Positions 1 to 64,000 of a stretch of DNA of 64,000 bases are shown here, one piece after another. The notes beneath the pieces are model-generated. The model had not been told where the DNA came from and ran no database searches. It was given only the letters and a program-made list of their open reading frames with translations. The position numbers were made by a program, and so were the translations under genes. Source of the DNA: Flavobacteriales bacterium (GTDB lineage Bacteria > Bacteroidota > Bacteroidia > Flavobacteriales_G > Salibacteraceae); the NCBI GenBank assembly GCA_020435995.1, contig JAGQYO010000012.1, positions 1-64,000 of the forward strand. The letters run 5' to 3'. The number at the start of each line of letters is the position of its first letter. The stretch's first letter is position 1.

Positions 1-1409
1 GAGCTTAGCTCGTAGCCAACAAATTCAATCTTTTCTTCACTTTCTTTGAGGATGACCCAATCATCAGAATCCATGGTATTAGAAGATCGCGATCTCACTT
101 TTTGCTTTAAAAGTTCTTGGTTAAATCCATCAAGATCAACAGAAATATTTTTTTCGGAGGCGATCAACTGGGTGAGATCAATTGGAAAACCGTAAGTATC
201 ATAAAGCTCAAAGGCACTCGCCCCTTCAATAGTGGTTTGGCCTTCCATCAACAAGTTTAATCGCTTTATCCCATTGTCCAAAGTCCGTAAAAAACCTTGT
301 TCTTCTTCCTTAATTACACTTTGAATAAAGGGGAGTTGTTTATGTAATTCATCAAACTCAACACCCATCAAATCCGCCAAATCCGGAACGAGTTCATAAA
401 TAAAAGGACGGTCTAAATTCAAAAAGCTGTAGCCATAACGCACCGCACGGCGTAGTATTCTTCTTATCACGTAGCCCGCGCCACTATTGGATGGCAATTG
501 ACCATCGGCAATAGCAAATGAAATAGCTCTCAAATGATCAGCAATTACTCTAAAGGCAACTGAAGCTTTGTCGGTTCCAGCAGTATACTTGGTGGATGAT
601 ATTTCTTCAAGCTTAGAAATAATGGACCGAAATAGGTCTATTTCATAGTTTGATTGTTTGCCTTGAAGCACCATGGCGAGTCTTTCCAAACCCATTCCAG
701 TATCCACATGTTTCTGGGGTAGCGTATTCAGTTCACCACTTGTATTGCGGTTAAATTGAATAAACACAAGATTCCAAACCTCAATTACCTGGGGATGGTC
801 CATGTTGACAAGTGACTTCCCATCCTGCTTTTTCCTCTCTTCATCTGTTCGAATATCCACGTGAATTTCAGAGCAAGGCCCACATGGCCCCGCGTCTCCC
901 ATTTCCCAGAAATTGTCCTTTTTTGAGCACTTTAAAATTCTACTAGGTGTGATATGCCTACTCCAAATATCAAATGCCTCGGTGTCTTCGGCGGTGTTGT
1001 CCTCCTGATCACCGCCAAACACAGTAACGTAAAGGCGGTCCTTATCAATTTTGTAAACGTCAGTGAGTAACTCCCATGCCATACCGATGGCTTCCGTTTT
1101 AAAATAATCATTGAATGACCAGTTCCCAAGCATTTCGAACATGGTGTGGTGATAAGTGTCCACCCCCACTTCTTCCAAATCGTTGTGTTTTCCAGATACC
1201 CTAAGGCATTTTTGTGTATCCGCTACCCTTGAATGAGGGGCTTTTTCATTTCCTAAAAAAATATCTTTAAATTGGTTCATCCCAGCATTGGTGAACATCA
1301 AGGTCGGGTCGTTTTTTACCACCATCGGAGCCGAGGGAACCACCTTATGCCCTTTAGACTCGAAATAATCCAAGAATGTTTTTCTAATTTGTTGAGTTGA
1401 CCAATTCAT
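1..1409 (-). CDS. alaS: Alanine--tRNA ligase, N-terminal part (partial)
   Basis: Charges tRNA-Ala with alanine in the cytoplasm. The frame starts at an ATG (codons [12 protein letters not shown]) and runs open to the window edge, giving about 469 of the roughly 870 residues usual for the family. Visible class II signatures are the stretch around [17 protein letters not shown], the segment [13 protein letters not shown] and [14 protein letters not shown]. At the edge it reads [11 protein letters not shown], typical of the start of the region that links to the editing domain. The editing domain and C-Ala domain lie outside the window. It is divergent from the M23 peptidase gene. The gene is intact as far as seen. 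Confidence 0.96.
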
Positions 1410-1545
1410 ATTAATCATCTTAATTGCCTGAAACTAAATAGTAAGATTTAACTGTATTTAAAAACACAAAATCCCTCAATCGGGATTTCGAATTGCAAAG
1501 TTAGCCTAATTGCCTAATTTTACCGACTTCCTGAGGAAGAGAAGC

Positions 1546-2517
1546 ATGGCTGAAAAAAAATATAAATACAACAGAAAGACTCTTTCATACGAAAAAATAG
1601 AGCTTACCATAAAAGACCGTCTTTTAAAGATAGGTACCCATGCTCTAACGGGAGTTGTATTTGCCTCAGCGTTTGTGACTCTCACCTATTTTTTTATTGA
1701 TAGCCCAAAAGAAAAGCAGCTCAAAAGAGAAAACAGCCAACTCTTGCTTCAGTATGAATTACTCAACAAAAAATTAGGTCAAATTTCAAGGGTATTATCT
1801 GATTTAGAGAACCGAGATGACAATATATACCGCGTTATTTTCGAAGCTGAACCTATTTCCAAAAACATACGAAAAGCGGGATTTGGAGGAGTAAACAGAT
1901 ACACTAATTTGGAAGGGTTTCAAAACTCTGAAGTGGTTGTGAATACACATCGCAACCTTGATCAAATCACCAAGCAGTTGTACATTCAATCAAAGTCATT
2001 TGATGAGGTTTTTGAAATGGCCCGTAAAAAGGAAGATTTATTAGCCAGTATACCGTCCATTATCCCTATTTCAAATGACGACTTAAAAAGAGTGAGTTCG
2101 GGCTTTGGTATGCGGATGCATCCAGTGCTTAAAATTCCCAAATTTCACGAAGGCCAGGATTTTACAGCTCCTGTTGGAACTGATATTTACGCTACGGGCA
2201 ATGGCGTGGTAAAAAGAGTAGCCAAAGAAAGGTTTGGCTTTGGATATCACGTTATCATAGATCATGGCTATGGATACGAAACCATTTATGCCCACATGAG
2301 CGACATTCTGGTGAGAGAAAACCAGAAAGTACTCCGAGGAGACGTAATAGGTTTGGTGGGAAGTACGGGGACATCAACCGCGCCTCATCTCCATTATGAG
2401 GTGCTTAAAAATGGTTATAAAATTGACCCCGTAAACTACTATTATCAAGACCTAACACCTGCTCAGTTTAAAGAAATTGTGGAGCAATCTAATTTACCGC
2501 TTCAGTCCTTTGATTAA
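1546..2517 (+). CDS. M23 family metallopeptidase, membrane-anchored
   Basis: Probable peptidoglycan endopeptidase acting in the periplasm. The chosen ATG gives MAEKKYKYNRKT, 323 residues; an upstream TTG at 1510 would add 12 residues but is less likely. One membrane segment lies at about residues 30-52, followed by a coiled-coil stretch to about 90. The C-terminal LytM/M23 domain has the zinc motifs HEGQD (H201, D205) and HLHYE (H281, H283), so it looks catalytically complete. A MerR gene follows after 44 bp on the same strand. Divergent from alaS. The cleaved bond and the partners cannot be told from sequence. Confidence 0.92.
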   Translation: MAEKKYKYNRKTLSYEKIELTIKDRLLKIGTHALTGVVFASAFVTLTYFFIDSPKEKQLKRENSQLLLQYELLNKKLGQISRVLSDLENRDDNIYRVIFEAEPISKNIRKAGFGGVNRYTNLEGFQNSEVVVNTHRNLDQITKQLYIQSKSFDEVFEMARKKEDLLASIPSIIPISNDDLKRVSSGFGMRMHPVLKIPKFHEGQDFTAPVGTDIYATGNGVVKRVAKERFGFGYHVIIDHGYGYETIYAHMSDILVRENQKVLRGDVIGLVGSTGTSTAPHLHYEVLKNGYKIDPVNYYYQDLTPAQFKEIVEQSNLPLQSFD

Positions 2518-2561
2518 GGTTAATTTTTCATTTACTTTTATCTTCCTATAATGAACTACTG

Positions 2562-2897
2562 ATGCCCTATAAAGAAAAGGAAATTACAAAAATTTTTTAC
2601 TCCATTGGAGAGGTGGCAGGACGCTACAAAGTGAACACTTCTTTAATCCGATTTTGGGAAAAGGAATTTGACATCATCAAACCTTCAAAAAACAAAAAAG
2701 GCAATCGGCTCTTTACCATAAAGGATTTGGAAAATTTCGATATTATTTTTCGTCTCGTGAAAAAAGAAGGCTACACCCTTGATGGCGCGAAAAAAGCCTT
2801 GGTGGAAAACAAAAAGGACCTAACCTTACACAATGATATCAAACGTTCGCTAGAGAAAATCCGCTCAGAGTTGATGGTTCTAAAAAGTGCTATCTAG
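2562..2897 (+). CDS. MerR family transcriptional regulator
   Basis: Small DNA-binding protein of 111 residues. The N-terminal half has the winged-helix pattern of MerR: YSIGEVAGRYKVNTSLIRFWEKEF followed (after a wing) by GNRLFTIKDLENF and the helix GYTLDGAKKAL. There is no C-terminal effector domain beyond a short helix, so ligand sensing is not evident. It probably forms a unit with the M23 gene just upstream. Its stop codon overlaps the 3' end of the convergent hldD gene by 4 bp. Target genes are unknown. Confidence 0.88.
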   Translation: MPYKEKEITKIFYSIGEVAGRYKVNTSLIRFWEKEFDIIKPSKNKKGNRLFTIKDLENFDIIFRLVKKEGYTLDGAKKALVENKKDLTLHNDIKRSLEKIRSELMVLKSAI

Positions 2898-3859
2898 TAG
2901 TAATTACCCTCCTTAAGATAGTTTTCGACGTAATCCGCAACGCCTTGCTCAAGGGTATAAAAATCCTTCGAATATCCAATACTTTTCAATTTCGACATGT
3001 TGGCTTGTGTGTAATACTGGTATTTATCCCGAATGTCTATCGGAGTAGGTACAAATTCAATGTTGGGTTCTACATTCATGACTTTAAAGGTAGCGACCGT
3101 CAGGTCTTTAAACGTACGTGCTTCGCCTGAACCCAGGTTGTAGATACCGCTGTTTTTTCTGTGTTTCATCAAAAAGAATAAGACTTCTACCACATCCTTT
3201 ACATATACAAAATCTCGCATTTGTCCTCCATTTTCGAACTTCGGATTATGCGACTCAAACAATTTCATTTTGTTGGTTTTTTTAATTTGGTTATAAGCAT
3301 GCCAAATTACTGACGCCATGCGTCCCTTGTGATATTCATTAGGGCCATAAATATTAAAAAACTTAAGGCCTGCCCAAAACATAGGAGATTTATTTTGTTG
3401 AATTGCCCATTTGTCAAAATCATTTTTTGAATCACCATAAGGGTTTAGGGGCTTTAGGGTTGGAATCAATTCATGCTTATCGTCATAGCCAAATTCTCCC
3501 AAACCATAGGTGGCCGCTGATGAAGCATAAACTAAAGGAATGGCATAATCCACACATTTTTTCCAAATCATTTTGGAGTAATTGAGATTTAATCGATCAA
3601 AAATCTCTTTATCAAACTCTGTGGTGTCTGTTCTCGCTCCGAGGTGAAAGATAAATTCGACATGCTCATAATTTTGGTCGAGCCAAGAGCCAAATTCCGT
3701 TCTTTCTACTAGCGTTCTGAAGCGTTTTCCCTCGTAATTTTTCTTTTTTTCAGTTTTAGAAAAGTCGTCTACCAACACGAGTTCATAATATCCTTCTTGG
3801 TTCAATTTAGAAACCAAGCAACTTGGAATAAAACCCGCAGCACCTGTGATTACAATCAT
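2894..3859 (-). CDS. hldD: ADP-L-glycero-D-manno-heptose-6-epimerase
   Basis: Extended short-chain dehydrogenase of 321 residues, the usual size for HldD/RfaD, which makes the heptose precursor of the LPS inner core. The Rossmann motif is at residues 5-12 (TGAAGFIP), the catalytic pair is Y141/K145 in NPYGDSKNDF, and the motif RTDTTE is typical of this epimerase. Odd point: the third glycine of the GxxGxxG loop is replaced by proline (P12, codon CCA), although the rest of the protein looks intact. A candidate -7 element (TAAATTTG) lies upstream on the minus strand at 3877-3884. Convergent with merR (4 bp overlap). Other NAD-dependent sugar epimerases are possible but less likely. Confidence 0.87.
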   Translation of the reverse strand: MIVITGAAGFIPSCLVSKLNQEGYYELVLVDDFSKTEKKKNYEGKRFRTLVERTEFGSWLDQNYEHVEFIFHLGARTDTTEFDKEIFDRLNLNYSKMIWKKCVDYAIPLVYASSAATYGLGEFGYDDKHELIPTLKPLNPYGDSKNDFDKWAIQQNKSPMFWAGLKFFNIYGPNEYHKGRMASVIWHAYNQIKKTNKMKLFESHNPKFENGGQMRDFVYVKDVVEVLFFLMKHRKNSGIYNLGSGEARTFKDLTVATFKVMNVEPNIEFVPTPIDIRDKYQYYTQANMSKLKSIGYSKDFYTLEQGVADYVENYLKEGNYY

Positions 3860-3940
3860 TCTTTGTTGTTTAGAAACAAATTTACCACAATAGAGCAGTT
3901 ATCGCTTGTCCTTACTACTCAATTAATCTAGCCATCACAC

Positions 3941-3948
3941 TATATTTG
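3941..3948 (+). promoter_or_regulatory. Candidate -7 element for fabD
   Basis: TATATTTG matches the Bacteroidota -7 consensus TAnnTTTG. No TTG is found at the usual distance upstream, so the call rests on the -7 box alone. It lies about 120 bp before the fabD start. Confidence 0.4.
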
Positions 3949-4069
3949 TCACCTCTCCATACCATCGCAATAATGTAGCAAGAAGCGAACGTTCTATAAC
4001 AGTAGAACTTGTGCAAAAAGTATGGAGCAATGAAAAATATTGAATGAAAATTTCGAACAATTACAATTT

Positions 4070-4951
4070 ATGAAGGCATACGTTTTTCCAGGTCAAGGAT
4101 CTCAATTTTCAGGAATGGGCAAGGACTTATATGAATCGCATTCATCGGCCAAGGCACTTTTCAATGAAGCGAACAACATACTGGGATTCAATATCACAGA
4201 AATTATGTTTGGAGGTACTGATGATGAGTTGAAGCAAACCAAGGTAACGCAACCTGCTATTTTTCTTCATTCTACTATATTAGCTCATGTACTTGGCGAT
4301 GCGTTTCAACCCGATATGGTGGCTGGACATTCGTTGGGAGAATTATCTGCCCTTGTTGCGAATAAAACTTTGAAATTTGAAGACGGCCTGAGACTCGTAT
4401 CGGCGCGCGCCTTTGCCATGCAAAAAGCTTGTGAAGCTGAGCCTTCAACTATGGCGGCCATTTTGGGCCTCGACGATCAAGTTGTAGAAGAAATTTGTTC
4501 TAAAACCGAAGGTGTGGTTGTGGCAGCCAATTACAATTGTCCTGGACAATTGGTCATTTCTGGAAGCGTGGCAGCAGTTCAAAAAGCTTGCGAATCGTTA
4601 ACCGAAGCTGGTGCTCGTCGTGCGCTTTTACTTCCAGTAGGCGGCGCATTTCATTCACCGCTAATGGAGCCAGCTCGTAACGAATTGGCCGCGGCCATAG
4701 AGCGTACCGAATTCCAAAAAGGTATTTGCCCCATTTATCAAAATGTGACCGCCAATGCCGTTACCGATCCTCTTGAAATTCAAAAAAACCTCATGCTTCA
4801 GTTAACAGCTCCTGTAAAATGGACGCAAACTATGACACAAATGATACAAGATGGGGCCAATGAATTTGTTGAAGTTGGTCCAGGAAAAGTTCTTCAAGGT
4901 TTAGTTAAAAAAGTCGACCGAGCTATGGTATGCTCAAGCGCTGAAGCATAG
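4070..4951 (+). CDS. fabD: Malonyl-CoA:ACP transacylase
   Basis: Transfers malonyl from CoA to acyl carrier protein in type II fatty acid synthesis. The ATG that gives MKAYVFPGQGSQ is the family start; an in-frame ATG at 4040 adds ten unlikely residues. At 293 residues it has the expected length. Seen are PGQGSQ (7-12), the nucleophile motif GHSLGE with S88, R113 in SARA, and the catalytic His in GGAFHSPLM (H195). It stands alone on the plus strand between hldD and an exported protein of unknown function, rather than in a fab operon. Confidence 0.96.
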   Translation: MKAYVFPGQGSQFSGMGKDLYESHSSAKALFNEANNILGFNITEIMFGGTDDELKQTKVTQPAIFLHSTILAHVLGDAFQPDMVAGHSLGELSALVANKTLKFEDGLRLVSARAFAMQKACEAEPSTMAAILGLDDQVVEEICSKTEGVVVAANYNCPGQLVISGSVAAVQKACESLTEAGARRALLLPVGGAFHSPLMEPARNELAAAIERTEFQKGICPIYQNVTANAVTDPLEIQKNLMLQLTAPVKWTQTMTQMIQDGANEFVEVGPGKVLQGLVKKVDRAMVCSSAEA

Positions 4952-5041
4952 CATTATTCTACTCATTGACATATTTTTTTGGTTCGCAGTTTGTTAACCC
5001 AACAGGGCTGCTTATCTTTATCATCTAGAATACAAATTTTT

Positions 5042-6289
5042 ATGAAATACATCACCTTAATTCTTGTCCTATTTGTAACATCAACGGGGCTACATTCAAA
5101 AGAAAAAATCATTGATAAATCGGGAAAAGAACCCAAGTGGGTTAATGCCCTGCAAAAGGGGTATATTATCACTTCAGCAAAGGACAACGATATCGAATCA
5201 GCAAAGGCAAAGTGTATTTTGAGGGTAAAGGAGCAGATTGTTAATTCTATTTCAGAAAATGTGAGATCTAAAACTGAGGTTTCTACTTCCGAAGAAACCG
5301 TAAACAAACAGATTTCTACATTCTTAGAAAATTATGCATCAACCACAACGGGCCAAACCGGGAAAACTGATTTTGTTCAGGGCATTTCAATTACGAAAGT
5401 GGAGGACTTTTATTGGGAAAAAATACAAGATACCGATACAAAAAAAAGCTGGGTCATTTATCATATAAAATATCCTTTTTCTCAAGAAGAAATGGATGAG
5501 CTAGTAGCCTCCTATAAAATGAAGGATGTTGAGTTGAGTTTTCAGCTGAACAAGGTGATCAGCAATATTCCCGAAATGACTTCGGTTGAAGAAATTAGTG
5601 CAGGTATTAGTCAGTTAAACTCACTTAAAAGCTCATTTGTAGACCTTCGTCAAGACCAAGCAAAAGCCGGGGTATCGGAACTTACTTCCATGCTAGACAA
5701 CATGGAATTTGTAGTAGTTTCTCATAAGGTTGGGCAGCTTGAATATGTGCTTCAGTACCAAGGACGAACCATGACTTATGGTAAATCTCCAAAAGTAAGT
5801 TCCGAATGTGCGACCATTAACAATGTAAAAGTTGTAGAAGACCGCGTGTTGATTACCTACAACGCTGACTACTGCATAGCGCAAGATCCCAATAATGGAA
5901 TTGATGTGATATATAAAGTTGGAAGCCAAAAAATAAGCAATCGTTTTCGTTTCGATGCGTCAGATGGAAAAGTTCAATTGGATGTTAAAGATCGTATTTC
6001 AATTAAAAAGGGAGAGCCAAATACCATTGAGATCAATTTAATTTCAAAATTTGATAACCCCTTTACGGTAACTAAAATTGAATTGGATTTAACTGGTGCG
6101 GGATTAAGTGTATCTAATCTATCATCGAAATTCAATGGCAAAGGAGCTCATTTGCTCAAAATAGAATCAAACCAAAAAATTGATTTCCCAGATCAGGGAG
6201 TTACCAGTGGAACAATTCATTACAAATCGGATAAAACTGGCGAAATGGGGCGACAAAGATTTTATAACGCCCCTTATAGCGTTAAATAA
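5042..6289 (+). CDS. Exported protein with LPP20-like region, function unknown
   Basis: 415 residues from the ATG that opens a clear signal peptide (MKYITLILVLFVTSTGLHS). After cleavage, the part EPKWVNALQKGYIITSAKDN and the following alternating Ala/Lys helix resemble the start of LPP20-type lipoprotein domains, but there is no lipobox cysteine here. The middle is helical, and the C-terminal half is beta-rich, with repeated hydrophobic strands. Probably periplasmic or outer-membrane associated. It converges on the next gene, with one base between the two stops. No enzyme motif was found. Confidence 0.7.
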   Translation: MKYITLILVLFVTSTGLHSKEKIIDKSGKEPKWVNALQKGYIITSAKDNDIESAKAKCILRVKEQIVNSISENVRSKTEVSTSEETVNKQISTFLENYASTTTGQTGKTDFVQGISITKVEDFYWEKIQDTDTKKSWVIYHIKYPFSQEEMDELVASYKMKDVELSFQLNKVISNIPEMTSVEEISAGISQLNSLKSSFVDLRQDQAKAGVSELTSMLDNMEFVVVSHKVGQLEYVLQYQGRTMTYGKSPKVSSECATINNVKVVEDRVLITYNADYCIAQDPNNGIDVIYKVGSQKISNRFRFDASDGKVQLDVKDRISIKKGEPNTIEINLISKFDNPFTVTKIELDLTGAGLSVSNLSSKFNGKGAHLLKIESNQKIDFPDQGVTSGTIHYKSDKTGEMGRQRFYNAPYSVK

Positions 6290-6290
6290 T

Positions 6291-7283
6291 TTAGCGCGGT
6301 ACTAATTCATTTATCTTTTCAATGTCTTGCATTTCAACCATTCTTGACATTTCTACACTTATAACCGATATTCTTTGGATTTTAGGATCCAGTGGGTAAT
6401 CCAATTTTTCCTCAGCCTTCACTGCCTTCTGAATCTTTTTTAATTCCGCAATTGCCTGATCTTTTTTCTTTGCTTGAAGCAAGGCTTCTACTTCCTTTTC
6501 GTTTTCAGAACAGCTTCCTAAATAGGCCAAATTCCTTACTTCGGTCAGAATCAAATCATCGTGGTTATTGCTCACTGCATTTTTTACCCTATCTGTAATT
6601 ACAGGACACTCTTTGGTAGTGTATTCTTGGTAAATCATGGTTGCATTTTGCTTCAGCATATCGCTACAATTTGGCGAAAATATAGGCGCACATCGCATAA
6701 ATGCCAGTGCCTCCATTTCTTGGTTTCTCGATTTTAATTCGTTGGTTTTTTCAATCACTACTTGACAATTCGTTTCATACTCCGTCATGAGCAAATTCTT
6801 AGCTTCTTGAATCATATTTATCATTTCATCCCTATCGGCTGCAAAATTCTCAACCATGGCGCTATAAGCAAAAGTTTCGTTTCTTGCCTCAACTTCCACG
6901 GTTCTCGAATCAAACTTAATTACTTGGTTTAAGGCCAAATCCATCAATCCATAAGTTAATTTATAATTAAGAACGTAACTCGAATTGGCCGCAATACCCA
7001 CATTAGAGTTCAGCAATTTTCCCGTGATAAAAAAAACCAATTGAGAATAAGTCCCCTCTGCCGATAACCCAGCAAGCTTCAACCCCTCATCCATTTTTGC
7101 AATTGCCTCTTGGTAAACTACCTCGTCTATTGGGCCTAATTTATCGAAGGTGATTCTCACCTTTAAGGGAAGTTGTTCTATGGGCACATCCTTATTTTGC
7201 CCCATTGAGATAAAAGAAAAACACAGCATCAATAACATTGAAGTAAAGCTCCCCAAACTTCTTACACTCATTAAATTCATCAT
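6291..7283 (-). CDS. Exported protein of unknown function
   Basis: 331 residues from the ATG giving MMNLMSVRSLGSF; a GTG nine codons upstream is possible. A signal peptide ends near FSFISMGQ. The mature part starts with a beta-rich region (about residues 30-145), continues with a helical region holding several cysteines (CQVVIEK, RCAPIFSPNC, KECPVI, GSCSEN) and ends in a charged helix. I do not recognise the family. It faces the preceding exported protein gene tail to tail and is divergent from comM. The even number of cysteines in an exported domain suggests disulfides, which is inference. Confidence 0.65.
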   Translation of the reverse strand: MMNLMSVRSLGSFTSMLLMLCFSFISMGQNKDVPIEQLPLKVRITFDKLGPIDEVVYQEAIAKMDEGLKLAGLSAEGTYSQLVFFITGKLLNSNVGIAANSSYVLNYKLTYGLMDLALNQVIKFDSRTVEVEARNETFAYSAMVENFAADRDEMINMIQEAKNLLMTEYETNCQVVIEKTNELKSRNQEMEALAFMRCAPIFSPNCSDMLKQNATMIYQEYTTKECPVITDRVKNAVSNNHDDLILTEVRNLAYLGSCSENEKEVEALLQAKKKDQAIAELKKIQKAVKAEEKLDYPLDPKIQRISVISVEMSRMVEMQDIEKINELVPR

Positions 7284-7392
7284 GATTTTTTTGGAATTTA
7301 TAATGTTCACCTATCCATAACTGAAGGCAAAACAACGCTCAAATTTAATATCAAAATTGTACATTAGCAGATGTTAGCTATATATCTTCATA

Positions 7393-8928
7393 ATGCTCGT
7401 TAAAACCTTTGGAAGTGCCTTATACGGCATTCACGCTCAAACCATAACCATTGAGGTTAATATTGGAACTGGATTCAAATATTTTCTCGTGGGACTCCCT
7501 GACAATGCTGTAAAAGAAAGCCAGCAGAGAATCACAGCTGCGTTGGAGCATGTGGGATACAAAATGCCGGGGAAAAAAATTGTAATCAACATGGCACCTG
7601 CCGATATTCGTAAGGAAGGTAGCTATTATGATTTGCCCTTGGCGATGGGAATTTTGGCTGCGTCCAATCAGATTAACTACGAGGACCTAGATAAATTCAT
7701 GATCATGGGAGAACTATCGCTCGACGGTTATTTACAACCTATGAAAGGGGCACTACCCATTGCAATACAAGCAAGAGACGAAGGATTTAAAGGCTTGATT
7801 CTTCCCAAACAAAATGCGCGGGAAGCGGCCATAGTTGAAGACTTGGAGGTTTATGGTGTAGAAAATATTTTGGAAGTTATTGAATTCTTCGATCAAGATA
7901 AAAAACCAGAGCGCGTACTATTTAATACCAAAGAAGAATTTAAACGAGATGTAGATAATTATGAGTTCGATTTTGCCGACGTAAAAGGACAAGAAAATGC
8001 GAAGCGCGCACTCGAAATAGCTGCTGCGGGCGGGCACAATGCACTCTTAATTGGCCCTCCAGGTGTAGGTAAAACCATGTTAGCCAAAAGAATACCTACC
8101 ATACTACCACCACTCTCACTCAATGAAGCACTTGAAACCACAAAAATTCACTCGGTTGCCGGCAAGTTGGGTAGCCATACCTCATTGTTGACAGTAAGGC
8201 CGTTTAGATCTCCCCATCACACGGTATCAAATGTGGCGCTTGTAGGCGGTGGAAGCAATCCTATGCCAGGGGAGATTTCGTTAGCACATAATGGGGTTCT
8301 CTTTTTAGATGAATTACCTGAGTTTCAAAGGCAGGTTTTAGAAGTACTTAGGCAACCGCTCGAAGACAGAGAAGTTACCATTTCGCGTGCTAAGATTTCA
8401 GTAAATTATCCTGCATCATTCATGCTTATTGCTTCGATGAACCCTTCCCCAAGTGGTAAATTTTTTGATCCAAATGACGTGAACTCAGACCCGGAACACG
8501 TCGTAAAAAAATACTTGGGAAAAATTTCAGGACCCTTGCTAGACCGAATTGATTTGCATGTAGAAGTGAACCCAGTGGCATTTGAAGAACTTTCGGGAAA
8601 GGATGCAGCCGAATCTTCGGCATCGGTAAGAGAAAGAGTAATCAGAGCCAGAGAATTCCAAGAAAAACGATATGTGGACAATTCCAATGTTCATTGTAAC
8701 GCGCAACTTTCGCCTAAAATGATAAAAGCGCATTGTGAAGTGAACGATGCGGGCAACCAATTAATCAAAACGGCAATGGACAGGCTTGGTTTTTCAGCAC
8801 GGAGTTATGCACGAATTCTTAAAGTTGCACGCACCATCGCCGACTTAGAACAGGCAGATAAAATTGGTTCCAACCACATTGCTGAGGCTATTCAGTATAG
8901 GAGTTTAGATCGAGATGGGTGGAGTTAA
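7393..8928 (+). CDS. comM: YifB/ComM family Mg-chelatase-like AAA+ ATPase
   Basis: 511 residues, full length. The N-terminal part (1-175) is the Lon-protease-like fold of this family; the AAA+ domain carries Walker A GPPGVGKT (221-228) and Walker B GVLFLDELPEF (301-311); the C-terminal Mg_chelatase_C region follows (about 400-500). ComM is a hexameric helicase that promotes branch migration during natural transformation in other bacteria, so this gene may contribute to DNA uptake or recombination; that role is inferred from the family. Divergent from the preceding exported protein gene; its 3' end overlaps the DUF983 gene by 4 bp. Confidence 0.93.
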   Translation: MLVKTFGSALYGIHAQTITIEVNIGTGFKYFLVGLPDNAVKESQQRITAALEHVGYKMPGKKIVINMAPADIRKEGSYYDLPLAMGILAASNQINYEDLDKFMIMGELSLDGYLQPMKGALPIAIQARDEGFKGLILPKQNAREAAIVEDLEVYGVENILEVIEFFDQDKKPERVLFNTKEEFKRDVDNYEFDFADVKGQENAKRALEIAAAGGHNALLIGPPGVGKTMLAKRIPTILPPLSLNEALETTKIHSVAGKLGSHTSLLTVRPFRSPHHTVSNVALVGGGSNPMPGEISLAHNGVLFLDELPEFQRQVLEVLRQPLEDREVTISRAKISVNYPASFMLIASMNPSPSGKFFDPNDVNSDPEHVVKKYLGKISGPLLDRIDLHVEVNPVAFEELSGKDAAESSASVRERVIRAREFQEKRYVDNSNVHCNAQLSPKMIKAHCEVNDAGNQLIKTAMDRLGFSARSYARILKVARTIADLEQADKIGSNHIAEAIQYRSLDRDGWS

Positions 8929-9320
8929 TTCAGAGGTGATTTCGAAAAATTCTTGTCATAATGAACAAAAAAATTAACCCAAATTGCCCGTGATAGGCGA
9001 AAAAAGTAAGGTGATAATCCAATCAACGACCCAATTGCAGTAACCAAATAAAACTCGATCGAAAAAGCAGGATACAAAACCAAAATTGCTACAAACACAG
9101 CTATTAGCCAGGCTACCGAAATACCGTATGAAACATACATAGCACCATAAAAAAAGCCAGGCTCTATGTCAGATTTCTGCCCGCAATTGACACACTTATA
9201 AGGCATGTCGAAAAAACCCTTCACTTTATATGGATTCTTCTGCTCAAAAAGGTCTGTTTCGTGGCACTTTGGACACTTTAAAAACAACATGCTGTACAGC
9301 TTATTCCCTTTTCCAATCAT
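8925..9320 (-). CDS. DUF983 family membrane protein
   Basis: 131 residues. The N-terminal part has two CxxC pairs (CPKC near residue 15 and CVNC near 42) that look like a zinc ribbon, followed by two hydrophobic segments (about 60-85 and 88-108). This is the layout of DUF983 proteins, which are common in Bacteroidota and have no settled role. It is the last gene of the leftward porX-tsaE-ald-aroB cluster, 44 bp after aroB. Confidence 0.82.
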   Translation of the reverse strand: MIGKGNKLYSMLFLKCPKCHETDLFEQKNPYKVKGFFDMPYKCVNCGQKSDIEPGFFYGAMYVSYGISVAWLIAVFVAILVLYPAFSIEFYLVTAIGSLIGLSPYFFRLSRAIWVNFFVHYDKNFSKSPLN

Positions 9321-9364
9321 TTAGCAAGACTATAAAAAAACGGCATGTATTACCGTAACTAAAA

Positions 9365-10408
9365 TCACAATTCAAATACCTTTTTTAATGAGCTCAATAC
9401 CTTTTCAGAATCAATGAATTGGTCAAACACTGGATTTCCAATATTTTTTAATAAAACAAAACCCAATTGCTCATTTGTGTTCTTCTTGTCGGCTCCCATT
9501 AGTGAAATCAAATCATTAAGATCCGATGTTTTAAGAACAATGGGTTCAAATAGATTTCGCACAGTTGCCTCAATTTCAACAAACTGCTCCAGAGGCAAGC
9601 CAACACTTTTAGATAGTTCTGCTTCAACCACCATTCCCCAAGCAACTGCTTCACCGTGCAAGAGCGGACGAGAAGTAGCAATGCTCCAAGATTCTATGGC
9701 GTGGCCAACGGTATGTCCAAAATTTAGAATTTTGCGAACTCCACCTTCTTTAAAATCTTGCTGAACCACCTCCGCTTTTACTTGCATGGATGTGATGATC
9801 TCTTTGGGTCCGATCTCATCAAGTTCGCCGATGTCTTTTAAATGATTCCAATTTTCAACACTTGAAATAAGTGCGTGTTTGAGTATTTCTCCGTACGCAG
9901 ATTTTTTTTCGAGAATAGGCAAGGTTTCTAAAAAAGCAGGATAGACAAACACACCTTCGGGATGATTAAACGTACCAATTTGATTTTTTAATATGCCAGC
10001 GTTAACTCCCGTCTTTCCACCCACCGAAGCATCTATCATGGCGAGTAAGCTAGTTGGTACATTTATAAAGGGAATTCCCCTTTTGTAAACCGAAGCTAAA
10101 AATCCACCCAAATCAGTAATTACACCACCACCCAAACAAATTAAGCCCGCATTTCGATCAATTCTCAAATCGTTGAGCGCCAAAGTAAGTTGCTCAACTA
10201 AGGCTAAACTTTTGGAGGATTCTCCTGGTGGCACGGAAATAATTTCGGTCCCACTAAGCATATCTGGATTTTCGGCCAAAAGCCTAGGTAAGCAGTATGT
10301 TTCGGTGTTTTCATCGCATAGGATAACGAGTTTTTTATTCCGCCATTTGGTACTAATAAACTCACCTAAACTCTTCCATTCTGAATCCTCAAGAAAAACA
10401 AAATCCAT
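9365..10408 (-). CDS. aroB: 3-dehydroquinate synthase
   Basis: Second step of the shikimate pathway: converts DAHP to 3-dehydroquinate using NAD and a divalent metal. 347 residues from the ATG at 10408; a GTG four codons upstream overlaps the previous gene. Seen are the NAD-binding segment GGGVITDLGGFLA, the following YKRGIPFINVPTSLLAMID with SVGGKTGVN, and the metal-binding histidines in LNFGHTVGHAIE and LLHGEAVAWGM. All conserved blocks are present. Co-directional with ald and the small exported gene, with tight spacing, so probably co-transcribed. Confidence 0.96.
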   Translation of the reverse strand: MDFVFLEDSEWKSLGEFISTKWRNKKLVILCDENTETYCLPRLLAENPDMLSGTEIISVPPGESSKSLALVEQLTLALNDLRIDRNAGLICLGGGVITDLGGFLASVYKRGIPFINVPTSLLAMIDASVGGKTGVNAGILKNQIGTFNHPEGVFVYPAFLETLPILEKKSAYGEILKHALISSVENWNHLKDIGELDEIGPKEIITSMQVKAEVVQQDFKEGGVRKILNFGHTVGHAIESWSIATSRPLLHGEAVAWGMVVEAELSKSVGLPLEQFVEIEATVRNLFEPIVLKTSDLNDLISLMGADKKNTNEQLGFVLLKNIGNPVFDQFIDSEKVLSSLKKVFEL

Positions 10409-10412
10409 CAGC

Positions 10413-10808
10413 CTAATCACAATCGCAAGCAGATTTTGGAATCAAAATATCCATTAAACGTGCAGAATCACCGGCCAATGAAAATTTCATTTTGACGTGG
10501 CTTCCAGACTCTAACTCACCTTCCACTACGTAAATTTTAGGTTCAGTTTTAGTTTCACATTCCGCAAAACGCACATCGCCTTTTTTTAAAATTTCATGGA
10601 CATCAGAATCAAATAACTGATGACACGTGAGAAGGCATTCGTAGTTTGGAATATCTCGGTTTAACGAAAGGTTGATCTTTTTTAAAACCCGACCATCGGG
10701 CAGCCAACCACCGTAAAAATCTCGGTCTGAGTTTTTAAACATGGTTTGATAAACCAATACACAGCCAAATAAAAAGCCGATAGAAAAGATTAAAATTCTT
10801 CGAGGCAT
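10413..10808 (-). CDS. Small membrane-anchored protein of unknown function
   Basis: 131 residues with an N-terminal hydrophobic segment (residues 4-22, RILIFSIGFLFGCVLVYQ) and a soluble domain that is probably periplasmic. Cysteines occur as ECLLTCH in the middle, AEC further on and ACDCD at the very C-terminus. The CxxxCH is not a standard haem c motif. No family recognised. It sits between ald (2 bp gap) and aroB, with stop and start almost touching, so it is very probably part of that operon. Confidence 0.65.
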   Translation of the reverse strand: MPRRILIFSIGFLFGCVLVYQTMFKNSDRDFYGGWLPDGRVLKKINLSLNRDIPNYECLLTCHQLFDSDVHEILKKGDVRFAECETKTEPKIYVVEGELESGSHVKMKFSLAGDSARLMDILIPKSACDCD

Positions 10809-10810
10809 TC

Positions 10811-12031
10811 TTAGAATATACCCAGCAATAGCTGAATATCTTTATAGGGCAAATCAAAAGACTTGGCCATGTTTTTACTGGTAACGTTTCCCTTATAAAG
10901 GTACACCCCATTTCGGACGCCTTCCATAGTGCGCAACACATTGATGAGGCTTCCTTGTTCGCCAAACCGAACCAATACCGGTGCGAAAATATTGCTCAAT
11001 GCTTTTGAAGCTGTACGCGAAACTCGACTTGGTATATTGGGCACGCCATAATGGATTACTCCATATTTTACCACGGTAGGATGCTCATGTGTGGTGAGTT
11101 CTGATGTTTCAAAACAACCACCTTGGTCTATCGACACATCCACTATAACCGAACCATAGCGCATATCGTTCACCATTTCTTCCGTAACCAAGCACGGACT
11201 CCTACCCGATTCGGACCGAACCGCACCTATGGCTACATCACAATTGGCTAGTGCAGAAGACAAACTTTCGGGATGCATGGTACATGTATTCAATCTTTGG
11301 CCAATTGCGTTTTGCAACCGGCGCAACTTGTACATCGACTTGTCAAAAATGCGAACATTGGCCCCGAGTCCGAGGGCAGCACGAGCCGCAAATTCGCCAA
11401 CAGTGCCAGCTCCTATAATCACCACATCGGTAGGGGGAACCCCAGTAATACCACCAAACATGGAACGTTTACCATTGGGGGATTGGCTCATTAAATCAGC
11501 TGCGATAAGAATGGCCGTGTTACCAGCAATTTCACTCATAGAACGTACAATGGGAAATACACCTTCTTCATCTTGGATATAATCCCAAGAAATAGCTGTG
11601 ACCTTTTTGTCCATCAATGCTTTTAAATAATTCTTCGGTTGGGTAGAAAGTTGGAGGGCTGAAATAAGCGTTTGCCCTTGTTTCAACATTTTAATTTCTG
11701 ATGGCGAAGGCGGCGCCACTTTCATGATAATGTCCGACTCAAAAATCTTTTTGGCACTGTCTACAATCTGTGCCCCAGCCTGAATGTATTCGTTGTCATC
11801 AAAATTTGACCCTTCACCAGCCTTCGTTTCAACCAAAACCCTATGGCCGCGATTGACCAATAAATCAACCGCATCCGGAGTTAAACCAACTCTTCGCTCT
11901 TGAAATGAAGTTTCTTTTGGAACACCAAAAAATAAAGAATCACTTTTTGATTCGATAGCTTGCAACTGTTCTTTTGGGGAAAGCGCAGCAGATTCAGATA
12001 ATCGACGAATTTCTTCAGAGGACATGTTCAT
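10811..12031 (-). CDS. ald: Alanine dehydrogenase (AlaDH/PNT family)
   Basis: 406 residues. The catalytic core begins with the family signature FGVPKETSFQERRVGLTP (about residue 35) and has the NAD-binding Rossmann loop VVIIGAGTVGEFAARAALGLGA near the centre. The first 33 residues form a helical extension absent from classic alanine dehydrogenases; I recall this longer form from Bacteroidota, where it is annotated the same way. Reversible deamination of alanine to pyruvate is the assigned reaction; a transhydrogenase alpha subunit is less likely because no PntB is nearby. Lies between tsaE (38 bp) and the small exported gene (2 bp). Confidence 0.88.
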   Translation of the reverse strand: MNMSSEEIRRLSESAALSPKEQLQAIESKSDSLFFGVPKETSFQERRVGLTPDAVDLLVNRGHRVLVETKAGEGSNFDDNEYIQAGAQIVDSAKKIFESDIIMKVAPPSPSEIKMLKQGQTLISALQLSTQPKNYLKALMDKKVTAISWDYIQDEEGVFPIVRSMSEIAGNTAILIAADLMSQSPNGKRSMFGGITGVPPTDVVIIGAGTVGEFAARAALGLGANVRIFDKSMYKLRRLQNAIGQRLNTCTMHPESLSSALANCDVAIGAVRSESGRSPCLVTEEMVNDMRYGSVIVDVSIDQGGCFETSELTTHEHPTVVKYGVIHYGVPNIPSRVSRTASKALSNIFAPVLVRFGEQGSLINVLRTMEGVRNGVYLYKGNVTSKNMAKSFDLPYKDIQLLLGIF

Positions 12032-12069
12032 ATTCCAAAATTAAACAAAGACCTCGAAGAAATTACCTT

Positions 12070-12480
12070 CTAAACAATGGAGATGGTTCTTTTAATTCCA
12101 TTTGAATCAATTCTTACCTTTAAAAATTCGGAATCAATAAATTCTTCTACCATTTCCGGCCATTCTATCAAGCAGTAATTTCCACTGTCGATATATTCCT
12201 CAAAACCCATATCATAAGCTTCAGAAACATCAGTGATACGGTAAAAATCGAAGTGGTAAACCACCAGTTCTGTAGCTGAATTGTATTCATTTACAAGCGC
12301 AAAAGTGGGGCTACTCACCTCTTCCTCAATTCCCAATGAAGCACAAATGGCTTTTATAAAAGTGGTTTTACCAGCCCCCATTTCGCCGTAAAATGCAATC
12401 AATTTGCATTCGGGAAATTGTGCAATGAGCTCATTGGCCACCTTGGGCAATTCTTTGATATCACTACACGACCATTTCAT
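12070..12480 (-). CDS. tsaE: tRNA N6-threonylcarbamoyladenosine synthesis ATPase TsaE
   Basis: 136-residue P-loop ATPase that, with TsaB and TsaD, makes the t6A37 modification of ANN-decoding tRNAs. Walker A is GEMGAGKTTF near residue 34; further signatures are SSPTFALVNEY and the YHFDFYR block. The ATG at 12480 is preferred over the GTG at 12483. Only 2 bp separate it from the porX stop codon, so it is probably translated from the same mRNA. Confidence 0.95.
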   Translation of the reverse strand: MKWSCSDIKELPKVANELIAQFPECKLIAFYGEMGAGKTTFIKAICASLGIEEEVSSPTFALVNEYNSATELVVYHFDFYRITDVSEAYDMGFEEYIDSGNYCLIEWPEMVEEFIDSEFLKVRIDSNGIKRTISIV

Positions 12481-12482
12481 CA

Positions 12483-14036
12483 CTATTTCGGCTCACAATA
12501 CACAATGGGAACCATAATTTCTTCCATCGAAATACCGCCATGCTGAAAGGTATCTTTATACAAACCAACGTGGTAATTCATGTTATTGGGATAAACCAAA
12601 AAATCTCGTTCGTGTGCAAAAATATATTTAGAACTCACGTTTCTTTTAGGCAAGTGTGCCAATTCTGGCTTATCGATCACAAAAACATCCTTGGGGTCGA
12701 AATTTAGATTTTTACCTTGCTTGTAGCGCAAATTGGTGTTTGTATTCTTATCGCCAATTACCTTTACTGCTTTCTCAATTTTGATATTTCCGTGATCGGT
12801 AGTGATAACCAATTTCACTTTGAGCTCCGAAAGTTTTTTGATAACATCTAACAAAGGTGAATGCGAAAACCATGTTTTGGTAACTGAACGATAGGCTGCT
12901 TCATCTTCTGCTAATTCTTTTACCATCTCCATTTCCGTTTTGGAATGAGTAAGCATGTCTACAAAATTGAAACTCAGAACCACCAAGTCGTTTTGCAACA
13001 GGTTTTGAATAGACCCAACCAACTTACGTCCTTCATCTAGGCTACTAATTTGCTTAAAAGTCGACTTCAATCCCTTGCCATGCAACTTCAACATTCCTTG
13101 TAGTAACTCATCCTCGGTAACCGGATCCTTCTCTCCTTCTTCTCTATCCCATTGTTTTCCATAGCGCTGTTCTACTTCCGTAGGCAACAGTCCCGAAAAA
13201 AGTGCATTTCTGGAATATGAGGTAGCTGTAGGCAAAATCGAAAAGTACAAATCCTCTTCTTCTACGCGATAGTAATTGCTGAGCTCAGGGCGAATGGCTC
13301 TCCACTGGTCGTACCTTAAGTTGTCGATACATATCACCACCAAGGGTTCGCCTTCTTCTTTGGCGTTATTTAGAATCCGATTTGCAAAAACGGTATGTGA
13401 CATCTCTGGCACATCATTTTGGGTATCATTCAACCAATCGATATAATTATTTTCGAAATACCTGCAAAACAAACGGTTAGCCTCCTCCTTTTGCATACTC
13501 AGAATCTCAGCCATATCTTCTCTATTGGAATTATCCAACTCGAGTTCCCAGTACACCAGTTTTTTATAAAGCTCCTTCCAATCATCAAAATCTAAGCGGT
13601 CGTTGAGCCTCATCCCAATTTGGCGAAACTCCTGTTGGTAATCGCTCATGGTTTTTTCACTTACCAATCTTTTGGTATCTAAGTTCTTTTTTACCGAAAG
13701 TAAAATCTGATTGGGGTTTACGGGTTTGATCAAATAATCAGAGATTTTAGAGCCAATAGCATCTTCCATGATATGTTCTTCCTCGCTCTTGGTAATCATA
13801 ATTACGGGAATGGATGGGTATTTTTCTTTGATGGCTGAAAGCGTTTCTAATCCACTTAAGCCTGGCATTTGCTCATCCAAAAAAACAATGTCCATCGGTT
13901 GGTACTCCAAAAACTCAAGCGCTTCATCACCATTGTTGGTCGGAAACACCTTATATCCCTTCTCTTCAAGAAAAAGAATATGAGGTTTTAGTAAGTCTAT
14001 TTCGTCATCTGCCCACAATATCTTTATTTCTCCCAT
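12483..14036 (-). CDS. porX: PorX-type response regulator with PglZ domain
   Basis: 517 residues. Receiver domain at 1-120 with acidic pocket D10/D11, phospho-acceptor D54 (VFLDEQMPG), T82 and K104 (YLIKPVNP). The rest (about 200-510) is an alkaline-phosphatase-superfamily PglZ domain with VVICIDNLRYDQWRAI, the Thr/Ser block LPTATSYSRNALFSG and a late ITTDHGNIK motif. PorX is the known response regulator that, with the kinase PorY, controls T9SS genes in Porphyromonas and relatives. The window also encodes four T9SS cargo proteins, so this role fits. No histidine kinase gene lies next to it. Divergent from the HD phosphohydrolase. Confidence 0.92.
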   Translation of the reverse strand: MGEIKILWADDEIDLLKPHILFLEEKGYKVFPTNNGDEALEFLEYQPMDIVFLDEQMPGLSGLETLSAIKEKYPSIPVIMITKSEEEHIMEDAIGSKISDYLIKPVNPNQILLSVKKNLDTKRLVSEKTMSDYQQEFRQIGMRLNDRLDFDDWKELYKKLVYWELELDNSNREDMAEILSMQKEEANRLFCRYFENNYIDWLNDTQNDVPEMSHTVFANRILNNAKEEGEPLVVICIDNLRYDQWRAIRPELSNYYRVEEEDLYFSILPTATSYSRNALFSGLLPTEVEQRYGKQWDREEGEKDPVTEDELLQGMLKLHGKGLKSTFKQISSLDEGRKLVGSIQNLLQNDLVVLSFNFVDMLTHSKTEMEMVKELAEDEAAYRSVTKTWFSHSPLLDVIKKLSELKVKLVITTDHGNIKIEKAVKVIGDKNTNTNLRYKQGKNLNFDPKDVFVIDKPELAHLPKRNVSSKYIFAHERDFLVYPNNMNYHVGLYKDTFQHGGISMEEIMVPIVYCEPK

Positions 14037-14052
14037 ACTTTCTTCGAATATT

Positions 14053-14060
14053 TACTTTTG
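14053..14060 (+). promoter_or_regulatory. Candidate -7 element for the HD phosphohydrolase gene
   Basis: TACTTTTG matches TAnnTTTG and lies 31 bp before the ATG at 14092, within the short divergent region next to porX. No clear TTG at the -33 position. Confidence 0.4.
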
Positions 14061-14091
14061 AGTCCCACAATAATAAGAAGCATTGAATAGC

Positions 14092-15330
14092 ATGCAACTG
14101 CACATTAGGAAAAGAAAAATCTTCAACGACCCAGTCTATGGTTTTATTACAATTCCATACGAAATAATTTTCGACCTTATTGAACATCCGTATTTCCAGC
14201 GGTTAAGGAGAATTTCTCAACTCGGACTCACCAACTTGGTTTACAGCGGTGGCCATCACACACGATTTCAGCATGCAATTGGCGCAGTTCATCTCATGGG
14301 CAAAGCCATAGAAGTAATCAGAAGCAAAGGGCATGAGATAACTGAAGAAGAGGCAGTGGGTGTAAGTGTAGCAATTTTACTCCACGACATTGGGCACGGG
14401 CCTTTTTCTCACACCCTCGAAAGAAGCATTGTAACTGGAATAAGCCACGAAGATATTTCGCTGCTTTTAATGGACGAACTCAACCGTGAATTCGAAGGAA
14501 AGCTGGATATAGCCATTCAAATTTTTAAAAATGAATACCCTAAAAACTTTCTATACCAGCTGGTATCGGGTCAACTAGATATGGATCGACTGGATTACTT
14601 GCGGAGAGATTCATTTTTTACAGGCGTTTCGGAAGGTGTGATAGGTGTTGATCGCATTATTAAGATGTTGGATGTAGTAAACGACGAGCTTGTAGTTGAG
14701 GCCAAAGGCATTTATTCTGTAGAAAAATTTTTGGTAGCTCGAAGGCTTATGTACTGGCAAGTGTATTTACACAAAACCGTGATAGCCGCCGAACAAATGC
14801 TCATGCGAATTCTTGAAAGAGCGCGCCAGCTCGCCATTGATGGGAATGAAGTTCCTTGTTCGAGAAGTTTAAAGGTATTTCTCTACGGCAATTTTCATAA
14901 AAGCGATTTTATAAAAAACAAAAAGCTTTTGAAGCATTTTGCGCAGCTTGATGATTATGATGTGATGGCAGCAATTAAAGAATGGCAGCATGCATCGGAC
15001 ATGGTGCTTTCTAAGCTGAGTAAAATGTTGGTAAAACGAGAACTTTTGAAAGTACAAATGCAACGCGAACCCTTTCCTGCTGAATTAAAAGAATTGAAGC
15101 TCACAGAACTTTGTGCCAAATGGAAGATCAGCAAGGAAGAAGCTCAATATTTTGTATTTACAGAATCCATAAACAACATGGCCTACCAAAACCAACAGCG
15201 CATCAACCTGTTGTATAAAGATGGTAGTGTAAAAGACATAGCTGAAGCCGCGGATTTGCTCAATATTTCGGCGCTTTCAGAATCGGTGACCAAACACTTT
15301 ATTTGCTTTCCAAAAGGGAGTAAAATCTAA
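14092..15330 (+). CDS. HD superfamily phosphohydrolase (dNTPase-like)
   Basis: 412 residues from the ATG giving MQLHIRKRKIFND; a TTG three codons upstream is in frame. Metal-binding motifs of the HD family are clear: HTRFQHAIG, then LLHDIGHGPFSHTLE and the later DMDRLDYLRRDS. This arrangement is that of the dGTPase-related group often called YdhJ-like or HD domain proteins. Nucleotide or related phosphohydrolase activity is expected from the family; the substrate is unknown. Divergent from porX and followed by the lpx cluster after 150 bp. Confidence 0.88.
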   Translation: MQLHIRKRKIFNDPVYGFITIPYEIIFDLIEHPYFQRLRRISQLGLTNLVYSGGHHTRFQHAIGAVHLMGKAIEVIRSKGHEITEEEAVGVSVAILLHDIGHGPFSHTLERSIVTGISHEDISLLLMDELNREFEGKLDIAIQIFKNEYPKNFLYQLVSGQLDMDRLDYLRRDSFFTGVSEGVIGVDRIIKMLDVVNDELVVEAKGIYSVEKFLVARRLMYWQVYLHKTVIAAEQMLMRILERARQLAIDGNEVPCSRSLKVFLYGNFHKSDFIKNKKLLKHFAQLDDYDVMAAIKEWQHASDMVLSKLSKMLVKRELLKVQMQREPFPAELKELKLTELCAKWKISKEEAQYFVFTESINNMAYQNQQRINLLYKDGSVKDIAEAADLLNISALSESVTKHFICFPKGSKI

Positions 15331-15480
15331 GCTCCGATAATCCTCTAATTAAACCTTCATTCCTTTTGTTGAAAAATTCAAAAATGGTGGTCAACCGTCC
15401 GAACGTGATTAACTACTTTTGATGCCAGTATAATCTAAACTCTAGGGCTCAACACCCCGATTTTAGTACAAATAAACTAA

Positions 15481-16509
15481 ATGGAATTTACTGCGCAACA
15501 AGTAGCAGAATTACTTAATGGAACTGTAGAAGGAAATCCTGACGTTACCATTAGCAAGCTGGCTAAAATAGAGGAAGGAGTTACCCATTCCCTTACGTTT
15601 TTATCGAACGATGCATACACCGAATTTATTTACTCAACCGATGCTTCGGCGGCCATAGTACAAAAAGACTTTGTGGCAGAGCGCCCTCTAAAAAACACTT
15701 TAACTCTTATCCGAGTAGAAGATCCAAGAATCAGTTTTGGAAAATTACTTGAAGCCTATCAACAATTTCGGTTCAATTACACTGGAACAGATGCTCAAGC
15801 TTCTGTTGACAAAACAGCAAAACTTGGCGAAAACGTTTATGTAGGACCAAACGCCACCGTATCGGCAAATACCGTCATCGGAAAAAACTCTAAAATAGGA
15901 GCGAATTGTTTTATTGGAGACTCTGTAAAAATTGGCGAAAACACCTCGGTATTGAATGGTGCAATTATTCATCACGATTGTGAAATAGGTAATCACTGCG
16001 TGGTTTATAGCGGCGTTGTGATTGGTGGTGATGGATTTGGATTTGCACCCAATAGCGAAAACAATTACCAAAAAGTGGTTCATATTGGAAACGTAATATT
16101 AGAAGATTATGTAGAAATTGGAACCAACACCACCATAGACCGAGGCACCTTGGGTTCTACCATTATTCGCAAAGGCGTAAAACTGGACAACCTCATCCAA
16201 GTAGCACACAATGTTGAAATTGGTGAAAACACGGTAATAGCGGCACAAACCGGAATTGCGGGTTCAACCAAAATTGGAAAGAACTGCATGGTAGGCGGTC
16301 AAGTTGGATTTGTAGGACATATCACCATAGCCAATGGTGTAAAAATAGCTGCCCAATCGGGCATTGGAAACTCCATCACGGAAGAGAATAGTATTTGGCA
16401 AGGTTCGCCGGCCATTGCAGTTAGAGATTTTCAAAGATCGTATGTTGTGTTTCGGAAGCTACCAGAATTAATGCAACGTCTTGGAATTTTAGAGAAGAAA
16501 CTATCTTAG
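15481..16509 (+). CDS. lpxD: UDP-3-O-(3-hydroxyacyl)glucosamine N-acyltransferase
   Basis: Third acylation-pathway step of lipid A synthesis. 342 residues, the usual length. An N-terminal uridine-binding domain (1-100) precedes a left-handed beta helix of hexapeptide repeats such as [14 protein letters not shown], and the catalytic His is in [12 protein letters not shown]. The helix end carries [16 protein letters not shown] as in family members. First gene of a rightward run lpxD, lpxC-fabZ, lpxA; 19 bp before the next gene. A weak -7 box (TACTTTTG, 15414-15421) lies 60 bp upstream. Confidence 0.96.
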
Positions 16510-16528
16510 CACCCTGAAATTAATACGC

Positions 16529-17926
16529 ATGAGCGACAAACAAAGAACCCTAAAAGAGTCATTTTCGATTTCGGGAATTGGCCTTCATACAGGAAAAAAA
16601 GTTACACTTAATGTAAAACCAGCAGCACCCGATCATTGGTTCGTTTTTAAACGCATGGACCTACCCGAACAGCCCGAAATTAAAGCCGATGTTGACAACG
16701 TAACAACAACGCAAAGAGGAACAACGCTTTCGCAAAACGGTGGTGATGTTCATACAACCGAGCACTTACTCGCAGCACTTTTCGGTATGGGGGTTGACAA
16801 CGCACTCATTGAATTAGATGGCCCTGAAATTCCCATACTTGATGGTAGTGCCAAATACTTTACGGCAGCTATTAATAAAGTCGGTATTGTTGAGCAAGAC
16901 GCTCTGAGAAACTATTTCACGCTACCAGAAAACATGGCTTACGAAGATACCGACAAGGGCATCGAAATGTTGGCCACACCTACTAATGGTGGAGAATTTC
17001 GGATTACGGTAATGGTAGATTACAATTCACCTTTGCTGGGCACCCAACATGCCAGTATGTATCACATTGGTGAGTTCGAAAAAGAAATTTCAGGATGCCG
17101 AACATTCGTTTTCCTGCGTGAGCTAATTCAACTGGTAAACGCGGGTTTAATTAAAGGTGGCGACGTAGACAATGCCATAGTAATGGTAGATACCGAACTG
17201 GCGGAAAACGATAAAGATTTGTTGGCAGCTACTTTTAATAGAGACAAATCAGAATTAGAAAGCATTGGCATAGGCATGCTCAACAATGTGGTGCTTCAAT
17301 TTGAAAACGAGCCCGCACGCCATAAATTATTGGATATTGTTGGTGATCTCGCCTTGGTAGGGAGGCGAATCAGAGGCCATATATTGGCAGCACGACCAGG
17401 CCACTTTGGTAATGTTGAATTTGGCAAGCAGATAAAAGCCATGATCAAGCGGGAAGAAAAAAGACCTTATCGATATGATCCAAATGCGACACCCGTAGCT
17501 GACATTAACCAAATATCGGCCATGCTACCTCATCGATACCCATTTCTATTGGTTGATAAGGTAATGTACCGAGATGAAACAAGGGTGGTAGGAATCAAAA
17601 ACGTGACGCGAAACGAAGAATACTTTAACGGCCACTTCCCTAGTGAACCCGTGATGCCAGGTGTGCTGATGTTAGAAGCTATGGCACAAACTGGAGGGAT
17701 TTTAGTGCTTAATCAAGTTCCTGATCCAGAAAACTACTCGACCTATTTGGTTAAAATAGATAAGGTAAAATACAAACAAAAAGTAGTTCCTGGCGACACA
17801 CTTATCATGGATTGTAAACTAACAGGCCCCGTTAGAAGGGGATTATGCACTATGGAAGCCAGGGCCTTCGTTGGTGACAAATTAGTTACCGAAGCCGAAA
17901 TAATGGCTCAAATCGCAAAAAAATAG
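16529..17926 (+). CDS. lpxC/fabZ: Bifunctional LpxC deacetylase / FabZ dehydratase
   Basis: 465-residue natural fusion. The N-terminal part (about 1-310) is UDP-3-O-acyl-GlcNAc deacetylase, the committed lipid A step, with the zinc motif HTTEHLLAALFGMG and the later HKLLDIVGDLAL. The C-terminal part (about 325-465) is 3-hydroxyacyl-ACP dehydratase FabZ with LPHRYPFLLVDKV, the catalytic His in NGHFPSEPVMPG and Glu in LEAMAQTGG. Both active sites look complete. The fusion is the normal state in Bacteroidota and couples lipid A and fatty acid synthesis. The stop codon shares one base with the lpxA start. Confidence 0.97.
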   Translation: MSDKQRTLKESFSISGIGLHTGKKVTLNVKPAAPDHWFVFKRMDLPEQPEIKADVDNVTTTQRGTTLSQNGGDVHTTEHLLAALFGMGVDNALIELDGPEIPILDGSAKYFTAAINKVGIVEQDALRNYFTLPENMAYEDTDKGIEMLATPTNGGEFRITVMVDYNSPLLGTQHASMYHIGEFEKEISGCRTFVFLRELIQLVNAGLIKGGDVDNAIVMVDTELAENDKDLLAATFNRDKSELESIGIGMLNNVVLQFENEPARHKLLDIVGDLALVGRRIRGHILAARPGHFGNVEFGKQIKAMIKREEKRPYRYDPNATPVADINQISAMLPHRYPFLLVDKVMYRDETRVVGIKNVTRNEEYFNGHFPSEPVMPGVLMLEAMAQTGGILVLNQVPDPENYSTYLVKIDKVKYKQKVVPGDTLIMDCKLTGPVRRGLCTMEARAFVGDKLVTEAEIMAQIAKK

Positions 17927-18708
17927 TGAGTAAAATAAGCCCCTTAGCCTCAGTAAGTTCCGAAGCAAAAATTGGTCAAAATGTGATCATCGAACCATTT
18001 GCTACCATCTATGGAGATGTTGAAATTGGTGATGGCACCTGGATAGGCCCTAATTCGGTGGTAATGGATGGTGCTAGAATAGGTAAAAACTGCAAGGTAT
18101 TTCCCACAGCAGTAATTTCTGCACCCTCTCAAGACTTAAAATATAACGGCGAATACACCACTACTGAAATAGGCGATGGCACCATTCTCAGAGAATGTGT
18201 AACGGTACACAAAGGCACAACCGATAGAATGAAAACGGTGATCGGAAAAAACTGCCTTTTGATGGCGTACGCCCATGTAGCGCATGATTGTGTAATTGGC
18301 AACAATGTGATTATAGCCAACGCATGTGGTATTTCTGGCCATATAACGATTGATGACTTCGCCATATTGGAAGGCATGGTAGGAGCCCAACAATTTGTTC
18401 ATGTAGGTACCCATAGTTTTGTGGGTGGCACTTCAAAAATCCGCAAGGATGTGCCGCCATTTGTAAAAGTGGCCAAAGAACCTTTGTCTTATATCGGTAT
18501 TAATTCGGTGGGATTAAAAAGACGTGGATATTCAGATGAGTCCATTCGCAGAATTGAAACCATTTACAAGATTCTATTTATTCAACATAAAAACCTGTCA
18601 AAGGGAATTGAAAAAGTGCAAGCTGAAATCTCAGATTCTCCCGAAAAAACCATAATTCTTGACTTTATTGCCAACTCTAAAAATGGATTAGTGAAAGGTT
18701 TTGTTTAG
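17926..18708 (+). CDS. lpxA: UDP-N-acetylglucosamine O-acyltransferase
   Basis: First enzyme of lipid A synthesis; 260 residues, normal length. Starts with GTG whose first base is the last base of the lpxC-fabZ stop (TAGTG), a sign of translational coupling. Hexapeptide repeats form the left-handed beta helix; the catalytic His lies in AYAHVAHDCVIGN, followed by NACGISGHI. The helical C-terminal part with NSVGLKRRGYS is typical of LpxA and separates it from LpxD. The ABC ATPase gene follows with no gap. Confidence 0.96.
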   Translation: MSKISPLASVSSEAKIGQNVIIEPFATIYGDVEIGDGTWIGPNSVVMDGARIGKNCKVFPTAVISAPSQDLKYNGEYTTTEIGDGTILRECVTVHKGTTDRMKTVIGKNCLLMAYAHVAHDCVIGNNVIIANACGISGHITIDDFAILEGMVGAQQFVHVGTHSFVGGTSKIRKDVPPFVKVAKEPLSYIGINSVGLKRRGYSDESIRRIETIYKILFIQHKNLSKGIEKVQAEISDSPEKTIILDFIANSKNGLVKGFV

Positions 18709-19353
18709 ATGATTTCAATCGACCTCGAAAACGCAGGCAAACGCTATCTCCAAAAATGGATTTTTAGATCGGTTACATCTACCCTTTGTTCTGACCATTC
18801 CTATCTCATTTCAGGATTTAACGGAAGTGGTAAATCAACCTTACTGAAGGTGATATCTGGATTTATTTCGCCAGATGAGGGCGCAGTGGCTTGGAAAATA
18901 AATGGAGAAAACATTCCCGTAGACTTATGGGCAGGAAAGCTTGCAATTTGCGCACCCTACTTAGAAGTAATCGAAGAATTTAGGCTTGATGAATTGTTGG
19001 ATTTTCATCAAAAGGTAAAACCCTTGTACAAAGCTTTTTCGGCACAAGAATTTGCCCAAGTAGTAGAACTTGATTACCAATCGCACAAGGCTATTAAATA
19101 TTACTCATCCGGAATGAAACAGCGAGTGAAATTGGGACTTGCACTGCTAAGTGGTTGTCCGGTTATCTTGCTCGATGAGCCCATTTCTAACCTCGATGCC
19201 GCTGGAGTTAATTGGTACAAAAAAATAATAGCTGAAATAAATACACCAGAAAATATAATTGTGGTTTGCTCAAATGACACGGCGCAAGAGGCTTACTTCT
19301 GCGAAAAAGAAATCAGTATAGAAGACTACCTGCCCCAACCTCGAAAGATTTAA
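18709..19353 (+). CDS. ABC transporter ATP-binding protein
   Basis: 214 residues. Walker A FNGSGKSTLL near residue 39, signature SSGMKQRVKLG near 140 and Walker B PVILLDEP near 158 are all present; the usual switch His is not obvious in VVVCSNDT. The ATG follows the lpxA stop directly. No permease gene is next to it, so its membrane partner must be elsewhere. Family knowledge: single short ATPases of this kind often serve export systems of the heme-exporter/CcmA or antibiotic type; the substrate here is unknown. Confidence 0.88.
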   Translation: MISIDLENAGKRYLQKWIFRSVTSTLCSDHSYLISGFNGSGKSTLLKVISGFISPDEGAVAWKINGENIPVDLWAGKLAICAPYLEVIEEFRLDELLDFHQKVKPLYKAFSAQEFAQVVELDYQSHKAIKYYSSGMKQRVKLGLALLSGCPVILLDEPISNLDAAGVNWYKKIIAEINTPENIIVVCSNDTAQEAYFCEKEISIEDYLPQPRKI

Positions 19354-19358
19354 ATTTG
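19351..19358 (+). promoter_or_regulatory. Candidate -7 element for efp
   Basis: TAAATTTG matches TAnnTTTG. It overlaps the stop codon of the ABC ATPase and ends 22 bp before the efp ATG, which would give a short leader. No TTG at -33, so it may be an internal promoter or chance. Confidence 0.35.
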
Positions 19359-19380
19359 GACCCTTTGAAAAACATTAAAT

Positions 19381-19947
19381 ATGGCATCAACATCAGATAT
19401 TAAAAACGGACTTTGTATCAATTTTAACCACGATTTATTTTCTGTGGTAGAATTTCTTCATGTTAAACCAGGAAAAGGGCCGGCATTCGTACGAACAAAA
19501 ATTAAAAGCCTTACCACGGGGAAGGTTCTGGACCACACCTTTCCTTCAGGTCATAAAATTGATATAGTTCGAATCGAAAACCGCAACTACCAGTACCTCT
19601 ACAACGAAGGAACGCTTTACCATTTCATGAATACAGAAAGCTATGAGCAGGTGTTTATCGACAAGGCATTGATAAATGCTCCACAGTTTCTAAAAGAAGG
19701 AGATATGGTCAACATTATGTTTCACGCAGACGAGGAGCGCGCATTATCTGCCGAGATTCCTCAATATGCTGAGTTCGAGATTACCTATACCGAGCCTGGT
19801 ATAAAAGGCGATACAGCAACCAATGCTATGAAACCCGCAACCATTGAAACAGGTGCTGAAATACGAGTTCCTCTCTTTATCAACGTTGGCGATCGCGTTA
19901 AAATCAATACTGCTTCGGGCGAGTATTCTGAGCGTGTAAAAGCATAA
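19381..19947 (+). CDS. efp: Translation elongation factor P
   Basis: 188 residues with the three OB-like domains of EF-P. It relieves ribosome stalling at polyproline. The tip loop carries PGKGPAFVRTK, so the modifiable residue is the lysine in PGKGP; the type of modification cannot be read from sequence. The C-terminal block GDRVKINTASGEYSERVKA is typical. It sits 27 bp after the ABC ATPase and 3 bp before the lpxD paralogue. Confidence 0.97.
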   Translation: MASTSDIKNGLCINFNHDLFSVVEFLHVKPGKGPAFVRTKIKSLTTGKVLDHTFPSGHKIDIVRIENRNYQYLYNEGTLYHFMNTESYEQVFIDKALINAPQFLKEGDMVNIMFHADEERALSAEIPQYAEFEITYTEPGIKGDTATNAMKPATIETGAEIRVPLFINVGDRVKINTASGEYSERVKA

Positions 19948-19950
19948 ACG

Positions 19951-20871
19951 ATGAAGTTTACTTCACCCCAAACTCTTGCCTCTATAGGAGCATTAATTGG
20001 AGCCAAAACAATTGGCCCAGATGATTTTCCAGTATTGGGTTTAAATGAGATACATGTGGTGGAGCCTGGGGATATCGTATTTGTAGATCACCCTAAATAT
20101 TACGACAAAGCCCTTCAGTCGGCGGCAACCATCATTTTAATCAACAAAGAAGTTGATTGCCCTAATGGAAAAGCCTTGCTGGTGAGTGAGGATCCTTTCA
20201 ACGACTTTTTGAAACTGATAAAATATTTTCGACCGTTTGAAAAAGCAAATGGGGAAATCGCCCCTTCGGCAAAAATTGGTGAAGGAAGCATCATCCAGCC
20301 GGGCGCCTTTATCGGAAATCATGTAACCATTGGTCGCAATTGTTTGATTCATTCCAATGTTTCGATTTACGATCATGCCATTATCGGCGACAATGTGGTT
20401 ATTCATGCGAATACCGTATTGGGCGCTGACGCATTTTATTATCAAAAACGACAAGGAGAATACAAACAATTTACTTCATGTGGTCGGGTGGTGATTCACG
20501 ACAACGTACACATTGGTGCTAATTGCACCATCGATAAAGGTGTAACCGGAGATACCACTATTGGCAAAGGAAGTAAGTTGGATAACTTGGTACAAGTGGG
20601 GCACGACACCGTAGTGGGTGAGAATTGTCTTTTTGCCAGCCAAGTGGGTATTGCTGGCTGTGTGGTTATCAAAAACAACGTGGTGTTGTGGGGTCAAGTA
20701 GGTGTAGCTAGCAACATTACCATTTTCGACAATGTGGTAGTTTATGCCAAATCGGGCGTAGGAAAAGACCTCGAAGGCAACAAATCGTACTTTGGTAGTC
20801 CGTGCGAAGAAAGCCGCAGCAAATACCGTGAGATTAATACTTTAAAACGCTTGGCAAAGGAAAATCAATAA
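19951..20871 (+). CDS. LpxD paralogue (hexapeptide acyltransferase)
   Basis: 306 residues with the LpxD plan: an N-terminal domain (1-95, with GDIVFVDHPKYYDKAL) and a left-handed beta helix from residue 105, with QVGHDTVVGENC at the position of the LpxD catalytic His. It is shorter than the lpxD at 15481 and ends in a short charged tail (SKYREINTLKRLAK). Such second copies are common in Bacteroidota. It may acylate a different amino sugar or act in surface glycan synthesis; that is inference. The stop overlaps the start of the phosphatase gene by one base. Confidence 0.85.
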   Translation: MKFTSPQTLASIGALIGAKTIGPDDFPVLGLNEIHVVEPGDIVFVDHPKYYDKALQSAATIILINKEVDCPNGKALLVSEDPFNDFLKLIKYFRPFEKANGEIAPSAKIGEGSIIQPGAFIGNHVTIGRNCLIHSNVSIYDHAIIGDNVVIHANTVLGADAFYYQKRQGEYKQFTSCGRVVIHDNVHIGANCTIDKGVTGDTTIGKGSKLDNLVQVGHDTVVGENCLFASQVGIAGCVVIKNNVVLWGQVGVASNITIFDNVVVYAKSGVGKDLEGNKSYFGSPCEESRSKYREINTLKRLAKENQ

Positions 20872-22097
20872 TGAACGAAAACAAATCTAGAAAGGATAAA
20901 TTAGCCGATTCTCGGTTTAAAGTAAAACGAATTCTAGAAGTAACCAATGCCATAAATGAAAACGAACCAGCCTCCAAACTCTATGATATTTTTAAGCACA
21001 TTCTTCTCGAAGATTTAGAAATAGAATATGCAGCCTTTATAACACGAGATGCAGATGCTTGGAAATGTGTTGTAAAACAAGGCCTCGACGATTGGGATTG
21101 TGACCCCGAATTGATTGAAGAGCTGCTGGCCTACAAAGACATTACATCGCTGGGAATGGCCAAACAAGAAAAACTTCGCTTTTTTGACATGTTGGTTCCC
21201 GTGCTTCACAAGGGAAATCACCTGGGTTTTTTGTTGCTCAAAGACCTAGAGGCTGAAACACATGCGGTGAGCAACCTCATCAAAAACCTCAATTACATTC
21301 AATCGCTTGCCAATATTGTAACAGTAGCTATAGAAAACAAAAGAATGGCCAAGGCACAACTAGCCCAAGAAGGTCTCAAACGAGAATTGGAACTAGCAGA
21401 GCGAATTCAAAAAGCGCTGCTGCCTAACAAACTACCCAACAACGATACAATAAAAGCTACGGCCTACCATCAATCATACGGACACGTAGGAGGCGACTAT
21501 TATGATATAGTAAAAACAGGTCGTTCTACTTACTATTTCTGCATTGCAGATATCAGCGGGAAAGGTGTTTCAGCGGCGCTGTTAATGTCCAATTTTCAAG
21601 CGGCTTTTAGGGCCACTGTAAGGCAAAACTTAACCCTGTTTCAAATCGTGAACGACCTCAACCAAATAGTGGTTGAAAGCAGCCAAGGCGAGAAATTTAT
21701 CACCCTCTTTTTGGGCAAATACGAATCGGATGTAAGGGAATTGGAGTACGTAAATTGCGCGCATCCCCCCGCTATTTTGTTCAACGAAAAAATGATGCTC
21801 GAATTAAAGTCAACCGTACCAGGATTGGGCATGGTGGACGATTTTCCGAAATTCGACGTGGAAACATTTACCCTCAGCCCTGGCACCATGCTTACCTGCT
21901 ACACCGATGGTATTATAGAAATAGAAAACGAAGCCGGAGACCAATATGGCGTACCCCGACTCAAGAAGAGCATTGAAGCCTTTAGGAACCAACCTCTCGA
22001 ACAATTCATCGAGTTTATCGCTGCAGATATTGAAAAATTTGTAGGCGAAGAAGTGGCTAATGATGATATAGCGGCGTTGAATATTCAGTTTTTGTGA
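20871..22097 (+). CDS. GAF-like sensor with SpoIIE/PP2C-type Ser/Thr phosphatase domain
   Basis: 408 residues. The first half (about 25-170) looks like a GAF sensory domain, joined by a coiled helix (KAQLAQEGLKRELELAERIQ) to a PP2C-like phosphatase with GGDYYDIV, DISGKGVSAALLMSNFQA, GMLTCYTDGIIE-type strand (here TCYTDGIIE) and the final NDDIAAL. Such proteins usually dephosphorylate anti-sigma antagonists or report a small-molecule signal. No anti-sigma gene is adjacent. Last intact gene of the lpx run, overlapping the previous gene by one base. Confidence 0.88.
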   Translation: MNENKSRKDKLADSRFKVKRILEVTNAINENEPASKLYDIFKHILLEDLEIEYAAFITRDADAWKCVVKQGLDDWDCDPELIEELLAYKDITSLGMAKQEKLRFFDMLVPVLHKGNHLGFLLLKDLEAETHAVSNLIKNLNYIQSLANIVTVAIENKRMAKAQLAQEGLKRELELAERIQKALLPNKLPNNDTIKATAYHQSYGHVGGDYYDIVKTGRSTYYFCIADISGKGVSAALLMSNFQAAFRATVRQNLTLFQIVNDLNQIVVESSQGEKFITLFLGKYESDVRELEYVNCAHPPAILFNEKMMLELKSTVPGLGMVDDFPKFDVETFTLSPGTMLTCYTDGIIEIENEAGDQYGVPRLKKSIEAFRNQPLEQFIEFIAADIEKFVGEEVANDDIAALNIQFL

Positions 22098-22106
22098 TGA
22101 TGTTTG

Positions 22107-22262
22107 ATGTTTGATGTGAAAATTCAAAACCCAAAATTCAAAAACATCAAGGACCTTTCGGCAGGAGCTGTTCTCATTTCGGCAATTATCAGCTTTGCGG
22201 TAGGATCCGTTATTTTTCTTCCAAAGATCTACCAACTATATATATATATTATGGATTCATAA
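22107..22262 (+). pseudogene. C-terminal remnant of DgkA-type diacylglycerol/undecaprenol kinase
   Basis: Only 51 codons. The frame reads KNIKDLSAGAVLISAII, then an aliphatic helix and IFLPKIYQL, which matches the last third of the small membrane kinases DgkA/UdpK (KD.AAGAVL motif and last transmembrane helix ending in FLPK). The first two thirds, including the ENTAIE-type active-site helix, are missing. It begins ten bases after the phosphatase stop, on top of a short GTTTGAT repeat. A full family member has about 120 residues, so this is a truncated gene and is unlikely to be active. Confidence 0.75.
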
Positions 22263-22455
22263 ATTTCTCTTAAATTATTCAACCATACAGTTTGGCCAAA
22301 ACTCTAATGAATGCAAATCAGATGTATCCTTTGAAAACCACCTTCTCCAAGGTTCTTTTAATACAGATTCTCCAGTAAAAATCTTCCTCTTTGAGGTTTG
22401 AAGTCCCGCGAAACAAGAAGAACAAGTTTTAACTCTGCTACCCCGTCATCCTTGC

Positions 22456-22463
22456 TACTTTTG
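22456..22463 (+). promoter_or_regulatory. Candidate -7 element for the mechanosensitive channel gene
   Basis: TACTTTTG, a match to TAnnTTTG, ends four bases before the ATG at 22468. If transcription starts at the usual distance, the mRNA would have almost no leader. Confidence 0.45.
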
Positions 22464-22467
22464 CAAA

Positions 22468-23745
22468 ATGAAATTTATGATGAATTCGAACTGGTTAGAA
22501 TCCCTCGGAACGCCCCTTTACGATTACCTCATAGAATCAGGGCTCACCGTGTTTTGGGCGGGAATTGTTCGAGCGGGCATTATTATCGTTGCGCTCTTTA
22601 TCGCTGCTGCTATTTTCAATTATTTTGGGAAATCATTCTTCCTCAAAATCATTAAAAAAGCTACCGAAAGGACCGAAACCAGCGTGGATGACATCTTACT
22701 GAAAAACAAAGTATTCGACCGCATCTCCCTGCTTTTTCCCGCTATCGCATTTTATGTTTTCGACGACCTTATTTTGGCTCATCTCAACCAAGTGAGGTTG
22801 GTGCTTTTGGGTGCTGCCAACATTTACGTTATTGGTGTAATAGCGTCCATTATAAATGTTGTTTTAAAAAGCTTGGAACACATTCTGGCCGATTCTAGGC
22901 TATTTAAAAACAAACCGCTTTACTCTTATCGTCAGGTGCTCAGCATTTTCAATTATGGTGTGGCCATCATCCTGATAGTTTCGGTGCTTATCGATAAGTC
23001 GCCGCTGTATTTATTAAGTGCTCTGGGCGCTGCAACCGCTGTGCTACTCTTGGTTTTCAGAGATAGTTTATTGGGGTTTACGGCCAGTATTCAATTGTCG
23101 AGCAACGATATGGTACGCATTGGGGACTGGGTTACTGTAGATGCTTATGGTGCCGATGGTGATGTAATTGAAATTAACTTAAACACCATTAAAGTCCAGA
23201 ACTTTGACAAAACCATCACCACGGTACCTACTTATGCTTTTATTTCCAATTCTTTTAAAAATTGGAGGGGAATGGAGGAGTCGGGTGGGCGACGAATTAA
23301 AAGATCTATAAATATTAATACCACCAGCATTCGCTTTGCTGACGAAGAATTGATTAACAACTTGAGGAAGATTGAAAAATTGAAAGCATTCATCGAAAAG
23401 CGTAGTACTGAAATCCAAAATTTCAACAAGGAACATCTAGTTGACCAAAATATGCTGGTTAATGGAAGGCGAATGACCAATATCGGTCTATTCAGAAATT
23501 ACATTGAGTTATATCTAAAAAGTCATCCTAAAATCAACCACGAAATGACTTGTATGGTTCGTCAGCTGCAACCCACTGAAAAGGGCCTGCCTTTAGAAAT
23601 TTATTGTTTCTCGGCAGATAAAGTCTGGGCAAATTATGAAACCATAATGTCCGATATTTTCGACCACATATTTTCTTCGGCTTCTACATTCGACTTGGAG
23701 ATATTTCAAAACCCCAGCGGTAGGGATTTTAAAAAGTTGAATTAA
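22468..23745 (+). CDS. Mechanosensitive ion channel (MscS family, YbdG-like)
   Basis: 425 residues. Four to five membrane segments in the first 200 residues, the last being the pore helix with LGAATAVLLLVFRDSLLGF, followed by the beta domain SSNDMVRIGDWVTV and the NTIKVQNFDKTITTVPTYAF block that defines the YbdG/MscM branch. A soluble C-terminal domain ends in EIFQNPSGRDF. It would open under membrane tension to release solutes in osmotic downshock. Stands alone between two degraded genes. Confidence 0.92.
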   Translation: MKFMMNSNWLESLGTPLYDYLIESGLTVFWAGIVRAGIIIVALFIAAAIFNYFGKSFFLKIIKKATERTETSVDDILLKNKVFDRISLLFPAIAFYVFDDLILAHLNQVRLVLLGAANIYVIGVIASIINVVLKSLEHILADSRLFKNKPLYSYRQVLSIFNYGVAIILIVSVLIDKSPLYLLSALGAATAVLLLVFRDSLLGFTASIQLSSNDMVRIGDWVTVDAYGADGDVIEINLNTIKVQNFDKTITTVPTYAFISNSFKNWRGMEESGGRRIKRSININTTSIRFADEELINNLRKIEKLKAFIEKRSTEIQNFNKEHLVDQNMLVNGRRMTNIGLFRNYIELYLKSHPKINHEMTCMVRQLQPTEKGLPLEIYCFSADKVWANYETIMSDIFDHIFSSASTFDLEIFQNPSGRDFKKLN

Positions 23746-23831
23746 TAATAAATTAGTTATTTGCAGTCCATTCAAAAGCGTTTCCCCTGAATAAGCCCAT
23801 TGTTCTATCCGAATCCATTCCTTGGACACCT

Positions 23832-24323
23832 TTGATTAAAAAAATACTCCTTGGGTTATTTCTCGGGTCTTTTATCTGCCTTTTTGCGGGGTTTTATGCC
23901 CTGAGTGCAGCTATGGCACTGGTTTTTGGAGCCATTGTTGGATTTGGGTTTAAAGTGGTCGTTTTATTTGATCAAGAAAAAATCATTTGGTCGAGGCAGT
24001 TGTTTTCAATATCAATTCCGGGTACTTCGCAGATTTATTCCAAAAACGATTTTAACCGCATCACGCTTAAAAGCGAGCGCGAAAAATCCAACAAATCTAC
24101 CTTCCCCTCCCTGCCCTTAGGTAACGTCAACTTTGATATTACCGAAGCATTTCTGCATCTTTCCTCCAGCGCAAGCGAGATGGCTCTTGTTTTGCCTATG
24201 TTTTCGGATCTAAAAACGGCCAAAGAATTGGCTCAACTTTTTAATAAGCACTGGGCCTATTCCATAAGCGACCTGCACAAAAAGAGACAGAAAAAGCATA
24301 AATCGAACAGAAATAATCGGTGA
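23832..24323 (+). CDS. Small membrane protein of unknown function
   Basis: 163 residues from a TTG start (no upstream ATG); the next ATG is at about residue 28 and would cut the membrane segment. Two hydrophobic segments (residues 4-24 and 28-47) are followed by a soluble part and a very basic tail (KKRQKKHKSNRNNR). The start is uncertain. No family recognised; the layout recalls small PH-like membrane proteins but no motif supports that. Confidence 0.55.
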   Translation: MIKKILLGLFLGSFICLFAGFYALSAAMALVFGAIVGFGFKVVVLFDQEKIIWSRQLFSISIPGTSQIYSKNDFNRITLKSEREKSNKSTFPSLPLGNVNFDITEAFLHLSSSASEMALVLPMFSDLKTAKELAQLFNKHWAYSISDLHKKRQKKHKSNRNNR

Positions 24324-24433
24324 TACTTAGGTAAAAAGGTTGAGAGTTCTTTTGGTCTTTTCCCTTTTAAAAAGCCAGAGGCACGCTTAGTAAATCCACC
24401 TTATTTACCTGAATTTCATCCCAAGTTTAGCCC

Positions 24434-24441
24434 TAGTTTTG
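24434..24441 (+). promoter_or_regulatory. Candidate -7 element for the SGNH hydrolase gene
   Basis: TAGTTTTG matches TAnnTTTG and ends five bases before the ATG at 24447, the same close spacing as at several other genes here. Confidence 0.45.
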
Positions 24442-24446
24442 CCGCT

Positions 24447-25502
24447 ATGAAAAATATACTATTTCTTGTTGGTCTTTTGTGTTGTGGCCAAGGTTTTGGC
24501 CAATCACAGAATTTGAAAGCCCTTTTTCTTGGCAACAGCTATACCTACGTTAATGCCATGCCGACCATGGTAAACGATATGGCGCTATCCACGGGCGACA
24601 CACTCAATTATGACAGTAACACACCTGGCGGCTATACCATTGAAGGGCATACCACAAATGCAACCACCATCCAAAAACTAAAACTTGGATATTGGAACTA
24701 CGTTATTGTGCAGGACCAAAGTCAAATGCCATCTTTTAAAACGTACAATATGGATGCGGCTCATTACCTCGACTCATTAATAAAGATGCACAACGAATGC
24801 GCAACCACACTTTTCTATATGACCTGGGGCCGAAAAAATGGAGATAGCTATAACCCCAATTGGCCCGTTACGTCCACCTATCTCGGAATGGATAGCATAC
24901 TCCGAATGCGCTACATGGAAATGGCTGAGATAAACAAGGCCGAAGTATCACCCGTGGGAGCAGTGTGGAGACATATCCGTCAAACGGATTCCACCATGGA
25001 ACTTTATGCCGCCGACGGAAGCCACCCATCTGTAGCGGGCAGTTATGCAGCCGCCTGCTCCTTCTATACCGCCATTTTCAGAAAGGATCCAACGCTAATT
25101 ACCTATAACTCTACCCTTACTGCGTCAGAGGCCAATTTTATAAAGGCCGCGACCAAAACAGTGGTTTATGACAACCTTTTAAAATGGCACATTGGTGAAT
25201 TCGATCACCTAAAAAAAGAGTCATGCCAGCCTTCTTCAACTCCCAATGAAATAGCAAACTCAACTAACAATTCATTAAACCTTAAAATCTATCCCAATCC
25301 AAATTCTGGTGTATTTCGCATTTCAGGGGATGCCCCCTTTCAAGTAGAAGTATTCAACTTGCAAGGTGTTAAAATACTTGCCCACCAAAGCCACGAAAAT
25401 GAAGTATTGGAGCTTGATCTTTCTGCTCATTCCAAAGGGATTTATTTGGTTTCTACCACAGTTGGAGAACTGGTCCAACATTCAAAAATTGTGATTCAAT
25501 AA
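24447..25502 (+). CDS. Secreted SGNH/GDSL-type hydrolase with T9SS sorting domain
   Basis: 351 residues. A signal peptide ends near CGQGFGQ. The SGNH fold shows its blocks: LFLGNSYTYVNAMP (nucleophile Ser in GNSYT), NYVIVQDQSQ, and DGSHPSVAGSYAAA (Asp/His). The C-terminal 75 residues form a type A T9SS domain: IYPNPNSGVFRISG, VEVFNLQGVKI, LDLSAHSKGIYLV, ending SKIVIQ. So it should be moved across the outer membrane and attached to the surface or released. The substrate (an ester, perhaps on a polysaccharide) is not known. Monocistronic. Confidence 0.88.
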   Translation: MKNILFLVGLLCCGQGFGQSQNLKALFLGNSYTYVNAMPTMVNDMALSTGDTLNYDSNTPGGYTIEGHTTNATTIQKLKLGYWNYVIVQDQSQMPSFKTYNMDAAHYLDSLIKMHNECATTLFYMTWGRKNGDSYNPNWPVTSTYLGMDSILRMRYMEMAEINKAEVSPVGAVWRHIRQTDSTMELYAADGSHPSVAGSYAAACSFYTAIFRKDPTLITYNSTLTASEANFIKAATKTVVYDNLLKWHIGEFDHLKKESCQPSSTPNEIANSTNNSLNLKIYPNPNSGVFRISGDAPFQVEVFNLQGVKILAHQSHENEVLELDLSAHSKGIYLVSTTVGELVQHSKIVIQ

Positions 25503-25550
25503 AAAAGCGGTGAGTTCCTCCAGTCGTTTTATTTTCGACATTCATTTACG

Positions 25551-26230
25551 TTGATAATAAACCTCGCATTGGCATCACCTTCTTTCAATAAAACCCTGCT
25601 TCTACTCAATGTATTTGCACTGAGTTTCTATTTAGGTGTATTCTATTTCTTCGGGTTTTATCATGAAATCGATACAACCCTCTTTTCGTCGAGCGACGCC
25701 TTAGAATACTATGATGGTATGCGCCTCATTCGTATAGAAATCGATTCTTTCAACCCCAACCGGCCACTGTCTATCCCTTGTTGTTGGGTGGTGCGAATTT
25801 CTTAAGGGGCAATACAGGCATCTGGCTCATGCAGTTGTTTTTTTGGCTAGGCGCGTGCTATTTGGCTTTTCTCACTTCTCGTATAATTCTGGGAGGACTG
25901 GTTTGGCCTTCCGTATCATTTCTTTTAATCGCTACTTACCTATCGGCCATTATCCTAACCTCTCATGTTTTAACAGAAATACTCACGCTCTTCCTTCTTT
26001 CGCTTCTCGTTTTTGTTTTCAGTTCATACTTCGAGAAGGATAAAAACCTGGCCTTCGGGGTTATGGTTTTGGCTTTGGTTTCGGTGCTCATTTCTACTTC
26101 AATAACCTTATGGGTGGGCGACAGACTGGTTGTTCCTGCCATTGGAATATAGGCTGTATTGTATCCTTTTTTCTGGGTTAAAGTACTTTTTGCCGGGTGG
26201 AAAAATTACCCTTTTTCCATTAAGAGATAA
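25551..26230 (+). pseudogene. Degraded membrane glycosyltransferase (GT39-like), frameshift and internal stop
   Basis: Two overlapping frames make one interrupted protein. The first (from TTG 25551) has a membrane segment and then SSSDALEYYDGMRLI, as in the first periplasmic loop of GT39-type integral membrane glycosyltransferases. Near 25770 the sense moves to another frame, continuing YPLLLGGANFLRGNTGIW and three hydrophobic segments to a TAG at 26150-26152. Beyond the TAG the same frame stays open for 25 codons with similar hydrophobic content. Together about 225 codons, against some 450-550 in the family; the C-terminal half is missing. Family assignment is by pattern only. Confidence 0.6.
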
Positions 26231-26342
26231 ATTTAATTGGCCAAGTTGAACCAGTTTATTTATGCTTGAAAACATGAGATTTGTAATGGGTTATCCAAAA
26301 AAAACAGATTGTTGTTTTGACCCTTTTCGCGATTATTGCAAG

Positions 26343-27557
26343 GTGAAAGTACTGCTCATCTTTTTAATTTTTAATTTTTGGGTTTCATTCAGTTATTCCC
26401 AGTCCGAAAACGACACCCTTTTGCCAGCCTCACGCCTTCAAAATATCATACTCCCCAATACGTTGGGCAACCACCCTTTCGGAATTTATATATCACGTAT
26501 CAGCCACAATTTTCAAAAAACTGCAGCTAAGCGGCCCTCTTTCACATTCAATTATTCCAATGGAAACGTGTGGGCACCTTATGTAAAAGCTTATGTACCT
26601 CATTCAGAAACCTACTCCAACGAATTAAACCAATACGAGTGGCATGATAAGGAGCGCGTTTATGATAAATCAGTACCGGCAGAATCCTATTTTCTCCATG
26701 CAGATGCCATTTATCGCGTTTATCAATTCAAGTTTGAATTGCCTTTACCCAAAAATCAAGAGCTCAGGATCAATGCACGGGCTTATTCTATAGATGAAGG
26801 TTATGCCCCGTATTCGATGATCACCAGCGATGAATTTATTGAGTGGTTTCATTCTAATGTAGCAGGGGGAGAAGACCCATTCGACCGCAGGTTATATGGA
26901 CTCAACCAGGTAGACGTTCGTTATTCCGATATCAATGGAAAGGCTTTTTCGTTATACTCTGGCGATGGAGGGCTAAACGGGCTAGAAGCTGCTTATTACA
27001 TCTATCCACAGTGGGGGTTCCTCAAGAAAAACCTCGTGTACACCAACTTTGGAACCCAGCTTGGACTCAATACTAGCTTCGTGAACCCCACATGGGATTG
27101 GGGGCTTATGTCCACTATCGGAAAATCATTTCCTTTCAAAGATAGATTTGAGTTTAATTTGTCATTAAGCCTAGGAGCCCTTCGACAAGATTTTGCCAGA
27201 TATAATGATGGATATGTGATAGCAAGCAGTCCGTGGCTGTTGAGCAACGACCTAATGCTCAGCTTTGGCATGTTTACCAAAAAGGGAGGGCATTTGCTAT
27301 TCGCAACAACTTGGTGGAGACAGAGTCCATTTCATGCCGAGTCTAATTTCGATAAAATAGTAGTGACCGGCCCGCGCGTATCACCCCATTGGCACACCAC
27401 CCTTACCCACATGTATCGTGTAATTAGCGCCAACAATTTTATCTTTACTTACAGCAAATCATTTTATGCGATCTCGATATATTTAAGAGAAGATTTTAAG
27501 GTAGATAATGCCCCTGATGGGCAAACAGGAATTGAGATTAAGGTATTTATTCTGTAA
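26343..27557 (+). CDS. Exported, probably outer-membrane beta-barrel protein, function unknown
   Basis: 404 residues from a GTG that opens a good signal peptide (KVLLIFLIFNFWVSFSYSQ); ATGs at 26262 and 26274 would add an unlikely 23-27 residues. The mature part has many aromatic alternating strands (for example RFEFNLSLSLGAL and HLLFATTWWRQSP) and ends in a hydrophobic beta strand with a C-terminal FIL, as in barrels. It recalls DUF3187 outer-membrane proteins, but I cannot confirm this. Convergent with the O-antigen ligase gene (11 bp overlap). Confidence 0.62.
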   Translation: MKVLLIFLIFNFWVSFSYSQSENDTLLPASRLQNIILPNTLGNHPFGIYISRISHNFQKTAAKRPSFTFNYSNGNVWAPYVKAYVPHSETYSNELNQYEWHDKERVYDKSVPAESYFLHADAIYRVYQFKFELPLPKNQELRINARAYSIDEGYAPYSMITSDEFIEWFHSNVAGGEDPFDRRLYGLNQVDVRYSDINGKAFSLYSGDGGLNGLEAAYYIYPQWGFLKKNLVYTNFGTQLGLNTSFVNPTWDWGLMSTIGKSFPFKDRFEFNLSLSLGALRQDFARYNDGYVIASSPWLLSNDLMLSFGMFTKKGGHLLFATTWWRQSPFHAESNFDKIVVTGPRVSPHWHTTLTHMYRVISANNFIFTYSKSFYAISIYLREDFKVDNAPDGQTGIEIKVFIL

Positions 27558-29049
27558 TCGTTGTGTTATCTATTTTTTTCTGGTACAAATCTATCGCTAC
27601 CACTACCGCAAAACACCCCCAGAAAGGAACTGAGGCTTTGTCCGTATCTAAAAAATTATTGAGAAAGCCATGAATTAAATATGTGGTGATGCCCAAAATA
27701 GAGCCCATCAAAATCAATCGGTTATTCTGTCCTTCTATGCGATAATACAAGGGAATAGCGGTGTAATAAAACATAAAAATAAGACCGATAAAAGTCAGCA
27801 ACCCCAAAACCCCAGTTTCGGCAAGTGGCCCAAAATACTCGCTGTGCGCGTTTCCACCGTCTCCAAAATTGGTGGATATAATCGTGAGCAAGCTGCTGTG
27901 TTGATAGGGTGCGTATAAGAACATATATGTACCCGGGCCATGCCCAAACACGGGTCTTTCCTTGAACATTGAAAAAGCTGCATTCCATCTATTCAAACGC
28001 TCTACGTTGCTGGCATCAGTGGCTACATTGGATATAGATTCCACGTGCTCAGATAAGTCGCTTGAGGAATCCTGTCGGTTTTTTTCGAGTTTTTGTATGA
28101 TCTCCGTTTGGAGGTTGAAAAACATAAACAAACCAAAGCAGCCAGCCATTATCAAGTACCTGATATGTACTTTAAAATGAATAACCGCCCATACCCCCAA
28201 CGCTCCAAGAAGACTAACCCACGCCGCCCTAGTGTAACTAAATATCACCCCTACGGTAAAGAGAAGCAACACCAAAAAGAATTGAATTTTGGCTGTTACC
28301 CGAATATTTTTGATCCACAAATACATGAGAATAATAGGAATATAAAAAGCCACCAAGGCACCATAGCTGGTGTGGTCTTTATAAAATGGCTGCATGACCC
28401 AATGCGCTGGTTTAGCCTCAAATCCCCGAATAGCGTGATTGATCACCGTCCAAATAATAACGCCTCCTAACGGTATGATATAGGCCCAAAAAAAACGGTC
28501 AATATTCTTTGGATTCTTGAACATTTGGCTCGCCACAAAATAAAAAGGCACCACAAACCAAAGCCTCGACACAAAAAACTTTAGGGAAACTATCGGCAAG
28601 GCCGAAGGGAAAATACAAATGAAAATCCAAACCAAATTGAGTAAAATAGCAATGGACAATGGATGGCGCAGAACGGCGGTATCAAAATTCCAGTCGTAGG
28701 CCACCTTACCTAAAAAGATAACCATTGCTCCAAACATCAGAGGTTCGGTTGGAAGGTAAACGCCAAGCCCGAATTCGAGGTGTTCTAAATTTTGAGAAAG
28801 TGGCGTAAAAAACACGATGGCCAACAAAAGCCAATCTAGTTTAAAAAGCGCAACACCAACGACAACTAAAACAGCCGGTATCGCCCAAACCCAGTACAAT
28901 TCTAAGCCCGTAGCAACCGACGCGCAAAGCACAAAAATCGAAAGAATGAGGTAGAACACATTCTCCTTACCCGATTGCGTGCTGAGGCTTAGATTCAAGA
29001 CAAAAGTTTTATTTATTGGACTGAATCCGTTGGTAATTTTCGAGGCCAA
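27547..29049 (-). CDS. O-antigen ligase / polymerase family membrane protein
   Basis: About 500 residues with some eleven membrane segments. The long periplasmic loop carries the Wzy_C/WaaL motif: FGHGPGTYMFLYAPYQ, then GNAHSEYFGPLAETGVLGLL. It either ligates O-antigen to lipid A core or polymerises a surface glycan. The start is uncertain: the longest frame begins at TTG 29049 and overlaps wzz by 41 bp, while GTG at 28959 just before the first membrane helix is a good alternative. Downstream of and co-directional with the Wzz gene. Confidence 0.85.
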   Translation of the reverse strand: MASKITNGFSPINKTFVLNLSLSTQSGKENVFYLILSIFVLCASVATGLELYWVWAIPAVLVVVGVALFKLDWLLLAIVFFTPLSQNLEHLEFGLGVYLPTEPLMFGAMVIFLGKVAYDWNFDTAVLRHPLSIAILLNLVWIFICIFPSALPIVSLKFFVSRLWFVVPFYFVASQMFKNPKNIDRFFWAYIIPLGGVIIWTVINHAIRGFEAKPAHWVMQPFYKDHTSYGALVAFYIPIILMYLWIKNIRVTAKIQFFLVLLLFTVGVIFSYTRAAWVSLLGALGVWAVIHFKVHIRYLIMAGCFGLFMFFNLQTEIIQKLEKNRQDSSSDLSEHVESISNVATDASNVERLNRWNAAFSMFKERPVFGHGPGTYMFLYAPYQHSSLLTIISTNFGDGGNAHSEYFGPLAETGVLGLLTFIGLIFMFYYTAIPLYYRIEGQNNRLILMGSILGITTYLIHGFLNNFLDTDKASVPFWGCFAVVVAIDLYQKKIDNTTITE

Positions 29050-30031
29050 TAATAACTAACACCGAAAAAACAAAGGTGCTGATGACTGAAACCACCACTA
29101 TAAGCCATCGAATGGGATAAGCCTTTTTCTCCGCGGGCCACGCTTGATTTACGGTAAACTTGTGGGTCACATTTTGGGTTGCATCTACCTTCAGTTCTTC
29201 ATATTTCGCTCTTAAGAGCAACAGCCGCTCTAGTTCAAATTCACGCTGATCGGATAAGCGATCGTAGAACGGACCGTATTTGCCGAGCGTATCCAACTCA
29301 CTTTTTAGCATTCTAGATGCCTCCTTATTTCCTTGCGAAATAGCTTTATAATACTCCTGTGTAAGCGACTGTGATTGGTATTCCACATTGGTAATTCCTT
29401 TTTCTCCCAGCCAACGAAGGCTGTCATCAATAAGGTTCATGCGGTTTTCCATGTTCAAATACTCCTGCGAAAGCACCACAAATGCTTGTCTTGCGCGACC
29501 ATGGATCATGCTGTTTTTGGCAGAATCCAATAAGGAGGCAATGTCATTTGCGATAGCAGCCGCCATAATTGGGTCCTTATCCAGTACCCTTATTTCGATA
29601 GATTGAAACTCAGTTCTTTTGTAGCTCACGTTGTCCTCCCATGTTTCAATTAGCTTGGTTTGAGGGTACTTAGCATCCCCAATTTCATAGTGTTCGAACA
29701 GGTTGTACTTAGCTACAATTCTATCTCGAATGGACTCCGAATTTAGAATTTGAAGCATTTGCTCTGCCTGCTCCTCTTCACCAAATTGCACAATGTCATT
29801 TTTCGCGCCCGCATCTTCGGTCATAATCCCTTTGGAAATCGAACTCGAAAAAGCCGGAAAAAACACATAAGTACTTTCAAATTTTTCTGGAATGATGAGC
29901 GACACAATTGACGATATAACCACCGCCATAATCGAGACGATAATCAATTGTTTTTTCCACTTCAAAAGGAAAACAAGTAGGTTGGTGCTGTCAAATTGAT
30001 TCGACGAAATTTCTGAACTCATTCTTTGCAA
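29009..30031 (-). CDS. Wzz-type polysaccharide chain-length determinant
   Basis: 340 residues. Two membrane segments (about 29-50 and 306-328) enclose a periplasmic domain with coiled-coil content, the Wzz/PCP layout. Signatures are PEKFESTYVFFP near the first helix and the Pro-rich AWPAEKKAYPIRW just before the second. There is no C-terminal tyrosine kinase domain. Likely controls the length of the polymer made or transferred by the adjacent ligase/polymerase. A -7 element lies upstream on the minus strand. Confidence 0.87.
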   Translation of the reverse strand: MQRMSSEISSNQFDSTNLLVFLLKWKKQLIIVSIMAVVISSIVSLIIPEKFESTYVFFPAFSSSISKGIMTEDAGAKNDIVQFGEEEQAEQMLQILNSESIRDRIVAKYNLFEHYEIGDAKYPQTKLIETWEDNVSYKRTEFQSIEIRVLDKDPIMAAAIANDIASLLDSAKNSMIHGRARQAFVVLSQEYLNMENRMNLIDDSLRWLGEKGITNVEYQSQSLTQEYYKAISQGNKEASRMLKSELDTLGKYGPFYDRLSDQREFELERLLLLRAKYEELKVDATQNVTHKFTVNQAWPAEKKAYPIRWLIVVVSVISTFVFSVLVIIGLENYQRIQSNK

Positions 30032-30042
30032 ATTAAGGACGC

Positions 30043-30050
30043 CAAAAGTA
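30043..30050 (-). promoter_or_regulatory. Candidate -7 element for the wzz-ligase pair
   Basis: Minus-strand TACTTTTG (TAnnTTTG match) twelve bases upstream of the wzz start codon. No clear TTG upstream. Confidence 0.4.
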
Positions 30051-30207
30051 TTGAATTAGGCTTTTAAAAGGCGCGAGGGGTTTAAAACACTTTCCGCACT
30101 ACAATATTGTCTTGAAAGGTTTTTAACAGAGATGTAAAATTGAAGAAACTGAAGTAATCATTCAAAATAAGGACTACATTTATCCTTTAATTCTAACATT
30201 CAAGGCT

Positions 30208-32871
30208 ATGAAAACACCTTTACTCTTGCTCTCTCTCTCTACCATTATTAGCTTTTCTGCCATTGGGCAAGAAATAAACCCCATTCGTATGGGTCAATTC
30301 TTTGAACAAGGTTACGGTCGTGGAGCCGACGACTGGTCTAACGACGAATCAGCTCTAGATATTATTGCTACTCCAACGGGCATTGCTATGGCGGGCTGGA
30401 TGAGTTCAGAATCACATGGATTACGAATGGCTCTATGGCACGTTAACGAATACGGGGCTCTTTCTCTTTTTGGAGAATATGGAAACGACCAAACTCACCA
30501 AATTGCCGCTTCGCTTGCCCTTAGTTCAACTGGTCAATCGCTGCTTGTTGGAAGACAAACCGATACTTACTCAGATGAATATCGTTCCACTTTAAATACT
30601 GGTGATTTAGCTTTAATAAAATACATTGATACTGATGGTGGTGAGCTTTGGAGCGTTTTGTTAGATAGCACAGATACCGATACAAGTGAAGTTGCTGTGG
30701 ACGTTTTTAATGCTGGAAATAATGAGTTTGTGATTTTGATCAATCGCTTGTATAGCGAGAATAACAACCAAGATTTTAGGGTAATTAAAATGGAAAGTAA
30801 CAGCAATGTACTTTGGGACAAAAAATATAGCTTCACATACTCAGGAAGTAAGCAAAACGTATTCGCTGAAAAAATTATCGATAGAGGAAATGGGTTTTAC
30901 CTAGTACAAGCCAATGACGTTTATAACAAGCACGTTCTAATTTGTGAAATTAACGCCAATGATGGAAGCTACCAAACACATCAAAACTACCCACAAACTA
31001 ACCCGACCTTGGGTTTTGGCGTCAGTCAAAACTTAAGTACGGGTGGGTATATTGTAGTTGGAAGCGAGGAAGACGGTCCAGAATTGGACGGTTTTATTTT
31101 AGAAATCAATCCAGATTTAAGCGAGTATGGTGGTCATACAATCGTAAACGGGTCTTCAGGAAACGAGCATTTTAAGGATATAATTACACACCCAACAGGA
31201 TATTTAGCAATAGGTGAATGCGACAACCGAGGAGAAGGACAAAGAGATGTTTGGATTTGTCATTTAGATTCACTTGCCGATACCCTCAAAGTAGAGACAC
31301 TTGGCGGTGAAGAAACTGATTATGGCCATGCGGCTGTATTAGTGCCAAGTGTGTTTTCGGTTTTTATTGCAGGATACAACAACAGCTACACCATTGAAGA
31401 AAGTGGAAATGCTTATTTGGGTGGGGTTAAAGTGGATATGGGGTTGCCTAAAGTGGAACAGGAGTGTAAGGTATCCAGGGTTCTGTTTATTGATGGTTTC
31501 GTAGTTACGAAACAAGACAATTCAGGAATAATTGATTCTACAAAAGGTCGCTTAGGAAAACCTGCTGACGAAACTAACATTATTCAATTTGCCAAAGACA
31601 ATTATATCGGGGTACTGGAACTCTATGGAGTAGACCATATATTTCGCCAAGTAAACAATACAACTCTAGGAAAGCATTATCGAAAACTTCTAAATGATTT
31701 TATTTATAGATGCAAGAAGGAACATATTCATTGTTCAATGATAAGCGGCTATAAGGAATTACCATATGATTCTGCAAGAGAATTCAATAAGCATGTGGCA
31801 GCAAGTAAATATGGGTATAACTCGGAGGGGAAACTGTCCTACAACATGATAGAACATGAGTTTTGGAATGCAAGAAAAACAACATCTTCGAAGAATAATA
31901 ATGTGGATAATTCACAAGCTGGAAAAGATACGATCATACTTCCTTTAAATTATACTTGGAATGATCATTATTTGGATTGCTTAAAAGACCATATAGATAT
32001 ATTAAATGAATTAAGAGATAAGAAATTCAAAGATGCCAACATACATGAAATACATGATTATTATGGCTATTTCTGTAATTATACTTGGAACAGTAGTGCC
32101 AACTTAAATGGTATAGCTAACACCTCTTGGAGGGATAGTATAGCTGGAGTATTAGAGCCTTTAAGCGATGGGATGTTCTTAACTTATTACAGACCTTTCC
32201 AATTTGATTCTGGAGCAGTATTTTTAGGTGGAACTTCTGGATTTGAACACTTATGGACACAAAGATTGTCTTATTTAGGGCAAAATCCCAATGACAGTAC
32301 CCAAATATTTCCATTATTCTCGGCCGAGTTTTTCAATACATCATCGGATTTTTGCGGTGCTGGAGATGACTTTCTTGGAAGGTATTTAGAGGGTTTCCCT
32401 GCCAACGGCCCCATTGGTAATGACCTAAGGAAGGTTGAAGGCATTTATTTGAATCAGCACAATACTATTTATCAAAACACATCTAGCTATCCTAATATTG
32501 GTAAAGTTCAGGTGAATGCAACTTCATGGTTTACTTATAAATGTATTGACCAAAAGAACTTTACTGATAAATCACGCCATAATTGTCATCCTTTTACTAG
32601 AAACCCCCTCAAATTTCCAGAAATTCAATTTAAAAAGCATTCCTCATTAGTTTACCCAAACCCATCTAATTCAGTAGTAAATATCCAATTAAACCAAATA
32701 CAAAAAGGTGAATACAGACTATATTCTAATACAGGTTCTTTGGTTCGTGAAGGCGTGTTTGATACCAGAGAATTTAGTCTTCATATTGAAAACCTTCAAA
32801 AGGGTTTATATCATCTAACCCTACATTCAAATGGCACTACGTACTCACATAAAATAGTTGTTTCAAAATGA
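30208..32871 (+). CDS. Secreted T9SS protein: propeller-like N-terminus plus barrel-like domain
   Basis: 887 residues. Signal peptide to about SFSAIGQ. Residues 20-410 have recurring blocks (GYIVVGSEEDG, GYLAIGECDN, FIAGYNN) like the repeats of beta-propeller T9SS proteins. From about 420 the style changes: VLFIDGF, YIGVLELYGVDH, EHEFWNARK, IHEIHDYYG, MFLTYYRPF and FPLFSAEFF alternate with helices, which recalls a TIM-barrel hydrolase, with acidic residues at strand ends. The last 75 residues are a T9SS type A domain (VYPNPSNSVVNIQL...KIVVSK). The second half is clearly AT-rich. Enzymatic activity is inference. The next gene overlaps by ATGA. Confidence 0.72.
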   Translation: MKTPLLLLSLSTIISFSAIGQEINPIRMGQFFEQGYGRGADDWSNDESALDIIATPTGIAMAGWMSSESHGLRMALWHVNEYGALSLFGEYGNDQTHQIAASLALSSTGQSLLVGRQTDTYSDEYRSTLNTGDLALIKYIDTDGGELWSVLLDSTDTDTSEVAVDVFNAGNNEFVILINRLYSENNNQDFRVIKMESNSNVLWDKKYSFTYSGSKQNVFAEKIIDRGNGFYLVQANDVYNKHVLICEINANDGSYQTHQNYPQTNPTLGFGVSQNLSTGGYIVVGSEEDGPELDGFILEINPDLSEYGGHTIVNGSSGNEHFKDIITHPTGYLAIGECDNRGEGQRDVWICHLDSLADTLKVETLGGEETDYGHAAVLVPSVFSVFIAGYNNSYTIEESGNAYLGGVKVDMGLPKVEQECKVSRVLFIDGFVVTKQDNSGIIDSTKGRLGKPADETNIIQFAKDNYIGVLELYGVDHIFRQVNNTTLGKHYRKLLNDFIYRCKKEHIHCSMISGYKELPYDSAREFNKHVAASKYGYNSEGKLSYNMIEHEFWNARKTTSSKNNNVDNSQAGKDTIILPLNYTWNDHYLDCLKDHIDILNELRDKKFKDANIHEIHDYYGYFCNYTWNSSANLNGIANTSWRDSIAGVLEPLSDGMFLTYYRPFQFDSGAVFLGGTSGFEHLWTQRLSYLGQNPNDSTQIFPLFSAEFFNTSSDFCGAGDDFLGRYLEGFPANGPIGNDLRKVEGIYLNQHNTIYQNTSSYPNIGKVQVNATSWFTYKCIDQKNFTDKSRHNCHPFTRNPLKFPEIQFKKHSSLVYPNPSNSVVNIQLNQIQKGEYRLYSNTGSLVREGVFDTREFSLHIENLQKGLYHLTLHSNGTTYSHKIVVSK

Positions 32872-34316
32872 GAGTACTCGGAGTATTGATATTGTTTTTT
32901 GGGGGCATATATACTGGCTTCAACCAAGATACAAATTGGATAAAGGGACATCAAATGAACTTTGATAAAGTGGGAATGAATCCTATTCTTGAACAAGGTA
33001 AGATATTAGCAAGTTGCAATGTTCGGTTTCAAGGAGGGAGTTATTTTCATGTTTTAGCAGAGTATAATCGAAATGGTGACTTTGTTCAAAAAACAACCTT
33101 TCTTAAGCAGTATTATGATTTAACAGTCGGGCAATGGTTGAGTTTTAGTAACGGAAATATTCTTTTTTTAGGAGATGGTCAAAATCCAAATAGCGGTACT
33201 GATTATCAGAATTTTAGTGTGCTTTTTGATAAAACTGGAAACGTTATCCAACGTTTACATCATGATTCGTCTTTTACTCATATTGCTAAAAACAACGACT
33301 CTAGTTTTTATGGCATTGATTATTTGGATTCAAGTTGTGTAGGATTATATAATTCTGTTGGAAAAGCTCTGTGGCGCAAATCAATGAAAACATTACTTCA
33401 GCTTCAACCAACAGACACCATACTCAATTATAAATTTCATAATATTAAATCATACAATGATTATTTTTTACTGGTTTATTTGGATAAACGAATAGATAAA
33501 TATCGATTTCTTAAGTTTAATCAGAGTGCAAGTAAATTAACTGAGGATACGATAGAACTGAATGGTTTGCACGACTTTCAGCCTGCTTGGGGTGGTTATG
33601 TTGTTAATACGCGTTACACTGATACGGTAGAATATGTTAAGTACATTAATAAAGAGTCTCAAATCGTCTGGGAAAAGCAGCATTTTGCTAAAAAGATGGT
33701 TTGGTATAATTCAATGTTCATTAACAATAGCAATCGAATAGTGGTTCCTGTTGTCTTCACTTACCCTGATTCTAGTAAAGTTTATTCTAATCAGCACTAC
33801 TTTACTAGAGTGTTCATTTATGATAGTCTTGGCAACGAGACCGATATTTATGAATATCGAATGAAGAATTACGCTGTAAACATGTCAGTAATTGACCAGT
33901 TTAGTGATGGTGGATACTTTTTAGGATACGGAAGCTATGCGCAATTAGCTGATTTACATGGAAGCTTAATGTGTAGAACAAACAAGAAAGGGGAAATACC
34001 CGATAGTTCCTTTTACGGATACGCGGCATTTCCTGATGTTTCAGTCAAAGACAGCAGTATTTCAGTTGCAAGATTGAAAAAAGTGAGCAGTATTCATGTC
34101 TATCCCAATCCATCAAAAACTCACTTAACTGTTTCAACTTCTGGGCGAGGTACTATGAAAGTAAAGATGCAAAATATAGGTGGTGAAGTGTTATTAGAGT
34201 GTTCTTTCAAGACACAAATCGATATAGACATATCTAATTTCCCAAACGGCTTATATTTCCTCGAAATTCTTGGAGAAGGAATTTTAGAAACTAAGAAAAT
34301 GATTATAAGCCATTGA
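32868..34316 (+). CDS. Secreted T9SS protein of unknown function
   Basis: 482 residues. A short signal peptide (MRVLGVLILFFGGIYTGF) leads to a beta-rich body with strands of the type NGNILFLGDGQNP and YFLGYGSY, so a propeller is possible. The C-terminal 75 residues are a T9SS sorting domain: IHVYPNPSKTHLTVS, VKMQNIGGEVLL, IDISNFPNGLYFLEI, ending KKMIISH. The ATG overlaps the stop of the 887-residue gene (ATGA), so the two are translationally coupled. Sequence is very AT-rich (for example 9 G/C in the 60 bases 33421-33480), which suggests acquired DNA. Confidence 0.75.
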   Translation: MRVLGVLILFFGGIYTGFNQDTNWIKGHQMNFDKVGMNPILEQGKILASCNVRFQGGSYFHVLAEYNRNGDFVQKTTFLKQYYDLTVGQWLSFSNGNILFLGDGQNPNSGTDYQNFSVLFDKTGNVIQRLHHDSSFTHIAKNNDSSFYGIDYLDSSCVGLYNSVGKALWRKSMKTLLQLQPTDTILNYKFHNIKSYNDYFLLVYLDKRIDKYRFLKFNQSASKLTEDTIELNGLHDFQPAWGGYVVNTRYTDTVEYVKYINKESQIVWEKQHFAKKMVWYNSMFINNSNRIVVPVVFTYPDSSKVYSNQHYFTRVFIYDSLGNETDIYEYRMKNYAVNMSVIDQFSDGGYFLGYGSYAQLADLHGSLMCRTNKKGEIPDSSFYGYAAFPDVSVKDSSISVARLKKVSSIHVYPNPSKTHLTVSTSGRGTMKVKMQNIGGEVLLECSFKTQIDIDISNFPNGLYFLEILGEGILETKKMIISH

Positions 34317-34422
34317 TTCATACCCCACTTGTGTTAGGGAGAATTTGTACATACGGTTACCTCAGAATTTCTGGAGAAAACAAACCACAAACCCTGAGGC
34401 TAGTTATCGAATAATAAGGCAC

Positions 34423-34526
34423 AAAAAAAGGGTAAGCTACTTTTATCGCACCGCTACAACCATCTACCCTTGCTACATTCCTGTCCTGGGGGATTCAATA
34501 GGAGCTGGTCGTAAAAGACTTACCCA
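34423..34526 (-). ncRNA. ffs: Signal recognition particle RNA (small bacterial type)
   Basis: On the minus strand the core CAGGACAGGAATGTAGCAAGG has the SRP domain IV pattern: a GGAA tetraloop flanked by the AGG/AGCA internal loop. The ends pair (GGGTAAG at 34519-34525 with CTTACCC at 34430-34436), further inner helices include TTTTA/TAAAA, and a T run (34423-34429) closes the transcript. A well-formed promoter lies just upstream. At about 100 nt it is the short form without the Alu domain. The RNA pairs with Ffh to target proteins to the membrane. Exact ends are estimates. This fills most of the 346 bp between the T9SS gene and DUF4199. Confidence 0.88.
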
Positions 34527-34530
34527 GCCG

Positions 34531-34560
34531 CAAATGTACTATGCCTATTCGCTTAAGCAA
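34531..34560 (-). promoter_or_regulatory. Promoter of ffs
   Basis: Minus-strand TTG (34558-34560), 19-bp spacer, TACATTTG (34531-34538): a full match to the Bacteroidota consensus. Transcription would start at about 34526, where the RNA's closing helix begins. Confidence 0.75.
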
Positions 34561-34630
34561 CACTTTAACGAATATTAATTTCATTTTTTATGTGAAGCCA
34601 ATTTTAGGATTTCTGCCAACCAATTTCATT

Positions 34631-34638
34631 TACATTTG
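34631..34638 (+). promoter_or_regulatory. Candidate -7 element for the DUF4199 gene
   Basis: TACATTTG matches TAnnTTTG, 24 bp before the ATG at 34663. It also favours this ATG over an upstream TTG frame start that lies inside the element. Confidence 0.45.
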
Positions 34639-34662
34639 TCCGAAACTCGTAAAACTTATTTT

Positions 34663-35199
34663 ATGTCTGCACAAAAATCACCAATGAATATGGCCATGTA
34701 TGGTGGCGGTGTAATGGGTGTTGCCCTTATTATATTTTCATTGCTCACGTGGATTTTAGGGCTACCAATGAACCATTGGTCCAATTCGGTTATTACCTAT
34801 GGAATTTTAATAGGTGGAGCTTATTATTTTATCAAGCAGTATCGTGATCAGGAATTAGGTGGATACATGAGTTACGGACAAGTGGTGGGTGCAGGAACCC
34901 TTATTTCTGTTTTTGCCTCTCTTCTTTTCGACTTTTATTTTTGGATTTACCTTTCTTTTCTAAATAGTGATGCCATTAACCAAATAAAGGAGCAAGCCTA
35001 CGAGCAAGCAATAGCGATGGGCCAAACAGAAGAACAGGCGATTCAAGGAATGGAAATGATGAATTTTATGTATTCACCCGGTGGAATGGTCATCATGGGA
35101 TTTTTTAGCACCGTTTTTATGGGCTTTATCATTGCCCTCATTCTTGGAATTTTCCTCCGTAAGAATAATCCCAATCCTTTTGAAGGATCAGAAGCTTAA
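34663..35199 (+). CDS. DUF4199 domain membrane protein
   Basis: 178 residues from the ATG giving MSAQKSPMNMAMYGG. Four hydrophobic segments (about 12-35, 40-58, 70-95, 140-165) and a short helix rich in Gln/Glu/Ala (YEQAIAMGQTEEQAIQG) match the DUF4199 plan common in Bacteroidota. Function unknown. It precedes a glycosyltransferase by 8 bp on the same strand, a pairing often seen for this family and suggestive of a cell-envelope role. Confidence 0.83.
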   Translation: MSAQKSPMNMAMYGGGVMGVALIIFSLLTWILGLPMNHWSNSVITYGILIGGAYYFIKQYRDQELGGYMSYGQVVGAGTLISVFASLLFDFYFWIYLSFLNSDAINQIKEQAYEQAIAMGQTEEQAIQGMEMMNFMYSPGGMVIMGFFSTVFMGFIIALILGIFLRKNNPNPFEGSEA

Positions 35200-35207
35200 A
35201 ATATAGC

Positions 35208-36161
35208 GTGCAAATTTCTTGTGTAATACCCGCTTTTAACGAAGCTGAATCTATTCCAGAACTAACAGCATGGATTGATCAAGTAATGAAGAAGAATTCG
35301 TGGGAATACGAAGTGATCTACATTGATGATGGTAGCCGCGACAATTCTTGGGAGGTGATTCAAAAACTAGGAGCCGAAAACCCGTCCATTAAAGGCATTA
35401 GATTTAGACGAAATTATGGAAAATCAGGTGCTTTAAATCGCGGATTCGATTGCGCTCAGGGAGATGTGGTTATTACCATGGACGCCGACTTGCAGGATAG
35501 TCCAGAGGAGATACCAGAATTGTATCGGCTCATTACCGAAGATGGTTTTGATCTTATTTCAGGCTGGAAAAAGAAACGATTTGACCCGATCAGCAAAACA
35601 ATTCCAACCAAACTATATAACTGGGCTACACGCAAAATGAGTGGAATTCACTTACATGATTTTAATTGTGGTTTGAAGGCTTATAAAAGGGATGTGGTTA
35701 AGTCGATTGAAGTGTATGGCGAAATGCACCGGTATATCCCCGTTTTGGCCAAAAGAGCTGGTTTTGATAGAATAGGGGAGAAGGTGGTTCAACATCAGGC
35801 TAGAAAATATGGTACAACCAAATTTGGTGTCATGCGATTCATCAATGGCCCACTCGATTTGTTGTCCATCACTTTTGTTACCAGATTTGGACGAAAGCCC
35901 ATGCATATTTTTGGATTGCTGGGGTCACTTTTGTTTGTGGTTGGTTTTATGGCAGCCCTGTATCTCGGGGTCGAAAAAGCATATTATTTGAGCCAAGGAA
36001 TAAAGGCTCGTTTGGTAACAGAAAACCCCTTGTTTTTTGTTTCACTTACCGCAATGATACTCGGTACTCAGTTATTTTTAGCTGGATTCCTAGGTGAATT
36101 GGTTGCTAGAAATAACCCCGAAAGGAACAACTACTTGGTTGCCGATGAGGTAAACTTGTAA
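35208..36161 (+). CDS. Family 2 glycosyltransferase with C-terminal membrane helices
   Basis: 317 residues from a GTG start (MQISCVIPAFNEAES). GT-A domain with IDDGSRDNSWEV, the metal motif MDADLQDSPEEIPELY and the acceptor region FNCGLKAYKRDV; two membrane segments follow at about 230-255 and 272-300. This is the polyprenyl-phosphate glycosyltransferase type (GtrB/ArnC/DPM1-like), which loads a sugar onto undecaprenyl phosphate. Co-directional with DUF4199 and convergent with the next glycosyltransferase. Confidence 0.9.
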   Translation: MQISCVIPAFNEAESIPELTAWIDQVMKKNSWEYEVIYIDDGSRDNSWEVIQKLGAENPSIKGIRFRRNYGKSGALNRGFDCAQGDVVITMDADLQDSPEEIPELYRLITEDGFDLISGWKKKRFDPISKTIPTKLYNWATRKMSGIHLHDFNCGLKAYKRDVVKSIEVYGEMHRYIPVLAKRAGFDRIGEKVVQHQARKYGTTKFGVMRFINGPLDLLSITFVTRFGRKPMHIFGLLGSLLFVVGFMAALYLGVEKAYYLSQGIKARLVTENPLFFVSLTAMILGTQLFLAGFLGELVARNNPERNNYLVADEVNL

Positions 36162-36168
36162 CGTGAAA

Positions 36169-37170
36169 TTACTTAAAGAAAAAACCAGGGAAAGCCTTCT
36201 TTTCTTCCATATTGAGTATGTTAATTCTAAATTGGGATTTTAGAAAACCCCAACCATAACTAAAAAACTGAATAAAGGCAGCCACCACAGCACCTACCGC
36301 AATGTTGATTCTTTTGGTTTTTATAAGCGCATCCAAAAACAAGGCGATGATGTAGATCCAGTTGAAAAAAATCAAATTCGGGACCCAAAGCGATAAAAAG
36401 ATGTTACCTATAAATCCGATTGAAAATACCGTAGGAAACCAATAAGTGATTTTTTTAGAATGAGGGTGCCACTTATTTAAAATCACTCTAACCACACCGA
36501 ACTTATAAATCTGCTTCGAGAATTTTTGAAAGTCAATTCGCCTTTTGTGATAAACGTGTGCCTTTTTGATAAGCGAAGTAGTAAAGCCAGCCTCCCAAAT
36601 TCTAAACGTGAGGTCAGGATCTTCACCTGGATGTATTTTTCCATAACCTCCCACTTTTTCAAATACATCTCTAGATAGGCCCATGTTAAAACTTCGCGGT
36701 TGAAATTTGCCTAATTTTTCGCTTCCACCCCTAATTCCACCCGTGGTGAAAAACGAAGTCATGGCGTAGTTAATTGATTTCTGGGTGTCGCTAAATGAAT
36801 CATGTGCGGCATCGGGCCCACCATAACAATCCACGTATGTGTCGGTAAGGAAGCGATTCACTTCATACATATACTCCTCTGGAATAAGACAATCCGAATC
36901 GAATATGATAAAATAGTTTCCCTTGGCCTGTTCCATTCCAAAATTGCGGCTCGGACCCGGGCCAGAATTTGCTTTAAATATGTAACGGATGTTCAAATCT
37001 GAACGATACAGATCACACACGTCTTCGCATTTTTCGGTCGACCCATCTTCTATTATGAGTACCTCAAACGTCTTGAAGGTCTGCTTTTTAAGGCTTTCGA
37101 GAAGTTCTCTAACTTCATCAGGGCGGTTATAAACCGGAACAATAATCGAAAAACTAAGGTCTTTTTTCAT
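36169..37170 (-). CDS. Family 2 glycosyltransferase
   Basis: 333 residues. GT-A signatures: SIIVPVYNRPDEV at the start, IIEDGSTEKC, the metal-binding FIIFDSDCLIPEE, and HPGEDPDLTFRIWEAGF with the general base Asp. Two or three membrane segments lie in the last 100 residues. Probably adds a sugar to a lipid-linked surface glycan. It is convergent with the GtrB-like gene (7 bp between stops) and divergent from cinA. Confidence 0.88.
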   Translation of the reverse strand: MKKDLSFSIIVPVYNRPDEVRELLESLKKQTFKTFEVLIIEDGSTEKCEDVCDLYRSDLNIRYIFKANSGPGPSRNFGMEQAKGNYFIIFDSDCLIPEEYMYEVNRFLTDTYVDCYGGPDAAHDSFSDTQKSINYAMTSFFTTGGIRGGSEKLGKFQPRSFNMGLSRDVFEKVGGYGKIHPGEDPDLTFRIWEAGFTTSLIKKAHVYHKRRIDFQKFSKQIYKFGVVRVILNKWHPHSKKITYWFPTVFSIGFIGNIFLSLWVPNLIFFNWIYIIALFLDALIKTKRINIAVGAVVAAFIQFFSYGWGFLKSQFRINILNMEEKKAFPGFFFK

Positions 37171-37218
37171 GGAGGCTCAAAAGTAATGGAAACATATTCC
37201 ACTATACCTTGCAAAAAC

Positions 37219-37226
37219 TAACTTTG
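37219..37226 (+). promoter_or_regulatory. Candidate -7 element for cinA
   Basis: TAACTTTG fits TAnnTTTG and ends seven bases before the cinA ATG. Confidence 0.4.
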
Positions 37227-37233
37227 ACCCCCG

Positions 37234-38490
37234 ATGAAAAATGTAAACGTTGAGATAATTACCATTGGCGATGAAATTCTGATAGGCCAAATTGTGGACA
37301 CTAATTCTGCATGGATGGCTCAAGAATTACATGATAAGGGCATCGTTGTGCATCAAATAACTTCCATAAGCGATAACCAAGATCACATCATAAAAGCACT
37401 GAAATTAGCTGAGTCAAGGGCCGATATTATTTTGATGACTGGTGGTTTGGGTCCAACTAAAGACGATATCACAAAAAAAACGTTAGCCACGTATTTCAAT
37501 GATCACTTGGTTCTAAATGAAGAAGTGTTGGAACATGTAGAGTCGCTTTTTGCTTCAAGAAATGTGAAAATGCCGGAGGTAAATCGATTACAAGCCCAAG
37601 TGCCTTCTCGTGCTACTGTATTGAAAAATATTAAAGGCACGGCACCAGGAATGTGGTTTGAAGAGAATAACAGGGTTTTTGTATCCATGCCAGGCGTACC
37701 CTACGAAATGAAGTATTTGCTAGAAAATGAGGTATTGCCGAGGTTAAAGCAGAAATTTAAAACCCCAGAATTGGTTTATCGAACTGTGCTAACCCAAGGA
37801 ATAGGCGAATCGTCATTAATGGAACACCTAGAAAAATGGGAAGTGAATTTATTGGTAGCAGGCTTGAAATTGGCCTGGTTGCCTTCGGCTGGTAATGTAA
37901 GGCTGAGAATAAGTGGAAGCGGAACGGATAGGGTAGATTTAGAGCATAAAATTCAGCAAGAGGTAATTAAACTAAAGTCTATTATTCCTCAATATTTTGT
38001 AGGAGAACATCTGGAGAAATTTGAAGTGGAAATAGGTTCGTTGTTAAGAACTAAAGGATGGACATTGGCAACAGCTGAAAGTTGTACTGGTGGCTATTTA
38101 GCTCATTTGATAACATCGGTGGCGGACAGCTCTGATTATTACCAAGGTACGGTGGTCTCCTACTCCAATGCTGTAAAGGAGAGAGAATTGGGGGTGAGCT
38201 GGGAAAGCCTAAAAAAACATGGTGCCGTTTCTAAGCAGGTAGTTGAAGAGATGGTGGTTGGCGTTAAAAACAAATTACAGACAACATGTGCTATTGCCAC
38301 TTCTGGAGTGGCTGGGCCAAGCGGTGGATCGAAGGAAAAACCTGTGGGTTTTGTTTGGATTGCGGTGAGTACCCCTTTGGGTACTGTTTCGGAGTCGTTT
38401 CTTTTTGGAACAGATAGAGCAAAAAACATAGAAAGAGCGTCTATTTCGGGATTAAGAATGTTGCAAAAAGAAATTTTAAAACATTCTTGA
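37234..38490 (+). CDS. cinA: CinA family nicotinamide-nucleotide amidase
   Basis: 418 residues, full two-domain CinA. The N-terminal MoaB/MogA-like domain (1-170) has ITIGDEILIGQIVDTNS and MTGGLGPTKDD; the C-terminal amidase domain (about 260-415) has ATAESCTGGYLAHLIT, YYQGTVVSYSNAVKE and ATSGVAGPSGG. Such proteins hydrolyse ADP-ribose or nicotinamide mononucleotide in pyridine nucleotide recycling. The name recalls competence in other bacteria, but here no competence operon is present. The stop codon overlaps the rpmB promoter. Confidence 0.94.
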   Translation: MKNVNVEIITIGDEILIGQIVDTNSAWMAQELHDKGIVVHQITSISDNQDHIIKALKLAESRADIILMTGGLGPTKDDITKKTLATYFNDHLVLNEEVLEHVESLFASRNVKMPEVNRLQAQVPSRATVLKNIKGTAPGMWFEENNRVFVSMPGVPYEMKYLLENEVLPRLKQKFKTPELVYRTVLTQGIGESSLMEHLEKWEVNLLVAGLKLAWLPSAGNVRLRISGSGTDRVDLEHKIQQEVIKLKSIIPQYFVGEHLEKFEVEIGSLLRTKGWTLATAESCTGGYLAHLITSVADSSDYYQGTVVSYSNAVKERELGVSWESLKKHGAVSKQVVEEMVVGVKNKLQTTCAIATSGVAGPSGGSKEKPVGFVWIAVSTPLGTVSESFLFGTDRAKNIERASISGLRMLQKEILKHS

Positions 38491-38518
38491 TTCTTACCGA
38501 ACAAAAGCCATATATTTG
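38487..38518 (+). promoter_or_regulatory. Promoter of rpmB
   Basis: TTG (38487-38489), 21-bp spacer, TATATTTG (38511-38518): full match to the Bacteroidota promoter consensus. The TTG overlaps the cinA stop codon. It sits 23 bp before the rpmB ATG. Confidence 0.7.
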
Positions 38519-38541
38519 CCGCCTCAAAAAAAAGGAAGATA

Positions 38542-38781
38542 ATGTCTAGATTGTGTCAGATTACGGGAAAAAAGGCAATGACTGGAAACAATGTTTCGCA
38601 TGCAAACAATAAGTCGAAGCGTAAATTTCAGCCAAACCTTCAAACAAAGAGATTCTTTGTTCCAAGTGAGGACAAATGGGTTACCATTAAAATTTCTGCT
38701 AATGGTATTCGTACCATTAACAAAATTGGAATTGAGGTGGCTATGAAAAGAGCAATAGAAAACGGATACATGAAAGCGTAG
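38542..38781 (+). CDS. rpmB: 50S ribosomal protein L28
   Basis: 79 residues, normal length. Begins [23 protein letters not shown] and has the family block [12 protein letters not shown], with a C-terminal [13 protein letters not shown]. Component of the large ribosomal subunit. It has its own promoter and is followed at once by a strong terminator, so it forms a single-gene transcript; rpmG and the small DUF4295 gene that commonly follow it in Bacteroidota are not here. Confidence 0.97.
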
Positions 38782-38803
38782 TCTCGTTTTATAATATACA
38801 TTG

Positions 38804-38837
38804 AAACCCTGATAGGAAACTATCAGGGTTTTTTTTT
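38804..38837 (+). terminator. Intrinsic terminator after rpmB
   Basis: AAACCCTGATA pairs perfectly with TATCAGGGTTT across a 6-base loop, followed by a run of T. It ends 36 bp before the next gene. Confidence 0.88.
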
Positions 38838-38873
38838 GACCCCATGTATGCATTCGTTCATTAATTTAGCAGA

Positions 38874-40001
38874 ATGAGATTTGGCTGGATATTTTTGATG
38901 CTTACATTTTTGCTATTGGGCTGTAGCCAACCAAAGCCTGAATTTGCCGAATGGTATGCCAAACACAAAGGGCCTAAAACTGGAGAATACGATGCTTCTA
39001 AGCTTCGTGAGATTTCCGTTCGCTCCGATACCTTTAGAATAGATTCTATTTATATGTCGATGCATGGGCCCGAAAGTTATCGGGAATTTACCGCCGCTGG
39101 AGATGATGACTTAATTTGGGTAGTAGGCTACTCCGTAAAAGTGAAGGCCGTTAGCACAGGAGAAGAATCTGATATTGATTTTATGTGCCATAACAACATA
39201 AGAACAAATAACCCATATTTATATCCCTGGGGACCAGGAGGTGTGGATTATTACAACCGATTTTTCACACTAACTCAAGGTTACGAGTCTGCTTCTTTGC
39301 CCGAAGGTTTTGGTATTCCTATCCCTGGTAGTGAGGTTTTTCATGTGGATTTTCAGGCACTGAATCTGAATTATGCACCTATCGACACCCTAGTGGTTCA
39401 AGAGGTGGTGCTAAAATATTTTTTGGACTCTGAAATTGATTTCCCAATCAAACCATTGATGTTTCACCCAATTTGGGTGAGAATGAAATATGCCGGGCCT
39501 CCGGGTGATTTTGGAGACCCAATACCAGATATAGTTAGCAATCAGAGCATGGCCAACAGAGAGTTGTTTTCGAATGTGCAACAACCAAGTTGCGGCATAG
39601 AAATGTTAGCCAGTGGAGATGATAGCAGATACTTTGACGATTACGGTAGAATATTTACGGGCCATTGGAAAATGCCTCCTGGGGAAGAACTCTTGGTTTA
39701 CGATATGACCAAAATGCTTGGATTAAAAGAAAACAGAACCCTGCACAAGTTAATACCTCATGTTCATGCTCATTGTGAGTATATCGAAGTTATTGATCTT
39801 ACCGCAAATGATACCATCATAAGGTGCGAAATGGAGAGCTTTAGCCACAAACACGGGTTGAAGAAAATTGAAGATTTTACATCGGCTGAGGGCGTTGTTT
39901 TTGATAAATCCCACAAATATCAATTTGTAAGTTATTACAACAACACTACCCCAGATACCATCACCGCGATGTCGGTTATTCACTTGTTTTTTGCCATGTA
40001 G
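38874..40001 (+). CDS. Lipoprotein with copper-monooxygenase-like C-terminal motifs
   Basis: 375 residues. Lipoprotein signal with lipobox LLLGCSQ (Cys at about residue 17). No family is certain. The C-terminal half carries the HVHAH cluster in LIPHVHAHCEYIEVID, then SHKHGLKK and HKYQFVSYYNNTTPD; the order (H-x-H, a strand, then Y.NN[ST]) resembles the second domain of PHM-type copper type II ascorbate-dependent monooxygenases. GHWKMPPGEEL and VFHVDFQALN may supply further ligands. The activity is inference. Convergent with the DUF4249-TonB receptor pair. A near -7 element (TAATTTAG) is four bases before the ATG. Confidence 0.6.
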   Translation: MRFGWIFLMLTFLLLGCSQPKPEFAEWYAKHKGPKTGEYDASKLREISVRSDTFRIDSIYMSMHGPESYREFTAAGDDDLIWVVGYSVKVKAVSTGEESDIDFMCHNNIRTNNPYLYPWGPGGVDYYNRFFTLTQGYESASLPEGFGIPIPGSEVFHVDFQALNLNYAPIDTLVVQEVVLKYFLDSEIDFPIKPLMFHPIWVRMKYAGPPGDFGDPIPDIVSNQSMANRELFSNVQQPSCGIEMLASGDDSRYFDDYGRIFTGHWKMPPGEELLVYDMTKMLGLKENRTLHKLIPHVHAHCEYIEVIDLTANDTIIRCEMESFSHKHGLKKIEDFTSAEGVVFDKSHKYQFVSYYNNTTPDTITAMSVIHLFFAM

Positions 40002-40100
40002 TGTCTACTAATCTAGCGCTTTTGTATTTAATTATTTGAGTAAGAGAAATGAGCCGTGCTGGTTTTTTTATTGTGCTTGTCTTAAACGAATTAAAAGAAA

Positions 40101-40943
40101 TTATTGAAGTTGAAAAAACTCAATATCTGGAATATGCAGACCAAAAAAGCCATAGCCATTTTCGATATTACTTTTTAAAGAAACAGGTTCGCTAATAAAA
40201 GGAATAGCGTTTTGTGAGCGCTGACGAGAGGCTAAATACAAATAATAATCTTCGGATATATTGGAGAAACTAACTACCGCAGTGTCTCCTTCCCAGCGAT
40301 CAATGAGGAACTTTTCTGATATACTCTGCCCATCACGACCTTCATCGCTAAAAACATAATATGCACTATTAACAAGCGAGATGGATTGTAAATCCTTGGT
40401 GCTCTCGATGAGTTGACCATAAACTCCTGCCAAATAATAGTTTTTTCCTGGGGGGTCATCTACGGATATGGTTACATCAAGTCCTTCATCTTCAAAAATG
40501 AGTTTTTTAACCAGCAGGGCGCTTTTTAATTCTACAAACGGCGGGATGGTTGTGGTTGAGGAAATGGATTTGCCCGTAGACGGGTCCGTTGCTCTGAGGG
40601 TATAGTTTTTTCCTACCGTTTGTTCAATATCGATTCCTACATAAATACCTCCCGTGAGCTCTGTAAGTGTTTTTATTTCGTTGTCATATTCAATGGTAAC
40701 TGTTGAATTGGGTACAACCAGCTGATTGAACAGATCAACATTTGGGTCTGATTGTGTACCTAAATCATTGGATTCTAGCGCCGAAAAACTTTTAGTTAAA
40801 ACGATTCCAAAAATACTAGGTGGAATCATGATACTCGAAACCACCAGTTTTTCCTCGGCTTGCGGAATATCAATGTCAATTGGCTTTGGACGGCACGCCG
40901 AAATCAAAAACAAAAGGAGGATAAACGTTAAGGACTTCATCAT
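40101..40943 (-). CDS. DUF4249 family outer-membrane lipoprotein
   Basis: 280 residues, with lipobox LISACRPKPIDIDIP followed by EEKLVVSSIM, the usual start of DUF4249 proteins. The rest is beta-rich. These lipoproteins are regularly encoded directly after a TonB-dependent receptor in Bacteroidota, as here (one-base overlap), and probably act as its surface partner. The ligand of the pair is unknown. Confidence 0.86.
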   Translation of the reverse strand: MMKSLTFILLLFLISACRPKPIDIDIPQAEEKLVVSSIMIPPSIFGIVLTKSFSALESNDLGTQSDPNVDLFNQLVVPNSTVTIEYDNEIKTLTELTGGIYVGIDIEQTVGKNYTLRATDPSTGKSISSTTTIPPFVELKSALLVKKLIFEDEGLDVTISVDDPPGKNYYLAGVYGQLIESTKDLQSISLVNSAYYVFSDEGRDGQSISEKFLIDRWEGDTAVVSFSNISEDYYLYLASRQRSQNAIPFISEPVSLKSNIENGYGFFGLHIPDIEFFQLQ

Positions 40944-43273
40944 TAGAATTTAAAATTATATGAAAAAGACGGAAGGAACCCAAAAAGTCCTTCTTGCACA
41001 TATTTGTAGCCAAGCCCTTCATCAGAGGGTTCTATCGTTATTTGATAAGGTGCCGATCGGTTATAGGTATTGTAACATCCAATGTGCCACTCCCCATAGA
41101 ATTTCCGACCTTCTTTGGGCTTGGGTTTAATGATGAGGTTTAAATCCAATCTGTGTGTTGGACTTAGCTTTACCGCGTTTCTGTCGGCATATACAGGTAC
41201 TACATCGATTCCAGTAAATGATGGGGTTGCCACTATATATTGTCCTATTTGGGGAGTAATTCTAGAGCCAGTCATAAATACCCAAATAGCGGAAAACTCA
41301 ATTCGCTTGGAAATTTCATAGTTGAGTACCACCGAAAGGTCGTGCCTTCTATCATACTTGGCAAAAAAACGTTCTCCTCGGTTTATTTCGTCAAATTTTC
41401 TCGTTGACCAAGCCAGTGTATAACCTACCCAGCCATTAAATCGGCCAAAGTCTCTTCTCACCAGAAATTCAAAACCGTAGGCATTTCCTCTTCCTTGCAA
41501 AAGTTCATCTTCAAAATCGTTGTTGAGTATCAAATTGGCGCCTTCTCGGTATTCGATAAGGTTGTCCATCCATTTGTAATATCCTTCTACGCTGGCCATT
41601 ATTTTTGGCTGAGAGAACAAATGCTGATACCCCAGCGCAATTTGATCTGACCTCTGTGGTTTGATGGTTTTGGTTACAGGATACCACATATCAGTAGGCA
41701 GAGTGGCGGTACTACTAGCAACGCGGTGCATGTACTGATACATCCTAGAATAGCTCAGTTTCACTGCATCGTTTCTCGAGAGGCTATATCTAGTGGCTAT
41801 TCGAGGTTCGATGCCGTAATAAAAATTATCGGGTAAAAACCCACCGGAAAAGCGCAAGCCACCGTTGACCAATAGTTTATCATTTAATAAACCGACTTCA
41901 TCACCTCCATAAAGTCCTATTTCTTGAAAACCTAGTTCAGGTGCTGATTGGCTCTCTAAAAATTCAGAAATATCTCCTTGGGTGGTTACCAAATTAGGTT
42001 GAAAATTGTGTTGGGTAAACTCTCCCCCAAACGAAATAAGGTGTTGGGTGTTGAGTCTGTATTTAAAATCATTTCGCAGCCCAATATCTCTCACCTTCGA
42101 CTTGGCTTTGATAGAATTGTCGGCAAATTGTCCATCTATGGCATAATTAAAAAAGGTATTGATAAACGTTATTTCAGAATAGAGTTGATCAGAAAAATTG
42201 TGGCGCCAGCCAATGGACGAAGCTAAGTTTTGTTTGGTGAATCCAAATTGTCCATTGGTGTTGGATGTATCCTTTGAACCTCCCATGCCTCCCCCAGTGT
42301 TTTCGTCAGCATAGAGTACGTCTTTTCCAAAATAAGTGCTTAAATAAATGGAGTTATTTTCATTGATTTTATAACCCACTTTTCCGCTCAAATCATAGAA
42401 ATAATAGGGAATAATAAGCTTGGCCAGCTTAGCCACTTGATCGATGTAGGTTCTTCGGGCCGACACCGAAAAGGTGAGTTTGTCTTTTATAATTGGGCCT
42501 TCTATTGTAATTCGCGAAGACAATAATCCGATTCCTCCAGCGCCGTGAATTTTTTTAGAGTCTCCTTCTTTTTTATCAATTTCGAGAATAGAAGATAACC
42601 TTCCTCCGTATTTTGCTGGAAAAGCGCCTTTGATCAAATTAAAATCTTGAACCGCGTCTGGATTGAAAATCGAAAAGAAGCCAAACAGATGCGAAAACTC
42701 ATACACGGATGCCTTGTCGATAAGGACTAAATTTTGATCGTCCGTTCCACCACGAACAAACATGCCAGTAGTACCTTCAATACCACCAGATACCCCGGGC
42801 AATAGTTGCATAACCCTTACTATATCAACTTCTCCACCAATAGAAGGCAAGCGCATAATTTGTTTAATGGGCATGCGTATCGCACCCATCTGAGTTGATT
42901 CAAGTTCTTTTTGCTGTTGGGTTTGTTCTTCTACTACTTCTACGGTATTTAATGTTTGCTCTTCAGACTTTAGTTTTACATTCAAGGTTTTGTCTTCGTT
43001 TTTGTAAATAGTTTGAGAAATCGTTCTATAACCAATGAAAGTAATGAGAACGGTAAGTGAATCACCTTCAATTTTATTTGGGTTGATTGTAATTGAGAAA
43101 TTCCCATTTTCATCGGTGCTTGTTCCGGCTTTATAATCCTTAATTTGGATTGACGCGAAAGCCATGGGTTGGTTAGTTTCCTCATCGAGCAGTTGCCCAG
43201 ATATAGTTGTTTTTTGAGCAAAGCTCCCAAAGAAGCACAAGACTAAGAGGAAAATAAATATGGTGTTTTTCAA
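40943..43273 (-). CDS. TonB-dependent receptor with CarboxypepD_reg-like N-terminal domain
   Basis: 776 residues. Signal peptide to about GSFAQKT, then a CarboxypepD_reg-like beta domain (residues 22-105; ISGQLLDEETNQPMAFASI...GYRTIS), a plug domain (about 115-240; GVSGGIEGTTGMFVRGGTDDQNLVLID) and a 22-strand type barrel ending in an aromatic strand (SFSYNFKF). Takes up an unknown large or metal-containing ligand using TonB energy. No SusD partner; DUF4249 follows instead. An inverted repeat lies about 100 bp upstream. Confidence 0.92.
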   Translation of the reverse strand: MKNTIFIFLLVLCFFGSFAQKTTISGQLLDEETNQPMAFASIQIKDYKAGTSTDENGNFSITINPNKIEGDSLTVLITFIGYRTISQTIYKNEDKTLNVKLKSEEQTLNTVEVVEEQTQQQKELESTQMGAIRMPIKQIMRLPSIGGEVDIVRVMQLLPGVSGGIEGTTGMFVRGGTDDQNLVLIDKASVYEFSHLFGFFSIFNPDAVQDFNLIKGAFPAKYGGRLSSILEIDKKEGDSKKIHGAGGIGLLSSRITIEGPIIKDKLTFSVSARRTYIDQVAKLAKLIIPYYFYDLSGKVGYKINENNSIYLSTYFGKDVLYADENTGGGMGGSKDTSNTNGQFGFTKQNLASSIGWRHNFSDQLYSEITFINTFFNYAIDGQFADNSIKAKSKVRDIGLRNDFKYRLNTQHLISFGGEFTQHNFQPNLVTTQGDISEFLESQSAPELGFQEIGLYGGDEVGLLNDKLLVNGGLRFSGGFLPDNFYYGIEPRIATRYSLSRNDAVKLSYSRMYQYMHRVASSTATLPTDMWYPVTKTIKPQRSDQIALGYQHLFSQPKIMASVEGYYKWMDNLIEYREGANLILNNDFEDELLQGRGNAYGFEFLVRRDFGRFNGWVGYTLAWSTRKFDEINRGERFFAKYDRRHDLSVVLNYEISKRIEFSAIWVFMTGSRITPQIGQYIVATPSFTGIDVVPVYADRNAVKLSPTHRLDLNLIIKPKPKEGRKFYGEWHIGCYNTYNRSAPYQITIEPSDEGLGYKYVQEGLFGFLPSFSYNFKF

Positions 43274-43368
43274 GCGTTTCGATTGAGCTGCTAAAAGTAA
43301 ACAGTGAAGCTTCGGAAAAGTTGTTGTGGAATTAAGCGAGTGGTCGAAAAAACGGATTTTTAGTCTTA

Positions 43369-43393
43369 TTTATCAGTTTGTTGAGCTGATAAA
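43369..43393. promoter_or_regulatory. Perfect 8-bp inverted repeat (TTTATCAG-N9-CTGATAAA)
   Basis: The two arms are exact reverse complements. It lies 7 bp after the stop of the lipoprotein gene at 43400 and about 100 bp before the TonB receptor start (both leftward). No T run follows on the minus strand, so an operator or mRNA-end hairpin is more likely than a classical terminator. Confidence 0.45.
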
Positions 43394-43399
43394 GTTCCT

Positions 43400-43924
43400 C
43401 TATTCAATTTTAGAAAGAACCATGACCTCTGTATATAGTTTTTCATTCATCAATTTTTCAAACTGAGCCCCACTAAGGTTGGCGATATAACTGATGATCG
43501 CTCCTGTTTCATCTACTTGTTTATCAAGAGATGCGATTTCTGAAACACGCTTTAACTTTACAGTGTCTTCCGCTATAAACATAGATACTTTGAGTTCTGG
43601 CAAATTTTGAGGATCAACAATCATTACACTCCAAATTCCATTGTGGCCATAGTTAAAAAAGAGCAAATTTTCTTTTAGAAACAACAAGCTATCGCCTGAA
43701 AGCGTGGCACTTACATGAAGATGACCATCAACGCGACCGAATTCAAAATGATCAGCGTCAACACGTAAACTATCTGATCCGTCTTGGGTGAGAAACAATC
43801 CCTGAATCTCACTTGGAAACTGACTTAATTCTTCCCCACCCGCCGGTTGAGGTTCGGTGAATTTAATTTCAGTACATCCGATCATCATAACCAATATGCT
43901 TAGCAAATAGATGAGTGTTTTCAT
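43400..43924 (-). CDS. Small lipoprotein of unknown function
   Basis: 174 residues. Lipobox in LSILVMMIGCTEIKF (Cys at about residue 17) with a Pro/Gly-rich linker and a compact beta-rich domain. No family recognised. Its start overlaps the stop of the small membrane protein gene by 4 bp, so both are probably co-translated. Confidence 0.65.
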   Translation of the reverse strand: MKTLIYLLSILVMMIGCTEIKFTEPQPAGGEELSQFPSEIQGLFLTQDGSDSLRVDADHFEFGRVDGHLHVSATLSGDSLLFLKENLLFFNYGHNGIWSVMIVDPQNLPELKVSMFIAEDTVKLKRVSEIASLDKQVDETGAIISYIANLSGAQFEKLMNEKLYTEVMVLSKIE

Positions 43925-44139
43925 TTTTTATTTTTTTTCAAATTCCAATAAGTAAGAAACGCCATTAAACTGCCAAAGAAAATGAAATCAAGGGCAGTTT
44001 TCCAATAGCGGACAGGCTCATCCTTCGAAAGCGCAAAACCGAGTGTCAATCCTGCAAAAGTGGTCCCAGCAATTAAGAATACTTTAATCAATTTACTGGT
44101 ATTGGGATGGAGTTTCATTTTATTTGAGTTCAAATTCAA
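43921..44139 (-). CDS. Small two-helix membrane protein, unknown function
   Basis: 72 residues with two hydrophobic segments (about 17-35 and 47-63) and a basic Lys-rich C-terminus (WNLKKNKK). The N-terminus MNLNSNKMKLHPNTSK could alternatively begin at the second Met. It overlaps the lipoprotein gene by 4 bp and follows the oxidoreductase gene after 16 bp. Confidence 0.6.
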   Translation of the reverse strand: MNLNSNKMKLHPNTSKLIKVFLIAGTTFAGLTLGFALSKDEPVRYWKTALDFIFFGSLMAFLTYWNLKKNKK

Positions 44140-44155
44140 AAGCTTAAAATTAGAA

Positions 44156-45130
44156 TTAATTATTAGCTACTTGAACAATAATTTTTCCGCAGTGTTTTCC
44201 CTCACCAAATCGAAGTAGCTGATTCGGAAAATCTTCAAATGGATGTGGGCCATCGATCAGCGGTTTGAGTTTACCCTTTTCATATAGCTTGTTGGTGTAT
44301 TCTAAATCCTTGTTGACTTTGAGTGCTACCATAAGTAGGCTTTTTTTGGTGAATAGGCGAATGATACCGCTGGCCAGAACCAAAGCCAATATACGATCAA
44401 GAAAGCCACCAATTGAAACATACCTTCCCTTTGGTTTTAAAGACTTGAGATGTTGCCATGGCCATCGGGTAGTTTTAGCATCCAGAATCAAATCGTACAC
44501 TTCGCCGTTTTTGGTAAAATCTACTTTTTTGTAGTCTAATACTTCATCAAATCCCAATGATTTTAAGGTCTCTAATTTTGCGCCGGTATCTACGGCTGTT
44601 ACTTTGGCGTTGTAAAGTTTGGCTATTTGAAAGGCTAAGGTTCCCACACCGCCACCAGCCCCGTTGATCAGAATGTTCATCTCTTCTTTCAATTTTCCCA
44701 TTTCGACCAAGCCCTGATAAGCCAACATTCCGGCGTGTGACATCGCTGCTGCATCTGTGTGGGTCATGGATTTCGGCTTCAAGGTCAGCGCTTTTTCTTT
44801 TAGGCAGATAAATTCAGCAAAAGTCCCGAAACTGGACTCCGAAGTATCACCAAAAACAGCTTCACCTATTTTAAATTTATTGGCATTAGGGCCCAAACCT
44901 TCTACAACGCCTGAAAGCTCCATGCCGGGAATCGGAAATTTCGGTTTGAAAAAGCCGAAAAGCAGTCGGTAAATGATGGGTTTCCCTCTTACCGCGCTCC
45001 AATCATAATCGTTAATGGCTGAAGTATGTACCTTCACCAATACTTCTCCTTCATTTGGAATTGGCTTGTCCACCTCGCTCAAATGCAATACATCGGGCAT
45101 ACCGTATTTTGAAAAAACAAATGCTTTCAT
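44156..45130 (-). CDS. Zinc-free medium-chain NAD(P)-dependent oxidoreductase (quinone-oxidoreductase-like)
   Basis: 324 residues. The alcohol-dehydrogenase-like N-terminal part (GEVLVKVHTSAINDYDW, PGMELSGVVEGLG) and the Rossmann loop NGAGGGVGTLAFQIAKL identify the MDR family. The zinc-ligand pattern of classic alcohol dehydrogenases is missing, so it belongs to the zinc-free quinone/enoyl reductase group. Substrate unknown. A -7 element lies five bases before the ATG; first of a three-gene leftward unit. Confidence 0.88.
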   Translation of the reverse strand: MKAFVFSKYGMPDVLHLSEVDKPIPNEGEVLVKVHTSAINDYDWSAVRGKPIIYRLLFGFFKPKFPIPGMELSGVVEGLGPNANKFKIGEAVFGDTSESSFGTFAEFICLKEKALTLKPKSMTHTDAAAMSHAGMLAYQGLVEMGKLKEEMNILINGAGGGVGTLAFQIAKLYNAKVTAVDTGAKLETLKSLGFDEVLDYKKVDFTKNGEVYDLILDAKTTRWPWQHLKSLKPKGRYVSIGGFLDRILALVLASGIIRLFTKKSLLMVALKVNKDLEYTNKLYEKGKLKPLIDGPHPFEDFPNQLLRFGEGKHCGKIIVQVANN

Positions 45131-45135
45131 AGCGC

Positions 45136-45143
45136 CAAATGTA
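45136..45143 (-). promoter_or_regulatory. Candidate -7 element for the oxidoreductase gene
   Basis: Minus-strand TACATTTG (TAnnTTTG match), separated from the ATG at 45130 by five bases. No TTG at the usual distance. Confidence 0.45.
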
Positions 45144-45339
45144 GATTATAAGGATAATCTAGAGCTTGGTTGAATGTTTAAATGAGTTGATTCTCACTTC
45201 AATACTCTGTCTAAAAGATCTAAATAGGATTTCATTTTGATTCCCATCTAAGAGAGACAGTTCGAGTCTTTCTGATGCCACAATTGGTTACCCTTTTAAA
45301 ATCAGGATAGAAAAAGTGTTAGATATTAGGAGTTTAAGG

Positions 45340-46701
45340 TCAAACTGTCTGGGAAAAAATAGGCGTTGTGGGTTGGTTTCGATACAGTCTTAAGTCAAAT
45401 GCCATACAAATGTTGCGTACAAAGGGCTTTCCTTTTTCTGTAACCGTCACTCCATTTTCTAATAAAACTAACAGTCCATCAGCTTCCATTTCAGCCAGTC
45501 TATTTTTAATATCGGATAGTGGCAGCCATTCATTCTGCGTGGGGTTCCAGCTAGTTTCGAAGCTACACATGAGGTTCAAAATATGTTTGCGGAGCATTAA
45601 ATCTTCGTCTGACAGTAAATGACCTTTAAACACTGGAATTTCATTTTGGTCGATGAGCCTTTCATATTCTTTGAGGGTTTTTACGTTTTGTGCGAATGCA
45701 TTCCAACTATCGCTAATGCTTGACACGCCCAAACCTATCATTACTTGGGTATGTGCGCTGGTGTATCCCATAAAATTTCGGTGAAGCTCTCGGTTTTTAT
45801 ATGATATCGTTAAATCATCATTGGGAAGTGCAAAGTGATCCATACCAATCTCGAGGTATTGATGTTCTTCGAGTAATTTTTTCCCAAGTTCGTATAGCGA
45901 TCTTTTGTAGTCGTTGTCTGGAAGGTCTTCATCAGAATACAAGCGTTGCGCCTTGCTTACCCAAGGTACATGTGCATAACTGTAATAGGCAATGCGGTCG
46001 GGTTTGAGCGCTATTGTTTTGAGAATGGTGTCTTCAATACTATTTAGCGTTTGCTTGGGAAGTCCAAAAATAAGGTCAAAGTTGATGGACGTGTATCCAA
46101 TTTCTCTCGCAATTTGGCTCACCGCTTCTACTTCTTCATAGCTTTGGTAGCGATTGATAACTCGCTGAACTTCAGGTGTGAAATCTTGAACGCCCAAGCT
46201 CAATCGTTTAAAGCCTAAATCGAATAATACCTGCATTTTATCGCGGGTGGTACTCGATGGGTGCGCCTCAAAACTAAATTCATGTTTGGCCGTTTTTTCG
46301 GCATATTTCAGAAGGCCTTCAATGAGGATTTTGAGGTTTTCTGCGCTGAAAAAGGTGGGGGTTCCACCGCCTAAATGCAGTTCTTTTATTCTGGGCTTTT
46401 GCGATAAGAGGTCGCAATATAATTTCCATTCATTGAGTACCCGGGTAATATAAGGAGCTTCTACCGAATGTTGGGTTGTAATCTTCTTATTGCAGCCGCA
46501 ATAATGACAAAGCGCCTCGCAATATGGAAGATGAATATAGAGGCTTATTCCATCGGATTGATTGGTGGCTTCGAATGTTTTTTTGAGGCTCGTCAACCAG
46601 TCATTTTTTCCAAAACCATCAGATTCCCAGTAGGGTACAGTAGGGTAGGAGGTGTACCGAGGCCCTGGTACATTATACTTACGAATAAGGCTTGTTTCCA
46701 T
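45340..46701 (-). CDS. hemN: Oxygen-independent coproporphyrinogen III oxidase
   Basis: 453 residues, the usual HemN length. Radical SAM cluster motif in YIHLPYCEALCHYCGC (CxxxCxxC plus the following Cys), then LGGGTPTFFSAENL, the GGxP block and SFEAHPSS; the C-terminal HemN domain with HKHILNLMCSFET-like helices is complete. Makes protoporphyrinogen IX without oxygen, so it supports haem supply under low oxygen. The gene is preceded by an FNR-type palindrome, and the cbb3 oxidase genes follow the same logic nearby. Confidence 0.94.
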   Translation of the reverse strand: METSLIRKYNVPGPRYTSYPTVPYWESDGFGKNDWLTSLKKTFEATNQSDGISLYIHLPYCEALCHYCGCNKKITTQHSVEAPYITRVLNEWKLYCDLLSQKPRIKELHLGGGTPTFFSAENLKILIEGLLKYAEKTAKHEFSFEAHPSSTTRDKMQVLFDLGFKRLSLGVQDFTPEVQRVINRYQSYEEVEAVSQIAREIGYTSINFDLIFGLPKQTLNSIEDTILKTIALKPDRIAYYSYAHVPWVSKAQRLYSDEDLPDNDYKRSLYELGKKLLEEHQYLEIGMDHFALPNDDLTISYKNRELHRNFMGYTSAHTQVMIGLGVSSISDSWNAFAQNVKTLKEYERLIDQNEIPVFKGHLLSDEDLMLRKHILNLMCSFETSWNPTQNEWLPLSDIKNRLAEMEADGLLVLLENGVTVTEKGKPFVRNICMAFDLRLYRNQPTTPIFSQTV

Positions 46702-46708
46702 TGTGGTG

Positions 46709-46716
46709 CAAATGTC
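46709..46716 (-). promoter_or_regulatory. Candidate -7 element of hemN
   Basis: Minus-strand GACATTTG differs from TAnnTTTG only at the first base. It ends seven bases before the hemN ATG. Confidence 0.35.
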
Positions 46717-46739
46717 GTGAAGAGAGCAATAGGAGGGAA

Positions 46740-46751
46740 TGATTTTTATCA
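46740..46751. promoter_or_regulatory. FNR/CRP-type operator upstream of hemN
   Basis: TGAT-TTTT-ATCA is an exact palindrome at its arms and carries the core TGA-N6-TCA of FNR boxes. It is centred about 44 bp before the hemN ATG, near -42 from the start site implied by the -7 element, the position of a class II activator. Confidence 0.55.
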
Positions 46752-46769
46752 GGTGTGCGGAAAGTTAAT

Positions 46770-46979
46770 AGTTATCAGTAGTGAGTTACCAGTAGTGAGT
46801 TGCCAGTAGTGAGTTGCCAGTAGTGAGTTATCAGTAGTGAGTTACCAGTAGCGAGTTACCAGTAGTGAGTTATTAGTAGCGAGTTATCAGTAGCGAGTTA
46901 CCAGTAGTGAGTTACCAGTAGTGAGTTACCAGTAGTGAGTTATCAGTAGTGAGTTATCAGGAGCGAGTTATTAGTAGTG
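46770..46979. repeat. Tandem array of fifteen 14-bp units (two heptamers each)
   Basis: Fifteen consecutive units of the form AGTTAcC-AGTAGtG, with variation mainly at positions 5-6 (A/G, C/T) and in the last heptamer (GTG/GCG). Each unit is two related heptamers starting AGT. No gap and no spacers. It fills most of the 353-bp stretch between hemN and the gene at 47055, whose remaining part has only the FNR-type box and nothing else recognised. Confidence 0.95.
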
Positions 46980-47054
46980 TGTCCTTCTGTCAACTCGGAG
47001 TAGCACTCTAATCCAAAAAGAAGCAGGGTATTCTCGGAGGTATTTGGCTTACAA

Positions 47055-47486
47055 TTAGAAATCAAATAATTTTTTATCAGGTTCCACCCACACCCTTCTG
47101 GCCTTTACAGAAAACAGAGCTTTTTCGCTGTAGAATAATAAAGGGAAAGAACTTTTAGAAATTCCAGAAGCAATAAACCTATTGCATAGCTCACAAGTAG
47201 AATTGGTTTCTTGACTTTTAATAAACGAATCGGCCACCGTTAGCCAGAATTTAGTAATGGTTTCATGATAGCCTTCGTCATCTGTATTAGGAGTTCCTAC
47301 TGCGGCATTATGAGCCGTAATATTTTTTCGAACAATTGAAAGTGCTTTTTCCGAAGAATATTTGGACACATACCAAATAGCCACTATGAGATGAGCTTCA
47401 TGTGTCCATTCAACTTTAGGCAGTTGGCGAGCTTCAAATCGCTCGATAAGTGAATTAATTTCTGCTTCTGTAAATGATACTTTCAT
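47055..47486 (-). CDS. Conserved small cytoplasmic protein, function unknown
   Basis: 143 residues, mostly helical. Features: KVEWTHEAHLIVAIWYV (a conserved-looking WTHEAHL block), NTDDEGYHETITKFWL and CELCNRF (a CxxC that could bind metal). No signal peptide. I do not know the family's function. It starts 2 bp after the TauE/UreH-like gene and is the last gene of the cytochrome oxidase accessory group, so co-transcription is likely. Confidence 0.7.
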   Translation of the reverse strand: MKVSFTEAEINSLIERFEARQLPKVEWTHEAHLIVAIWYVSKYSSEKALSIVRKNITAHNAAVGTPNTDDEGYHETITKFWLTVADSFIKSQETNSTCELCNRFIASGISKSSFPLLFYSEKALFSVKARRVWVEPDKKLFDF

Positions 47487-47488
47487 GT

Positions 47489-48196
47489 TTATTCATGACA
47501 TTCTACAACATCGGGATTTTTCTGATTGAACTCAGGACTCACGTAAGGAATACCCAAGTTTAATCCACGAAGGATAAATATGATGCCGATAAGAATAGCT
47601 AAATAGGGAAGGGCTTTTTTCACTTTGTTGCGCATGCGTACGGTTATAAAAGTGGGTGAGATGGCCACAAGCAACATAGCAGGTAATGTACCTAATCCAA
47701 ATATGGCCATATACAACGCTCCTTCTACAATGCCATATTGAGAAGTGGCTCCCATTACTGCAAAATATACCAATCCACAAGGCAAAAACCCGTTGAGCAA
47801 CCCGATAGTGAGTAAAGAGGAAAATGAACCATTTTTCAATTGTGAACCCAGCCCTGCTTTTAATTGGGCAAGTAGTGAAGAAATAGCGGGCGTTATTTCA
47901 AATAGTCGTTCGAAGGAGTAAGGTAGAATAGCTGAAAGGATAATAAGTACACCAAGAGCGATTGAAAGGATTTGCTGGTATCCGAAAAAAGCAATCTTTC
48001 CACCAATAAACCCAAATGCAACTCCGATAAGTGAATAGGTGATTACACGACCAAAATTGTAGGTAAACACGCCACCCAGCATTGTCTTTTTATTTAGCCT
48101 GTTAAGTGGCAGCGCGAGTGCAATCGGACCACACATTCCAACACAATGCAGGGAACCAAGTAAGCCAATCATAAAAGCTGTAACTATATCGACCAA
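47489..48196 (-). CDS. TauE/SafE / UreH-like membrane protein of the cco cluster
   Basis: 235 residues with six hydrophobic segments. The N-terminus has GLLGSLHCVGMCGPI, the signature of the DsbD_2/UreH transmembrane group (annotated as sulfite exporter TauE/SafE family), with the Cys pair C17/C21-like and a second FLPCGLVYFA. Homologues near ccoG/ccoH are thought to move copper or thiols for oxidase assembly. Followed by a short unknown gene and preceded by ccoH at 28 bp. Confidence 0.83.
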   Translation of the reverse strand: MVDIVTAFMIGLLGSLHCVGMCGPIALALPLNRLNKKTMLGGVFTYNFGRVITYSLIGVAFGFIGGKIAFFGYQQILSIALGVLIILSAILPYSFERLFEITPAISSLLAQLKAGLGSQLKNGSFSSLLTIGLLNGFLPCGLVYFAVMGATSQYGIVEGALYMAIFGLGTLPAMLLVAISPTFITVRMRNKVKKALPYLAILIGIIFILRGLNLGIPYVSPEFNQKNPDVVECHE

Positions 48197-48224
48197 TTGA
48201 ACAAGTTATATGAACCTTGAAGGA

Positions 48225-48656
48225 CTAAAGAACGATGTTTTTCTCAAAATAATAGGTTTGATTTCCTGCCTCCCAGTCAATTTTAACCACATATCGGCCT
48301 TTAGAGAGTTGTCCTTTTTCTACTGTTTGTGTTTGTTCTTCATTGGTTTTAATTTCCACTATCACGTCTTTATCTATGTCGCTTGGTCGGTAAAACTGAA
48401 TTTGACCACTTGGTTTTTCGGTTCCAGGAAACTTAAATTGTATGTCGGATTCCGAGATAAGGATAAGCAAACCCGTATCTAGTTCTGAATAATTTGCAGA
48501 TTTATCAATTTGTTCTTGATGTTTGAGTTCCTTGCCATAGTAATCAGGTGTTTCAAGCTGATGATCCACATCAAAGCTCCAAACGACAAAATACAGAATG
48601 TAGCCCATAAAAAGCACCATTCCGATAGCCAAACCATGTCCCCAGTTGAATTTCAT
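48225..48656 (-). CDS. ccoH: cbb3 oxidase assembly protein CcoH (FixH family)
   Basis: 143 residues. One N-terminal membrane helix (about 8-29, GLAIGMVLFMGYILYFVVWSF), then DHQLETPDYYGKELKHQEQIDK, the YY.KEL..Q..ID pattern of FixH, and a periplasmic beta domain. Helps assembly of cbb3 cytochrome oxidase. Upstream neighbour is ccoG (97 bp away), in between there is an imperfect heptamer array. Confidence 0.85.
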   Translation of the reverse strand: MKFNWGHGLAIGMVLFMGYILYFVVWSFDVDHQLETPDYYGKELKHQEQIDKSANYSELDTGLLILISESDIQFKFPGTEKPSGQIQFYRPSDIDKDVIVEIKTNEEQTQTVEKGQLSKGRYVVKIDWEAGNQTYYFEKNIVL

Positions 48657-48671
48657 TTCTTTTATTTTTTA

Positions 48672-48727
48672 GTACAACGTACAACGTATGATGTCCAGCG
48701 TATAACGTACAGTGTGTGGAGTAACGT
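48672..48727. repeat. Imperfect heptamer array (8 units starting GT)
   Basis: GTACAAC GTACAAC, then GTATGAT, GTCCAGC, GTATAAC, GTACAGT and two more: 7-bp periodicity with drifting bases, in the gap between ccoG and ccoH. Confidence 0.7.
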
Positions 48728-48753
48728 TTTACCTAATACTATGTACTTCCTAA

Positions 48754-50172
48754 TTAACCCGGTCCCATAAAATTGGTTTTCACGGTTTCTATTTTACGAT
48801 CACCGCTATACACTTCAATTTCAATTTTTGTTTTTCGGCCATCAAGGTTTTCTTTTGGAATGATAACAAACATAGCCCCTTCGGCAACACCTTTATCTTC
48901 CACGTGCATTTTTTGCCCTACCATTTCAATTTCGCCTTCTAAATCTACAAGTTTGAAGTTGAAATTAAAATTTTCGTTGGTTTTGTTGACCATTTTATAA
49001 TTGTACAGATTTTTTATTCTGCCATCTTCATGTTTGAGATACATCATACCTGGTGTTCGCAAGATGGAAGTTTCAACGTCAGTTCTGCCAAAAATAAAAG
49101 CTCCCATTACCACAACAAGAACTACCAAAACCGCAACGTAGGCCATAATACGTGGTGTTATTTTAAAACTTTGTTTATCAGCTAAATTGGCTTCCGAAAA
49201 ATAACCGATAAGCCTAGGTTCTAGTCCTACCTTCAGCATCATATCATCGCAGGCATCAATACATGCCGTGCAGTTTACGCATTCGAGTTGGGTTCCATTT
49301 CTGATGTCAATTCCTGTGGGACACACATCCACACAGGCCCGACAATCTATGCAATCTCCTTTTCCGACTTCGGATCGAACTTCATTCTTTCCTCCCCATT
49401 TACCTCTGCCTTCACCGCGGCTGTAGTCGTAAGCTACCACCACCGAGTTGCGGTCGAGCATTACACCTTGTAAGCGTCCATAAGGACAAACGGCAATACA
49501 AACTTGTTCTCTAAAATGAGCAAAAACGCCATAAAATAAACCCGAAAATCCGAGCAGAAGGAGCAGTCCCACTATATGATCTAAGGGGTTTCCCATTTGA
49601 ATGGCAAGTAGTTCTTCACTGCCAATAACATAGGCGAGGAAGGTGTTAGAAATTCCAACGGAGATGATAAAAAAGACCAGATGCTTTAATCCTTTTTTTC
49701 TAATTTTTTCGGCATCCCATTTCTGCTTGCTGAGCTTTATTTGATGTTTATAATCGCCTTCTATCCAATACTCAATTTTTCGAAATACCAATTCCATGAA
49801 AATGGTTTGAGGACAAATCCATCCACAAAATAGGCGACCAAAAACTACTGTAAACAAAACCACGAAGACCACACCAGTAATCATAGCCATGGCAAAAAGG
49901 TGAATATCTTGGGGCCAAAATACTTCTCCGAAAATTGAAAACTTTCGATCTATCACGTTGATGAGAAGAAATGGTTCACCACCAATTCGAATCCAAGGTC
50001 CCGCAAAAAGTAACCCGAGGAAAAAGTAACTCAGATAAGAACGGTAATCGTATAACTTACCTTTTGGCTTTTTAGCATAAACCCATTTTCTTTTACCGTC
50101 TTCGCTTATGGTCCCAATACTGTCTCTAAAAGAGTCATCAGGCATAAAATGGTCGTTGTTTTCTTTCGACAT
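48754..50172 (-). CDS. ccoG: Cytochrome c oxidase accessory protein CcoG
   Basis: 472 residues. Several membrane helices in the first half, with the block GWICPQTIFMELVFRKIE and VCPYGRLQGVMLD. Two [4Fe-4S] ferredoxin motifs follow (CIDCRACVDVCP and CVNCTACIDAC), then a helix and a C-terminal periplasmic Ig-like domain. Known role: reduces copper for insertion into cbb3 oxidase. Separated from ccoP by a terminator-like hairpin. Confidence 0.93.
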   Translation of the reverse strand: MSKENNDHFMPDDSFRDSIGTISEDGKRKWVYAKKPKGKLYDYRSYLSYFFLGLLFAGPWIRIGGEPFLLINVIDRKFSIFGEVFWPQDIHLFAMAMITGVVFVVLFTVVFGRLFCGWICPQTIFMELVFRKIEYWIEGDYKHQIKLSKQKWDAEKIRKKGLKHLVFFIISVGISNTFLAYVIGSEELLAIQMGNPLDHIVGLLLLLGFSGLFYGVFAHFREQVCIAVCPYGRLQGVMLDRNSVVVAYDYSRGEGRGKWGGKNEVRSEVGKGDCIDCRACVDVCPTGIDIRNGTQLECVNCTACIDACDDMMLKVGLEPRLIGYFSEANLADKQSFKITPRIMAYVAVLVVLVVVMGAFIFGRTDVETSILRTPGMMYLKHEDGRIKNLYNYKMVNKTNENFNFNFKLVDLEGEIEMVGQKMHVEDKGVAEGAMFVIIPKENLDGRKTKIEIEVYSGDRKIETVKTNFMGPG

Positions 50173-50213
50173 GATTCAAGTGGTGTTGTGAAGTTTGTTA
50201 CATCTTATTCTTT

Positions 50214-50242
50214 TAAAAAAAAATCCACCCGAAGGTGGATTT
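50214..50242 (-). terminator. Hairpin with T tract between ccoP and ccoG
   Basis: Minus strand reads AATCCACC-TTCG-GGTGGATT then a run of T. The perfect 8-bp stem with a UUCG-type loop lies directly after the ccoP stop codon. It would end the ccoS-NO-Q-P transcript or attenuate readthrough into ccoG. Confidence 0.85.
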
Positions 50243-50244
50243 AG

Positions 50245-51414
50245 TTATCCTGCAGTTTGGTTTTCTGTTGCTTCTTTGGGTTTGTCAATGGGTTCAGAGG
50301 GTGCGGTTTCTACCGGCGACTCCACGCTTGGAGCCGCTTCAGTGCCATCCACAGATTCATCATTCCATATTTCTCCTTGTGGTTCTTTTGCTCCTGGAGG
50401 GTTCGATCCTTTCAGGCTTAAAATATAATTGGTCACATCTTTCATTTGACTAGGGCTTAACTGTGCTTCCCAAGGAATCATACCTTTAGTGGGTACGCCA
50501 TATTTTATGGTAGAAAACACTTCTTTAACTCCTCCACCGTGAATCCAATATTCATCCGTCACATTTGGTCCAACGCCACCTTCACCCGATTGACCGTGGC
50601 AAGCCGCACAATTATCTATAAAGATTTTTTTGCCAGAAGCTAAACCAGCCTCTGATAGATCCAATTCTACATTGGTTTCGTCAATAAGGTTGCTCAACCC
50701 TGCCATATAAGCGGCTTTGGCCTCCGCAGCTTCGGCCATTTCCATATTGTATTCATCTAGAGAGGAAGGGCCACTTCCAAAATGATAGTAGGCGATATAA
50801 ATAGGAACAAAAGCAATGGTTATGTAGAATCCCCAAAGCCACCAAGGTGGTAGGTTGTTATCTAACTCGCGAATACCATCGTGTTCATGCTCAAACATGA
50901 TGGACTCTTCTTGTTCAATGGGGACTACATCTGTGAGTGCGGCAGCCCACGACTCAATGGCGTTTGCTTCAACAACTTCTTCACCTCTTATGGTCTTGAG
51001 TAGACCGCGTAGTACATTTATTTGGTAATAAATGAGAAGCAACATGAGTACAATCATTGTGATTAAAGCATAGAATAAATCATCACCCATAACAAATGAT
51101 GATCCCGCAGCGCCACCTTGCGCCTGCGCTGTAAATCCATTGATCATTAAAAGAAATATCAAGACTCCCGCGCCCTTAGATTTTATGCGATCCTTAGCCA
51201 CTTTCCAAATTTCATTGTCAGATGACAATCCTTTGATGGTACCAGATAAAACAACATTAACAACTCCTAGAAGCATGATAGTGCCAACGAGCACCCACAG
51301 CAACACATCATCGCTAACTAATTTGCTGGAACCTGCAACTTCTTGGGCCATTCCTGAAAACCCCATGAAAACTATAATTCCCGCTGCAATTGAGGATTTA
51401 AGTAATTTATTCAT
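50245..51414 (-). CDS. ccoP: cbb3-type cytochrome c oxidase subunit III
   Basis: 389 residues. Membrane segments near 5-22, 38-60, 87-100, 110-130 and the conserved NLPPWWLWGFYITIAFVPIYI helix (about 190-212), followed by a single cytochrome c domain with haem motif CAACHGQSGEGG and Met-ligand region TKGMIPWEAQLS. Only one CxxCH is present, whereas classical CcoP has two; the single-haem form is what I recall from Bacteroidota. A C-terminal acidic, Pro/Glu-rich tail (about 55 residues) is unusual. Delivers electrons to the oxidase. Lies after ccoQ (15 bp). Confidence 0.9.
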   Translation of the reverse strand: MNKLLKSSIAAGIIVFMGFSGMAQEVAGSSKLVSDDVLLWVLVGTIMLLGVVNVVLSGTIKGLSSDNEIWKVAKDRIKSKGAGVLIFLLMINGFTAQAQGGAAGSSFVMGDDLFYALITMIVLMLLLIYYQINVLRGLLKTIRGEEVVEANAIESWAAALTDVVPIEQEESIMFEHEHDGIRELDNNLPPWWLWGFYITIAFVPIYIAYYHFGSGPSSLDEYNMEMAEAAEAKAAYMAGLSNLIDETNVELDLSEAGLASGKKIFIDNCAACHGQSGEGGVGPNVTDEYWIHGGGVKEVFSTIKYGVPTKGMIPWEAQLSPSQMKDVTNYILSLKGSNPPGAKEPQGEIWNDESVDGTEAAPSVESPVETAPSEPIDKPKEATENQTAG

Positions 51415-51429
51415 TTTTCTTTCTCTTTT

Positions 51430-51612
51430 CTAATTGTTCTTTTTATCACTTTCAAGGGGTAGGCTTGCATAATGATCAACCTCGCTTTTTTTCATTCGAA
51501 ATACAATGTAAGTCATCAATAAAAAAAAGCTGAAAAACATCACGAATGAAATGAGAGGAAAAATCTCTACACCATCAATCGTTTGTAAGTGTCCTTTTAT
51601 AAACTTCAACAT
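51430..51612 (-). CDS. ccoQ: cbb3 oxidase small subunit CcoQ
   Basis: 60 residues from the ATG giving MLKFIKGHLQTIDG; the frame runs on 51 bases upstream into ccoNO but those residues look wrong. One membrane helix (about 18-40, FPLISFVMFFSFFLLMTYIVF) and a short charged tail. Tiny single-helix subunit that stabilises the oxidase. Position between ccoNO (4 bp) and ccoP is the usual one. Confidence 0.8.
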   Translation of the reverse strand: MLKFIKGHLQTIDGVEIFPLISFVMFFSFFLLMTYIVFRMKKSEVDHYASLPLESDKKNN

Positions 51613-51616
51613 ACCT

Positions 51617-53743
51617 TTAGTTTTGCGCTTTGATGTCGGTACCCATTCGTTGCAGATATGCAATCAACGCAATGATTTCTTTGTTTTTGTCCGCTTCAAT
51701 TCCATCATTAGCCAAACTTGCTGCTATTTTGGTGGCTTGGGCATCCATATCGGCTAAAACAAGGTCATCGGCAAATTCGGGTGAATAAGGAACACCCAAG
51801 GTTCGCATAGCATCAATCTTTTTAGCAGATAAGCTTATATCTAGATCATCATCTATTAACCAAGGGTAGGCTGGCATCATCGAGCCCGGAGACATGGTTC
51901 GGGGATCTAGCATGTGGTTGTAGTGCCAGCTATCAGGGTATTTAGCTCCAATACGGTGCAAATCAGGTCCAGTTCGCTTCGAGCCCCACTGAAAAGGATG
52001 GTCGTACACAAATTCTCCAGCCTTTGAGTACTCACCATAACGTTCAGTTTCGCTTCTAAATGGACGAATCATTTGAGAATGACATGTGTAACATCCTTCC
52101 CTAACGTACAAATCGCGGCCTTCCAATTCAAGAGGTGTATATGGTTTTACACTGCTAATGGTTGGAATATTAGATTTAACTAAGAAAGTTGGAATGATCT
52201 CGAACAACCCACCAATGGCTACAACAACAAGGCTAATTACTAGCATTTGAACTGGCTTTCTTTCAATCCAACGATGCCAATATTCACCCTCATGCTTGTA
52301 TTCTCCCGTGGGTAATGCTGGTGCTTCGTCTGCCTCATTGGCCAAGAAGTTTCCTTGCGCTGCGGTTTTCATAAGGTTATAAACCATTACACACGCACCT
52401 GTGAAGTACATCAAGCCTCCAAGTACACGTAATTGATACATACCTTGAATCTGAGTAACCGTTTCTAGGAAGTTAGGATAAGCAAGGAATCCTTCCGCTG
52501 TAAATTCGTTCCACATTAAACTTTGAGCAAAACCAGCCCAGTAAAGAGGAAGCGCATAGAAAATAATTCCGAGTGTTCCAATCCAAAAGTGAGCGCTGGC
52601 CAATTTGGAAGAATACAACTCTGTTCTCCACATTTTAGGAACGAGGTAATATAACATACCAAAAGTGAGGAAGCCGTTCCAGCCAAGTCCACCGATATGA
52701 ACGTGTCCAACAATCCAGTCGGTGTAATGTGCGATAGAATTGACGCTTTTAAGCGATAAGAGAGGGCCTTCGAAAGTGGCCATACCGTAACACGTAAGCG
52801 CTACAACCATAAATTTGAGAACTGCACTGTCTCTTACTCTATCCCATGCACCTCGCAGCGTAAGAAGTCCGTTAAGCATGCCACCCCAAGATGGCGCGAT
52901 GAGCATTACACTGAACACAACTCCTAAACTTTGAGCCCAATCGGGAAGAGCAGTGTAGAGTAAGTGATGAGGCCCAGCCCAGATATAAATAAAGATGAGT
53001 GCCCAAAAGTGAACGATAGATAAACGGTAAGAATATACGGGTCTGTTGGCTGCTTTAGGAATGAAATAATACATCAAGCCCAGGTAGGGTGTAGTTAGAA
53101 AAAATGCTACAGCATTGTGTCCATACCACCATTGCACCAGCGCGTCTTGAACGCCTGCATACCAGCTATAAGACTTCATAAAACTTACAGGAAGCTCAAT
53201 GCTGTTTACAATATGAAGCATGGCAACGGTAACAAAGGTGGCGATGTAAAACCATATAGCTACATACAAATGGCGCTCTCTTCTTTTGAGAATAGTAATG
53301 AACATGTTCAAGCCGAAAACCACCCAAATAAGCGTTATTAATATATCAATCCACCATTCTAGTTCCGCGTATTCCTTACCAGAGGTCATGCCCAATGGTA
53401 GCGTTATCGCTGCACAAACAATGATAAATTGCCATCCCCAAAAGTTGATATTTGATAGGAGGTCGCTTGCCATTCTGGTTTTGAGCAACCGCTGAAGCGA
53501 ATAATACACTCCTGCAAAAAGTCCGTTTCCTACAAAAGCAAAAATGACGGCATTTGTATGCAAAGGTCTTAACCTACCGTAGGATAAATATTTGATTAGT
53601 AGGTTGTCATTAAAGAAATCTGCAAAAGCCAGCTGAGAAGCTACAATGAGCCCTACTAACATACCTACAATTCCAAAAACTACCGTTGCGACCAAGAATT
53701 TCTTCACGATCGAGTTGTCATACTCAAACCTTTCCAGTTCCAT
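51617..53743 (-). CDS. ccoNO: cbb3-type cytochrome c oxidase, fused subunits I and II (CcoNO)
   Basis: 708 residues. The first 480 or so are CcoN: twelve membrane helices with haem/copper ligands in LRPLHTNAVIFAFVGN, WWYGHNAVAFFLT and HVHIGGLGWNGFL. After a linker (EADEAPALPTGEYKHEG) and one anchor helix comes CcoO with haem c motif CYTCHSQMIRPF and Met ligand in MSPGSMMPAYPWL. Reduces oxygen with high affinity and pumps protons. The fusion is normal in Bacteroidota. It overlaps ccoS by 20 bp. Confidence 0.95.
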   Translation of the reverse strand: MELERFEYDNSIVKKFLVATVVFGIVGMLVGLIVASQLAFADFFNDNLLIKYLSYGRLRPLHTNAVIFAFVGNGLFAGVYYSLQRLLKTRMASDLLSNINFWGWQFIIVCAAITLPLGMTSGKEYAELEWWIDILITLIWVVFGLNMFITILKRRERHLYVAIWFYIATFVTVAMLHIVNSIELPVSFMKSYSWYAGVQDALVQWWYGHNAVAFFLTTPYLGLMYYFIPKAANRPVYSYRLSIVHFWALIFIYIWAGPHHLLYTALPDWAQSLGVVFSVMLIAPSWGGMLNGLLTLRGAWDRVRDSAVLKFMVVALTCYGMATFEGPLLSLKSVNSIAHYTDWIVGHVHIGGLGWNGFLTFGMLYYLVPKMWRTELYSSKLASAHFWIGTLGIIFYALPLYWAGFAQSLMWNEFTAEGFLAYPNFLETVTQIQGMYQLRVLGGLMYFTGACVMVYNLMKTAAQGNFLANEADEAPALPTGEYKHEGEYWHRWIERKPVQMLVISLVVVAIGGLFEIIPTFLVKSNIPTISSVKPYTPLELEGRDLYVREGCYTCHSQMIRPFRSETERYGEYSKAGEFVYDHPFQWGSKRTGPDLHRIGAKYPDSWHYNHMLDPRTMSPGSMMPAYPWLIDDDLDISLSAKKIDAMRTLGVPYSPEFADDLVLADMDAQATKIAASLANDGIEADKNKEIIALIAYLQRMGTDIKAQN

Positions 53744-53918
53744 TGACTTTTGATTTTTTAGATGATGAATTATTTAGATTTTCGTTTTCAAAGAGAATGC
53801 GTACGGATGGCGTATAATCGTCTTCATATTGACCAGATTTAACCGACCAAATGAAAGCTCCTAAAAAGAAAAGGGCAACAACTAAGCTGGCTCCAATTAA
53901 TAATAAAATAACACTCAT
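53724..53918 (-). CDS. ccoS: cbb3 oxidase maturation protein CcoS
   Basis: 64 residues: one membrane helix (about 3-25) followed by WSVKSGQYEDDYTPSVRILFE, the family signature GQ[YF]DD. Needed for cofactor insertion into the oxidase. First gene of the operon; overlaps ccoNO by 20 bp. The copper ATPase gene ccoI (fixI) that usually precedes ccoS is not here. Confidence 0.92.
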   Translation of the reverse strand: MSVILLLIGASLVVALFFLGAFIWSVKSGQYEDDYTPSVRILFENENLNNSSSKKSKVNGTGKV

Positions 53919-53940
53919 TCAACGCGCGAATTTAATGTTT

Positions 53941-53969
53941 CAAAAGTATTTTAGGGGTATAGCCCACAA
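53941..53969 (-). promoter_or_regulatory. Promoter of the cco operon
   Basis: Minus-strand TTG (53967-53969), 18-bp spacer, TACTTTTG (53941-53948). This fits the Bacteroidota consensus, with the start site expected near 53935, 17 bp before the ccoS ATG. Confidence 0.65.
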
Positions 53970-53992
53970 CATGACCTTTTCCTAAAAAAAAG

Positions 53993-54006
53993 GTGACTTA
54001 TATCAG
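53993..54006. promoter_or_regulatory. FNR/CRP-type operator upstream of ccoS
   Basis: TGA-CTTATA-TCA has the half-site spacing of FNR/CRP boxes. Its centre is about 64 bp before the expected start site of the cco operon, a class I activator position. Confidence 0.45.
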
Positions 54007-54106
54007 CAAGTGTTAATGGGTGCTTATCCAAACTAAATCTAATGGTGAATAAATAAGAGAAAATGAGCGAAATAATGAAGATAAAATGAGTGTATAACGC
54101 TGAGTT

Positions 54107-57100
54107 TTATTGTACAATGAGCTTGTAAGTATAAACTTCATTTCCAAGATTAAGGCTTATCATATAGCTACCTGGTGGAAGTTTTTGACTCATTTCGATT
54201 GAAATAATTGAATGACCATCTTGATTAAAAACTGAATATTCCGACAAGTATGCCTTTCCTAAAAAGTCGGTGATGGTAATATTTATATTTTCAGGATTTC
54301 CAGACGGAATTTTTATAGAAATATTTTTACCATTATTCGGATTGGGAAATAATTCTATTTCAGAATCAGAAATATTTTTTTGAGGATCATTTACAATTTT
54401 TTGGAGATCAAAATATGTAATCGACCCGTCAAGATCAGTTTGACTTAGACGGTAATAAGTAATACCATGCGAGGGGTTCTGGTCTTTTTCGCGATATTCA
54501 GTTTTTTCGTTTGTGGTGCCTTGTCCCTCGACCCTAACCACTTCCTCAAATTCTTTTAGGTCATTTGTTTTTTCCACTAGGAAAAAATCGTTGTTTACTT
54601 CACTAGATGTCACCCATTCTAAGTCAACATTTTGAGTTTCCTCATTGAAGGTTGCGGCAAAGCTTAAAAGTTCAACGGGTAATGGGTTATTTACTGTGGT
54701 AGATGCCAATGTAAATGGACTGAAGCTAGAGACGGCACCAGCAGTTTGCACCGTTCCAGCCGTGGTATTGCCAGATGTACCCCCATTACCTTGATCTTGC
54801 CAAGTACTGCCATCCCATCTAGCTACTGTAAGTTCGTTGAGATCGTCAACTCCACCAGAATTGGGATTCCAGCCAATGGTTACAGTAACATTGCCTGGGG
54901 GATTTATTCTGTCTAAATTCCAAAATTCTCGGGTACTTATGTGATCGATACTTCCGCTTAAACTTGTGCCATAAGTTGCCCCTGGGTCGGTGTAAGTATA
55001 TTGAGCTCTAAACCTTGAAGCATTCGAATTTGGAGCGGACATTGAAATGGGTCGATAACTTGTGCCATCACCCACTGGAAACTCAAAAGCATTGTTTCCA
55101 ATTTTTTCTACTGGGCCATCTACGTGTGAATTATCACTCGCGCCTGATACTGTAGCTTCATCATTTATGTATAACAGATTGGTTGACGTTGTAACTAAAT
55201 TGCCACTGGTAAACGTCATGGTAGTACTCACTGAAATAGGCATGTTTAAAGTAATATCAGCGCTTGAATTACTCAAAGTAAATCTTCTAAATACTGGTTC
55301 GGTTGAAGCTGCTAAATCGTTGATAGATTGCGCTCCTGTTCCGTCCATAATTATAGTTCCTGTGTGTGCGGCAAATGTGATTGCATCCGCAGAGTTGATG
55401 TTAATGTCGCCCGCATAGGTACTCGCTGATGCATAGGATGGGTACATCAATCCAGTAGAGGACTTGATATAACTTACATTCCCATTATAATCATCTGGAG
55501 TGCCATTTCCTTGCATAAAATATCCCGTGCCAGAATTTGTAAAAGTTACATCACCATTAAATGAATTTCCCCCAGCGGATGCATCATTGGTCGCACCAGT
55601 TTTTGTTAAAAGAGTAGCGCTTCGATATGTCGTGCCTCTGGAATAATTTTGAGGGGCTATCCCTGTGAAGTTTCCGCCAAAATCGGAATCATAAATATTC
55701 AATATGCTTGAGCCAGTGAGTGTCAATGAGCTAGCGGCTGAGCCAAGTTGAGTAAAGTTTCTGAGATATAAAGTTCCAGCCACAAACCCACCACCACCAA
55801 TACTAATATTACCTCCTGCACTTTGGGTGGCAGTACCTCCACCACCTCCGAATTGAATACCATCTGACGCAGGGTCGGTAGCTTCCAGTATTATATTTCC
55901 ACCATAGGTATTGGAACTACTTGCAGAATTGTTACAATAAAATTCACTATTGCTAGCTGACGAGGAATTTGAAATAGATAAATCGCCAGAAATTGAAACG
56001 TTTCCTTGGCTTCCCAAATATGTTCTTTTGGTGGTTCCAGCGCCACTGTTTGAAAAAGTTGCGTTACCGCCAATGGTTATATCAGAAGTAGAGGAATTTC
56101 CTACATAGAGATATCCGTTAACGCCACTTGCGGAATTAGTTGCGATGAGGCTACCTGATAGGGTAACATCCCCAGAATTTCCAAAGTATGTGTGAATATT
56201 GTCCCCAGAACCTGAATTATTCAATGTGGTATTTCCGCCTATTGAAAGACTACTGCCCCCAGAGGTACTTATATAATGATACACATTGTCAGTACCATTA
56301 TTTGTAGATATAAAATTACCGGCTATAGAATTACCAGCTGAATTATGAGCAATGTACGAGTGATCGGTTCCCGTAGTAGTCATAGTGAGATCACTACCCC
56401 AGGTATCAGGTGTGCCATTGCCCATTAAAAAATATCCAGTGCCTGAATTAAGCATAGTACAATTTCCAATAAAAGTATTTCCGCCCGGCGAAGCATCATC
56501 AATATCGCCCGATTTTTCTAAAGACGCTGTGCCAGAGTAGGTTGTACCATACGTATAAAACCGCGGTGCTGAAAAAACAACATTACCACCCCAATTGGCA
56601 TCATATTGTATCATGTAGGCTGTACCTGTGAGCGTTAGAGCTTGGGCTGTAGCCCCCGTTTGAGTAAAGTTTCTAAAACGCAATTCACCAGCAATAAATC
56701 CTCCTCCACTTACGGTAATAGTCTTTGTAGCTGCCAGGGTTCCTGAACCCCCGTTTTGACCAAAACGAACACCGTCGCAATCTGCATTTGATGATTCAAT
56801 TGTAATATTTCCTCCATAGGTATTTACAGAGCCTGTTCTGTCATTACAATACACTTCGGAATTGGACGCGGATGAACTATTGCTAATACTTAAGTTTCCT
56901 GTTATAGCCACGTCACCGTAATTTCCAAAATAACACCGTTTGGTTGTACCTGCTCCAGAATTGGTCCATGTACTGTTGCCGCCAATGGAAACTATAGAGG
57001 CTGAGTTATTTCCAATATAAATTTCTCCAGTTGAGGCGGTGCTTGAATTTGTAGCCGTTACATTTCCACTAACAGTTAAGTTTCCAATATTGGTTAGATA

Positions 57101-60100
57101 GATACTCTTAGTTGTACCTGATGCACTGTTTGTTGCGTCTAAGTTCCCATTAATAATTACAACACTGTTGGTATTGTTGGCCATTAAAATATATCCGTTA
57201 TCGCCGGTTCCGCTATTGGTTAAGGTCACGTTATTGTTAAACGTAATGTCACCTTGATCACCTACATAGATATAGCTTGTGGTGGCCGTGCTTGAGTTGG
57301 TAAATGTGCCTGTACCGCCCACTGTGATGGTGGACGCCGTTGCATTCGAAATATATGAATAGTTTGTAGCCCCGCTTCCATTGTTATTCACTACAAGGTT
57401 ACCAGCAATGGTATTTCCGGCGCTATTTTGACCCAAGTACATGTGGTAGGTTCCAGAGTTATTCATTGTTAAGTTGCCACCAAAAATATCAGGGCTTCCA
57501 TTGCCCATTCCAAAATACCTAGACCCCGAGTTATTCAAAATTACATCCCCTGCGAAGCTATTTCCTCCTGGTGAAGCGTCATCAGATGCATCAGTTTTAG
57601 ATAAAGTGGCGGTACCTCGATAAGTTGTTCCAGTGGTGTACATTCTTCCACCGGAAAAAACAACATTTCCACCCCAATCTGAATCATAATTGTATAGGTA
57701 ACCGCTCCCAGCGTTGATCAAAGTTTGTGCTGTTGGTCCAACTTGAGTGAAATTACGGAGATAAATATCACCACCAATAAATCCTCCTGCTCCTACACTT
57801 ATCGTTCTAGTAGCCGCAAGCGTGGCACTTCCACCCGCATTTCCGAAGAATACGCCATCCGTCGAAGCATTGGTGGATGCTATGGTGATGTTTCCTCCAT
57901 AGGTTGCTACGCTATTGCTATTATGGTTGCAGTAAACTTGTGAATTTGTGGCGGTACTTGTATTCGAAATATCCAAACTTCCGGTTTGTGTAATACTTCC
58001 TTGGTTTCCAAAATAGACTCGGTTAGTTGTTCCCGCTCCTGAGTTAGTAATGGTTGTGTTTCCACCAATTATCAAGGTAGAGGTGGACACATTTGAAGCG
58101 TAAATATGGCTCGACGCACCTGTGCCACTATTGTTTAGCGTAAGATTCCCAGTGATTGTAATATCACCATCATCCGAAAAATGAATAATGCTATTGGAGG
58201 CACTTGAGGTGTTGTTGATGATGGCATTGCCACCAATACTTAATGTAGAAGCCGCATAATCGCTGATATAGAAATATGAATTGGTTCCAGAAGTAGCATG
58301 GTTTACTGTTAAGTTTCCAGCGATGGTATTTCCTGCACTGTTATAGGCCAAATACATATTGTCATCACCCGTATTATTCATCGTAACGTTACCTCCAAAA
58401 ACGTCGGGAGAACCATTGCCCATTAAGAAATATCGCGATCCAGAATTATTTAAAACCACATCGCCGGCAAAGGAATTTCCACCTTGAGAGGCGTCATCAA
58501 TCGCTCCAGTTTTTGATAAAGTCGCTGTTCCGCGATAGGTGGTGCCAGTGGTGTACATTCTTCCGCCAGAAAAAACAACGTTTCCACCCCAATCTGAATC
58601 GTAATTATAGATGTAACCTGGCCCAGAATTGATTACCGTTTGGGCCGTTGCACCGATTTGAGTGAAGTTCTTGAAATAAATGTCTCCTGCCGTAATACCA
58701 CCACCTGAAGCCGTTACTGTTTTTGTTGCCGCAAGTGTTCCGCTACCACCAGCCCCTGAAGAACCGAATAGAATTCCATCTGAATCTACATGGCTACTTT
58801 CCAGAGTAATATTTCCATTATATGCATTTACCGAGCCCGATTGGTGGTTACAATACACTTCAGAATTAGTAGCAGAGCTCGTGTTTTTTATATCTAAATC
58901 ACTTCCAAAAGTGATATCGCCTAAGTTTCCTAAATAAACCCTTTTGGTTGTTCCTGCTCCTGTATTTTCAATGGTTGATGTTCCCCCAATCGAAACCGTA
59001 GAAGTGGCTTGTTGAGCAATATAGAATTGACCAGTTGTACCGCTCGCTTGATTTCGGGCAACTAAATTTCCACCAATCGTAACATTCCCATCATCTCCAA
59101 TATAAACTATTGAATTGGAAGCAGAACTAGTTGAAATTACCGATAAGTTGCCGGTAATGTTTACCGCAGCAGAGGAGCCATCAGCTAGGTATATATAAGA
59201 ATTGGTAGCAGTAGCAGAATGGTTTACAGTCATATCTCCGCCAACGGTGAGTGTTCCTAAGTAGGCAAGGTACGCATAGGCAGAGTTACTTGCCGTTGCG
59301 CTGTTATTTACAATTAAATTTCCTGTAACAGAGAGGGTAGAAGTGTCAATACTACATAAATACAAATTACCAGTGGTACCATTGCTAGTGTTGTTCATTG
59401 TGAGATTTCCGGCTACGGTGGTTCCAACTGCTCTGTAAGCTAGGTACATACTGTTAGTTCCTGAATTATTCATAGTTAAGTTGTTGCCAAAGCTATCTGG
59501 GGAGCCGTCGCCCATCAGAAAATACCCAGAACCAGAATTATTCAGAATGGCTGTACCACTAATTGTGTTTCCACCTAAGCTTCTATCATCGATTGCATTT
59601 GTTTTTGAAAGAGTAAGAGTTCCCTGGTAGGTAGTATTATTGGTTAAGATTCTCCCTGAGCTAAAGTTAACGTTTCCACCCCAGATGGAATTGCTATTGT
59701 ATATATATCCTGTCCCTGTATTGGTTAGGGTTTGAGCCGTAGCTCCTATTTGAGTAAAATTGAACAAGTAAATATCTCCTTCAACATAGCCACCACCGCC
59801 TACTGAGATGGTTTTCGTTGCGGCTAGGGTAGCACTTCCTCCGCTTGCTCCGAATCTGTGCCCATCTGAGTCTGCGGTGGTACTTTCTAAAACAATGTTG
59901 CCGTTATAAACGCCAACGCTTCCAGTATTGTCGTTACAAAAGATGTGATTTGATGTTGCGGTTGAAGAATTGGTTAACGTCATCGTACCTCCAATTGTAA
60001 TGTCACCAGATGATCCAATAAACATCCTGCCGTTGGTTCCACCTCCCGACTGGGTATAAGTGAGGTTTCCACCTATTATAACAGTAGCATCGGCTGCAGT

Positions 60101-63001
60101 CGCTATGTAACAATCACTGTTGGCCACCGAAGATGTTCTATTCCAGGTAACATTACCATTAACGGTAACATCACCAGTATTTCCAAGTCGCGCACCACAA
60201 GTTGAGGCCGTTCCTGAAACGGTAATATCAACATTGCCATCCACTTGAAGGGTCGAACTGAATAAATCAGAAAGATAGATCCATGCCGAAGTCCCACTAC
60301 CTGAATTTGTGGCGGTAAGATTACCAGACACATAATTTCCACTAGAGTTATATCCCAAGTATATTCCACGTGTTCCACTATTCAATAACGTAAGATTTCC
60401 GTTGACAGAATCTGGAGAACCATTTCCCATCATTAAATACCCGTCATTGGTACAGTTTAAAGTTGTGTTTCCACCAAACACATTACCGCCAACACATTGA
60501 TCATCTGAGGGACCATTTTTAGTGATTATTGCTGTTCCGCCATATCGCGTACCTCTTGTAATTATTCTACCAGAAGAAAACGAAACATTGCCACCCCAAT
60601 TACAATCATAATTATATATGTATCCTTCTCCAGTGTTTGCCAAGGTTTGTGGAGTTGCCCCTGTTTGTGTAAAATTTCGGAAATACAAATCCCCAGAAAT
60701 AAAACCACCTGCTCCGACAGTAATGGTTCTTGTTGCAGCAAGGGTTCCAACGCCTGCTCCACTTCCAAAATAAATTCCATCTGCGTCCGCAACAGTATTT
60801 GCTACCACAATATTTCCATTGTAGGTCCCAACACTTCCGGATGCATTGTTGCAATAAATCTGGCTATTTGAAGCGGATGACGAATTTACTAAGGTCATGG
60901 TACCTCCAACCGAAACACTACCTGCATTTCCAATGAACATCCTGCCAGAAGTCCCCCCACCCGTTTGGGTGTACGAGAGGTCACCTGCAATATTCACCGT
61001 AGAAGCCGCTGAATTTGCGATATAGCAATCACTGTTAACACTCGATGTTGATCTTACCCAAGTAACATTACCAGCGACCTCTACACTACCTGTGTTGCCC
61101 AATCTGGCTACGCACGTCGTTGAAGTTCCGTTTACCGTGATGTCGACATTCCCATCAACTTGCAGAGTTGAAGCAGCGGCATCTGACAAATAAATCCAAG
61201 TTGAAGCACCTGTTCCTGAATTGGTAGCGCTAAGGTTTCCGCCAACATAATTACCCGCTGAATTATACCCAAGGTAAATCCCATTTTGGCCTGTATTAAC
61301 GAGTGTGAGGTCTACTTTGAAAGTGTCCGGTGTGCCATTTCCCATCAAGAGGTAGTCAGCTCCTGAACAAGTTAATGTTGCAATTCCTTCAAATACGTTT
61401 CCACCAACACATTGGTCATTAGTTGCTCCATTCTTGGTAAGCGAAGCAGTGCCTCTATATCTCGTTCCTCTGGTTATCATTCGTGGCGCAACGAAAGTGA
61501 CATTACCACCCCAGTCGGAATCATAGTTGTACATGTAGCCGCTGCCCGTAAGTGTTATACTTTGTGCTGTAGATCCTGTTTGTGTAAAATTTCGTAATTG
61601 TAATTCACCTGAGCTGAATCCAGCTCCCCCAATGGTCAATGTTTTTGTTGCGACTAGGGTTCCTGACCCACCATTGCTCCCAAATAGAATTCCATCAGCG
61701 GCAGCATTGCTGTTTGTGATGATAATGTTGTCATTATAAGTATTTATACTTCCTGTTGCGTAATGGCAAAAGACTTCTGAATTGGTGGCCGTACTAGAAT
61801 TGTCGATGGTTAAAACGCCGCTAAAAGTAACACTTCCAGAATTCCCTAACCAACAACGCCCCGTTGTACCAGACCCATTATTTGTAATACTAGTGGCTCC
61901 AGCAATTGTTACTGATGAATTGGCACCGTTCGCAATAAGAACTTGATGGCTTGTAGCAGTACTAGAGTTTACCGCATCAACTCGTCCTGAACAATTAACA
62001 GTTCCGTTATTTCCTAAATAAACGTTGGAATTGGTTGCTCCTAAACTGCTATTAGTAAGAGTTACATTTCCTACCAGGGTAGCCGATCCTGTTGTTTGTG
62101 TTCCAAAATAAACGGTACCATTAGTACCAAGTACATTATTGGTTACCGTGGTTAGGCCACCAATATGTAATGCACCAGCGTCTCCGAGATATAGCGTGTT
62201 GTTGTCAGCCGATCCAACGTTGTTTGCCAATAGATTTCCATCAACAGTGGTGCTCGATCCAGTGATGTCAGATACGTAAACGTAGGTACTGCCACTCGAA
62301 CCATTATTTGAAATTGTCAAATTTCCACTGATATATGTTCCAGCACTGTTGTAGGCCAAGTACATGTTATGCGACCCTGTATTAGTCATGATTAAATTGC
62401 CAATAATCGTATCTGGTGTGCCATTTCCTGTCATGAAATAACCGCTGCCAGCATTGGTCATTGTTAAACCGCCATTAAATACATTTCCTCCGGTTCCAGC
62501 ATCGTGCCCAGCATCATTTTTTTCCATTACTGCCGTTCCATTAAACCTAGATCCATTTAAATATAACCTAGCCGAAACACAGGTAACATTTGGGTTGAAC
62601 ACACTACCCCTAAAGTAAGTAATACCCGTTGAGGTAATACTTATGGACCCACCTGAAGTGTTATTAAAAGTGCCGTCTTCAAAATCATTTGTAGTTGCTC
62701 CATTAATGGTTAGGTTGTTTCCGTTGAGGTCAATTATTGCGGTATAGCCTACCGAGATATCGATAGATTCTATAGTCGGTGCAACGTCCAAAGTAAGGTT
62801 TACATTGCCACTAGAGTTAAACAAAGCTCGGTCGCCCGCCCCGGGAATCGAGGCACCACCCATACCTCCCGAGGTAGTGGACCAATTTCCAGTTTCATTC
62901 CAATTGTTGTTAGTGGCTCCTACCCAATAACGGTCAGCCCCTAGTAGTGTTCCAGAAATCAGAACAAACAATACCTGACAAAGTAGTTTTATGTAATTCA
63001 A
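54107..63001 (-). CDS. Giant T9SS-exported repeat protein (2,964 residues)
   Basis: Signal peptide (to about SGTLLGA), then RYWVGATNNNWNETGNWS, the common opening of large secreted Bacteroidota proteins. Residues from about 150 to 2540 hold eight modules, each with a GGN-F-G block and a GNG[ST]PD block, plus many short strands of the type GNLT-NSG that suggest a beta-solenoid. Spacing between GNGxPD codons is 1086, 915, 915, 1092, 915, 1083 and 912 bases, all in frame. Most modules have one Cys in a [EQ]VYCN motif. A beta-sandwich region follows, and the end is a T9SS type A domain (ELFPNPNNGKN...YKLIVQ). Likely surface adhesin or filament; function is inference. Monocistronic. Confidence 0.9.
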   Translation of the reverse strand: MNYIKLLCQVLFVLISGTLLGADRYWVGATNNNWNETGNWSTTSGGMGGASIPGAGDRALFNSSGNVNLTLDVAPTIESIDISVGYTAIIDLNGNNLTINGATTNDFEDGTFNNTSGGSISITSTGITYFRGSVFNPNVTCVSARLYLNGSRFNGTAVMEKNDAGHDAGTGGNVFNGGLTMTNAGSGYFMTGNGTPDTIIGNLIMTNTGSHNMYLAYNSAGTYISGNLTISNNGSSGSTYVYVSDITGSSTTVDGNLLANNVGSADNNTLYLGDAGALHIGGLTTVTNNVLGTNGTVYFGTQTTGSATLVGNVTLTNSSLGATNSNVYLGNNGTVNCSGRVDAVNSSTATSHQVLIANGANSSVTIAGATSITNNGSGTTGRCWLGNSGSVTFSGVLTIDNSSTATNSEVFCHYATGSINTYNDNIIITNSNAAADGILFGSNGGSGTLVATKTLTIGGAGFSSGELQLRNFTQTGSTAQSITLTGSGYMYNYDSDWGGNVTFVAPRMITRGTRYRGTASLTKNGATNDQCVGGNVFEGIATLTCSGADYLLMGNGTPDTFKVDLTLVNTGQNGIYLGYNSAGNYVGGNLSATNSGTGASTWIYLSDAAASTLQVDGNVDITVNGTSTTCVARLGNTGSVEVAGNVTWVRSTSSVNSDCYIANSAASTVNIAGDLSYTQTGGGTSGRMFIGNAGSVSVGGTMTLVNSSSASNSQIYCNNASGSVGTYNGNIVVANTVADADGIYFGSGAGVGTLAATRTITVGAGGFISGDLYFRNFTQTGATPQTLANTGEGYIYNYDCNWGGNVSFSSGRIITRGTRYGGTAIITKNGPSDDQCVGGNVFGGNTTLNCTNDGYLMMGNGSPDSVNGNLTLLNSGTRGIYLGYNSSGNYVSGNLTATNSGSGTSAWIYLSDLFSSTLQVDGNVDITVSGTASTCGARLGNTGDVTVNGNVTWNRTSSVANSDCYIATAADATVIIGGNLTYTQSGGGTNGRMFIGSSGDITIGGTMTLTNSSTATSNHIFCNDNTGSVGVYNGNIVLESTTADSDGHRFGASGGSATLAATKTISVGGGGYVEGDIYLFNFTQIGATAQTLTNTGTGYIYNSNSIWGGNVNFSSGRILTNNTTYQGTLTLSKTNAIDDRSLGGNTISGTAILNNSGSGYFLMGDGSPDSFGNNLTMNNSGTNSMYLAYRAVGTTVAGNLTMNNTSNGTTGNLYLCSIDTSTLSVTGNLIVNNSATASNSAYAYLAYLGTLTVGGDMTVNHSATATNSYIYLADGSSAAVNITGNLSVISTSSASNSIVYIGDDGNVTIGGNLVARNQASGTTGQFYIAQQATSTVSIGGTSTIENTGAGTTKRVYLGNLGDITFGSDLDIKNTSSATNSEVYCNHQSGSVNAYNGNITLESSHVDSDGILFGSSGAGGSGTLAATKTVTASGGGITAGDIYFKNFTQIGATAQTVINSGPGYIYNYDSDWGGNVVFSGGRMYTTGTTYRGTATLSKTGAIDDASQGGNSFAGDVVLNNSGSRYFLMGNGSPDVFGGNVTMNNTGDDNMYLAYNSAGNTIAGNLTVNHATSGTNSYFYISDYAASTLSIGGNAIINNTSSASNSIIHFSDDGDITITGNLTLNNSGTGASSHIYASNVSTSTLIIGGNTTITNSGAGTTNRVYFGNQGSITQTGSLDISNTSTATNSQVYCNHNSNSVATYGGNITIASTNASTDGVFFGNAGGSATLAATRTISVGAGGFIGGDIYLRNFTQVGPTAQTLINAGSGYLYNYDSDWGGNVVFSGGRMYTTGTTYRGTATLSKTDASDDASPGGNSFAGDVILNNSGSRYFGMGNGSPDIFGGNLTMNNSGTYHMYLGQNSAGNTIAGNLVVNNNGSGATNYSYISNATASTITVGGTGTFTNSSTATTSYIYVGDQGDITFNNNVTLTNSGTGDNGYILMANNTNSVVIINGNLDATNSASGTTKSIYLTNIGNLTVSGNVTATNSSTASTGEIYIGNNSASIVSIGGNSTWTNSGAGTTKRCYFGNYGDVAITGNLSISNSSSASNSEVYCNDRTGSVNTYGGNITIESSNADCDGVRFGQNGGSGTLAATKTITVSGGGFIAGELRFRNFTQTGATAQALTLTGTAYMIQYDANWGGNVVFSAPRFYTYGTTYSGTASLEKSGDIDDASPGGNTFIGNCTMLNSGTGYFLMGNGTPDTWGSDLTMTTTGTDHSYIAHNSAGNSIAGNFISTNNGTDNVYHYISTSGGSSLSIGGNTTLNNSGSGDNIHTYFGNSGDVTLSGSLIATNSASGVNGYLYVGNSSTSDITIGGNATFSNSGAGTTKRTYLGSQGNVSISGDLSISNSSSASNSEFYCNNSASSSNTYGGNIILEATDPASDGIQFGGGGGTATQSAGGNISIGGGGFVAGTLYLRNFTQLGSAASSLTLTGSSILNIYDSDFGGNFTGIAPQNYSRGTTYRSATLLTKTGATNDASAGGNSFNGDVTFTNSGTGYFMQGNGTPDDYNGNVSYIKSSTGLMYPSYASASTYAGDININSADAITFAAHTGTIIMDGTGAQSINDLAASTEPVFRRFTLSNSSADITLNMPISVSTTMTFTSGNLVTTSTNLLYINDEATVSGASDNSHVDGPVEKIGNNAFEFPVGDGTSYRPISMSAPNSNASRFRAQYTYTDPGATYGTSLSGSIDHISTREFWNLDRINPPGNVTVTIGWNPNSGGVDDLNELTVARWDGSTWQDQGNGGTSGNTTAGTVQTAGAVSSFSPFTLASTTVNNPLPVELLSFAATFNEETQNVDLEWVTSSEVNNDFFLVEKTNDLKEFEEVVRVEGQGTTNEKTEYREKDQNPSHGITYYRLSQTDLDGSITYFDLQKIVNDPQKNISDSEIELFPNPNNGKNISIKIPSGNPENINITITDFLGKAYLSEYSVFNQDGHSIISIEMSQKLPPGSYMISLNLGNEVYTYKLIVQ

Positions 63002-63023
63002 AATAAGAAAATGACTTAACCTT

Positions 63024-63031
63024 CAAAGGTA
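63024..63031 (-). promoter_or_regulatory. Candidate -7 element for the giant T9SS gene
   Basis: Minus-strand TACCTTTG (TAnnTTTG match) 22 bp upstream of the start codon. No TTG at the usual distance was found. Confidence 0.4.
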
Positions 63032-63190
63032 ATAATTGCTCCTTTCTTTTTAAATGAATTGGATGTCGAACATTTTGTTTCGTTGAACGGCTATAAATGA
63101 GTGCCATCAAGGGAGTTATTCTTAAGCTATGCCAACTTATTTATTGCTTTAACAACACCCAGACCCTAGTTTTTCATTACCTAAAAGTCC

Positions 63191-64000
63191 TTAGGTTGCG
63201 TCTCCGATATTTTTAATTCGAGGTCGTTTGCTTCCCTTATAAAGCTGAAAGTGCATTAACCTTCCTTCAAGAGGACCGTTATACAATGGAATCCTTCGGT
63301 TGGGTTTTAAACCTACACTTTTTAGCGCGTCAATGTTGCTACTAAAGATCCACGCATCCCATCCTTCGAAGTTTTTCTTTAGATGATCTCCAATTTGCGC
63401 GTAGAATTCCTTGATGTCCTTCTTTTCAAGTCGCACGTCATAAGGCGGGTTCATGAAAATAACGCCTTTTGGAAAAGGTTTAATCAATGAGAAAAAATCC
63501 TGCACAGATACATTCGGGTTTCGTCCTTTATACAAATGCGAAAGGTTTTCTTCCGCGGCCATTACACTTAACGGATGAATGTCACTTCCTTCAATAAAGG
63601 ATTTTCGGCTTCCAAGAACCGACTTATGTTTTATAGCTGCGAAATCTTCCTTGTTGTAGGGTAACCAGCTTTTAAATGCAAACCATTGACGGTACTTTCC
63701 TGCCGCAATATCGTCGGAGAGCATAAATGCTTCCGCAAGAAAGGTACCTGACCCACACATGGGATCTAAAAGAGGAACTTCGCCTTTCCAACCAGAAAGT
63801 TGAATTATTCCAGCTGCCAACACTTCGCTAATTGGGGCAGGTGTTTGTTTGGTTTTGTAGCCGCGTTTGTGAAGCGAGTCACCTGTACTGTTTAGTGAGA
63901 TGGTACAGTTATCCGAACTTATCTGAAGATGGATGAGTATATCCGGGTGATCAATACTCACCGAAGGTCGTTCACCATGAATCTCTCTGAACCTATCACA
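63191..64000 (-). CDS. THUMP-domain class I SAM-dependent rRNA methyltransferase (partial, RlmL-like)
   Basis: The frame is open to the window edge, so the start lies outside; about 270 residues of some 380-400 are visible. The first part fits the end of a THUMP domain (VSIDHPDILIHLQIS) and the linker RGYKTKQTPAPISEVLAAG. The methyltransferase core has the SAM motif LDPMCGSGTFLAEAF and the catalytic NPPYDVRLEKKD. This is the RlmL/YcbY N-terminal type that makes m2G in 23S rRNA; the exact target is not settled by sequence. Confidence 0.9.
   Translation of the reverse strand, partial: CDRFREIHGERPSVSIDHPDILIHLQISSDNCTISLNSTGDSLHKRGYKTKQTPAPISEVLAAGIIQLSGWKGEVPLLDPMCGSGTFLAEAFMLSDDIAAGKYRQWFAFKSWLPYNKEDFAAIKHKSVLGSRKSFIEGSDIHPLSVMAAEENLSHLYKGRNPNVSVQDFFSLIKPFPKGVIFMNPPYDVRLEKKDIKEFYAQIGDHLKKNFEGWDAWIFSSNIDALKSVGLKPNRRIPLYNGPLEGRLMHFQLYKGSKRPRIKNIGDAT

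Follow-up and report, generated by a model that had tools for sequence, protein, structure and literature searches.

A 2964-residue protein encoded in the window (the whole 64,000-nucleotide stretch of DNA analyzed here) is probably a surface-anchored rod that is exported by the type IX secretion system (T9SS), folds as a beta-solenoid, serves an adhesive or matrix-forming role, and evolves slowly in length by whole coils. From the signal peptide to approximately the last 430 residues, the chain is predicted to form a single parallel beta-helix of about 98 coils with an N-terminal cap, where each module would comprise a seven-coil waist tapering to 18 residues and a wide zone of either five or seven coils. 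Between species, its length would change slowly and in steps, usually of a coil pair (approximately 56 residues, about 1 nm) or of a whole module, as coils and modules are gained, lost, and probably also shuffled.

Repeat organization and predicted fold

The gene occupies the minus-strand frame 63001..54107, which is open throughout and begins with a TTG codon. An ATT lies just upstream of the TTG at 63001, and several orthologues have ATG there; either the TTG is a genuine weak start codon, or the draft has a wrong base at this point. Together, N, S, T, and G make up 53% of the rod and Lys/Arg 2.7%, and its pI is ~4.4. The source bacterium belongs to a group that is mostly marine. The following features were identified in the gene, all on the minus strand:

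54107..63001, minus: gene of the giant T9SS cargo protein (2964 aa; ~301 kDa and pI ~4.4 when mature)
62936..63001, minus: putative signal peptide, residues 1-22 (from sequence; TTG start)
62330..62935, minus: predicted N-terminal cap (RYWVG..NWN..NWS) running straight into the beta-solenoid, residues 23-224 (AF2 pLDDT 94.4, pTM 0.91)
61736..62329, minus: wide-coil zone 0, 7 coils, long module of 362 aa (constant-section profile and coil pattern)
60821..61243, minus: wide-coil zone 1, 5 coils, short module of 305 aa (constant-section profile and coil pattern)
59906..60328, minus: wide-coil zone 2, 5 coils, short module of 305 aa (constant-section profile and coil pattern)
58820..59413, minus: wide-coil zone 3, 7 coils, long module of 364 aa (AF2 register)
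58322..58819, minus: one of the constant tapering sections, with seven coils of 34, 22, 21, 18, 22, 24, and 25 residues (AF2 register)
57899..58321, minus: wide-coil zone 4, 5 coils, short module of 305 aa (AF2 register)
56816..57406, minus: wide-coil zone 5, 7 coils, long module of 361 aa (constant-section profile and coil pattern)
55904..56323, minus: wide-coil zone 6, 5 coils, short module of 304 aa (constant-section profile and coil pattern)
54353..55411, minus: C-terminal region, residues ~2531-2883 (similar to five other places in the same genome)
54110..54352, minus: T9SS type A sorting domain (PF18962 / TIGR04183), residues 2884-2964 (profile matches)

The hexapeptide GNG[ST]PD was found in seven exact copies, along with one GDGSPD as the fourth block. 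The eight blocks and their spacings given in a preliminary description were reproduced exactly, at 1086, 915, 915, 1092, 915, 1083, and 912 nt, or 362, 305, 305, 364, 305, 361, and 304 aa. The same description spoke of two exact sizes, where the two classes hold but the sizes within each class vary by 1-3 aa. All spacings are multiples of three because the blocks lie in a single reading frame, and this adds no extra weight. Seven constant tapering sections were identified, one after each of the seven zones, and each carries one of blocks 2-8.

A sliding comparison of the protein with itself, one of the checks that had been proposed, placed the top match at an offset of 305 residues, and the strongest short period was 56, followed by 29, 112, 83, and 27. 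As 56 equals 27+29, the difference between long and short modules corresponds to one pair of 27- and 29-residue coils. Tandem Repeats Finder reported nothing in the giant gene, as would be expected from the divergence of the copies and the 500-base period limit of the program.

The fold was predicted with AlphaFold2 (AF2) for residues 1146-1875, which include one long and one short module, from an alignment of 52 two-module segments of the window protein and its homologues. The model (mean pLDDT 95.8, pTM 0.89) contained no low-confidence stretch and formed one unbroken parallel beta-helix through both modules, with coils of 18-34 residues. When cut by the predicted strands, the long module included wide coils of 29, 28, 29, 27, 29, 27, and 29 residues followed by coils of 34, 22, 21, 18, 22, 24, and 25, while the short module included wide coils of 29, 27, 29, 27, and 29 followed by 32, 22, 21, 18, 22, 24, and 25. 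Each module combined a constant set of seven tapering coils (~164 residues) with a wide zone alternating between 29 and 27 residues. The long module is predicted to contain 14 coils and the short module 12, both within the same continuous solenoid that narrows to a waist in the constant part. The seven versus five wide coils in the AF2 register, together with the period of 56, bear out an earlier guess that long modules carry an extra pair of short repeats. The model also answers the suggested comparison of module structures, as long and short modules share one predicted fold and merge into a continuous filament.

An AF2 model of the first 324 residues of the mature chain (pLDDT 94.4) displayed a small cap followed by the solenoid from the beginning, and no separate tip domain was observed in this N-terminal region. 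Approximately eight N-terminal, 41 wide, and 49 waist coils add up to the total of ~98, and the predicted rod would be ~47 nm long at 0.48 nm per coil. The regular short parallel strands and the continuous core of the models would place the protein among the parallel beta-helices. Sequence searches of the PDB, with the single protein and with a profile, returned nothing real, and Foldseek searches against the PDB and viral models yielded just generic beta-helix matches or poor superpositions. The best PDB match was non-significant (E 0.16), and the weak matches were parallel beta-helix proteins that included Hap, EspP, Ag43, the FHA secretion domain, and EtpA.

Export signals and genome context

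The C-terminal sorting domain scored 35.6 bits with TIGR04183 (cut-off 23) and 27.5 with PF18962 (cut-off 27). Across NCBIfam matches up to E=1, only the type A sorting domain was found, with no match to type B. The putative signal peptide is a hydrophobic leader judged by eye, and similar leaders occur in orthologues immediately before the RYW motif. The genome encodes T9SS components, including SprA_N (97.5 bits) and ten PorP-family genes. By its sorting domain, its leader, and these T9SS genes, the giant protein is a predicted T9SS type A cargo, and the region of residues ~2531-2883 reads as a generic pre-CTD part of such cargo, given its similarity to other places in the genome. A Sec signal peptide and the type A domain would direct its export through the T9SS. 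Type A cargo is anchored to the outer surface by its C-terminal end, and the same end of the window protein would be held there.

The ten PorP/SprF-family genes are scattered across the 3.76 Mb genome (G000), on contigs C54, C174, C185, C130, C135, C11, C120, C133, C128, and C141, which suggests many T9SS cargo-partner pairs. The neighbors of the giant gene are unrelated housekeeping genes, and no SprF-like partner gene was found among the eight neighbors scanned. A birA_ligase match in NCBIfam fell far under its cut-off and was attributed to composition. Elsewhere in the window, 15 tandem copies of a 14-base unit (AGTTACCAGTAGTG) were found at 46770-46979 with 90% matches. The array, a short way upstream of a minus-strand radical SAM gene (45340-46701), could be a length-variable regulatory stretch.

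Homologues and changes in rod length

Among 395 genomes of the class, 34 contained a match to a module core. Eight genomes of the same family carry homologues, as do others in the class and an Aureispira MAG. The modules of the window protein matched no known family in Pfam or NCBIfam, and the most frequent Pfam hit among the 52 two-module segments was CUB_A2MG, in five rows with a best E of 0.00065, and the most frequent NCBIfam hit covered two rows.

The variable zone was measured between successive constant sections, located through a constant-section profile, in 23 proteins including the window's own. Zone lengths clustered at ~3, 31, 86-90, 141-146, 170-177, and 198-204 residues, which correspond to 0, 1, 3, 5, 6, and 7 coils. 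The best period was 28.3 with a resultant length of 0.94 (n=127), values drawn from related sequences that are not independent and for which no p-value is claimed. Three values did not fit this series of steps: 24, 24, and -22, from L055 and L054, in which a constant section was incomplete or was partly missed by the profile. As the wide zones nearly always start and end with a 29-residue coil, the length steps occur mostly in pairs. The 6-coil zones were limited to two sequence groups (L039/L042 and G001/G014/G020), and the Aureispira homologue has 3-coil zones (247 residues). In several other families, the ~164-residue module of zero wide coils is the only or main form: L055 (G054), L054 (G051), and L057 (G089) consist only or mainly of bare 7-coil sections. 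Judging from these relatives, the wide zone seems to have been either added or lost.

The mostly odd coil numbers and the paired steps could also indicate a molecular ruler, in which the coil number is itself selected and the waists face a fixed direction or lie in register with neighboring rods. This appears unlikely; if true, it would imply an ordered surface lattice or a defined cell-cell spacing.

Comparisons between species agree with a slow, stepwise evolution of the rod's length. In a genome of another genus (G017), the giant gene was found at the same place, in the order UPF0020 gene - giant gene - ccoNO - ccoP - ccoG. The zones of this syntenic orthologue contain 0, 5, 5, 5, 7, 7, 7, and 3 coils, compared with 7, 5, 5, 7, 5, 7, and 5 in the window protein. 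Its zone 2 matches zone 4 of the window protein at 75%, yet the adjoining constant sections pair differently, and its 7-coil zone 5 is nearest to the type of the window's 5-coil zone 4. These matches suggest shuffling together with the gain or loss of a coil pair. In a tree of module cores, the first cores grouped across genera, as did the last, while central modules clustered by genome in several lineages (G011 m3-m7, G013 m2-m7, and Aureispira m2-m5). With 17 of the 84 inner branches strongly supported, the fine detail of this tree is uncertain. Rod length varies in steps of coils and modules over evolutionary time.

The preliminary description had proposed that length changes in steps through recombination between near-identical modules, giving a tunable filament. 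The steps were supported, as module and coil numbers differ between species and even in the syntenic orthologue, but the quick recombinational route was not. Within the gene, the module cores have only 51-66% DNA identity, their synonymous sites (dS) are saturated, and exact direct repeats reach no more than 20 nt anywhere in the gene; hence, quick tuning within a strain is not expected. The longest exact repeats in seven homologous genes are likewise only 16-25 nt. Periscope Proteins, a known class of stalks that vary in length, are marked by a high DNA identity among tandem repeats and by copy-number changes within species (PMC8201768, PMC9704523), and the modules of the window gene lack such identity. 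The differences in module and coil numbers between species, and the central modules clustered by genome as a trace of repeated past expansion, would fit a Periscope-like protein whose rod length changes quickly in the population, but the divergence of the modules makes this reading distinctly unlikely.

It had also been suggested that cysteines in the modules cross-link chains, which the alignment does not support. At the commonest Cys site, 21 of 52 rows have Cys, and most of the rest have Leu, Phe, Val, or Ile; at the second, 17 of 52 have Cys, and Ser, Gly, or Ala predominate among the others. The two sites are anti-associated, and the cysteines show no conservation. A weak excess of Cys pairs at a distance of 12-31 residues was seen in the window protein (p ~0.03) but not in most homologues.

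Probable role and comparison with known systems

The most likely role of the protein is that of a stiff, low-charge adhesive or matrix fiber, which would bind, like filamentous haemagglutinin or Ag43, along its sides or through its N-terminal end. The likeness to these adhesins is one of predicted fold class (best PDB Foldseek E 0.16). No catalytic or binding family common to the homologues was identified in Pfam or NCBIfam among the 52 two-module segments.

The stacked outward Thr and Asn of the wide coils could alternatively form a regular flat face, as in an ice-binding or other ordered-lattice rod. Strand positions 4 and 6 of the wide coils are mainly T and T/N, with charge at position 6 in less than 4%, TxT or TxN occurs in 41% of the 29-residue coils and 29% of the 27-residue coils, and beta-helical ice-binding proteins are among the very weak fold matches. 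However, these motifs are far from uniform, the seven-coil waist breaks the face in every module, the fold matches are non-significant, and the facing of residues follows from strand alternation rather than coordinates. Such a rod is considered improbable.

An even less probable reading is a degradative, polysaccharide-lyase-like beta-helix enzyme on a repeated scaffold. Many such enzymes are exported by the T9SS, and PL6 alginate lyases appeared among the weak fold matches. Nevertheless, the modules of the homologues share no catalytic family in Pfam or NCBIfam, and Gly predominates in the invariant columns of their alignment, alongside a few F, K, N, D, and Q, a pattern that better fits a structural role. 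Finally, duplication or collapse of modules during assembly is highly improbable despite a draft of 207 contigs, as a longest exact repeat of 20 nt would not confuse an ordinary assembler, the same architecture is present in two relatives assembled as single contigs (G001 and G011), and the frame is uninterrupted.

Giant T9SS surface proteins are mostly labeled just by their sorting domain, and one family now has a precise anatomy: a predicted continuous solenoid with its length counted in coils, a fixed waist, and a stretchable zone. Its members would form a naturally occurring set of rods whose lengths differ by integral numbers of coils, useful for studying the tolerance of a solenoid to insertions and the effect of rod length on attachment. 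The family also offers a caution, as a protein can have evenly spaced repeats without its gene being a recombining, fast-varying one.

Among known systems, the Periscope Proteins SasG, Rib, and Sgo_0707 (PMC8201768) similarly carry a repeat stalk that varies in unit steps. The repeats of the window protein, in contrast, are highly diverged in DNA, its predicted solenoid is continuous whereas the Periscope stalk is a string of domains, and length changes in its family were seen between species only. The gliding adhesin SprB of Flavobacterium johnsoniae (6497 aa; PMC9870892) is likewise a giant, repetitive, filament-forming T9SS cargo, but the window protein differs in its type A CTD and in having no SprF-like partner gene among the eight neighbors scanned. 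The grappling hook protein GhpA of Aureispira, another giant T9SS substrate, is described as having 5,898 residues and a homologue with 49 DUF11 domains (Lien et al., 2024, cited in PMC13319060). An uncultured Aureispira likewise carries a homologue of the window protein (L043). With 2964 aa and no DUF11 match, the window protein is set apart from GhpA as far as that description goes.

Filamentous haemagglutinin, Ag43, Hap, and EtpA gave the best, though non-significant, fold matches, and they share with the predicted structure of the window protein a long, surface-exposed parallel beta-helix rod rich in N, S, T, and G. These adhesins use type V export and have no sequence similarity to the window protein, which is a T9SS cargo and differs in its periodic waists and quantized wide zones. 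Separated from Periscope Proteins by DNA identity, from SprB by the sorting domain, and from the described GhpA by length and domains, the window protein is predicted to be most like the beta-helix surface rods.
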